Shown here piece by piece: positions 1 through 33,104 of a stretch of DNA of 33,104 nucleotides. This stretch comes from a virus. The first letter of the stretch is position 1, and every line of letters begins with the position of its first letter. The notes below the pieces were generated by a model. That model saw only the letters and a program-made list of their open reading frames with translations, was not told the origin of the DNA and did not search any database. Position numbers and translations under genes: made by a program. The DNA lies in IMG/VR virus record IMGVR_UViG_3300030118_000146, positions 1 to 33,104 of that record, one strand, 5' to 3'.

Positions 1-246
1 ACAGGTGAAATTGATTGGGATTTAGAAATGGCCCGTGCTTCGTCCTCAAGTTGGAAAGACGAGTGGCTGGTAATTTTGTTTAGCATTCCCTTAATATTAG
101 CTTTCATACCCGGCATGGAAGGTGTAGTACAAAATGGATTTGAACAACTCAACAAGATGCCTGAATGGTATCAATATTCCTTGGGAGTTATCGTTGCCGC
201 TTCTTTTGGAGTTCGTAGCGCAACTAAATTCTTCGGTAAAAAATAA
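1..246 (+). CDS. Holin-like small membrane protein (5' end outside window)
   Basis: The reading frame is open from base 1, so the ATG at 28 is probably internal; no good ribosome binding site precedes it. At least 81 residues are visible. Two hydrophobic segments are separated by a polar stretch: one begins at the WLVILFSIPLILAF run and the second at YSLGVIVAASFGV, followed by a short basic tail ending FFGKK. Acidic and serine-rich residues followed by a SWKDEWL segment resemble phage holins of the three-transmembrane, gene-transfer-release type. The position just upstream of another small membrane gene and a lysozyme supports a lysis role: making inner-membrane lesions that let the lysozyme reach the cell wall. 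The family call is from memory of the pattern and is not proven. The stop codon shares one base with the next start (TAATG). Confidence 0.65.
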   Translation, partial: TGEIDWDLEMARASSSSWKDEWLVILFSIPLILAFIPGMEGVVQNGFEQLNKMPEWYQYSLGVIVAASFGVRSATKFFGKK

Positions 247-458
247 TGGTTGATTGGTGGAAAAGATGGCTGCAATTTAATGTTACAGCCAAGCTAACTA
301 TGATTGCTTCTGTTGCAATGTCATGGCGTTGTGCAGAATGGTTTATGAATCTGGAAGACCCTACAACACAACAGTCAGCGTTCGTATCTGTTATAATGGG
401 TGTCATGACAGGTGTGTATGGCATATACTTAGGAAGAGAATCCAGAGGCGGTAAATGA
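246..458 (+). CDS. Small two-segment membrane protein of the lysis cassette
   Basis: A 70-residue protein with a basic, tryptophan-rich N-terminus (MVDWWKRW), a hydrophobic segment at about residues 17-34 and a second at about 44-63, then a short charged tail (GRESRGGK). I do not recognise a named family. Two membrane segments next to a lysozyme suggest a second holin, an antiholin or a lysis accessory protein. The start overlaps the upstream stop by one base and there is no clear Shine-Dalgarno sequence, so translation is probably coupled to the upstream gene. Its own stop overlaps the lysozyme start (ATGA). Confidence 0.7.
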   Translation: MVDWWKRWLQFNVTAKLTMIASVAMSWRCAEWFMNLEDPTTQQSAFVSVIMGVMTGVYGIYLGRESRGGK

Positions 459-943
459 AATATATTCGTACACATTTAATTAAACAACTTGTTCAGAGTG
501 AGGGTTTGCGTCTTCAGGTCTATCAGGATACACTTGGTATTGACACAATAGGTGTGGGCAGAAATCTTGAAGACAGAGGTATTACCAAAGAAGAACTTGA
601 CGCTTTAGACTTTCCGAACATAGAAGCAGTGTATGAGCATGGTATCACTGAAGCTGACGCTGCATATCTATTAGAAAATGACGTGCAGATAGTCGAGGAA
701 GAACTGTTGAAAGCGCACCCTTGCGTGGCAGATTTAGACGCTGTACGTCAACTTGTACTGGTAGACATGGCATTTAATATGGGTGTGCCAAGATTGTGTA
801 AGTTTAAAAAAATGTGGGCTGCTGTATATGAAGGAGACTTTCCTACTGCATCACGTGAGATGTTAGACAGTCGCTGGGCTGTGCAGGTAAAAGGACGCAG
901 CCATAAGTTAGCACATGCTATGCATCATGGAGAACTAAAGTAG
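455..943 (+). CDS. Phage endolysin, T4-type lysozyme (GH24 muramidase)
   Basis: 162 residues, the usual size for a T4-type lysozyme. It should hydrolyse the beta-1,4 bond between N-acetylmuramic acid and N-acetylglucosamine in peptidoglycan at the end of infection. The catalytic triad of the family is visible near the N-terminus: E16 in SEGLRL, D25 in YQDTLG and T31 in DTIGVGRN, with the spacing seen in T4 lysozyme. The C-terminal helical part has an AFNMG and a SRWAVQVKGR segment as in other members. No signal peptide is evident, so release probably depends on the holin-like proteins upstream. The start overlaps the preceding stop by four bases (ATGA), with AGAGG just upstream. Confidence 0.93.
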   Translation: MKYIRTHLIKQLVQSEGLRLQVYQDTLGIDTIGVGRNLEDRGITKEELDALDFPNIEAVYEHGITEADAAYLLENDVQIVEEELLKAHPCVADLDAVRQLVLVDMAFNMGVPRLCKFKKMWAAVYEGDFPTASREMLDSRWAVQVKGRSHKLAHAMHHGELK

Positions 944-1317
944 TGGCTAGAGAACTAAACGAAAGACAACAGAAGTTTCTGGAAGTCCTCTTTGAAGAGG
1001 CTGGCGGTGACGTAGTTGCCGCTAAGAAACTGGCAGGGTATTCAGAGTCTACTGCTACAACTGCAATTGTAAAAGGTCTTAAGGAAGAGATACTGGAAGC
1101 AACGCAGATGTATATGGCTCGTAATGCACCTAAAGCTGCTATGGCTATGACAGGCGCATTGTATGACCCAACTGAACTTGGTATTCGTGATAAGATGTCA
1201 GCAGCTAAAGAACTGCTAGACCGTACAGGTTTGATTAAAACGGAGAAGGTACAAGTGGAAGCTGCAGGTGGTGTTATGCTTATGCCAGCTAAAGCACCAG
1301 TAAGTGACGATGAGTAG
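943..1317 (+). CDS. Probable terminase small subunit
   Basis: 124 residues starting with GTG; the start shares a base with the lysozyme stop, and GGAG lies about ten bases upstream. The N-terminal part (NERQQKFLEVLFEEAGGDVVAAKKLAGYSES) reads like the helix-turn-helix of phage small terminases. A helical middle and a segment around AAKELLDRTGLIKTEKV resemble their oligomerisation region. Small terminases bind the packaging site on phage DNA and hand it to the large subunit. The location two genes before the large terminase agrees. The assignment rests on pattern and context, not on a decisive motif. Confidence 0.7.
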   Translation: MARELNERQQKFLEVLFEEAGGDVVAAKKLAGYSESTATTAIVKGLKEEILEATQMYMARNAPKAAMAMTGALYDPTELGIRDKMSAAKELLDRTGLIKTEKVQVEAAGGVMLMPAKAPVSDDE

Positions 1318-1711
1318 AACAGCAGGGCGGTGGAAGTTACCACAGCCAACAGATATTAAAGAAGAAAACGAATGGGTACAGATACCACGTATTGCACGTA
1401 CTGTACCGTTTGGTTACAAGCAAAATGAAGAAGACCCCGACATTCTTGACCCCATTCCAACTGAGTTGGATTTGCTTGAAAAGGCCAGAGCGTATACAAA
1501 TCAATACAGCTATCGTGAGGTAGCTAACTGGCTTAGTACAAATAGCGGTAGATACATATCGCATGTAGGATTAAGAAAGCGGTTACAACATGAGCGACAG
1601 CGTAAGAACCAAGCTGCAAGCCTCCGCAAGTGGGCAGAGTATGCGGAAAAGGCAATCTCCAAAGCGAAAAAAATTGAAGCCCAAAGAACAGGCGCAACAG
1701 CTAACAGTTGA
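1310..1711 (+). CDS. HTH DNA-binding protein between the terminase genes
   Basis: About 133 residues from the ATG at 1310; a GTG two codons earlier (1304) is an alternative start. The middle (KARAYTNQYSYREVANWLS, then ISHVGLRKRLQ) looks like a resolvase-type helix-turn-helix. It is followed by a strongly basic, alanine-rich helix. I do not know a named family. It could assist in packaging-site recognition or act as a second small-terminase-like factor. Its last 122 bases overlap the start of the large terminase in another frame, and its first bases overlap the preceding gene. No Shine-Dalgarno sequence stands out, so translation may be coupled. Confidence 0.7.
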   Translation: MSRTAGRWKLPQPTDIKEENEWVQIPRIARTVPFGYKQNEEDPDILDPIPTELDLLEKARAYTNQYSYREVANWLSTNSGRYISHVGLRKRLQHERQRKNQAASLRKWAEYAEKAISKAKKIEAQRTGATANS

Positions 1712-3149
1712 TATACAAGAGGTTGATAAAGAGTTTGTTAGTATAGAAGAAACTGCTAACGTACTGTTTAAACCAAACCCCGGTCCTCAAACTGAATTTC
1801 TTGCAGCAAGTGAACGTGAGGTTCTTTATGGCGGTTCAGCAGGTGGTGGTAAATCATATGCCATGCTTGCAGACCCACTTCGCTACATGGGGCATCCACA
1901 GTTTAGTGGTCTGCTGCTCCGACACACTACGGAAGAGTTACGTGAACTTATATTTAAATCACAGGAACTCTATCCTAAAATCTGGCCCGGAATAAAGTGG
2001 TCAGAAAGAAAGATGCAGTGGACTGCGCCATCTGGTGCGAGGTTGTGGATGTCATACCTCGACAGAGATGAAGATGTCCTGCGTTATCAGGGTCTAGCTT
2101 TTAGCTGGATAGGCTTTGACGAACTGACCCAGTGGCAATCGCCATATGCATGGAATTACATGCGAAGTCGTCTACGGTCCACTGCCCCTGATTTGCCTAT
2201 CTTTATGAGGGCAACTACAAACCCCGGTGGAAGAGGTCATCATTGGGTAAAGAAAATGTTTATTGACCCAAGTGCATATGGAAAATCTTTTGATGCCACA
2301 GATATTGAAACTGGTGAAATTCTCAAATATCCAGCAGGGCATAGCAAAGCTGGTAAATCATTATTTAAACGTAGGTTCATTCCTGCTAGATTATCTGACA
2401 ACCCGTATCTCGCTGAAGCAGGTGACTACGAAGCTATGCTCCTGTCGCTCCCAGAGCAACAGCGAAGACAACTCCTTCAGGGTGATTGGGATATTAAAGA
2501 AGGTGCTGCGTTCACAGAGTTTGACCGTGATATTCATGTTGTTGAACCTTTTAATATTCCTAGCAATTGGGTTAAGTTTAGAGCATGTGATTACGGCTAT
2601 GGTTCTTACAGTGGTGTTATATGGTGCGCTGTCGCACCGTCTGAGCAAATCATTGTGTACAGGGAATTGTATGTGTCAAAAGTCCTAGCTACCGACTTAG
2701 CTGACATGATACTAGAGTTGGAAGCTAGTGATGGAAATATTAAGTACGGTGTTCTTGATAGTTCTCTCTGGCATAAACGTGGCGATACTGGACCCTCTCT
2801 TGCAGAGCAAATGATAAGTAGAGGTTGTAGATGGAGACCTTCAGACCGTAGCCGGGGCAGCCGTGTAGCTGGTAAAAATGAAATACATAGACGTTTACAG
2901 GTAGATGAATTTACGGAAGAGCCTAGACTTGTTTTCTTTAATAGTTGCACAAACATTATCTCCCAACTGCCGTCCATCCCGCTGGATAAAAAGAATCCAG
3001 AAGATGTGGATACAAAAGCAGAAGACCACTTGTACGATGCGTTAAGATATGGTATAATGTCACGTCCAAGATTTAGTATATTTGATTATGACCCAGTAGG
3101 TAGACCCGGTGGCGGTATGCGAGTTGCAGATGCTACTTTTGGATATTAA
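1590..3149 (+). CDS. terL: Terminase large subunit (packaging ATPase and nuclease)
   Basis: 519 residues. The ATPase domain shows a Walker A loop at about 81-89 (GGSAGGGKS), a Walker B with catalytic acid at 173-178 (WIGFDE) and a coupling motif at 209-214 (TTNPGG). The nuclease domain shows acidic residues in CDYG (D334), VLDSS (D390) and the EDHLYDALRYG segment (D479, D483), fitting an RNase H-like fold. It translocates DNA into the procapsid through the portal and cuts concatemers. The ATG at 1590 gives a 122-base overlap with the upstream HTH gene; an in-frame ATG at 1641 would shorten this, and neither has a strong ribosome site. No start codon is available soon after that, so a substantial overlap is real. 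The first 40 residues are lysine/arginine-rich. Confidence 0.96.
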   Translation: MSDSVRTKLQASASGQSMRKRQSPKRKKLKPKEQAQQLTVDIQEVDKEFVSIEETANVLFKPNPGPQTEFLAASEREVLYGGSAGGGKSYAMLADPLRYMGHPQFSGLLLRHTTEELRELIFKSQELYPKIWPGIKWSERKMQWTAPSGARLWMSYLDRDEDVLRYQGLAFSWIGFDELTQWQSPYAWNYMRSRLRSTAPDLPIFMRATTNPGGRGHHWVKKMFIDPSAYGKSFDATDIETGEILKYPAGHSKAGKSLFKRRFIPARLSDNPYLAEAGDYEAMLLSLPEQQRRQLLQGDWDIKEGAAFTEFDRDIHVVEPFNIPSNWVKFRACDYGYGSYSGVIWCAVAPSEQIIVYRELYVSKVLATDLADMILELEASDGNIKYGVLDSSLWHKRGDTGPSLAEQMISRGCRWRPSDRSRGSRVAGKNEIHRRLQVDEFTEEPRLVFFNSCTNIISQLPSIPLDKKNPEDVDTKAEDHLYDALRYGIMSRPRFSIFDYDPVGRPGGGMRVADATFGY

Positions 3150-3159
3150 GGAATAAAAT

Positions 3160-5304
3160 ATGGCTGAAGATGACATCATGATTGAAGATGATGCTATTGC
3201 ATTAGAAGATACAGAAGACTCTGCTTCTTTTGATGCTGACGTATCTAATATCATACCGTTTATTATCGAACGTTTTAAACGAGCCGAAGATTATCGCTAT
3301 CAAGATGAGGAAAGATGGCTACAGTCTTATAGAAACTATCGGGGTTTATATGGCCCGGATGTACAATTTACAGAAACGGAAAAGTCACGTGTCTTTATTA
3401 AAGTTACCAAAACTAAAACACTTGCTGCTTATGGTCAAATCGTTGATGTTTTATTTGCTAATAATAAGTTTCCTCTTTCTATTGAGCCTACAGAGTTACC
3501 TGAAGGAGTAGTTGCTGATGTACACTTTGACCCAAAAGAACCGGAACAGATGCAAGCGTCTACTGCGCTTACAAGTCCGTATGGTTTTAGTGGAGATGGA
3601 AAGGATTTGCCACCGGGTGCAACAGCTAAAACGCTGTCTGAAAAACTCGGAGTCCTCCAAAACAAATTAGAACCAGTTCAGGATAAATTAAGAGAGGGTC
3701 CGGGTAAAACACCTACCGCTATCGAATTTAGTCCTGCAATGATTTCTGCTAAAAAAATGCAGAAAAAAATACACGACCAACTTGAAGAGTCAGGTGCAAA
3801 TAAAAATCTGCGTAGCAGTGCATTTGAAATGGCATTGTTTGGCACAGGTATTATGAAAGGTCCGTTTGCAAAAGACAAAGAGTATCCTAATTGGGATGCG
3901 GATGGCAACTATGACCCAATGTTTAAAACTGTACCGCAGGTAGACCATGTGTCAGTTTGGAATTTTTATCCAGACCCTGATGCAAATAATATGGATGAGG
4001 CGCAGTTTGTAATTGAACGTCACAAAATGTCTCGTTCACAAATGCGTATGTTAAAAAAACGCCCATACTTTCGTGACCAAGTTATTGATGAATGTATCGA
4101 AATGGGTGAAAACTATGATAAAAAATATTGGGAAGATGACCTTTCTGACTATGCACCAGAGCATGGTATTGACCGTTTTGAAGTTCTTGAGTATTGGGGT
4201 ATGGTCGATACTGTTATGCTTGAAGAGCAGAATGTTGAAATACCAGATGAATTAAAAGACTTTGATGAATTACAAGCAAACATTTGGATTTGTAATAATA
4301 AACTTATCCGTATGGTGCTTAATCCATTTAAACCTGCTAAGATACCATATGCTGCTGCTCCATATGAATTAAATCCTTATTCTTTTTTTGGCGTGGGTAT
4401 AGCAGAAAATATGGATGATACGCAAACACTAATGAATGGTTTTATGCGTATGGCTGTGGACAACGCAGTATTATCAGGCAATATGCTTGTTGAAGTGGAT
4501 GAAACAAACTTAGTACCCGGTCAAGACCTATCATTGTATCCGGGCAAGGTATTTCGTAGACAAGGTGGCGCACCGGGCCAAGCAATATTTGGTACAAAGT
4601 TTCCAAATGTATCATCAGAAAATATGATGCTATTTGACAAAGCACGTCAGCTTGCAGATGAATCAACAGGTATGCCTAGCTTTGCGCATGGACAAACAGG
4701 TGTATCTGGTGTAGGCCGCACAGCATCAGGTATTTCAATGCTGATGAATGCTGCGAGTGGTAGCATTAAGACTGTTATTAAAAACGTGGATGATTACTTA
4801 TTGCGTCCATTAGGCGAAGGTTTCTTCCGTTTTAATATGCAGTTTGATTTTGACCCAGAAATAAAAGGTGACTTAGAAGTAAAGGCACGTGGCACAGAAA
4901 GTCTAATGGCAAACGAAGTTCGCAGCCAAAGACTAATGCAGTTCCTACAAATTGCAAGTAACCCAGCACTTGCACCCTTTGCAAAGTTTCAGTATGTTAT
5001 TAGTGAAATTGCAAAGTCAATGGACCTTGACCCCGATAAAGTAACCAATAATATGAGTGAAGCTGCACTGCAAGCAGAAATAATGAAACAGTTTCAAGCA
5101 CCGTTACCACAAGAACAAGGGGGCATGACACCACCACCGGGTGCTGATGCAATGGACCCAACAGGTGCAGGTGGTGGAAATATAGGTACTGGTCAAGCAT
5201 CAGTTCCGGGTGAACAAGGATTTAGTGGAAATGGACAAGCAGCAGGTACTCAGCCGCCTCAAGCCGCTGGTGGGCAACAACCGCCAGTGGGAAGCATTCA
5301 GTAG
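3160..5304 (+). CDS. Portal protein
   Basis: 714 residues, a typical size for large podovirus portals. A good Shine-Dalgarno (AAGGA) sits before the ATG. The N-terminus is acidic. The body carries portal-like features: repeated aromatic/charged helices, a DHVSVWNFYPDPDA segment, an ANIWICNNKLIRM strand region, and the ADESTGMPSFAHGQTG segment often seen in this class. The last roughly 70 residues are rich in Pro, Gly and Gln and look disordered. Portals form the dodecameric ring at one capsid vertex that nucleates assembly and passes DNA. Position directly after the large terminase fits. The final 95 bases also encode the start of the next gene in another frame. Confidence 0.9.
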   Translation: MAEDDIMIEDDAIALEDTEDSASFDADVSNIIPFIIERFKRAEDYRYQDEERWLQSYRNYRGLYGPDVQFTETEKSRVFIKVTKTKTLAAYGQIVDVLFANNKFPLSIEPTELPEGVVADVHFDPKEPEQMQASTALTSPYGFSGDGKDLPPGATAKTLSEKLGVLQNKLEPVQDKLREGPGKTPTAIEFSPAMISAKKMQKKIHDQLEESGANKNLRSSAFEMALFGTGIMKGPFAKDKEYPNWDADGNYDPMFKTVPQVDHVSVWNFYPDPDANNMDEAQFVIERHKMSRSQMRMLKKRPYFRDQVIDECIEMGENYDKKYWEDDLSDYAPEHGIDRFEVLEYWGMVDTVMLEEQNVEIPDELKDFDELQANIWICNNKLIRMVLNPFKPAKIPYAAAPYELNPYSFFGVGIAENMDDTQTLMNGFMRMAVDNAVLSGNMLVEVDETNLVPGQDLSLYPGKVFRRQGGAPGQAIFGTKFPNVSSENMMLFDKARQLADESTGMPSFAHGQTGVSGVGRTASGISMLMNAASGSIKTVIKNVDDYLLRPLGEGFFRFNMQFDFDPEIKGDLEVKARGTESLMANEVRSQRLMQFLQIASNPALAPFAKFQYVISEIAKSMDLDPDKVTNNMSEAALQAEIMKQFQAPLPQEQGGMTPPPGADAMDPTGAGGGNIGTGQASVPGEQGFSGNGQAAGTQPPQAAGGQQPPVGSIQ

Positions 5305-5440
5305 TTATCTTGATTTAGCTATTGAGCAGCACCAAAAGGTGTTAGAACAATCAGACGATACAATTATGATGCACCGTCAACAAGGTGCTATCACAGCTTT
5401 ACGTAAACTTAAATATCTGCGAGATGAAGTAAATGGCTAA
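5210..5440 (+). CDS. Small conserved-type protein overlapping the portal 3' end
   Basis: 76 residues from a GTG at 5210, or 69 from the ATG at 5231. Predicted to be mostly helical, with WEAFSSYLDLAIEQHQKVLEQ and ALRKLKYLRDEV segments spaced as in small head-associated proteins next to marine phage portals. No named function is known to me. It overlaps the portal gene by 95 bases in a different frame and overlaps the next start by eight bases, so expression is probably coupled to both. More than half of the gene lies outside the portal frame, and its composition there is normal, which argues that it is real. Confidence 0.75.
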   Translation: MNKDLVEMDKQQVLSRLKPLVGNNRQWEAFSSYLDLAIEQHQKVLEQSDDTIMMHRQQGAITALRKLKYLRDEVNG

Positions 5441-7424
5441 CTTAAGTTTTAAAAAAAATGGCTATGGAGGTTATTATATAATTACTCCAGATGGTGATAG
5501 AGTAGACATTGATAAATCTGTTGACCGAAAAGGAGAGTGGACCGGTGGCGGTTCATATTATGAAAAATTATCGCAAGCAAAGGCTGATATTCTACAAAGA
5601 ATAAAAAGTGGTGAAGGTTTTAATGTTGGTGGTATGGCATTGAAAAAACAAATGGAATTGTTTGAACCTGTAGAGGGTGCATTTAACGAAGGTGGCCTTA
5701 TGGATGAAGGTGGCACAGTTGACCCAGAATCAGGTAATGATGTACCAGTAGGCTCTACACAAGAAGAAGTGCGTGATGACATTCCTGCCCAGCTAAGTGA
5801 GGGTGAGTTTGTTTTACCTGCTGATGTAGTTCGTTATCATGGCCTAGAAAAAATTATGGCACTCAGAGATGAAGCTAAAGCTGGTCTTGCTCGTATGGAA
5901 GCTATGGGGCAAATGGGTAACTCAGAAGAAGCTACTATACCAGATGGTATTCCATTTGATATAAATGACCTTGACATGGTAGACGATGGTATGGTAGAAT
6001 TTCAAACAGGTGGTTTTGTACAGCAACCAACTAGCTTTATTCAACAGCCAACATTTGCAGGTATTCAAGGTTATCAACCTTCTCAGTTTACTACAACTAC
6101 AGGCATTCAAGGTGTTCAACCTGCCCAGTTTAATGCAGTTCCCACAGGATATATTCCTTACACAACACCAACAATAGGTCAACCAGTAGCACAAACTTAT
6201 ACACCACCGCAACAACAGGCTGTTCCAATGTTAGGTGAACAAACACCCGGTTCGTTTACAGATTTCATGGGCGGTATTGCTGAACCATCTCCCGGTGGAT
6301 ATGATGAGTTAAAAACATATGTTAATGATGCTGGGCAAGAAATGCAAATACCATTTAAAGATGGTAATCCCATTTATCCAATTCCAGACGGTTTTAAACT
6401 AAAGGGTGAAGCGGTAGATACTGCAAAAACTACCACTACTCAAACAACTGCTTCTGCATCTCAACAAGATAGTAGCGATGAACCATCAGACCCATTTCAG
6501 GGTAGACAAACAGTTCGTTTAGGTGGCACAGTTGTAACTAAAGATATGGTTGACCCATTAACAGGAGTTTTAAGAGAAGGTCTTAACACATATAGAGCAG
6601 GAACTGTAAAAGGTTCTCAAGAATATGTTCTTGGCACTGCTTCAAGTAAAACAAGACCAACAGGCGGTTCAGGTTCAATAATAACAGATATGATAGCAGG
6701 TGCAAAAGATACAGTAAAAGGTATATTAAGCCCAGACCAAATAACTCTTACAAATAAAGGAACGGGTGTAACTGTCGCTATGACTAAAGATTTGTATCAA
6801 GAAATTATTGCAGATAAATTTGGTGCTGATAGAGAAAAAATGCTTTCAGACATATTTACAGTGCAAGCAGGTTTAGATGCTAAAAAAGATTATAATAAAG
6901 ATGTAGATAATAGAATGGCTGAAAATTTAGCTAAAAAATTTGGAATAGAATACAAAGGTCAAAGTGTGGCACAGTTAACTGCTGTAGATATTCCTGCTGC
7001 TACAAATAAAGCTGTAGAAAAAGAAGAGTTAGAAGCTGCTCAAAAGGCTGCTGAAAAGGCAGAAAACATACAGAAAGCTAGGGATAGTGTTGCAAAAAGA
7101 CAAGCTGAATTAGAGGCAGCTAGAAAAAGAGCAGAAAAGGCAAAAACAGCAGCAGAAGCACAACGAGCAGCAGAGGAACAAGCAGCTGCAGAAAGAGCAG
7201 CAGTAGAAGCAGTACAAAATGCTTATTTTGCACAAATAGGAAGTGATGAATCTGGAGACCAATATACAGCAGAAAGTTATGCGGAAGAAGTAGGTACAAT
7301 AGGTCCAGATGACTTTACAACAAGCACTGGATATGGCATTGGTGCAAAAGGTGGTTTGTTTACAAAAGATAAAGTATCTTTGCATAAACAGATGAAGCAA
7401 AGTGGATTAGCTTCTAAAAAATAA
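5433..7424 (+). CDS. Large low-complexity protein between portal and scaffold, probably virion-associated
   Basis: 663 residues of unknown function. A short N-terminal region (about 1-60) has beta-rich character. A distinctive segment at 115-165 contains QLSEGEFVLPADVV and RYHGLEKIMALRDEAKAG, which I have met in marine phage proteins near the portal. Residues about 195-280 are Gln/Pro/Thr-rich and contain a 14-residue tandem repeat (GIQGYQPSQF, then GIQGVQPAQF). Residues about 529-595 are Ala/Glu/Lys-rich and should form a long coiled coil. Position among head genes suggests a virion or assembly component. An A8 run lies six codons from the start; the frame stays open through it. Confidence 0.8.
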   Translation: MANLSFKKNGYGGYYIITPDGDRVDIDKSVDRKGEWTGGGSYYEKLSQAKADILQRIKSGEGFNVGGMALKKQMELFEPVEGAFNEGGLMDEGGTVDPESGNDVPVGSTQEEVRDDIPAQLSEGEFVLPADVVRYHGLEKIMALRDEAKAGLARMEAMGQMGNSEEATIPDGIPFDINDLDMVDDGMVEFQTGGFVQQPTSFIQQPTFAGIQGYQPSQFTTTTGIQGVQPAQFNAVPTGYIPYTTPTIGQPVAQTYTPPQQQAVPMLGEQTPGSFTDFMGGIAEPSPGGYDELKTYVNDAGQEMQIPFKDGNPIYPIPDGFKLKGEAVDTAKTTTTQTTASASQQDSSDEPSDPFQGRQTVRLGGTVVTKDMVDPLTGVLREGLNTYRAGTVKGSQEYVLGTASSKTRPTGGSGSIITDMIAGAKDTVKGILSPDQITLTNKGTGVTVAMTKDLYQEIIADKFGADREKMLSDIFTVQAGLDAKKDYNKDVDNRMAENLAKKFGIEYKGQSVAQLTAVDIPAATNKAVEKEELEAAQKAAEKAENIQKARDSVAKRQAELEAARKRAEKAKTAAEAQRAAEEQAAAERAAVEAVQNAYFAQIGSDESGDQYTAESYAEEVGTIGPDDFTTSTGYGIGAKGGLFTKDKVSLHKQMKQSGLASKK

Positions 7425-7459
7425 TTCACATATCAATGGCTACCTAACCCCCCAACACT

Positions 7460-7473
7460 GGCTACGGTTAGCC
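7460..7473 (+). other. Small hairpin just upstream of the scaffold ribosome site
   Basis: The 66-base gap between the 663-aa gene and the scaffold gene holds a compact inverted repeat: GGCTA, a CGGT loop, then TAGCC. It ends six bases before the AAGGAG ribosome binding site. There is no T-tract, so it is not a standard terminator; it could influence translation or RNA processing. It may also be chance. Confidence 0.35.
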
Positions 7474-7490
7474 CCATAAGGAGAAAAGAA

Positions 7491-8363
7491 ATGGCTGAAG
7501 CAGCTATTATAGCAGAAGAGATGCAACCAGAAAAGAAAGTTGCATTTGCAAATCGTAAATATACAAACGAAGAAAAACGTAAACGTGAAGAAGAAGAACT
7601 AGAGCAGCTTATAAAAGAAAATACAGGTGAAACAGAAGAACCTGTAGAACAAGAAGCTGAACCTACAAATGCAGAAGAGAAAACATTTAAAAAGCGTTAC
7701 TCTGATTTACGTAGGCATCAGCAAAAACAAGCTGAAGAGTTAAAGAAAGAGATTGATGATTTAAAGCGTCAGCTTTCTGTTGCAGCACAAAAGGAAATGA
7801 AGCTGCCTAAGTCAGATGAAGACATCGAAGAGTGGGCATCAGAATATCCTGATGTAGCAAAGATTGTAGAAACAATTGCTATGAAAAAAGCAGCAGAGCA
7901 ATCAAAACTGCTTGAAGACAGAGTAAAAGCAATTGACGAAATGCAACAGTCAGCTACAAAAGAAAAAGCTGAAGCTGAGTTAATGAGATTACATCCTGAC
8001 TTTGGAGATATTCGTGATAGTGATGATTTTCACGATTGGGCTGATGAGCAGCCTAAATGGGTACAGGATGCGTTGTATGAAAATGATAATGATGCACGGT
8101 CAGCAGCACGGGCTATTGACCTGTATAAAGCAGATAAAGGAATAAAAAGTGAGAAGAAGTCTAAGAAAGATAAAGGTGCTGCTGAAGCGGTGTCAACTAA
8201 AGGCAATAGAAGCGCACCTCAAGCAGACGAATCTTCCACTTATCTAACAGAGTCTCAAGTTCAGGCAATGTCAGCCGTTGAGTACGAGAAACGCTCTGAT
8301 GAAATCATGGAAGCTATTAGAGTAGGAAAGTTTATCTATGATATTTCTGGTTCTGCCAGATAA
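7491..8363 (+). CDS. Probable scaffolding protein
   Basis: 290 residues, highly charged and helical, directly before the major capsid gene, where podovirus scaffolds lie. The N-terminal third is Glu/Lys-rich with no cysteine. A coiled-coil stretch (about 70-105, LRRHQQKQAEELKKEIDDLK) follows, then a conserved-looking acidic section (WASEYPDVAKIVE, later HPDFGDIRDSDDFHDWADEQPKW). The C-terminal segment (YLTESQVQAMSAVEYEKRSDEIMEAIRVGKF) could be the coat-binding helix. Scaffolds direct coat assembly and leave the procapsid. A strong AAGGAG lies seven bases before the ATG. The call is by position and composition. Confidence 0.85.
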   Translation: MAEAAIIAEEMQPEKKVAFANRKYTNEEKRKREEEELEQLIKENTGETEEPVEQEAEPTNAEEKTFKKRYSDLRRHQQKQAEELKKEIDDLKRQLSVAAQKEMKLPKSDEDIEEWASEYPDVAKIVETIAMKKAAEQSKLLEDRVKAIDEMQQSATKEKAEAELMRLHPDFGDIRDSDDFHDWADEQPKWVQDALYENDNDARSAARAIDLYKADKGIKSEKKSKKDKGAAEAVSTKGNRSAPQADESSTYLTESQVQAMSAVEYEKRSDEIMEAIRVGKFIYDISGSAR

Positions 8364-8370
8364 AAAAGTG

Positions 8371-8398
8371 TTGACAAATAGTTATTTTTCAGTATAAC
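8371..8398 (+). promoter_or_regulatory. Sigma70-like promoter upstream of the major capsid gene
   Basis: A perfect -35 box TTGACA (8371-8376) is followed after 16 bases by TATAAC (8393-8398). It sits just after the scaffold stop and begins the 239-bp leader of the capsid gene. It would boost capsid transcription by the host RNA polymerase independently of upstream read-through. Confidence 0.65.
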
Positions 8399-8411
8399 TA
8401 TATGTGACCAA

Positions 8412-8441
8412 GTGTGGATGTATAGCGCAATATGTCCACAC
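8412..8441 (+). other. 12-bp hairpin in the capsid gene leader
   Basis: In RNA this forms a continuous 12-bp stem (GTGTGGATGTAT with ATATGTCCACAC, including two G-U pairs) closed by the six-base loop AGCGCA. It is not followed by a U-tract, so it is unlikely to be a terminator. It starts about 14 bases after the -10 box, so it would lie at or just after the 5' end of a transcript from that promoter; a 5'-terminal stem commonly protects mRNA from decay. Confidence 0.6.
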
Positions 8442-8495
8442 ATAATAGCAAACAAACACAGCTTACGGATTACCTGACGAATTTGGCCTGTTGAA

Positions 8496-8517
8496 TAGTA
8501 GGGCGGCCACCTTACTA
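8496..8517 (+). other. Second hairpin in the capsid gene leader
   Basis: TAGTAGGG pairs with CCTTACTA (8 bp, one G-U) around the loop CGGCCA. It lies about 85 bases before the capsid start codon. With the first hairpin it makes the leader structured and unlike the tightly packed junctions elsewhere. Between this hairpin and the AGGAG of the capsid gene no further feature was found. Confidence 0.5.
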
Positions 8518-8602
8518 GAATACACACCCAAGTGAATTAGCCTCTGATTAGTCTCGTGAGTTTGCATCTGTAGAAAAATGCTAAAACTTTAGGAGAAGAA
8601 AC

Positions 8603-9700
8603 ATGGCATTCGCAAAAGCTGCGGGTTATGGTAATCTTCCTAACGGTAATTTTTCGCCTATTATTTACAGCAAACAGGTGCAACTTGCTTTCCGCAAGGC
8701 TGCTGTTGCTGAGGCAATCACCAATAATGACTACTTTGGTGAAATTGCTCAAATGGGTGATTCCGTTAAGATTATTAAGGAACCCGAAATAACAGTTAAG
8801 GCATATGAGCGTGGTACTACTATCACTCCTCAAGACCTTGACGATGAAGAGTTCAGCCTAACAATTGACAAAGCTAACTACTTTGCATTTAAGGTTGATG
8901 ATATTGAAGAGGCGCACAGCCACGTTAACTTCCAATCTTTGGCAAGTGACCGTGCTGCATATCGCCTTGCTGACCAGTATGACCAAGATGTTCTTGGCTA
9001 TTTGTCAGGCTTTAAACAGTCAGCTATTCATGGAAAAGCTAATACTGTTAACACAACTGTTAACGGTGCTAAAGCTGTTTCAACAGCCTCTGATGGTGCA
9101 AACCTCGTAGGTGCTGAATTGCTTGCGTCTATGTCTTTGGACGCATCTGACTTTACTAATGCATCAGGTTCTGCAGGTTCTGCAAACAACTGTATTGGTA
9201 TCGAGCCACGTGCAGGTGGCGCAACGGCTGCTAAGTCTAGCACTGCTGGTAACGCATTTCCGCTGCAAATCATTGCACGTATGTCACGTCTGATGGACCA
9301 ACAGAATGTTGATACCCAAGGACGCTGGCTAGTTCTTGACCCGGTTTTCATTGAAGTATTGAAGGATGAAGATTCACGTCTTCTGAATTCTGACTTTGGT
9401 GGTTCTGGTCTTCAGAATGGTCTTGTTGTAAATAACCTTCACGGTTTCCAAGTTTACACATCTAACAACTTGCCTTCGCTGGGTACTGGCCCTGCAACTA
9501 CAGGCGGTGTTAATGCGTCAAACATGGGCATTATCGTGGCTGGTCATTCATCTGCTGTCGCAACTGCAGAGCAGATTAACAAGACTGAAACTTACCGTGA
9601 CCCTGACAGCTTTGCTGACATCGTTCGTGGTATGCATCTTTATGGCAGAAAGATTCTTCGTCCTGAAGCAATCGTAACTGCTGCTTACTGCTTGGCATAA
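8603..9700 (+). CDS. Major capsid protein
   Basis: 365 residues, following the scaffold gene and a dedicated promoter. The ribosome site is strong (AGGAG, seven bases before ATG). The N-terminus (GNLPNGNFSPIIYSKQVQLAFRKAAVAEAITNNDYFGEI) and the segments around VKAYERGTTITPQDLDDEEF, ASDRAAYRLADQYDQDVLGYL and ARMSRLMDQQNVDTQGRWLVLDP match the pattern of marine phage coat proteins expected to have the HK97 fold. The C-terminal part (VQVYTSNNLP-like region, then YGRKILRPEAIVTAAYCLA) also fits. It forms the icosahedral shell. Codon use is typical of a highly expressed gene, and no cleavage protease gene is visible nearby. Confidence 0.92.
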   Translation: MAFAKAAGYGNLPNGNFSPIIYSKQVQLAFRKAAVAEAITNNDYFGEIAQMGDSVKIIKEPEITVKAYERGTTITPQDLDDEEFSLTIDKANYFAFKVDDIEEAHSHVNFQSLASDRAAYRLADQYDQDVLGYLSGFKQSAIHGKANTVNTTVNGAKAVSTASDGANLVGAELLASMSLDASDFTNASGSAGSANNCIGIEPRAGGATAAKSSTAGNAFPLQIIARMSRLMDQQNVDTQGRWLVLDPVFIEVLKDEDSRLLNSDFGGSGLQNGLVVNNLHGFQVYTSNNLPSLGTGPATTGGVNASNMGIIVAGHSSAVATAEQINKTETYRDPDSFADIVRGMHLYGRKILRPEAIVTAAYCLA

Positions 9701-9712
9701 GGGAGGGTTAAA

Positions 9713-10237
9713 ATGGCTACAGTTAGTACACTTAAAACCTCTGTACGTGGAGCAGGCGCACGTGGTCGTCAGCCTTACATGGTTGAAACTACTCTGGATT
9801 TTTCCAACTCTGCAATTAACAGCCTTTCAGCAGGTGATATTGTTGAAGCAATTTCTGTACCAGCCAATACTATGGTGTTGACAGCAGGTGCTGAAATGAT
9901 TGAAGCTGTTCAAACGGCAGCAGATGGAAATACTGTAAACCTTGGCTTCACTGGTAGTGGAGACCAAATCGGTGGTACAGATGTAACTGGATATGTTTCT
10001 GGCATTGACATTGATGACAACGCAACAAACTTGTCCTCTGGAATTGGATATCTAACTCCTGCAGCAACAGCAGCTAACCCTGTTATTTGCACAGCAGAAG
10101 ATACCATTGACTTAGAACTTCAAGCGACATCAACTGCACCAAATGCAGGAAAAATTCGTATTTTTGCTGTGTTGATGAACATTGATGGCCTTGGTGACAT
10201 GGCTGCTGATGAAGTAGACCGTGACACACTTGCATAA
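9713..10237 (+). CDS. Probable capsid decoration or head-stabilising protein
   Basis: 174 residues directly after the capsid gene, with a good ribosome site (GGGAGG). It is rich in Ala, Thr, Gly and Asp, with only a few basic residues and these mainly near the N-terminus. The predicted structure is beta-rich: alternating segments such as TTLDFSNSAINSLSAGDIVEAISVPANTMVLTAGAEM and KIRIFAVLMNIDGLG. That pattern and position suggest a protein that binds the shell surface. I do not recognise a specific named family, so a minor head or tail role remains possible. Confidence 0.7.
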   Translation: MATVSTLKTSVRGAGARGRQPYMVETTLDFSNSAINSLSAGDIVEAISVPANTMVLTAGAEMIEAVQTAADGNTVNLGFTGSGDQIGGTDVTGYVSGIDIDDNATNLSSGIGYLTPAATAANPVICTAEDTIDLELQATSTAPNAGKIRIFAVLMNIDGLGDMAADEVDRDTLA

Positions 10238-10247
10238 ATAATGTGAT

Positions 10248-10267
10248 GGGGCAGGGCAACTTGCCCC
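10248..10267 (+). terminator. GC-rich hairpin after the decoration gene (possible weak terminator or processing site)
   Basis: GGGGCA pairs with TGCCCC around an eight-base loop, followed by a pyrimidine-rich run (TCACTTTCTCT) lacking a true U-tract. It lies between the highly expressed head genes and the tail genes, where several podoviruses attenuate transcription. It could lower read-through or mark an RNA processing site. Confidence 0.45.
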
Positions 10268-10289
10268 TCACTTTCTCTAAGGGAAAAAC

Positions 10290-11009
10290 ATGGCATACGA
10301 TTTTCTTGGTCTAGTAAATGATGTAAACAGACGGCTGAATGAGGTAGAACTCACTTCAGCTAATTTTGCAACTGCAACAGGGTTTTACTCACAGGCTAAA
10401 GATGCAGTAAACGCTTCCATAAGATATTTAAATCAGTCAGAATATAACTGGCCTTTCAATCACGTAACACAAACAACTACATTAGTAGCTAACACTAGCC
10501 GTTACGCATTTCCAACAGATGCTAAAGTTATTAATTTTAAAACATTTAGAATAAAAGAAAACACCACGCTTGGTAATGCTACTACTAGATTAAGTGAAGT
10601 AGCTTATGAAGAATACTTAGATAAGTATGTACAGCAAGAGTATAACTCAACTTCTAATCAAGGTGTTCCTATTTATGTCATACAAGCACCTGACTTAGAA
10701 TACATATTATCACCAGAACCAAATAAAGCATATGAAGTAGTATACGAGTATTATACTTTTCCTACCGACTTATCTGGGGCAACAGATACAACAAATATAC
10801 CAGAACGCTTTAGACACATTATTATAGATGGTGCTATGTACCACGCATATATGTTTAGAAGTAACTCACAAGCGGCTACAATAGCGAAACAAAAATTTGA
10901 TGAGGGTATTAAACATATGCGTTCACAATTGATTAATCGTACACCTTATGTGCGTTCCTATATGATTACTCGTAATACAGGTGGAGCAAACACAGGTCTT
11001 AATTTATAA
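10290..11009 (+). CDS. Head-tail adaptor / tail tubular protein A-like
   Basis: 239 residues between capsid genes and the nozzle-like protein, the place of the T7 gp11-type adaptor. The N-terminal helix (YDFLGLVNDVNRRLNEVELTSANF) and the following helix with ASIRYLNQSEYNWPF are typical of marine podovirus adaptors. A beta-rich middle follows (RYAFPTDAKVINFKTFRI, YIVQAPDLEYILSPEP-like), then a C-terminal helix (PERFRHIIIDGAMYHAYMFR). It would bind the portal ring and close the head after packaging. AAGGG precedes the ATG. Confidence 0.8.
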   Translation: MAYDFLGLVNDVNRRLNEVELTSANFATATGFYSQAKDAVNASIRYLNQSEYNWPFNHVTQTTTLVANTSRYAFPTDAKVINFKTFRIKENTTLGNATTRLSEVAYEEYLDKYVQQEYNSTSNQGVPIYVIQAPDLEYILSPEPNKAYEVVYEYYTFPTDLSGATDTTNIPERFRHIIIDGAMYHAYMFRSNSQAATIAKQKFDEGIKHMRSQLINRTPYVRSYMITRNTGGANTGLNL

Positions 11010-11020
11010 GGACTAACACG

Positions 11021-12997
11021 ATGGATGCATGGCAAACCTATCCTGTTGAGTTTCGTGGCGGTCTGATAACAAACTTATCTCCCCTTCAGCAGGGTATAAA
11101 TGCACCGGGAAGTGCAAGAATACTAAGAAACTATGAACCATCAGTAGAAGGTGGTTATAGAAGAATCGAAGGGTTTACGAAGTTTGATAGTGCTATTATA
11201 CCACCTTATGGTGCGCCAGTAGTTCACGGTGCTAGTCAAACAGGAACTACACTTATTATAGCTGCCTGTCACACAACACCTGTCGCAGGTGATACATTTC
11301 AAGTAGCAGGTGTTTCAGGAACTTACACTATAGCTTCTGGTGGTGTTAGCTTTGATGCTACCAATAATAGAGCAACACTAACATTAACAACTTCTCTTGC
11401 TAGTAGTCCAGCTAATGCTGCTGCTGTTACATTTTTAAGCACATCATCTAATTATTTAACTATAGGTGTAGCAGCATGGGAAGACAGTGCTATTGTCTGT
11501 AAAAATGCAGACATATTTAAATCTGGTGGTTCTGGATTTACTAAAATTAATGTGCCTGATTATGGCACACCTCTTGTAAATGGTGCTGGTCAAAGTGGCA
11601 GCACACTTGCAATTGATGGTTTAGATAGCGCACCTCAATTAGGAGATGCTTTTAAAATTGCTGGTGTAGATTTAATTTACACAGTTACTGCAGATGCAAC
11701 TGTATCATCTGGTGGTGCTACAATAAACATAAATCCTAATTTAGCTAGTAGTCCTGCTGATGATGCAGTTATTACATTTCTTTCTGTAAGTAGAGAAACT
11801 GCTGGCAAGACAAGGTTTGCTAAATATAACTTTAGTGGAACAGAAAAAATAGCAATAGTAGATGGTCTTAACGCACCAGCATTATATGACAATGCTACAT
11901 TTACTGTTCTTGATAGCGCACCAACAGGTGTTATAGGTGCATCTTTTGTTGAAGAAGCTAAAAAACATTTATTTTTTGCAAAAGGCAGTAACTTAACTTT
12001 TACTGCACCTTATACAGATTCAGACTTTACAGCAGCTAATGGCTCTGGTGTAATTAACGTAGGGACTACAATTACAGGTCTTGCTGTATTTAGGCAAAAT
12101 CTTATTATATTTACTGAGCGTAGTATACATCAATTACTAGGCACTACTATTGCAGATTTTAGCTTACAGCCAATTACAACAGATATAGGTTGTATTGACT
12201 CAGATACCATACAAGAGATTGCCGGGGATATTATGTTCCTTGCACCTGATGGATTAAGACTTGTAAGTGGTACAGATAGGATTGGAGATTTTGGACTAGC
12301 GTCCGTATCTAAAAATATTCAGTCTAACATGACAGCTTTTATTGCTGCTAATACAAGTTTTACAAGTTGTGTAATTAGAGAAAAGTCACAGTATAGAATA
12401 TTAGGTTTTAACAATAACATTACTGCAGAAAATGCTCAAGGAGTATTAGCTACACAATTTGCCCCACAAGGTGGTGAGGGTATGGCATGGGCTGAAACAC
12501 GAGGTATACGTGCAAACGTAGCAGATAGCAATTATAACGGCACTGTTGAAGTGGTGTTATTTTCAAATGATGATGGCTATTTGTATCAAATGGAAAGTGG
12601 TAATTCATTTGATGGAGATAATATTCAAACTACATTTGCTACTCCACACTTACCTATTAAAGACCCACGAATACGTAAAACATTTTATAAATTATTTTTG
12701 TATTCTGACCCGCAAGGTAGCGTAAACTTTGATGTTAGTTTAAAACTAGACTTTGATAGTTCAGGTACTATTCAGCCACCAGCTATTCGCATTCTTAATA
12801 CACAAGGACAAGTTGGATTTTTTGGTGTAGGCATATTTGGTTCTACAAGTTTTGGAAGCAAGCTACTTAAACTATTTGAAACACAAGTGGTAGGTTCAGG
12901 AAACACTGTATCTTTTCAATTTACATCCACAAGCACAGACCCGCCATATTCTATTGACGCATTGACAGTTGAGTATGCGACACATGACAGAAGGTAA
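11021..12997 (+). CDS. Tail nozzle-like protein (tail tubular protein B position) with duplicated insert
   Basis: 658 residues, following the adaptor, as T7 gp12-type nozzles do. The N-terminus (VEFRGGLITNLSPLQQG, ARILRNYEPSVEGGYRRIEGF) is the recognisable start of this phage family, and the C-terminal two thirds have beta-propeller-like repeats (VFRQNLIIFTERSIHQLLG, GDIMFLAPDGLRLVSG). Between them lie two copies of a domain of about 75-78 residues, at 63-140 and 181-255, both beginning YG-P-V-G and ending with SSPA and TFLS. The duplication makes the protein longer than it would otherwise be. It forms the distal tube through which DNA leaves. AAGGA sits before the ATG. Confidence 0.82.
   Translation: MDAWQTYPVEFRGGLITNLSPLQQGINAPGSARILRNYEPSVEGGYRRIEGFTKFDSAIIPPYGAPVVHGASQTGTTLIIAACHTTPVAGDTFQVAGVSGTYTIASGGVSFDATNNRATLTLTTSLASSPANAAAVTFLSTSSNYLTIGVAAWEDSAIVCKNADIFKSGGSGFTKINVPDYGTPLVNGAGQSGSTLAIDGLDSAPQLGDAFKIAGVDLIYTVTADATVSSGGATININPNLASSPADDAVITFLSVSRETAGKTRFAKYNFSGTEKIAIVDGLNAPALYDNATFTVLDSAPTGVIGASFVEEAKKHLFFAKGSNLTFTAPYTDSDFTAANGSGVINVGTTITGLAVFRQNLIIFTERSIHQLLGTTIADFSLQPITTDIGCIDSDTIQEIAGDIMFLAPDGLRLVSGTDRIGDFGLASVSKNIQSNMTAFIAANTSFTSCVIREKSQYRILGFNNNITAENAQGVLATQFAPQGGEGMAWAETRGIRANVADSNYNGTVEVVLFSNDDGYLYQMESGNSFDGDNIQTTFATPHLPIKDPRIRKTFYKLFLYSDPQGSVNFDVSLKLDFDSSGTIQPPAIRILNTQGQVGFFGVGIFGSTSFGSKLLKLFETQVVGSGNTVSFQFTSTSTDPPYSIDALTVEYATHDRR
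11207..11785 (+). repeat. Two copies of a 75-78 residue domain inside the nozzle-like protein
   Basis: Copy one spans 11207-11440 and copy two 11561-11785. Matched landmarks are YGAPVVHGASQTGTTL and YGTPLVNGAGQSGSTL at the start, GDTFQVAGV and GDAFKIAGV in the middle, and LASSPANAAAVTFLS and LASSPADDAVITFLS at the end. They have diverged at the DNA level, so the duplication is not very recent. Confidence 0.85.
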
Positions 12998-13002
12998 ATA
13001 AC

Positions 13003-14976
13003 ATGGGAACAGGTTATACCAGAAACGATACCGCTAATAATATTGCTGACGGTAACATTATTAACGCTGCAGACTTTGATGGCGAGTATGATGCCATTGA
13101 AGCTGCTTTTAATAGTAGTTCAGGACATACCCATGATGGCACATCCGGTGAAGGTGCGCCTGTTACTGTGCTTGGACCTGCTCAAGACTTTGTGGCTAGT
13201 ACAACTGAAATAAAACCAAAGACTAATAATACACTAGACATTGGCACAAGTCTTCTTAAATTTAAAGATGCTCACTTAGCTGGCACAGCTAATCTTGTAA
13301 ATCTAACTACCACTGGTGATGTTACTCTTACAGGCGCAGCTAACAATGTAGTGTTTGATGCTAGTGACAACGCATTAGAATTTGCTGATAGTGCTAAAGC
13401 TACCTTTGGTGACGCTGCAGATTTACAAATATTTCACGATGCATCAAATAGTATAGTCAGAGATTCAGGCACTGGTATATTAGCATTAGATGGTAGCACA
13501 GTAGAAATCAGAAAAAATGATGGCTCTGAAACTATGGCACAGTTTGTAGAAGATGGTGCTGTAAGTTTATACCATGATAATTCTGTCAAACTAGCAACAA
13601 CAGCAACAGGTGTTACCATTACTGGCTCACTAGCTATGGATGGTTTAAGTTTAGGAGACAATGAAAAAGTTCAACTTGGCACAGGAACAGACCTTGAACT
13701 ATACCATAATGGCACAGACAGTATTATAGAAAACAACACAGGCGAGTTATTTATTCAGGGTGATAATGTAACTCTCCGTAGCGACACAGGCACTGAAACT
13801 TTTATAGCTATGGATGTTAATGGTGCTGTTGAACTCTACCATAACAATGTAAAAAAGTTTGACACAGATGCAGATGGTGTAAACGTAACTGGTCAAATTG
13901 ATGTTAGTACAAATGCTAACATTAGCGGTAACATTAGTGTGCTTTCAGATGGTGGTGTTATAAAATTAGGTGTAGATGAAGAAATAACACTTACCCATGA
14001 ACACAACGTAGGTGTACAAGCTAAAGCAGCATCAGGTTTTGAACTTAACTTACAGACAGGTGATACGTCTGTTGAAAGTGGTAATGTCTTAGGTAAGATA
14101 ACCTTTAATGCTCCTGATGAGGGTAGTGGCACAGATGCTATTCTTGATGGTGCAGCTATTGAAGCTGTAGCTGAAGCTACCTTTGCTAGTGACAATAATT
14201 CTACTGCCCTTGTATTTAAAACAAATACATCTGCTGCTGCTACAGAACGTATGCGTATTAAGTCTGACGGTACTATTGTTATGGATACGCAAGTTGACAT
14301 TGATAACATTACTATTGATGGCAATACAATTAGTAGCACAGATACAAATGGTAATATTGCTATCACTCCAAATGGTACAGGCGAAGTTGACATTACCAAA
14401 GTAGATATTGATAGCGGTGCTATTGATGCTGTAACATTAGGTACTAATAGTGCTGTTACAGAACTGCAGGTAGATAATATTAATGTTAATGGCAACGCTA
14501 TTACATCTACAGATACTAATGGTAACATTGCACTTACACCAAATGGTACTGGTGAAGTTGATATTAGCAAAGTAGATATTGCTGCTGGTGAGATAGATGG
14601 TACAACAATAGGTGCTAACAGTGCTGCTGCTGGTACGTTTACTAATCTTACAGCAAGTACAAATTTAACACTTGCTTCTGGTGCAACAGTAACTGCCATT
14701 CTTGATGAAGATAATATGGCAACAGATAGTGCTACTGCTTTAGCTACTCAACAATCTATTAAAGCATATATAGCTACTCAGGTTGGTGCAGCAAGTAATA
14801 TAACAGATACAGGTATAACTTTTGAAGGTTCTTCTGCAGATGACCATGAAACAGTATTTGCTATAACCAATCCTACTGCAGACAGAACCTTTACATTTGC
14901 GGATGAATCAGGAACAGTTTCTACAAGGTCATTTGCAGAGGAATCAGCAACAGCATTAGCAATTGCACTTGGATAA
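13003..14976 (+). CDS. Repeat-rich tail fibre/spike protein
   Basis: 657 residues. The N-terminus (MGTGYTRNDTANNIADGN, then EYDAIEAAFNSSSGHTHDGT) is a marine phage fibre anchor. A 90-residue repeat follows, with copies starting at 13420 and 13690 (DLQIFHDASNSII-type and DLELYHNGTDSII-type). A 57-residue repeat starts at 14302 and 14473 (STDTNGNIA-TPNGTGEVDI). The protein is almost entirely beta-rich and acidic, fitting a trimeric shaft. It ends soon after a FTFADESGTVSTR segment, with no obvious C-terminal receptor-binding domain or chaperone domain. It may therefore serve as the fibre base to which the downstream adhesins attach. AAGG precedes the start. Confidence 0.85.
   Translation: MGTGYTRNDTANNIADGNIINAADFDGEYDAIEAAFNSSSGHTHDGTSGEGAPVTVLGPAQDFVASTTEIKPKTNNTLDIGTSLLKFKDAHLAGTANLVNLTTTGDVTLTGAANNVVFDASDNALEFADSAKATFGDAADLQIFHDASNSIVRDSGTGILALDGSTVEIRKNDGSETMAQFVEDGAVSLYHDNSVKLATTATGVTITGSLAMDGLSLGDNEKVQLGTGTDLELYHNGTDSIIENNTGELFIQGDNVTLRSDTGTETFIAMDVNGAVELYHNNVKKFDTDADGVNVTGQIDVSTNANISGNISVLSDGGVIKLGVDEEITLTHEHNVGVQAKAASGFELNLQTGDTSVESGNVLGKITFNAPDEGSGTDAILDGAAIEAVAEATFASDNNSTALVFKTNTSAAATERMRIKSDGTIVMDTQVDIDNITIDGNTISSTDTNGNIAITPNGTGEVDITKVDIDSGAIDAVTLGTNSAVTELQVDNINVNGNAITSTDTNGNIALTPNGTGEVDISKVDIAAGEIDGTTIGANSAAAGTFTNLTASTNLTLASGATVTAILDEDNMATDSATALATQQSIKAYIATQVGAASNITDTGITFEGSSADDHETVFAITNPTADRTFTFADESGTVSTRSFAEESATALAIALG
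13420..13950 (+). repeat. 90-residue tandem repeat in the fibre protein
   Basis: Two copies in register, 270 bases apart, each with an H-D/N turn after DLxxxxH, an N-S-I-V or D-S-I-I strand, then a GAV-LYH segment. The repeat is typical of fibre shafts built from stacked beta elements. Confidence 0.75.
14302..14640 (+). repeat. 57-residue tandem repeat in the fibre protein
   Basis: Two copies 171 bases apart. Both contain STDTNGNIA followed by TPNGTGEVDI and a KVDI strand. DNA identity is high over the core, suggesting a fairly recent duplication or recombination within the fibre. Confidence 0.75.
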
Positions 14977-14983
14977 TTAACGC

Positions 14984-15012
14984 TTGACAAAAAAGGAGAA
15001 ATCTGGTATAAT
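14984..15012 (+). promoter_or_regulatory. Perfect-consensus sigma70 promoter with extended -10
   Basis: TTGACA at 14984-14989 and TATAAT at 15007-15012 are separated by exactly 17 bases, and TGG directly before the -10 box gives an extended -10 (TGN). The expected start is near 15019, leaving a leader of about 15 bases with GGAG six bases before the ATG at 15035. It lies in the only real gap between the fibre gene and the fibre/chaperone array. Confidence 0.88.
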
Positions 15013-15034
15013 TATATCAGCTTTGGAGTAAAAA

Positions 15035-15397
15035 ATGGCAAACACTTTTAAAGTTAAAACTAATGCAGCTATGCCAACTTCGGCAGGTACACCATTAGAT
15101 TTATACACAGTTCCATCTAGTACAACTAGTGTTGTATTAGGTCTTATGCTATGTAATATACATACAAGTCAGGTAACTGCTGATGTTAAACTGGTATCAA
15201 ATACAGCAGATACAGAAACAAATGAAACTGTTTTTCTAGTAAAAGATATTCCTATTCCAGCAGGTGCATCTGTAGAATTACTAGCGGGTAATAAAGTTGT
15301 TCTTCAATATGCAAATAGTTCTGGTGATAAAATACAAATTGACTGTGATGTTGCTGGAAAAATTGATGCTACTTTGAGTATTATGGAGATAACCTAA
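15035..15397 (+). CDS. Small beta-rich structural protein at the head of the fibre array
   Basis: 120 residues, directly behind the consensus promoter. The segments TPLDLYTVPSSTTSVVLGLMLCNIH, DVKLVSN and IPAGASVELLAGNKVVLQ describe a small beta sandwich like proteins I recall from marine phages near tail fibres. The function is not established; an adaptor or a capsid/tail-surface protein is likely. The GGAG ribosome site is good. The stop shares a base with the next start (TAATG). Confidence 0.75.
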   Translation: MANTFKVKTNAAMPTSAGTPLDLYTVPSSTTSVVLGLMLCNIHTSQVTADVKLVSNTADTETNETVFLVKDIPIPAGASVELLAGNKVVLQYANSSGDKIQIDCDVAGKIDATLSIMEIT

Positions 15398-16287
15398 TGC
15401 CTTATATAGGTACTAACCCAACAAATAGATTTTCATCTGTTGAGTACCAAGATTTAACGGGTGTTACTGGCAGTCCTGCAAAAAGAGGGTTTACCCTAAA
15501 TAATCCAGTTGGCAGTGCGAATGATATTGAAGTATTTGTAAATAATGTGCGGCAAGAGCCAAGTGTTGCATATACTGTAGATGGCACTACAACACTTACT
15601 ATGACAGGTGATGTAGAAACTACTGATGATTTTTATGTAGTGTTTCAGGCGCAGGCTATAGGTACTGCAACTCATCCTGCTGGAGCTTCTCTTCAGGCTG
15701 CAACTGGTACATTTAGTGGTGATGTAGATATTAACGGTAACAACTTAATATTAGATGCTGATGCAGACAGTAAGATTGAAGCAAGCACTGATGATACTAT
15801 TAATGTCGTGTCTGGTGGTAATACAGGATTGACTATTGATAGCACTGGACGTGTATTTAAACCAGCTATACCCTTTTTTGTTTTATTAGGAGGCAATGCA
15901 GGTGATAGTAACCATGATAATGGCGATACTCTTGGCAACACAACTCAAGGACACACTGCGTTTGCTACTTCTGGCTCAATAGCAGGTATACGTGGATTTA
16001 CATACACTAGTTCAACAGGAGTAATAGGTGTTCCTGTTGATGGTCTGTATCATATTGGGGGTAATGTTTTTAATAATAACACATCTCAAAGTATGATTAT
16101 AGCTTTATATCAAGGCTCTTCAATTATTTCATATGTTCAACAAGATTTAATTGGAAATGTTACATTAGACCTTGTTGCAAATTTATCAGCTGGAGACCAG
16201 CTTACATTTAGAAATGTAACAGGTAGCACCGTAACTATTTATGAAGGTCCAGCACATACACAAGTTTATGGGTATTTAATAGGATAA
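15397..16287 (+). CDS. Tail fibre with N-terminal MPYIG anchor and C-terminal C1q-like head
   Basis: 296 residues. Residues 1-95 form an anchor beginning MPYIGTNPTNRF, similar in layout to the start of the gene at 18195. Residues 100-150 are a short repetitive shaft (TFSGDVDINGNNLILDAD, ending GLTIDSTGRVFKP). Residues about 155-296 look like a C1q/TNF jelly-roll: a HTAFATSG strand, VPVDGLYHIGGNVF, ALYQGSSIISYVQQD, LVANLSAGDQLTFRN, and a final VYGYLIG. Such heads trimerise and often bind receptors. The start is coupled to the upstream gene by TAATG, and the next gene is a small chaperone-like protein. Confidence 0.82.
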   Translation: MPYIGTNPTNRFSSVEYQDLTGVTGSPAKRGFTLNNPVGSANDIEVFVNNVRQEPSVAYTVDGTTTLTMTGDVETTDDFYVVFQAQAIGTATHPAGASLQAATGTFSGDVDINGNNLILDADADSKIEASTDDTINVVSGGNTGLTIDSTGRVFKPAIPFFVLLGGNAGDSNHDNGDTLGNTTQGHTAFATSGSIAGIRGFTYTSSTGVIGVPVDGLYHIGGNVFNNNTSQSMIIALYQGSSIISYVQQDLIGNVTLDLVANLSAGDQLTFRNVTGSTVTIYEGPAHTQVYGYLIG

Positions 16288-16290
16288 ACT

Positions 16291-16521
16291 ATGGCAAACT
16301 ATAAAAATATTGTTTCTTATAATCCTGTATCTTCTAAACAGCCTCAATTTACTGCTGATGCTATATTAAAAGCAACGGATTGGACACAGCTACCAGATAG
16401 CGGTCTAACAGATAATTGCGTAGCCTTATTTAAAACGTATCGTGCTTCTATAAGAACTATACGCAAGACTAGTCCATCTAATCCAACGTGGCCTGATGCA
16501 CCTACAGAGGAGTGGTCATAA
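16291..16521 (+). CDS. Small tail-assembly-chaperone-like protein, copy 1
   Basis: 76 residues. The core LKATDWTQLPDSGLTDNC, then FKTYRASIRTIR, then WPDAPTEEWS, fits the phage tail-assembly chaperone pattern: a T-D-W motif, a Y-R-A-S/A-L/I-R helix and a C-terminal W-P. It is closest to the protein at 17991, with which it shares the C-terminal EEWS. It follows the C1q-type fibre and may help fold or trimerise it. Its last codons contain AGGAG, which serves as the ribosome site of the next gene, whose ATG overlaps its stop. Confidence 0.78.
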   Translation: MANYKNIVSYNPVSSKQPQFTADAILKATDWTQLPDSGLTDNCVALFKTYRASIRTIRKTSPSNPTWPDAPTEEWS

Positions 16522-17057
16522 TGGCATTATCTCAAATAAAAGCTACAAGCATGAGTGCTGACGCATTAAGTGGTTGGACTGAAACTGCCTCTATAGGAAC
16601 ACTTGATGCCGCAACAGAAACTATTACTGGTATACCTAGCACAATCACTGAATTATATATGGCTTGGGATAGTGTCACTCATTCTAGTGCTAGCCCGTCT
16701 GCTTGGGGCATACGATTAGGAATAAGTAGCGGCTTAGTAACAAGCGGATACAAGTCTTCTGTAAATTGGATTTACGACCCTAACAATGTTGTTGGTCATG
16801 TTGAAAATACGACTTTTGCAATTGGAGATATGGGAAGTTGGGGGTCAGGTTCTACTTGGTCAGGACAGTTTTATTTTTGGAATATAGATTCTAATACATG
16901 GGTATATAATGGGATTGTGAGAGATAGTGATGGTGATTATGACGTTGTAGAACATTGGGCTGGAAGAGTCGCTTTAGGTGGTACATTAGATAGAATTGGA
17001 ATGGTTGTTGGTGCTGGAACATTTAGTGGCGGTACAGTTAAGACGTATTACAAGTAG
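16521..17057 (+). CDS. Small fibre/adhesin, 178 residues
   Basis: The ATG at 16521 overlaps the previous stop (TAATG) and has AGGAG eight bases upstream; a GTG at 16512 without that advantage is less likely. The protein is Ser/Thr/Gly/Trp-rich and beta-structured: TASIGTLDAATETITGIPSTITELYMAWDSVTH, a tryptophan-rich WSGQFYFWNIDSN, and a terminal SGGTVKTYYK. It looks like a compact C-terminal adhesin or fibre head. No catalytic motif is seen. It is followed at once by another chaperone-like gene, continuing the cassette pattern. Confidence 0.72.
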   Translation: MALSQIKATSMSADALSGWTETASIGTLDAATETITGIPSTITELYMAWDSVTHSSASPSAWGIRLGISSGLVTSGYKSSVNWIYDPNNVVGHVENTTFAIGDMGSWGSGSTWSGQFYFWNIDSNTWVYNGIVRDSDGDYDVVEHWAGRVALGGTLDRIGMVVGAGTFSGGTVKTYYK

Positions 17058-17064
17058 GTGATTT

Positions 17065-17319
17065 ATGGCTATAGAAAAAAGAACTAATGCAATTACAGGT
17101 GAAGTAGAGCGAATAGAGTATACTCAGCCAACACTTACTGCTGAAGAAAAATTAAATTATTTGCGAACTGAACGTAATAAAAAACTACAGGCTACAGATG
17201 TTTGGGCTTTATCTGACCGCACTATGACACAAGCACAAAAAGATTATAGGCAAGCTCTGCGTGATATTACAAAAACAGCAACATCACTTGATGATGTGAG
17301 TTGGCCTGAAAAACCATAG
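17065..17319 (+). CDS. Tail-assembly-chaperone-like protein, copy 2
   Basis: 84 residues with the clearest version of the motif: LRTERNKKLQATDVWALSD, then QKDYRQALRDITKTA, ending DVSWPEKP. This is a classic phage tail-assembly chaperone pattern. Its N-terminal part (NAITGEVERIEYTQP) is also typical. It sits after the 178-residue fibre. AGGTG precedes the ATG. Confidence 0.85.
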   Translation: MAIEKRTNAITGEVERIEYTQPTLTAEEKLNYLRTERNKKLQATDVWALSDRTMTQAQKDYRQALRDITKTATSLDDVSWPEKP

Positions 17320-17328
17320 GGGAACAGT

Positions 17329-17988
17329 ATGAGCAGAGCAAGAGATTTAGCAGATGTAGCTGGAGGTCAAACTGTAGCTAACGCAACTCCAAGCGGTGGG
17401 CTGGTTTTAATAGAAAAGAAAACTGTGGCACAAGGTAGTGCATCCACTACAGCTTTTGATTTCACAAATTGTTTTTCCTCTTCTTACGATATTTACCAAG
17501 TTGAGTTTGATATTATAAGAAATGGAGATAGTGCGGCTAGACATATTTTTGCAAGTTTTTCAAATGCTAATACTCGTTTGACAAATAATGTTGTGGGAAT
17601 GTCAAGTTTCAATCAAGCGGGTGCAACCACTGATGGCAAATCATATCACACAAGTACTGATGGGGTGCATCAATTTGGTGGAACTATAGCTGCAACAGGG
17701 AGTGGAACCTTTACAGGGACTGCGAGGATTCACAATACTCAATCTACAACTTTAGCTAATCAAATAACAGGAAACTTAGTGATGAACCAATACTTGTCAA
17801 CTGATGTTGATGGCATTTGGCAAGAAGATTTTCTTTCTGTGGATGAATTCGGTGATTTATCAGGAACATCAACAGATATTCTTTTTGGCATAATCCAAGG
17901 GGATAGCCTTGGGACAGATGTTTCATTTTCAGCAACACAAGCTGCTGCTTTTGGAACTATATCTATCTTTGGCGTTAAAGGTGTTTAG
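17329..17988 (+). CDS. Tail fibre protein beginning MSRARDL
   Basis: 219 residues. The N-terminal MSRARDLADVAGGQ segment is a recurring start of marine phage fibre proteins. The rest is a beta-rich domain: SASTTAFDFTNCFSSSYDIYQ, an ARHIFASFSNAN strand, a FTGTARIHNTQ strand, and a C-terminal FGTISIFGVKGV. Its final strand resembles the end of the 178-residue protein, suggesting related heads. No enzyme motif is seen. AGGGGAA precedes the ATG. The next gene, two bases on, is a chaperone-like copy. Confidence 0.75.
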   Translation: MSRARDLADVAGGQTVANATPSGGLVLIEKKTVAQGSASTTAFDFTNCFSSSYDIYQVEFDIIRNGDSAARHIFASFSNANTRLTNNVVGMSSFNQAGATTDGKSYHTSTDGVHQFGGTIAATGSGTFTGTARIHNTQSTTLANQITGNLVMNQYLSTDVDGIWQEDFLSVDEFGDLSGTSTDILFGIIQGDSLGTDVSFSATQAAAFGTISIFGVKGV

Positions 17989-17990
17989 TT

Positions 17991-18194
17991 ATGAATAGTC
18001 AAATTGTATCTCAAAATCTTCTTGCTTCAACTGATTGGACACAATCACCAAATTCAGGTTTAACTGCTGATTGTGTTTCTGCGTTTGCAGCTTATAGAGC
18101 CTCTTTGCGTGCTATAAGGCGAAGAGATAATGCTAGCGTATCTGATACACAATCAGAAACATGGCCCACTGCGCCTAAAGAGGAGTGGTCATAA
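17991..18194 (+). CDS. Small tail-assembly-chaperone-like protein, copy 3
   Basis: 67 residues, close relative of copy 1: LLASTDWTQSPNSGLTADC, FAAYRASLRAIRR, and WPTAPKEEWS. The C-terminal EEWS and the preceding DNA (16 bases identical to the end of copy 1) again contain AGGAG that can serve the downstream ATG at 18195. It follows the MSRARDL fibre and precedes another MPYIG fibre. Confidence 0.78.
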   Translation: MNSQIVSQNLLASTDWTQSPNSGLTADCVSAFAAYRASLRAIRRRDNASVSDTQSETWPTAPKEEWS

Positions 18195-18869
18195 ATGCCG
18201 TATATAGGTAAATCCCCACAGTTTGGTGTTAGACAACGCTATTATTATACTGCATCTGGTAGCGAAACAACTTTGTCTGGAGTAGATGATAATGGTTTAA
18301 CACTTGCATTTACAGATGGCTTATACGTAGATGTTACGCTTAATGGTGTTACACTTGTTGCTGGTACAGACTACAACACAAACACTGCTAACACAATCGC
18401 TGGTTTATCTGCTCTATCTGCAAGTGATGTAGTTGAAGTTGTAGTGTACGATATATTTAGTGTAGCTGATACTGTGCCAGCTACAGGTGGTACATATACA
18501 GGAACTATTGTATACAACGGGGCAGTTACATATAACACAGGTTTACAGGGTAATACTAATACCTCTAGTGGTCTTACTTTAGACTTTGATACCTTTCAAA
18601 ACTTTTTTGTAACATTGTCTTCGGGGTCAAATACTTTAGCTAATCCAACCACAGAAGCAGGTAACATAGGTCAATCTGGTTTTATACTGTTTACTCAACC
18701 AAGTTCTAGTTCAGCAGGAACTCTTTCTGTTGCTAGTGATTATGAAGTACCGGGTGGCGGTGGTTCTATAACTCTTTCTTCTGCAAATAGTGCAGTTGAT
18801 TTAGTTCCTTATATTATAAAAGCAGATAACTCTATATTGTTGGGCCAACCACAGCTTGCTTTCTCATAG
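18195..18869 (+). CDS. Tail fibre with MPYIG anchor, no chaperone of its own behind it
   Basis: 224 residues. The anchor begins MPYIGKSPQFGVRQRYYYTASG and continues through DVTLNGVTLVAGTDY and DVVEVVVYDIFSVADTV; its beta-hairpin order matches the anchor of the gene at 15397. After about residue 100 comes a short beta-rich head (QGNTNTSSGLTLDFDTFQNFFVTLSSG, then GNIGQSGFILFTQ), ending SILLGQPQLAFS. The upstream stop is immediately followed by the ATG. Next is the 946-residue adhesin, so this may be its attachment base. Confidence 0.8.
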   Translation: MPYIGKSPQFGVRQRYYYTASGSETTLSGVDDNGLTLAFTDGLYVDVTLNGVTLVAGTDYNTNTANTIAGLSALSASDVVEVVVYDIFSVADTVPATGGTYTGTIVYNGAVTYNTGLQGNTNTSSGLTLDFDTFQNFFVTLSSGSNTLANPTTEAGNIGQSGFILFTQPSSSSAGTLSVASDYEVPGGGGSITLSSANSAVDLVPYIIKADNSILLGQPQLAFS

Positions 18870-18878
18870 GAAAAATAA

Positions 18879-21719
18879 ATGTCAGGTCCATTAGGCTCTT
18901 CACAGTGGTTTAAACCTAAAATATTTTATCCACATACCATAGACCAATCATTGCGGTTTGAGGATGGGGATGCTAATTATCTGCACAAGACACAAGTCTC
19001 TCCAACTTTAGAGAAAAAATATACTATATCTGCTTGGATTAAGTTGGGGAATATATCAGCCGCATCAAGAATGATTGTTGGTGGTTATGATAATTCTACA
19101 GGACAGTTTCCGTTTTACTTGCGAAGTGACCACAAACTAGGTTTTTATGACTCAGATGGTGTAAGCACATTTTATGCTTTGTATGGAAACAGTGTTTTGC
19201 GTGACCCATCAGCATGGTATCATGTTGTTTTAAATTTTGACTCTGCTAATGGAACAGCCGCAAGCAGAATTAGAATGTATATCAACGGTGATGAAGAAAC
19301 GGTTACAGGAACATTGCCGTCAAATAGACCGGGATATGCAAACCAAAGTGGAACGATTATTCAAGTTGGCGCATCAAATAATAGCACATCGAATCCATTT
19401 GATGGCTATATGGCAGAGGTTCATTTTATTGATGGTAGCGTTCTAGCCCCAACAGAGTTTGCTGAAACTAAAGCTGGCATTTGGATACCCAAAGATACCT
19501 CTGGCCTAACATTTGGAAACAATGGTTTTAGATTAAAGTTTCAAGATAGTTCTGCGCTTGGTGATGACACTAGTGGAGAAGGGCATGACTTAACCGCTAC
19601 CAGCGGTTGGAAAACAACTGACCAAGTACCAGACAGCCCTACGAATAATTGGTGTACACTTAATCCACTTTTTACAAACAGTGGCACTACTCAAACTTTT
19701 GCAGAGGGCAACCTAAAGTTTACAGCAGACAGTGGCTATGCTTTAGCAAATGGTACTTTTGCTATGCGCTCTGGAAAGTGGTATTGGGAAACATTAATAC
19801 AAGCACAAAATATTTCAAACGTAGGAATAACCAGAGGCACTAATGCAAATACATCAGCCTACGTTGGGTATGACGCTAATGGAAATGTGTTTGGTTTTGG
19901 TTATCAATCAACAATTATATATGGAGCATCTGGTGATGGCACAGCCTCTGGTGCAACATTAGCAACATCTCAAACAAGTTATACAACGGGTGATATAATT
20001 GGATGTTCGTTTGATGCTGATGCAGGTGAACTAAAGTTCTATAAAAATAATAGTTTAATTTATACAGTGTCTAGCATTAACACGCACGATTGGATGCCAG
20101 CCAACTCAGGTTACCAAACATCTAATATAAATGTAGTTAATTTTGGTCAAGATAGTTCTTTTGCTAATAATAAAACAAGTGGGTCAGCAAACGCATCAGA
20201 TGCGAATGGTGTGGGAAACTTTTTTTACAGCCCACCGTCTGGCTTCTTAGCCCTTTGTGCAGCCAACCTTTCTGACCCCGGTATTGACCCTAATGAAGAT
20301 GAAGAGTCAGAAGATTTTTTTAATACGTTGTTATACACTGGAGATGGCAATTCTAACCAAACTATTGGCTCTACTTCTCCTCATATATTACAATTTAATC
20401 CGGGTTTTGTTTGGATAAAAAGTAGAAGCAGTAACACTGGTCATCACAGTTTAGGCAATCGGGTTATTGGTGATTTCTTTATGAACTCCAATCAACAAGT
20501 AGATGAGTATGCTTTTAGCGCATTTAATTTTAATACGAATAATACTATTGACGTTCCAGTTTCTAGTAATGATTATTCAATGAACACAACTTCACAAACT
20601 TATATTGCATACAACTGGCTAGCTGGCAGTTCTACTCCAAGTAAAACCTATACAGTAAAAGTAGTTTCAGATAGTGGAAATAAATATAGATTTGATGATT
20701 TTGGTACAAGCGCAGTAACTTTAGATTTACAAGAAGGTGGAACCTATACGTTTGACCAATCAGATAGTTCAATGAGTTCACACCCCATGAAACTATCTGA
20801 AACAGCAAATGGAAGTCATAGTGGTGGTTCAACATATAACACGGGTGTAACTTATCAGTTAGATGGTTCTGACGTAACGGAATCTGCTTTTGTATCAGGA
20901 TTTAGTTCTGCTACAAGTCGCAAACTAATAATTACTGTAGCAGCGTCTGCACCTACTTTATATTATTTTTGTCATTATCACAGTGGTATGGGTGGTCAGA
21001 TAAACACTAATAGCACCTTTGGTTCTAGTAATTTTAGTGGGTCAATACAATCAAACGTTTCTGAAAATACTAAGTCAGGATTTAGTATAATTAGCTACAC
21101 AGGCACAGGTTCTGCAGCTACAGTGGGGCATGGTTTATCGCAAGCCCCAGAATGGATTCTTGCAAAGCAAAGAGATGCTAATTCTACAGACTGGTATATT
21201 TATCACTCTGCTTTAGGAGCGTCAGCTTATATAACATTAAATGGCAATGCGGCAGCAGTTACTTCTTCATCAGACCCGTGGAATGCAACTGCACCAACCA
21301 ATTCAGTGTTCTCTGTTAGTTCAGCAGGAAGCCCAAGCAGTTCAGGAACAATGATAGCATACTGTTTTCACAGTGTTGATGGCTACAGTAAAATCGGTTC
21401 ATACATAGGCAATGGACAACCTGACGGCACATTTGTTTACACAGGATTTCGTGTTGCATATCTTTTGTTAAAAAGAACGAACGCACTTAACGATTGGGTG
21501 TTACAAAATAACAAATCTAATACAGATAATCCTGTTGATTTAACAATAACTCCAAATGAAACTTATAACGAGTTTGGACCAAATGCTGTTTATAATGTTG
21601 ATTTTTTAAGTAATGGATTTAAAATTAGAAATAACGCAGTTCCTTGGAACGCATCAGGCGGTGCTTACGCTTACCTTGCTTTTGCAGAACAACCCTTTAA
21701 ATATGCTAATGCTCGATAG
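18879..21719 (+). CDS. Large multidomain adhesin: LamG-like, SPRY-like, cupredoxin-like and repeat domains
   Basis: 946 residues, the largest fibre-region protein. Residues about 22-186 look like a LamG/concanavalin domain (LRFEDGDANYL, YTISAWIKL, WYHVVLNFDS, MYINGDEE, YMAEVHFIDG). Residues about 280-425 look like SPRY (KWYWETLIQAQNISNVGI, GDIIGCSFDADAGELKFYKN, YTVSSIN). Residues about 588-712 look like a cupredoxin, with H635 in SSHPM and C698, H701, M704 in FCHYHSGMGG. Residues 480-582, 735-840 and 838-946 are three related modules (LLYTGDG, IISYTGTG, IGSYIGNG). It is probably exposed and binds host glycans or proteins. The cupredoxin-like part interrupts the repeat series, which suggests insertion. 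AGGAAAA precedes the ATG. Confidence 0.87.
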   Translation: MSGPLGSSQWFKPKIFYPHTIDQSLRFEDGDANYLHKTQVSPTLEKKYTISAWIKLGNISAASRMIVGGYDNSTGQFPFYLRSDHKLGFYDSDGVSTFYALYGNSVLRDPSAWYHVVLNFDSANGTAASRIRMYINGDEETVTGTLPSNRPGYANQSGTIIQVGASNNSTSNPFDGYMAEVHFIDGSVLAPTEFAETKAGIWIPKDTSGLTFGNNGFRLKFQDSSALGDDTSGEGHDLTATSGWKTTDQVPDSPTNNWCTLNPLFTNSGTTQTFAEGNLKFTADSGYALANGTFAMRSGKWYWETLIQAQNISNVGITRGTNANTSAYVGYDANGNVFGFGYQSTIIYGASGDGTASGATLATSQTSYTTGDIIGCSFDADAGELKFYKNNSLIYTVSSINTHDWMPANSGYQTSNINVVNFGQDSSFANNKTSGSANASDANGVGNFFYSPPSGFLALCAANLSDPGIDPNEDEESEDFFNTLLYTGDGNSNQTIGSTSPHILQFNPGFVWIKSRSSNTGHHSLGNRVIGDFFMNSNQQVDEYAFSAFNFNTNNTIDVPVSSNDYSMNTTSQTYIAYNWLAGSSTPSKTYTVKVVSDSGNKYRFDDFGTSAVTLDLQEGGTYTFDQSDSSMSSHPMKLSETANGSHSGGSTYNTGVTYQLDGSDVTESAFVSGFSSATSRKLIITVAASAPTLYYFCHYHSGMGGQINTNSTFGSSNFSGSIQSNVSENTKSGFSIISYTGTGSAATVGHGLSQAPEWILAKQRDANSTDWYIYHSALGASAYITLNGNAAAVTSSSDPWNATAPTNSVFSVSSAGSPSSSGTMIAYCFHSVDGYSKIGSYIGNGQPDGTFVYTGFRVAYLLLKRTNALNDWVLQNNKSNTDNPVDLTITPNETYNEFGPNAVYNVDFLSNGFKIRNNAVPWNASGGAYAYLAFAEQPFKYANAR

Positions 21720-21728
21720 GAGATAACC

Positions 21729-22304
21729 ATGCCGTGGAAATATGGCAATAAAATAATTAAAGAAGGACGTGGTTGGACAGATGATGCTGGCACAAAGCAT
21801 CCTTATAACTGGAACATTTGGTCTGATACTGACAAAAAAGCAGCAGGGCTAACATGGGAAGACCCACCTGCATCTGAAGCATATTATGATAATCGTTTTT
21901 ATTGGGGTAGACAAGCTGACGGAACTCTTATACCAAAGTCACTTACTGATGTTAAGGCAGTTGATGATGATGACAAAGCAATTATTGACCCCATGACAGG
22001 TAAACAATTAGTCACAAAGGGATTGAAAACAATTTATATTGAGCAAACAAAGCAGACTGCAAATGATAAATTATCTGCAACAGATTGGTATGTCACAAGA
22101 AAAACAGAGGACAGCACCACAACAATACCGTCAGACGTTACAACATTTAGGGCGGCAGTTCGCACCAAATCTGGACAGATAGAAACAGCCATAACAAATG
22201 CGGCTGACCATGCAGCATTTATGGCTTTGTTTGATACGCCTGTTGATAGTGATGGTAAACCTACAGGTAACGCACCAATAAATGATTGGCCTGATGAGTT
22301 ATAA
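21729..22304 (+). CDS. Chaperone-like protein with extended N-terminus, copy 4
   Basis: 191 residues. The N-terminal half (MPWKYGNKIIKEGRGWTDD, then HPYNWNIWSDTDKKAAGLTWEDPP) is a well-marked marine phage domain. The C-terminal half carries the chaperone-like core (LSATDWYVTRKTEDSTT, then VTTFRAAVRTKSGQIETAI), ending APINDWPDEL. It follows the 946-residue adhesin and probably helps its folding or attachment. A strong AGGAG site precedes the ATG. Confidence 0.8.
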   Translation: MPWKYGNKIIKEGRGWTDDAGTKHPYNWNIWSDTDKKAAGLTWEDPPASEAYYDNRFYWGRQADGTLIPKSLTDVKAVDDDDKAIIDPMTGKQLVTKGLKTIYIEQTKQTANDKLSATDWYVTRKTEDSTTTIPSDVTTFRAAVRTKSGQIETAITNAADHAAFMALFDTPVDSDGKPTGNAPINDWPDEL

Positions 22305-22317
22305 AAGGAAATAAACT

Positions 22318-24432
22318 ATGATGCAGTTTAAAGCATTCAAGCCAAGTGGCATGGAAAAGATAGCACGTTCTATGGGCTATCAAGGGAGCATGGACGGGTT
22401 TAACCAGTTTGTTGCTCAAGACCCTATGCGACAGCAGCAGATGCAGCAGTATCAACAACAAGCTATGCAGATGGCACGTGGTGGTGTAGTTAGGATGCAG
22501 ACAGGTGGAACTACACCCGTTAACGGAAGACCTAAAGACGAGGGTACAACCATAGCTGATTTTACCGTAGGTCAAGCTACTAACCCTGCTCTTCCTACAG
22601 GGGGTAAAACTGAAGCTGCTGCTACACCTCTTACAGAAGAGCAACAGCTTAGTGCAGACACAGGTAAACTTACAGGCACTGTTGGTGTAGGTACAGCATT
22701 AGCAGGTAGACAAGAAGCTGTATCACCTGAACAGTTTGACCCTCAAACAATATCTGCACAAAAATCTGCTGATGATGTAAATGCAGCAGTAGATAGTGTG
22801 CAAGCTGCACAAACAACTCCTGATGACCCTCGCTCTCAGGTAGTTGCATCTCAACAAACAGTATCTTCTGTAGGTAACTTAGAAGCAGCACAGGGTTCTG
22901 GTATCCTAATGGATAATCCAGTGCAGCGTGAAATACAAGATGGTGAACTAATTAGTGGCACAGGTGTAGATGCTGCTAAAGCTGCGAAGGTTACTGCACA
23001 GACAGAAGCTGCTGCTGCACAAGCAGACCCTAGCAAGAAAGCTATGGTGCAAGGTCAGCTAGAAGACCTAATGCAAGACTTTGATGATGGTGCTACACCT
23101 CCTTGGGCTGCAGGTGCTATGCGTAATGCTATGTCAGCTATGGCTGCACGTGGCTTGGGTTCATCTTCTCTTGCAGGTCAGGCTATTGTACAGGCAGCTA
23201 TGGAAAGCGCACTGCCTATTGCACAGGCTGATGCAACTACAGTTGCTAGATTTGAAGCACAAAATCTATCTAATCGTCAACAGTCAGCAATGCTTGCTGC
23301 AGAGCAACGTGCTAAGTTTTTAGGTCAGGAATTTGACCAAGCGTTTCAAGCAAAGGTTATGAACGCAGCTAAAGTTAGTGATGTAGCTAATCAGAACTTT
23401 ACTGCTGAACAACAGATAGCTTTGGAAAACTCACGCATTGCTAATACAATGAATTTGCAAAACCTGTCTAACCAACAGGCTCTTGTAATGGCAGAAGCTG
23501 CTGCTTTGTCGCAGTTAGATGTAGCTAATTTAAATAATAGACAGCAAGCTGCTGTTCAAAATGCACAGAACTTTATGCAGAGAGACTTAGCAAACTTGTC
23601 TAATAGACAGCAGACAGATTTGTTTAAGGCGCAGCAGAGAATACAAGCACTGTTCAATGACCAATCTGCAGAAAATGCCGCACGTCAATTTAATGCATCT
23701 TCACAAAATCAAGTTGACCAGTTCTTTGCTGGCCTCGCATCTCAAACTTCACAGTTTAATGCTGCACAGGCTAATGCACAGGCACAGTTTAATGCGGGTC
23801 AGGTTAATACTGTAGAGCGTTTTAATGCAGAATTAAATAATCAACGTGACCAGTTTAATGCACAGAACCAACTTGTAATTGCACAGAGCAATGCACAGTG
23901 GCGCAGAGAAATTGCCACTGCTGATACTGCTGCAGTTAATCGTGCTAATGAATTAAACGCTGCGGCTGTATTAGATATCAGTAAAACTGCTTACGATAAT
24001 CTGTGGAATTATTATGCTGATACTATGGAATGGGCATGGACATCTGCTGAAGCCAGCTTAGATAGAATTAATGCTTTGGCAATTGCAGAATTAGATGCAA
24101 AGACACGTAGCACAATTGCAGGTGAGCAAGGAAAAACTGCAGCAGGTAATGCCATAGGTAGTTTGATTGGTACATTAGGTAGTGCATTTATTATGAGTGG
24201 TTTCTGTTGGGTAGCACGTGAAGTGTATGGAAAAGACAATGCACAATGGTTTGTGTTTAGAACGTGGTTAAAGTTTGATGCACCTAAATGGTTTGAAAAG
24301 CTGTACATGCGTTATGGTAAACAATACGCTTGCGTAATAAGATATGTACCGCCTCTCAAGTGGATTACCAAACAGTTTATGGATTTTATTATAGAAGGTA
24401 AAAGAAAGAAACACAATGTCCAGACAGTATAA
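22318..24432 (+). CDS. Probable internal/ejection protein with a long 22-residue repeat
   Basis: 704 residues. Residues 1-60 are Gln/Met-rich (MRQQQMQQYQQQAMQMARGG). Residues about 60-260 are low-complexity and Ala/Thr/Gln-rich. Residues about 316-535 form ten 22-residue units in perfect register (NLSN-RQQ type, later QFNA type), predicted to be one long helix or coiled coil. Residues about 610-629 are glycine-rich and hydrophobic (GNAIGSLIGTLGSAFIM). The C-terminal 75 residues start CWVAREVYG and are rich in Trp, Tyr and basic residues; similar tails occur on other phage proteins but I cannot name a function. Its place after the fibres and before other internal-type proteins suggests a role in DNA ejection. 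AAAGGAAAT precedes the ATG. Confidence 0.8.
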   Translation: MMQFKAFKPSGMEKIARSMGYQGSMDGFNQFVAQDPMRQQQMQQYQQQAMQMARGGVVRMQTGGTTPVNGRPKDEGTTIADFTVGQATNPALPTGGKTEAAATPLTEEQQLSADTGKLTGTVGVGTALAGRQEAVSPEQFDPQTISAQKSADDVNAAVDSVQAAQTTPDDPRSQVVASQQTVSSVGNLEAAQGSGILMDNPVQREIQDGELISGTGVDAAKAAKVTAQTEAAAAQADPSKKAMVQGQLEDLMQDFDDGATPPWAAGAMRNAMSAMAARGLGSSSLAGQAIVQAAMESALPIAQADATTVARFEAQNLSNRQQSAMLAAEQRAKFLGQEFDQAFQAKVMNAAKVSDVANQNFTAEQQIALENSRIANTMNLQNLSNQQALVMAEAAALSQLDVANLNNRQQAAVQNAQNFMQRDLANLSNRQQTDLFKAQQRIQALFNDQSAENAARQFNASSQNQVDQFFAGLASQTSQFNAAQANAQAQFNAGQVNTVERFNAELNNQRDQFNAQNQLVIAQSNAQWRREIATADTAAVNRANELNAAAVLDISKTAYDNLWNYYADTMEWAWTSAEASLDRINALAIAELDAKTRSTIAGEQGKTAAGNAIGSLIGTLGSAFIMSGFCWVAREVYGKDNAQWFVFRTWLKFDAPKWFEKLYMRYGKQYACVIRYVPPLKWITKQFMDFIIEGKRKKHNVQTV
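23263..23922 (+). repeat. Ten 22-residue (11 x 2) protein repeats
   Basis: Units begin at residues 316, 338, 360, 382, 404, 426, 448, 470, 492 and 514 with no gaps. Early units begin NLSNRQQ, NFTAEQQ or NLNNRQQ; later units contain FNA, at F458, F480, F491, F502 and F513, so the sub-period is 11. An eleven-residue period is the mark of right-handed or straight (hendecad) coiled coils. Confidence 0.9.
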
Positions 24433-24640
24433 TCCTGCTATACCAACATATAATAGGCTTAATGCACAGATTGCTAACAAGTCTAGGTCACAAAAGAGTG
24501 AGACTAAATCTGGTGGATTGCTTAGTCCAAGAGAAGATAAAGTTAAATTAGGTATGGATGAAGATATTAACCAGCCTATCACTCGTGTAATGGAACATAT
24601 GATGGCTATACGTAAATATAAGGCTGATAAAAATGCTTAA
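24416..24640 (+). CDS. Small protein overlapping the 704-residue gene
   Basis: 74 residues, basic N-terminal half (MSRQYNPAIPTYNRLNAQ, then SRSQKSETKSGG) and a helical C-terminal half (ITRVMEHMMAIRKYKADKNA). No family recognised. It overlaps the previous gene by 17 bases and the next by eight, in a continuous chain, which supports it being real. It lies among probable internal virion proteins. Confidence 0.7.
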   Translation: MSRQYNPAIPTYNRLNAQIANKSRSQKSETKSGGLLSPREDKVKLGMDEDINQPITRVMEHMMAIRKYKADKNA

Positions 24641-25127
24641 TATGGAACCCTCCTTTGATGCACCTATTCCCGGCATGTCGCTAACACATGAGTTGGGCGG
24701 TAGACCTTGGCAAACACCACCTCAGTTTCCTTCTGTAGATGAGGCTATTCAATATTATATGGAAGCTATGTCAAGTGATGATTTTATTGACCAGCTTATT
24801 GACATTATTGAAATGGGTGTTCCATTAGCAGATATAGCAAACACAATGCAGCTTGCTAGTGTAATGGATGGATTACACACAGTAGATGTAGGTACATTAG
24901 TATCACCTGTATTAATTGAGATGATGGTATTTCTAGCAGAAAGTGCTGGCGTTGAGTATGATATTCAAGCTAAGAGCAACAAAGAAGATAAGATATCTGA
25001 TGCAAAAATGGCTAAGATAATTCAGAAGTTAGAACTTAGTACAGCAGAAAATAAACCAGAAGCAGAAGAAAATGTAAAAGAGGTAGCTGAAGAGGCTATC
25101 ACAGGTTTAATGTCACGGAGACAGTAA
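24633..25127 (+). CDS. Conserved-type structural or assembly protein
   Basis: 164 residues. The segment DAPIPGMSLTHELGGRPWQTPPQFPSV is a pattern I recall from marine phage structural clusters; the middle is helical and acidic (YYMEAMSSDDFIDQLIDIIEMGVP), and the C-terminus is charged. An in-frame ATG at 24642 is an alternative start. Function unknown; probably a virion or ejection-complex component. The stop overlaps the next start (TAATG). Confidence 0.78.
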   Translation: MLNMEPSFDAPIPGMSLTHELGGRPWQTPPQFPSVDEAIQYYMEAMSSDDFIDQLIDIIEMGVPLADIANTMQLASVMDGLHTVDVGTLVSPVLIEMMVFLAESAGVEYDIQAKSNKEDKISDAKMAKIIQKLELSTAENKPEAEENVKEVAEEAITGLMSRRQ

Positions 25128-26458
25128 TGGGTTTTGGAACGGGTTTTGTTACAGGTTTAGCTAGTAGTGTTGACAGAATGCTGCAGATGGATATCCAGCG
25201 CAATATGGATAGGATGTCTAAAGCTGATACTTATCTAGCATCTCGCTATGAGCAAACTCAAAAAGCAGAGTTAGCAAAGAAAAAGAAGAAAAAAGAAATT
25301 GATGATAAGTTGTTAGAAGAGTATGCCGAACTTAAAGAGTTGTTAGGCGATGACAGAAGAGCATTATCTGCCATTGAAAATAAAGGTGGCACATACAGCG
25401 CACTCACAAGTGCTTTAAAAGATTTTAGAGAGCAATCTGAAAGAGGCATTGACCTTAACAAATACTTTACCGTGGCTGAATCTCAAAACCCAGAAAGTCT
25501 TACTGTAGATAGAGAGTTCCTTTTAAATAGATATGGTTATATGATTGAACCTGAAGCTAAACCTACTTTACCAGAGTATATGAGGGGTAGCACAGGTATG
25601 ATGAAGGCTTTGTTTGGTTCTAATTTACGTGGGCAAGATGACTTTCCTGAATATAAAAGTCTTATTTCAGATGACCTTACTACAAGAGTAACTGATGATG
25701 TTACTATTCCTAAAGGGACAATAAATTATGAAGCGGGTCATAAGGCAATGACATTTGCCAAGCAAATGGAAGATAGATTTACTAGCTTTGATGAAGGGTA
25801 TACTAGACTTCAACAGCAAATAGAAGCTGCGGAAACACCAGAAGACAGAACTAAGCTGGAAACAGAATTGGCTAATCTGATTAATCTGGAAACAAAAATT
25901 AAACGAATGCAAGCAAAAAAAGATGGTAGAGATACAGTAGAGTCTGTATTTAAAGACCCGTTAAAGCCACAGAACCTGATAAAGAAGGTATACGACAGGG
26001 CTACTGAACCATACTATGAGGTAGACCTTGAGAATAATATTCGTAATGCATTAGAGGGAACTGAAGCACAAACCTTTGAAGCATTGTTTAATGCACAGGA
26101 AGATATTAGAGCAACCTATACAACAGGTGAAGGTGCAGATGCATTTATTGACCCACTGTTAGATAGGCTCTTAATAGCAGAAAAAGGAAGAGTACAGGGG
26201 CAGGTAAACGGGTATATAGCTAATATGAAATTTGATTTTATGGAAAGGCAACGTGAAATGCCCGGTGCAAGTAATGCACAAGTTGCACAATCACTAGAAA
26301 AGTTTGCTATAGAACCTGATGCACGTACAGTAAATGATAAGATGAAACAGGGTATATATAAGCCCGGAACAGTTATTCAGTATGAAGATGCTAATGGTAA
26401 TATTAAAATGGTCGTATGGACAGGAAATAAACCTCTTCCCGGTACGTTTGATTTCTAA
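25127..26458 (+). CDS. Probable internal virion/ejection protein, 443 residues
   Basis: A helical, charged protein. The N-terminus (MGFGTGFVTGLASSVDRML) is glycine-rich and could be an amphipathic, membrane-active helix. Next comes a lysine run at about 51-56 and coiled-coil segments. A segment near PTLPEYMRGSTGMMKALFGSN and a C-terminal beta-like tail (GTVIQYEDANGNIKMVVWTGN) complete it. Similar proteins lie next to the giant internal protein in marine podoviruses. No enzymatic motif is seen. GGAG lies seven bases before the TAATG-coupled start. Confidence 0.75.
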   Translation: MGFGTGFVTGLASSVDRMLQMDIQRNMDRMSKADTYLASRYEQTQKAELAKKKKKKEIDDKLLEEYAELKELLGDDRRALSAIENKGGTYSALTSALKDFREQSERGIDLNKYFTVAESQNPESLTVDREFLLNRYGYMIEPEAKPTLPEYMRGSTGMMKALFGSNLRGQDDFPEYKSLISDDLTTRVTDDVTIPKGTINYEAGHKAMTFAKQMEDRFTSFDEGYTRLQQQIEAAETPEDRTKLETELANLINLETKIKRMQAKKDGRDTVESVFKDPLKPQNLIKKVYDRATEPYYEVDLENNIRNALEGTEAQTFEALFNAQEDIRATYTTGEGADAFIDPLLDRLLIAEKGRVQGQVNGYIANMKFDFMERQREMPGASNAQVAQSLEKFAIEPDARTVNDKMKQGIYKPGTVIQYEDANGNIKMVVWTGNKPLPGTFDF

Positions 26459-29400
26459 TGCAAAAAGATTTTATGGACATACTAGAAGGTGTGCCTGTTT
26501 CTTCTCCACCTTCACCCGCTATGCCTACATCTCCTATGCAGGACGATGAGGATAAAAAAGATTTTATGTCTATTCTTGACTCTGCTCCTGTTATAGATAG
26601 GGCAGAAGTTGAAGTACAAGCTATAACAGATATACCTGAAGCTGTACCTGAAGTAGAAGAAGAACCTGAACTGACGCAAGAAGAGTTGCAGTTCTATTAT
26701 CAAAGTGAGTATGCTGACCTGTTTGATGAGGATGGTCAGCTTACTGATGTGCCACGTGCTGTTGAACTAGGTATTATAGATGACCCAGATAATCCGGGTT
26801 ACAAAGTTCAAAAGGACGGTGGCCTTATACCTACCCCACCTACTCGTCAAATAATCTTTAATGATATTGGAAAAAGAATGGATGCGGAGCGTAGCAATAT
26901 GCTCACGCAAATGTCTCGTCTTGAGCGTAGTAAGTTTGAGAGAGAAGAATCTCGCAAAACTATCTTAGAAGCTGCTGAAGAAAAGGGCATGGCTGAAGAT
27001 GATTTTATTGAGCAAGTTCTTATACCAAGCATAGACCCAGAGGAGTCACCTTACTTACGTAAGTTTTTTGACTATACAGGTGCATCAGGATTTAATATTC
27101 TTAACTCCGTAGGTACAGGCTTAGATGTTACTGCTGGTGGATTTAAAGATGCTATGCAAGCAATTGCAGAAACCATGCAAGATAATATGCCAGACGTATA
27201 CGATGCTATGAATGTAGCTTTAGTAGGTGCAAAACAAACTCCTGAACAATTTGCTGAGAGTGCAGGAGATGAGGCATTTAACTTTCTTACATTTGTAGAT
27301 ACAATACCTGCTATGGGTATAATTGCAAGACCTTTAGCTGGTGCTACAAAGGCACAAAAAGAAAGCATTAAAGCTACTGAACAGTTAAATAAAGCTATTG
27401 AGGTACAGAAAAAAGCTACCACTAAAAAAGACAAAGCAATTGCAGGTAAGAAAGTCAAAGCTGCACGAGAAAACCTTGATGCTGCAGTTGCCAAAGAAAT
27501 GGCTGACCGTGATGCACGTGATATCAAAGCACAGATTAAAGCTGACAAGAAATGGAATAGAAAGCTAAACGTCAATAAAGCACGTAATATGACTGCCATT
27601 GAGGAGACAGAGAGGGCAGCAGAGGCTGCACGTGTAGCTGAAGGTAATCGTGATATTGCAGAAGATATGATACGTGCCTTTGAAGATGAGACAGGTGAGA
27701 TTATCTCATTAACAGATGACGCAGGTAGACTACGCATAGACCCAGACAAAGCACGTGCTGTAGGCCAAAAGAAAACAGAGGATATACTGTCGGCTGAAAG
27801 AAAGGGCATGACAGGTGGTGCTGATGTTACTGTAAATGATTTGGCTGCTCTTGCAACAGGCAAAGACTCTCTAGTAGTGGGCATTGTAGACCCAGCTAAG
27901 TTTGACGGTATTGTAGCTGCTGCTGCTGACCTAAAGAAAGCCAACCCTGATGCGTTTAAACCGAGAGTATGGGAATATGGTCCACGTAAAGGCAAAGAGT
28001 ATACTATAATTGACCATCTGTTTGACTTGACAGTTAACAAAGACTTACTGGCTGGCGATGAACTGCTTGACATGTTAAACAAATATGGTGTGTCATATGA
28101 GGATTATGTTCTTGCTATTGTAGGTTCAGGTTCTACCGCAGGTAAAGTGTTAAACAAGCTATCGCAGATTAAACGTGCAAGACCGGGTAATGAATTAGAT
28201 GCTGCAAAAGAAGCAGCTACTGCACAGGCTCAAGGTGCTATCCGTAAAACTGTAATGCGTATAGAAAATATACGTAGAGGGGGCATGGTTTCACAGCTTG
28301 CTACTGCTGCACGTAACTTAACATCTGCAGGTATACGTGCGCCACTAGAAGGTATTGGTAACGTAATGGACAATGCCCTGTGGAGTCTATCTAACGAAGG
28401 TATACTTGCCGCAGGTAAGCAGCTTAACCCTCTGTCTGCCGGGTTTAAAGATAGCTTTAGGTCATTAAGATATATGTTTGGACCTGAGTACGCTACAGCT
28501 ACACGAGAGTATGTAGATTTTATCTTACAGCAACCTGAAATTGCAAAACAGGCAGACTTATTATTTAACAACATTAATGAAATTCAAAGGCTGACAGGTA
28601 GAGGTGAAGCTAAAACAGCGTTTGGTAAATATGTACTAGACCCAGTGTTGTCTACAGCAGAAGATGGGGTTATGTTTCTTAATGGGCCAAACCGTTGGCA
28701 GGAACATCTGATAAGACGGGGTGCTTTCTTCGGTGAATTAGAACGATTGGTTAGGCGTGAGTACAAGGTAGATTTTATTGAGGCATTAAACAACGGTAAG
28801 ATTCGTGACTTTATGAACGATGCAAGTTCTGTGCGTCCAGAAGGTGCAAGGTCATTTATAAACATAGTAGAAGAAGCTACACAAAAAGCCTTAGATATTA
28901 CCTATGCAAAACAACCTGACGTTTTAATATTTAGAAACTGGTCACAGTTTATTGTCCGTAATGGTCTGACCACTGTACTACCTTTTCCTCGCTTTATGTT
29001 TAATAGCTTGGAACTAATGGGTCAGTATATGGGTGGAGCATCTATTCCTTTAGCACGTAAGTTAACAAATATAGTAACGCTAGGACGTGTAGGCAAAGGC
29101 AAGTTGTCTATGAAAGATAGACAGCGTATATCTCGTAACCTTGTAGGCATGGGTGCATCTGCACCACTATTGCCAGCAGCAATAGGTGCTGCATTGGATG
29201 ACGATGCGTCTAATCAGGAACAGATAGGTGATGACTTACTATCAATAGGTATATTTGGTGCTGCTTATCAGTATAGAATGATGCCTGATGCTCCTGCAGA
29301 TTATAAGTTTATGACTGCTGATGATGGTAATGTTATTGATACAACCACACAATATCCTATGAGACAGTTTTTATATATAGGTGAAGCAACCAAGCGTTTA

Positions 29401-30354
29401 CAAGAGGGCACATTTGATGAGTTTTTTGATAGTAAAGAGTTTAACGAAACTTTCTTAGGTACAAATATACGAACAGGTGTAGGTGCTGGCATTAGTCGTG
29501 AGATATTAGATATTGTTGCGGGTAGTGATATTACCGCATCTGAAAGAGCAGCTAAAGGTTTTGGTAGGGCAATAGGAAATTATTTATCTTCTTGGGCTGT
29601 GCCTTTTGCACAGGTTATAGAGACACAACGTGCTACAGGGGGAAGAGGGTTAGAGTATAAAGATGTTGCCGATGACCCAACACTTAATGCGTGGAGTACA
29701 TTTAAGCACGAGATAAACAGACCATTTAAACAACGTGGTTTTACAATCTCTCCTGAAGAAGAAGCTAAGTTACCACCACGTGAGTTCTTGTTCAAAGAGG
29801 ATGCAGAACGTGTGTATCCATTTGCTCGTGTAATTGGCGGTCTGTCCTTCAGTGAGGCTGACTCAGCAGAAGGTGAATACATCAAAAAGCTAGGTCTGTC
29901 TGAGTTTATGTTGGGAAGTAACTCTCGTGTGCCTAGCATTCGTAGGTTTGAGAATCAAACATTACGAGAGGTCATACCTGAAATTGTATCTGTAGCACGT
30001 ACACGAGAAAAACAATTGCGTATACAATACAAGTTTGCCAGAGATGCTGTGAAGAAAAAGTATACAGAAGAAGAGTTTGTGTTGCAGAATGTCAAGCCTC
30101 TAATTACTAAACAGATAGGTAAGATAAAGCGTGACATAACAGAACAAAAGAAGCTGTCTGCTAAAGCACCTGCTTACACATCAGCATTGATAAAGTTTAG
30201 AAGATTACCACCCGACATACGCACACAGGCTATATCACAGTTTGTACTGCAAAAGAATAAAGAGCCTGATGTAGCAAACATCAATGACTTTGAAGACCTA
30301 GAGTCACTACATAAAATTGGTAAAGTATTACTAAGAAAGCAGGGGGGCCGTTAA
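26458..30354 (+). CDS. Giant internal virion / DNA-ejection protein, 1298 residues
   Basis: The last and longest gene of the late operon, as with the T7 gp16-type position. No transglycosylase motif is visible, unlike T7 gp16. The N-terminus carries two copies of a short motif (KDFMDILEGVPV at 3-14 and KDFMSILDSAPV at 34-45). A glycine/alanine-rich segment (ASGFNILNSVGTGLDVTAGG), a long charged coiled coil (about 295-420), hydrophobic stretches (LVGMGASAPLLPAAIGAAL, LLSIGIFGAAYQY) and a basic C-terminus follow. Such proteins leave the head with the DNA and form a channel across the envelope. The start overlaps the previous stop (TAATG) with no clear ribosome site. The stop codon lies in the loop of the terminator. 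Confidence 0.83.
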   Translation: MQKDFMDILEGVPVSSPPSPAMPTSPMQDDEDKKDFMSILDSAPVIDRAEVEVQAITDIPEAVPEVEEEPELTQEELQFYYQSEYADLFDEDGQLTDVPRAVELGIIDDPDNPGYKVQKDGGLIPTPPTRQIIFNDIGKRMDAERSNMLTQMSRLERSKFEREESRKTILEAAEEKGMAEDDFIEQVLIPSIDPEESPYLRKFFDYTGASGFNILNSVGTGLDVTAGGFKDAMQAIAETMQDNMPDVYDAMNVALVGAKQTPEQFAESAGDEAFNFLTFVDTIPAMGIIARPLAGATKAQKESIKATEQLNKAIEVQKKATTKKDKAIAGKKVKAARENLDAAVAKEMADRDARDIKAQIKADKKWNRKLNVNKARNMTAIEETERAAEAARVAEGNRDIAEDMIRAFEDETGEIISLTDDAGRLRIDPDKARAVGQKKTEDILSAERKGMTGGADVTVNDLAALATGKDSLVVGIVDPAKFDGIVAAAADLKKANPDAFKPRVWEYGPRKGKEYTIIDHLFDLTVNKDLLAGDELLDMLNKYGVSYEDYVLAIVGSGSTAGKVLNKLSQIKRARPGNELDAAKEAATAQAQGAIRKTVMRIENIRRGGMVSQLATAARNLTSAGIRAPLEGIGNVMDNALWSLSNEGILAAGKQLNPLSAGFKDSFRSLRYMFGPEYATATREYVDFILQQPEIAKQADLLFNNINEIQRLTGRGEAKTAFGKYVLDPVLSTAEDGVMFLNGPNRWQEHLIRRGAFFGELERLVRREYKVDFIEALNNGKIRDFMNDASSVRPEGARSFINIVEEATQKALDITYAKQPDVLIFRNWSQFIVRNGLTTVLPFPRFMFNSLELMGQYMGGASIPLARKLTNIVTLGRVGKGKLSMKDRQRISRNLVGMGASAPLLPAAIGAALDDDASNQEQIGDDLLSIGIFGAAYQYRMMPDAPADYKFMTADDGNVIDTTTQYPMRQFLYIGEATKRLQEGTFDEFFDSKEFNETFLGTNIRTGVGAGISREILDIVAGSDITASERAAKGFGRAIGNYLSSWAVPFAQVIETQRATGGRGLEYKDVADDPTLNAWSTFKHEINRPFKQRGFTISPEEEAKLPPREFLFKEDAERVYPFARVIGGLSFSEADSAEGEYIKKLGLSEFMLGSNSRVPSIRRFENQTLREVIPEIVSVARTREKQLRIQYKFARDAVKKKYTEEEFVLQNVKPLITKQIGKIKRDITEQKKLSAKAPAYTSALIKFRRLPPDIRTQAISQFVLQKNKEPDVANINDFEDLESLHKIGKVLLRKQGGR

Positions 30355-30368
30355 GCCCCCAAGTTTTT
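30343..30368 (+). terminator. Intrinsic terminator of the structural operon
   Basis: GGGGGC pairs with GCCCCC around the loop CGTTAA, followed by AAGTTTTT. The TAA stop codon of the 1298-residue gene is inside the loop. On the opposite strand the hairpin is the same but the following run (TGCTTTCTT) is a weaker T-tract, so it may stop convergent transcription less well. Confidence 0.85.
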
Positions 30369-30379
30369 ATCCACGTAGT

Positions 30380-30401
30380 ATAGGAACAGTAGATATCCTA
30401 T
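30380..30401 (-). other. Weak hairpin between the convergent operons
   Basis: ATAGGA and TCCTAT are separated by ten bases in the 52-base gap. It is a weak six-bp stem without a T-tract. It might help end the - strand transcript together with the GC hairpin, but could be chance. Confidence 0.25.
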
Positions 30402-30406
30402 CCATA

Positions 30407-30559
30407 TTAATCCGAGTTCAACCATATCCATACATCTCCCGGTCCTGTACGTATGCACTCGCATACAGTGTTAATAACAGCCATGCTAAATACATAGCCT
30501 AGCCACATAGTTATGACACCTAATATAAGATACATAAGTATCCTACCTATTATCTCCAT
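30407..30559 (-). CDS. 50-residue membrane peptide overlapping mazG
   Basis: A longer frame is open upstream, but the ATG at 30559 has GGGGGTG just before it and overlaps the end of mazG by only 17 bases, so it is the best start. One membrane segment spans about residues 6-31 (RILMYLILGVITMWLGYVFSMAVIN), followed by a C-E-C and a WIWL motif. No family recognised. It is the last gene of the - strand group. Confidence 0.6.
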   Translation of the reverse strand: MEIIGRILMYLILGVITMWLGYVFSMAVINTVCECIRTGPGDVWIWLNSD

Positions 30560-30923
30560 CACCCCCAAGTGTGCCTCGCTTACTTCGTCCTGACAATTTA
30601 GAGTAATTCTCACTAGCAATATCAGAAAGATTGATACCCAAGTCATTTGCCAGATTAGCGCAGTACCATAGAACATCACCAATCTCCGCTGCTATCTCAA
30701 GTTTCTTTACTTCAAATGCTTCCTTGTCAGCACCATCCCTGATAAACTTCTTTACCTTGTTAGCAACCTCACCTGCTTCACCAGCCAAACCAAGCGCAGG
30801 ATAAAGTATCCTGTGCGTGGCTGGATAGATGGCAAACTCAATAGACTTACGTTGATATTCATTCATCTCCATGTCTTTGTACTTCTCCTTCATCCATTGT
30901 TTAGCTTGCGTTTCTAAGTCCAT
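30543..30923 (-). CDS. mazG: MazG-type nucleotide pyrophosphohydrolase
   Basis: About 126 residues from the ATG at 30923, which has AAGGA eight bases upstream; an ATG three codons earlier (30932, with a weaker AAAGG upstream) is possible. The core LGLAGEAGEVANKVKKFIRDG and LEIAAEIGDVLWYCANLANDLGI shows the MazG metal-binding acids: E52 and E55, then E83 and D86 (numbered from 30932). MazG enzymes hydrolyse NTPs or dNTPs to monophosphates; in marine phages they are thought to alter the nucleotide pool or alarmone state of the host. The neighbours nrdJ and a nuclease-like gene fit nucleotide metabolism. The start overlaps the previous gene. Confidence 0.9.
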   Translation of the reverse strand: MDLETQAKQWMKEKYKDMEMNEYQRKSIEFAIYPATHRILYPALGLAGEAGEVANKVKKFIRDGADKEAFEVKKLEIAAEIGDVLWYCANLANDLGINLSDIASENYSKLSGRSKRGTLGGDGDNR

Positions 30924-31335
30924 CTGTTTCATCCTTAAATGCCTTTATTACATCAGAGGAAAATAGCTTCTGCAGATTAAGCAGATACATACGTGATGCA
31001 TTGTTATCTCCACCAGACACTGACTTCTTATAGTCTAACTTGTCGATAATACGCTTTAGACTCTTTGTATCAAAAACCAATGTGGCAAAGGTATCTTCAC
31101 CAATACACAAGTTATGAAACCAATAATCTGATTCAGTGGCATTGATACCACTAGGCTTGCCGTAGCACTCATACTCAATAGCAATGTTTCCAGTTCGCTG
31201 CCATACATCTCGTTCTGATTTAACCTCTATCTTTTTGTTCTGTAGCATGTCAGCTACCATTTGTTCACGTACCTCACCATACTGTAGGTCAAGGTCAAAC
31301 TTCTTACGGTCTTCTGTATTAGGTTTCATTGTCAT
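30901..31335 (-). CDS. PD-(D/E)XK-nuclease-like protein
   Basis: 144 residues from the ATG at 31335, preceded by GAGGAG seven bases away; the frame is open eight codons further, without a ribosome site. The N-terminal region has LDLQYGEVREQMVADMLQ followed by KKIEVKSERDVWQRTGNIAIEYECYG. The E-V-K pair after an acid-containing helix is the hallmark of the PD-(D/E)XK nuclease fold, with a catalytic E-x-K. A later GINATESDYWFHN segment is also typical of phage members. It could process recombination intermediates or degrade DNA to supply nucleotides. The precise target is unknown. Confidence 0.72.
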   Translation of the reverse strand: MTMKPNTEDRKKFDLDLQYGEVREQMVADMLQNKKIEVKSERDVWQRTGNIAIEYECYGKPSGINATESDYWFHNLCIGEDTFATLVFDTKSLKRIIDKLDYKKSVSGGDNNASRMYLLNLQKLFSSDVIKAFKDETDGLRNAS

Positions 31336-31564
31336 CTGTTTTCTCCTCTGTCTGTTCAAGTGGAAAATACTTTGTTAGTATCTCTAACTTATCATGATAA
31401 GAAGCAGCTTTGTCAAGTTCTAAGTCTATAGTTTCTATAACATCAGAGTGTTCTCCAATGCCTACAGTTTGATTCATATACACCTCTATATTAGCAAGAT
31501 GTTTATTTACACCGCCTAGTAAATAAGAACGGGTTGCGTTTATCATAACATTTTTTATACTCAC
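31319..31564 (-). CDS. Conserved-type small phage protein (NIEVYMNQTVGIGEH family)
   Basis: 81 residues from a GTG with AAAGGA seven bases upstream; this start is supported by the exact overlap with the upstream 41-aa gene. The segment KHLANIEVYMNQTVGIGEH, followed by LELDKAASYHDKLEILTKYF, recurs in small proteins of many marine phages; function unknown. It is soluble, helical and acidic. It lies between nrdJ-linked genes and the nuclease, so a role in nucleotide or DNA metabolism is possible. Confidence 0.75.
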   Translation of the reverse strand: MSIKNVMINATRSYLLGGVNKHLANIEVYMNQTVGIGEHSDVIETIDLELDKAASYHDKLEILTKYFPLEQTEEKTDDNET

Positions 31565-31686
31565 GTTTTTTCCTTTCTAAATCTGTGTTTAAAGAACACT
31601 ACTAAATTAAGCAGGGTGTTTGTTGTAATCATTACAAGTATCCACCACTGCCACCATAACAAGTCTAATCCACTACACTCTATCAT
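31561..31686 (-). CDS. 41-residue membrane peptide between nrdJ and the small conserved gene
   Basis: Starts MIECSGLDLLWWQWWILVM and ends HRFRKEKT. One tryptophan-rich hydrophobic segment covers about residues 7-32, followed by a basic tail, so it should be an inner-membrane protein with the C-terminus in the cytoplasm. Its ATG overlaps the nrdJ stop (TAATG) and its TGA overlaps the GTG of the next gene (GTGA), so it fills the gap with no spare base. No family recognised. This exact fit at both ends argues strongly that it is translated. Confidence 0.7.
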   Translation of the reverse strand: MIECSGLDLLWWQWWILVMITTNTLLNLVVFFKHRFRKEKT

Positions 31687-33104
31687 TATGCAGCAGTCAA
31701 GTCAACCACTTCACATACCCCTGCAGTGCAGGCTAACTCACGCCCACCTGATGTAGTGTCTTCCTTCTCAAACTCTCGCAATGCAGACCAATCAATTGAT
31801 GTAGGCATTTGTGCTTTCATCTCTTTGTACTCTTCCTCAGTGCAATCCTGATAAGGTGCTTGCTTATATGTATGCTCACTGAACGGCAGGAAGCTGATGC
31901 CTGACACTTCATCAAAGTGTTTGTATACCCATGAGCCTACATCCATCCACTCTTCTTCTTTTACAGAGATTGTTACAGATGGCTTGTGTTCACACCAGTA
32001 ACGCTGATACATAAGCCACAACTCAAGCTGTTCAATAGCAGACATAGCGGTGCGTGTTACGGCACGTGCAGGTGAACGCATTGGGAAGCTAAATACTGTA
32101 GTGCTATCTGGCTTCATTACGTCAGGCTCTGCCGGGATACCTTGTGCTACCATAAACTGTGTCAATGGGTCTTTGTTATCTCCACGAACAGTACGGATGT
32201 AGTACGGATTGTGACGGGCATGTATACCTGATGCACTGTCTACCAACTGTGACACTGTACCGGATGGCTTAACACATGTGATAGCAGTGGACTGTGGTAT
32301 CTTTAACTGTTTAGCCATAGATTTATTAGCATCTATAGCTACATCTTTTAATGCCTCAAGAGTCTGTCCAATGTTTATACCCAGATGAGCAGAGCGACCT
32401 GCTGTCAACTGGTTATCCATAATACCAGTGAGTGATACACCAAGCAGACGTTCTTCTTCTGTGTTCTTCTTCCATACACTACGCAGGTATTTGAAGTCAG
32501 TCAAAGTAGATTGGAACGTACCTAGTATTGTAGCCAAGCGCACCTTCTCTGTTAGTGTCTGTTGCGTATCTGTTTCACGTACAACAACCTCAGACAAGTT
32601 ACAGAACTGATAAGGACGCAAGATAATTTCAGAACAGGGGTTACATCCGAAATCTTGTTCCGCATCTCTACGTCCATTCTTAGCTGCTTGCACCTGTGCA
32701 GACTTGCGATTAAATATACCACGCTCACCTGACTTACTTTCATACAGTGACAGCCATTCACGCATGAATGTACCCATCTGTGGCTTACCTTTGTAGGCAA
32801 CGCTGTTGTTTGCAAGCGCACGTTGTCCTTCATTTTCCCACCATTGACCTGATTTTGCATGAGCCATCTGGTCATCATTCAGGTTTGATAGGCTGATGAG
32901 TGCGCTGCGTCTGACCCCACCGACAACTACAACCTCACCAATCTTACACATGATATCGTGACACTCAACGGGGAACAATCTACGACCTGATGCTGCTTTG
33001 AACTTCTCTATGCAAAACTCAAAGAGTTCTTCAAGAGGGGCTGGGCCACTGGCTCTACCACCAAATGTCTTGAGCCTTGCACCTGCGGGGCGTACCTCTG
33101 ATAC
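31686..33104 (-). CDS. nrdJ: Adenosylcobalamin-dependent (class II) ribonucleotide reductase, 5' end outside window
   Basis: The frame is open to the right edge, so 472 C-terminal residues are visible. It resembles the monomeric Lactobacillus RTPR type. The visible part begins VSEVRPAGARLKTFGGRASG and includes the RTPR-like VVVVGGVRRSALISL. The active-site NPCSE is present, with the thiyl-radical cysteine and a second cysteine eleven residues later (CNL), as in RTPR (C408/C419). The C-terminus ends with ACTAGVC, a C-x4-C pair like C731/C736 that shuttles electrons. A VKPSGTVSQLVDSASGIHARH segment is also conserved. The enzyme makes deoxynucleotides and needs vitamin B12. The first reducing cysteine would lie in the missing part. 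Confidence 0.93.
   Translation of the reverse strand, partial: VSEVRPAGARLKTFGGRASGPAPLEELFEFCIEKFKAASGRRLFPVECHDIMCKIGEVVVVGGVRRSALISLSNLNDDQMAHAKSGQWWENEGQRALANNSVAYKGKPQMGTFMREWLSLYESKSGERGIFNRKSAQVQAAKNGRRDAEQDFGCNPCSEIILRPYQFCNLSEVVVRETDTQQTLTEKVRLATILGTFQSTLTDFKYLRSVWKKNTEEERLLGVSLTGIMDNQLTAGRSAHLGINIGQTLEALKDVAIDANKSMAKQLKIPQSTAITCVKPSGTVSQLVDSASGIHARHNPYYIRTVRGDNKDPLTQFMVAQGIPAEPDVMKPDSTTVFSFPMRSPARAVTRTAMSAIEQLELWLMYQRYWCEHKPSVTISVKEEEWMDVGSWVYKHFDEVSGISFLPFSEHTYKQAPYQDCTEEEYKEMKAQMPTSIDWSALREFEKEDTTSGGRELACTAGVCEVVDLTAA

Follow-up and report, generated by a model that had tools for sequence, protein, structure and literature searches.

A putative host-recognition array of exchangeable fibre-chaperone cassettes in an HMO-2011-type marine podovirus

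Why would a phage interrupt a row of fibre genes again and again with small chaperone-like genes, and what could these small proteins do? The question is raised by the stretch of DNA analysed here, referred to as the window, which comprises the first 33.1 kb (33,104 nucleotides) of the 55,779-base virus record IMGVR_UViG_3300030118_000146. The major capsid protein of the record is 79.7% identical to that of the Puniceispirillum phage HMO-2011, and the gene at 11021 encodes a tail protein with 66% identity to that of Roseobacter phage CRP-345. Because of this capsid and tail gene homology, the record is assigned by sequence to the HMO-2011-type marine podoviruses, which are reported to be among the most abundant phages in the ocean (PMC6918029). 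The DNA polymerase of the group carries two CXXCXGXG motifs (a partial DnaJ domain) inside (PMC6918029), and two such motifs are found in a 680-aa protein of the same record (stretch L476, 3874-5913, minus strand). At 7913-8809 (minus strand) this stretch also encodes a 299-aa putative tyrosine integrase, judged from its N-terminal sequence; if correct, this would suggest a temperate member.

The region between 15397 and 22304 holds five fibre or adhesin genes and four genes for small proteins, and every open reading frame was found where the earlier note had placed it. The genes of the window described in the following lie on the plus strand. Upstream of the array, a tail-fibre-like protein of 657 aa (13003-14976) matches phrog_13518 and phrog_8745 and has no small chaperone gene behind it. 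The start of the array is adjoined by a small conserved gene for a 120-aa protein (15035-15397, beginning MANTFKVKTNAAMP), which matches phrog_26609 and phrog_1276, both of unknown function, and has relatives encoded in at least 585 matched IMG/VR stretches. Fibre 1 (15397-16287; phrog_18673, tail fiber) consists of an MPYIG-type N-terminal anchor (approximately 15397-15733), which occurs in about 90 unique proteins among the loci compared, and a beta-sandwich tip (approximately 15964-16284). Its AlphaFold2 model is of moderate confidence (pLDDT 69.6). The top Foldseek match of the tip is a cyanophage tail-complex protein and the best solved matches are trimers of the TNF/C1q family (EDA-A1, collagen VIII NC1 and Cbln1; E approximately 1e-6, TM on target approximately 0.6-0.79); the tip is thus modelled as a TNF/C1q-like jelly-roll beta sandwich.

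Behind fibre 1 follows chaperone 1 (76 aa, 16291-16521) and then fibre 2 (178 aa, 16521-17057), which is recognized by its position, by the MALSxI N-terminus that is common to other array fibres, and by the chaperone gene found behind it in 7/7 relatives. Its start is the ATG at 16521; the GTG at 16512 falls within the end of the preceding gene. Chaperone 2 (84 aa, 17065-17319) is followed by fibre 3 (219 aa, 17329-17988), which begins with MSRARDLA and has a chaperone gene behind it in 3/4 relatives and none in the remaining one, and by chaperone 3 (67 aa, 17991-18194). Then come an MPYIG-anchor protein of 224 aa (18195-18869), a large adhesin of 946 aa (18879-21719) with DUF7483 (2.2e-79) and SPRY (1.3e-8) domains in Pfam and a strong match to phrog_19943 (3.6e-162), and finally a small protein of 191 aa (21729-22304). 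For fibre 2, fibre 3 and the protein at 18195, no useful family was found in Pfam or PHROGs.

The motifs that had been noticed before in all four small proteins (T-D-W/V, [FY]-R-x-[AS]-x-R and W-P) are indeed present in each of them, and sharing by chance was ruled out by profile E-values. When the full 55.8-kb record is scanned with a profile made from 68 relatives, there are exactly four matches, and these are the four small genes (E-values 9e-34, 1e-23, 5e-19 and 6e-6). Chaperones 1 and 2 match the family PF16778 (Phage_tail_APC, hence APC) above its gathering score with E=6.7e-8 and E=1.4e-13, respectively, and chaperone 3 comes just below the 26.6-bit cut-off (26.0 bits, E=8.5e-6). The same family is matched by 68/68 aligned relatives at E<0.001, an alignment that includes chaperone 3 itself, and it has a solved relative (2KZ6, E=1.5e-14). 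These three proteins combine a variable N-terminal arm of approximately 12-40 residues with a conserved C-domain: in chaperone 1 an arm of NYKNI type (16291-16350) precedes the C-domain (16351-16518), and in chaperone 3 the arm is short, with the C-domain starting at about codon 14. The product of 21729 is different. The protein itself has no Pfam match to PF16778, and only 2/31 of its relatives match the family at E<0.1; nevertheless, a profile-profile comparison (hhalign) with the small APC family gives 91% probability over 44 columns that cover the TDW...FRAAVR core. Its AlphaFold2 model (mean pLDDT 88.8) has a beta-rich part (residues 1-97) and a helical hairpin (99-127/135-156, within 99-156), and a Foldseek search of this 191-aa model against the PDB gave no confident solved match. 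Hence, the earlier view of four proteins of one kind holds for three of them, which form one family with a solved relative, but the fourth appears to be a separate two-domain branch that distantly shares the core behind its own beta-rich front domain.

That each fibre is followed by its own chaperone, as was claimed before, applies to the genes at 15397, 16521 and 17329 and to the adhesin at 18879, but not to 18195. Although the latter starts with an N-terminus of the same kind as fibre 1, its relatives have no APC behind them and a DUF7483-type adhesin directly next in 18/18 cases, which also rules out that 18195 has lost a chaperone. DUF7483-type adhesin tips in turn are followed by a 21729-type gene in 48/53 cases. 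We therefore group 18195, 18879 and 21729 into one three-gene cassette, in which 18195 is likely the proximal partner of the adhesin. Counted in this way, the array comprises four cassettes and not five fibre-chaperone pairs, the other three being the two-gene cassettes 15397+16291, 16521+17065 and 17329+17991. Exceptions exist in another phage record (L475, 1109-10345, reverse complement), which has two copies of the 18195-type plus DUF7483-type adhesin cassette with a 191-aa-type chaperone behind the first copy only, as well as a homologue of fibre 3 with 75% identity, whose gene is not directly followed by that of a chaperone. The pairing is therefore strong but not obligatory. The dependence on a chaperone may vary, with phage A5 as a parallel; alternatively, a single chaperone could act in trans, for which the two adhesin cassettes with a single chaperone are a possible example.

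The pairing was followed across relatives in a first data set, in which 136 loci contributed 175 unique APC genes. In 164/171 cases, the distance to the preceding gene is within 50 nt, and two of the preceding genes are APC genes themselves. Among pairs in which the fibre end (last 80 residues) is conserved and the downstream gene is not, 353 have similar APC proteins and 8 have dissimilar ones; where conservation is limited to the downstream gene, the corresponding numbers are 148 and 230. Thus, the fibre C-terminus predicts the type of APC whatever gene comes next, with the caveat that these pair counts are non-independent and dominated by a 31-member adhesin family. All 31/31 adhesin-type tips occur with the 191-aa APC type, across 18 downstream families. 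Without the 31-member family, 35/242 arm-similar pairs still share their fibre ends (permutation mean 1.9, maximum 8), and without the 191-aa type the first data set retains 45 pairs with conserved fibre ends. Scans with fibres 2 and 3 yielded three loci each, too few for statistics. Among named phages, APC genes number three in Melnitz-3, two each in HMO-2011 and CRP-212 and one each in CRP-603 and HTVC115P, and none was found in the stretch examined of the HMO-2011-type phages CRP-345 and CRP-207. Arrays with three APC genes are present in several IMG/VR contigs; because most contigs are fragments, the counts per phage are lower bounds.

Two relatives indicate what is exchanged. In L082, the flanking non-fibre genes are 87-100% identical to those of the window; slots 1 and 3 are replaced and slot 2 is kept, in each case in fibre and chaperone alike. 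The entire chaperone was exchanged in slot 1, while in slot 3 identity resumes at 18030, which is codon 14 of chaperone 3. The second relative, L249, belongs to a separate lineage with upstream tail proteins of 36-43% identity to the window. Nevertheless, it shares with window positions 16351-17363 a block of 1,013 bp at 91.3% DNA identity, which begins at codon 21 of chaperone 1 and takes in both fibre 2 and chaperone 2. The anchor of its fibre 1 is 79% identical, and the fibre 1 tip and the chaperone 1 arm are unrelated. Joint exchange of a fibre and its small gene between related phages is therefore borne out by slots 1 and 3 of L082 and by cassette 2 of L249, as the earlier note had supposed for exchangeable host-recognition cassettes. 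Of the two outcomes that the note named as fatal to its idea, small proteins without a common fold and the lack of any joint exchange, neither was observed. Whole genes as the exact unit of exchange, however, were ruled out by the breakpoints inside the chaperone gene: the unit that is swapped in these cases is the tip together with the arm, across the gene boundary, and the C-domain stays behind.

A second set of 54 non-redundant cassettes was collected by a scan with chaperone 1 and shares a few loci with the first set. In it, arm similarity follows the similarity of the upstream fibre tips (r=0.55, Mantel p=0.0005), also after removal of the C-domain and the fibre N-terminus (partial r=0.57), and the C-domain has no signal of its own (partial r=-0.13). 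NYKNI-type arms pair with tips that end in an FSGYLVG-like strand, on several fibre N-termini (42/3/1/8, Fisher p=1.3e-6); the two motif patterns were chosen after viewing the first set and the counts are not phylogenetically independent. In two respects the small proteins thus resemble Tfa-type chaperones: the gene lies directly 3' of the fibre gene, and the product seems to join a variable N-terminal part that is specific to the fibre C-terminus to a conserved C-terminal part.

The closest described architecture is gp24-gp25 of phage Pam3 (PDB 7YPX), where gp25 sits with a non-conserved N-domain on a TNF-like tip, comparable to the one modelled for fibre 1, has a conserved helical trimerising C-domain and is absent from virions (PMC9608196). 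In Pam3, however, there is one described pair with a 162-residue chaperone containing a full beta-sandwich, whereas here three chaperones are of 67-84 aa and four of them are found in a single genome. The marine Alteromonas phages V22 (gp26-gp27) and A5 (gp8-gp9) are likewise reported to have a fibre and cognate chaperone that are shared horizontally by distant phage families, with gp27 being essential in V22 and the A5 fibre being independent of its chaperone (PMC7289586, PMC10579305). Different from the window, these are DUF4376 chaperones of 195-240 aa with a single pair per phage, and the accessible text describes no breakpoints within the chaperone. The Tfa proteins of Mu and lambda also place a variable N-domain on the fibre C-terminus and have a conserved C-domain, and a weak profile link connects the small proteins to the PHROG tail fiber assembly families 188 and 136; however, the proteins here are much shorter, and PF02413 (Caudo_TAP/Tfa) matched none of the four at E<=1.

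By the analogy to Pam3, V22 and A5, the small proteins are therefore read as miniature Tfa-like chaperones, and we consider it probable (approximately 0.78) that the region is a host-recognition array of exchangeable fibre-chaperone cassettes, in which the arm would bind the tip and the C-domain would trimerise. Most likely, the variable arm attaches to the tip of whichever fibre is encoded immediately upstream. The conserved helical C-domain would then gather three copies, so that folding of the trimeric fibre could begin at the tip, and the chaperone would afterwards probably be released, and thus be missing from virions, or kept as a cap. Between phages, the fibre tip and the chaperone arm would be exchanged, with the fibre N-terminal anchor on one side and the chaperone C-domain on the other as constant seams, the last codons of the latter also containing, in all likelihood, the ribosome-binding site for the fibre that follows.

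Other explanations of the same data need to be considered. The arm could simply be unmatched to the tip and travel along with it, since recombination needs the homology of the C-domain and no crossover would fall into the few bases between them. The position of the breakpoints in the conserved C-domain is in line with such hitch-hiking, and so is the distance between tip and arm of a few nucleotides (median gap 5 nt). However, the junction between the APC C-domain and the next fibre is equally close and is uncoupled (r=0.09 and 0.00), which is evidence against linkage alone, although linkage may still contribute. Moreover, the arm-tip correlation holds when the N-termini of the fibres are unrelated (0.535), and in the Pam3 and Mu structures it is the variable N-domain that sits on the fibre tip. 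Hence, pure hitch-hiking appears improbable. A role of the small proteins as permanent virion caps, which may even bind the receptor themselves, has its precedents in gp38 of S16 and Tfa of Mu, both of which remain on the fibre tip. For A5, it is reported that gp9 binds its fibre, is dispensable for activity and was proposed as a transient cap (PMC10579305). On the other hand, Pam3 virions lack gp25, the protein that comes closest in architecture, V22 gp27 is described as lying outside the final fibre complex, and arms of approximately 12-40 residues leave little room for a receptor-binding module, which makes this role unlikely for the array.

More weight, but still with considerable doubt, can be given to a composite tail tip, in which all fibres are present in each virion and play different structural roles. 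The slot order is the same in the window and in L082, and 18195 and 18879 are adjacent in 18/18 cases; these two therefore probably act together. Against one composite structure, relatives gain, lose and replace single slots, and CRP-345 and CRP-207 lack the array. We infer that the cassettes rather represent alternative tools for host range, with tips that would recognise different receptors, than parts of a composite tip.

Chaperones 1 and 3 end in EEWS, encoded by GAG-GAG-TGG-TCA-TAA, and the ATG of the following gene overlaps this end or adjoins it (GAGGAG-TGG-TCA-TAATG); the end of chaperone 2 differs. The seam GAGGAGTGGTCATAATG (16507-16523) contains the end of chaperone 1, a Shine-Dalgarno sequence and the overlapping start of fibre 2; correspondingly, GAGGAGTGGTCATAAATG (18180-18197) contains the end of chaperone 3 and the start of 18195. 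Across the relatives, the Glu codons of the seam are GAG in 106/114 cases compared to 39/133 elsewhere in the same genes, and the codons around them are unusually uniform as well. Hence, the Shine-Dalgarno sequence for the following fibre very likely lies within the end of the chaperone gene, and the seam may double as a recombination site. Going further, the chaperone gene could be what links the members of a plug-in array without a fixed length, with tip and arm as the mobile specificity unit that crosses the gene boundary, and the C-domain and 3' end as a universal docking seam for any next fibre; this idea is tentative, and we hold the case for it to be slightly short of balanced.

Fibre-chaperone pairs, the modular build of Tfa proteins and the transfer of such modules are already known. 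Our literature search, with most subscription journals outside its scope, found no phage with several cognate mini-chaperones, no tip-plus-arm unit of exchange and no ribosome-binding site in a chaperone gene end. The pelagimyophage host recognition cluster is a similarly hypervariable multi-fibre island, but the accessible part of its description mentions no fibre-chaperone pairing (PMC7029224). If a pairing code between tip and arm can be read, cognate pairs would become predictable from metagenomes and the arm could indicate the fold of the tip. Furthermore, a change of host range without misfolded fibres would become testable, as tip and helper would travel together as a single crossover unit. 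The APC family, whose members are mostly annotated as hypothetical, could then serve as a marker of receptor-binding genes.

Within the group itself, HMO-2011 (gp28-gp41, GU557055) has a comparable row of small fibres with two APC genes, one of NYKNI type behind a C1q-type fibre. In contrast to the window, HMO-2011 has no more than two APC genes for about eleven fibre-like ones, with annotations as tail-related or fibre proteins, and the pairing went unremarked. In the same phage (L163, 20000-36000), five small fibre-like proteins (gp29, gp32, gp34, gp37 and gp40) have a short motif at the C-terminus in common, the last residues of which are GDLA. Their genes and other fibre genes come in alternation, forming a second kind of repeated fibre module without APC. 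In pelagiphage HTVC115P (L166, 511-960), a gene annotated as toxin-activating lysine-acyltransferase lies among the tail genes.

Follow-up and report, generated by a model that had tools for sequence, protein, structure and literature searches.

Type-1 copper proteins such as amicyanin, rusticyanin, AcoP and the N-domain of Hyphomicrobium nitrite reductase serve as electron carriers in the periplasm or as domains of enzymes. The domain described here resembles them in its predicted fold and in the order and place of its His, Cys, His and Met residues, but it forms part of a virion adhesin. Metal sites in host-recognition proteins are known from iron-binding phage tail fibers, for which passages of PMC11705849 deal with the HxH motifs of T4 gp37, with Alteromonas phage R22Y and with the Trojan-horse idea. 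The adhesin analyzed here has a candidate site of this kind; in the fibers, however, the metal is iron, the motifs are HxH, the fibers are trimeric and their fold is unrelated to that of the domain. A cupredoxin is exported by a phage-like machine in the case of the T6SS azurin, which passages of PMC6907878 report to bind the copper TonB-dependent receptor OprC, although another group did not reproduce the azurin-OprC complex by size exclusion (passages of PMC8610252). That azurin is a secreted effector, whereas the present domain is part of a virion. Pyocins can enter via a copper-regulated receptor, according to part of PMC10422930. No paper describing a cupredoxin in a phage virion was found in the open-licence PMC literature and, as far as open papers tell, the case presented here is a known fold at an apparently undescribed place.

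The stretch of DNA analyzed (the window, 33,104 nucleotides) belongs to a virus record of 55,779 bases. The large terminase of this record shares 86.7% identity with the terminase of Puniceispirillum phage HMO-2011 and 60–84% with those of the listed CRP-series Roseobacter phages. Elsewhere the record encodes an integrase, PolA and a DnaB-like helicase, which is the gene set described for HMO-2011-type phages in passages of PMC6918029. Because of this terminase likeness and gene content, a SAR116 bacterium or a roseobacter is the probable host. The adhesin matches phrog_19943 ("virion structural protein") over residues 16–946 with an E of 3.6e-162, and the proteins related to its C-terminal part go by tail fiber or LamG-like names. 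The whole carrier scored 267.4 bits against DUF7483 (PF24299), for which the curated cut-off is 27, and the match falls in two stretches of the protein. The features of this gene are the following:

18879..21719, plus strand: virion adhesin gene, 946 amino acids, with the match to phrog_19943.
19776..20114, plus strand: SPRY domain, residues 300–412 (Pfam PF00622, 35.4 bits with a cut-off of 26.3).
20280..20642, plus strand: first part of DUF7483 (PF24299), residues 468–588, left flank of the insert.
20640..21014, plus strand: predicted cupredoxin-like domain, residues 588–712 (AlphaFold2 model and PDB fold matches).
21015..21716, plus strand: remainder of DUF7483 (PF24299), residues 713–946, right flank of the insert, with the best stretch at residues 713–939.

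Downstream of the adhesin region, the window also contains an ORF of 1,298 amino acids (26458–30354) with no PHROG match at E 0.001 and, on the minus strand (31686–33104), what appears by eye to be the C-terminal part of a ribonucleotide reductase.

An earlier note on this DNA had described the domain as inserted between repeat modules, and the comparison with relatives bears this out, since the domain splits DUF7483 in two and some relatives have this module unbroken. From viral contigs, 80 relatives of the right flank were collected, and 48 of them also matched the left flank. The domain was present in only two of these 80, a figure that is no census, as the relatives were ranked by likeness to the right flank of the window. 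One of the two is a near-identical contig (L366); the other (L423) carries the domain at the same joint but in a different copy of the module. When nine relatives were aligned residue by residue, the flanks were seen to join directly where the window has residues ~586–714. Because only two of the 80 relatives carry it, the domain is dispensable to this type of DUF7483 adhesin. A plastocyanin acting as a phage metabolic gene, that is, as a free-standing exported carrier, was rejected as a candidate: the domain lies within the structural ORF of 946 amino acids.

Positions 20640–21014 encode residues 588–712 in frame, and H635, C698, H701 and M704 are all found where the earlier note had placed them. 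The note had also proposed a cupredoxin-like fold, with which the structure prediction and two structure searches agreed. The AlphaFold2 model, obtained from 64 aligned sequences (alignment A3), had a pLDDT of 95.5 and a pTM of 0.89. In the Foldseek search against the PDB, ranks 1–10 were all cupredoxin-fold copper proteins (AcoP, rusticyanin, CueO and nitrite reductase), the best match being the cupredoxin AcoP (E 2.0e-4), and antibody domains started at rank 20. The TM-scores were modest (0.38–0.57 over the first twelve matches, normalized by query length), which counts against the assignment. All of the 50 matches listed by VIA-align 2 had the cupredoxin fold, headed by the N-domain of Hyphomicrobium nitrite reductase (2dv6_A; Z 9.9, rmsd 2.5, 98 residues) and including rusticyanin (Z 9.4), small laccases, multicopper oxidases and factor VIII, with about 16–17% identity between the window domain and cupredoxins over the aligned part. 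According to the tool, a Z of 7–8 is what a model with no clear match usually reaches. Since the best Z of 9.9 is only slightly higher, the claim rests on the agreement of all the VIA rows more than on the height of the score. It also counts against the assignment that the window domain alone gave no Pfam or NCBIfam family match at E up to 1, Copper-bind (PF00127) and Cupredoxin_1 (PF13473) included. In the viral library, 64 matches reached E 0.001; among the 50 of them listed, many of the named ones were cyanophage tail or baseplate proteins, and none carried a cupredoxin name. As judged from the models, the domain very probably has a cupredoxin fold, a beta-sandwich of the Greek-key type.

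The four residues predicted to bind a metal, with their distribution in the family alignment, are these:

20781..20783, plus strand: codon of H635 in the SSHPM motif, predicted metal ligand; His in 337/386 aligned rows and absent in the other 49.
20970..20972, plus strand: codon of C698, predicted thiolate ligand; Cys in 337/386 rows.
20979..20981, plus strand: codon of H701, predicted metal ligand; His in 336/386 rows, with one more row cut by a contig end.
20988..20990, plus strand: codon of M704 in the FCHYHSGMGG motif, predicted axial ligand; Met together with the other three in 332/386 rows and His in 2.

In domain numbering these residues are H48, C111, H114 and M117, respectively. According to the secondary structure of the AlphaFold2 model, H48 sits directly before strand 50–53, C111 closes strand 107–111, and H114 and M117 lie in the loop preceding the last strand (118–124). 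Both the residues and their places on the strands are those of a type-1 site, namely a His followed by Cys-x(n)-His-x(n)-Met, with the Cys at the end of the last-but-one strand. The earlier note had read the four residues as a type-1 ligand set with a shortened spacing. Their order and identity stand, but the shorter spacing does not set the domain apart from known type-1 sites, since amicyanin has the same Cys-x2-His-x2-Met loop (His53, Cys92, His95, Met98). In the second domain of the P-SSM2 tail spike, the His, Cys, His and Met columns all aligned with those of rusticyanin, and the whole spike passed the Pfam Copper-bind model PF00127 with 23.3 bits against a cut-off of 21.2. A chance motif was ruled out by its rarity in the surroundings: among 2,612 non-family ORFs (ORFs of at least 100 amino acids from the same loci, family ORFs removed; 570,122 residues), C-x2-H-x2-M was found twice, and never with a His 45–80 residues upstream.

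The earlier note had regarded a metal-binding phage adhesin as unusual. The domain is no oddity of a single adhesin, however, but belongs to a family that extends over hundreds of marine phages and includes T4-like cyanophage baseplate proteins. With tblastn at E 0.01 it was detected in 321 phage records out of 50,697, nearly all from cyanophages (Synechococcus 229, Cyanophage 58, Prochlorococcus 23, Methylophilales 4, Pelagibacter 3 and others 4), and its phage carriers were gp7-like and gp9-like baseplate proteins, tail spikes, tail fibers and one free-standing protein. Scanning IMG/VR with the window domain gave 251 relatives, the best 80 of which were used; scans with three other members gave 310, 301 and at least 581 relatives, and again the best 80 of each were used. 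The cyanophage proteins of phrog_708 and phrog_677 and the P-SSM2 tail spike PSSM2_298 contain the same domain with its ligands, but they differ from the window adhesin in carrier and in virion position, and the gp7-like proteins add a second copy without ligands. In the gp9-like tail-fiber connector of two loci (L093 and L094), the C-terminal 110 residues make up the cupredoxin domain, and only the first ~60 residues of the protein match T4 gp9/gp10 in the PDB.

The domain is also encoded in cells. Matches were found at 31 loci on genome contigs, several of which resemble phage pieces (fiber-like proteins, Pelagibacteraceae). In SAR86 genomes, single-domain lipoproteins with all the ligands were found (L354, L358 and L364, with lipoprotein signal peptides recognized by eye), which share the domain and the ligand set with the window but are cellular. 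One of these genes (L354) adjoins genes for AMP-binding, enoyl-CoA hydratase and short-chain dehydrogenase proteins. The domain was present in 17 of the 40 genomes of the SAR86 family and relatives of it in 36 of the 369 genomes of the class, these being secreted or lipoprotein forms in all four cases inspected. Two secreted relatives (L459 and L460) matched the Pfam family At5g54830-like (PF25489), one of them with 27.4 bits at a cut-off of 27, which is a possible link of this plant-named family to cupredoxins.

The conservation of the ligands was analyzed in an alignment of 386 rows, corresponding to 385 distinct sequences plus that of the window once more. The invariant columns of profile A1, built from a diverse set of 20 sequences, were H48, Y109, C111, H114 and M117, so that four of the five are ligand positions. 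All four ligands were present in 332 rows, and none of H48, C111 and H114 in 49. The Met was replaced by His in two rows (viral contigs L150 and L152) and missing in one (L220). Two further rows stop at contig ends (L323 and L181), and H114 falls outside L181. Apart from this truncated row, a mixed set of His, Cys and His was found in none of the 386. As far as the alignment goes, the predicted ligand set is complete and co-conserved, in an all-or-none manner.

The 49 rows without ligands comprised 48 copies in gp7-like ORFs located after a gp9-like gene and the stand-alone protein gp080 of PSS2. The gp7-like ORFs are annotated as baseplate wedge in L093 and L094, and elsewhere they were assigned by position and likeness. 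Those of loci L178–L254 have two cupredoxin domains each, for instance at residues 328–461 and 551–681 in L236, and a complete copy followed by a second copy without ligands was found in 45 proteins. The tree (88 rows, few columns, bootstrap unsettled, two SAR86 rows present twice) required two changes for the ligand-less rows, as they formed one clade of 17, nested within a group of complete domains (99/98), and the lone PSS2, on a long branch. Rows count sequences and not events, and the strength of this result resides in the pattern and the two losses rather than in the number 49.

These ligand-less copies served as a control for the fold. When profile A1 was compared with the PDB, 45 matches were obtained up to E 10, of which 43 were cupredoxin-fold copper proteins and two ribosomal L31, and only two matches reached E 0.01. 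Profile A3 gave seven matches, six of them antibodies; an antibody came first and a nitrite reductase appeared only at E 0.46. With the four ligand columns masked, no PDB profile match was left. Because masking the ligands removes all of them, the profile matches to cupredoxins are evidence of the motif only, and sequence comparison alone would not carry the cupredoxin case. As the sequence evidence rests on the motif, the fold of the ligand-less copies was predicted separately, from an alignment of these rows alone (A5; 39 of the 47 listed references were used). The AlphaFold2 model had a pLDDT of 92.7 and a pTM of 0.87, with the same order of strands and helices as the window domain, and all of the 50 matches listed by VIA were again cupredoxin-fold proteins, the best being rusticyanin and auracyanin (Z 8.2). 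At the level of predicted models, this result makes it less of a concern that the fold assignment might merely echo the motif, and it suggests that folding does not depend on the ligands.

An immunoglobulin-like domain bearing the motif by chance would account for the antibodies among the matches of profile A3 and for one relative named "Immunoglobulin domain-containing protein". This explanation is hardly credible, since cupredoxins lead both the Foldseek and the VIA results, and the VIA results also for the motif-free copies. Furthermore, there was a single Cys per domain in 328 of the 332 complete rows, which lack both the core disulfide of V-like immunoglobulin domains and a second Cys with which C698 could have a disulfide role.

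If the ligands are not needed for the fold, selection would therefore keep them for something else, and a metal is the simplest reason for their retention, as far as can be judged from the alignment. It could be argued instead that the fold works only as an adhesion or spacer scaffold, in which the ligands are relics or metal-free stabilizers of the loop. Beta-sandwich modules are common as spacers in phage adhesins, and ligand-less copies that are predicted to keep the fold do exist. Nevertheless, relics decay residue by residue, whereas His, Cys and His were kept or lost jointly throughout the family, the row cut by a contig end excepted; the first copy in the 45 two-copy proteins has all four ligands and the second none of these three; and the tree needs two losses. 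A scaffold function alone is consequently considered unlikely.

The conserved ligands indicate that some metal ion is likely bound at the predicted site, and the type of site makes copper the probable one, with somewhat less assurance. A genuine site that holds zinc or some other ion for structural purposes would be favored by the assembly of virions in the cytoplasm, where copper is scarce, and the same ligand set takes up Zn(II) in cupredoxins made in that compartment. This alternative is improbable, given that a His with Cys-x2-His-x2-Met is the set and order of type-1 copper, that cupredoxin-fold copper proteins account for 43 of the 45 matches of profile A1 in the PDB, and that the fold is seemingly independent of the ligands, which argues against a structural ion.

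The reading that we prefer is that of a movable cupredoxin module with a full type-1 ligand set, inserted in a DUF7483 adhesin of an HMO-2011-type marine phage and providing a metal-dependent contact surface, to which we assign a probability of roughly 0.6 as a whole. The predicted site would bind a single metal ion, for which copper is the likeliest candidate. Free copper is almost absent from the host cytoplasm and, because the tail protein is made there, the metal would probably be taken up outside the cell after lysis. Once loaded, the domain could give the adhesin or the baseplate a rigid surface for metal-dependent contacts. Cupredoxins dock to their partners via the hydrophobic surface that surrounds the C-terminal His ligand. 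In the adhesin, the contact would most likely be made with the host envelope; among possible partners, an envelope protein of the host is the likeliest, although this is no more than a tentative suggestion. In the T4-like cyanophages, receptor docking is less natural, because the domain is located in baseplate proteins and not at the fiber tip, and a structural or switch role is a candidate there.

The complete type-1 ligand set, Met included, and the location of the domain in T4-like cyanophage baseplates (gp9-like and gp7-like proteins) would also be compatible with a copper that is redox active on the virion and mediates electron transfer or a switch in adsorption or baseplate opening. However, neither a redox partner nor a path for electrons can be recognized, and we know of no phage that works by virion redox copper, which makes such activity very improbable.

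Returning to the preferred reading of a metal-dependent contact module, a more far-reaching version of it is that abundant ocean phages (HMO-2011-type phages, pelagiphages and T4-like cyanophages) carry copper-loaded modules on tails and baseplates that are used in infection, for example to dock to receptors for copper uptake or to cupredoxin partners in the host, and make up an unrecognized pool of protein-bound copper in seawater. This is speculative and, in our estimation, unlikely; if true, it would be the copper counterpart of the iron Trojan-horse idea.

A full type-1 copper set across hundreds of virion proteins of marine phages would represent a new kind of virion cofactor and would tie phage adsorption to the copper supply of the ocean. 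The gp7-like proteins, in which a complete copy is paired with a ligand-less one, offer a natural built-in control for the question of metals in infection. Finally, a likely chemistry can be given to a domain whose present annotation is either "hypothetical" or taken from its carrier.
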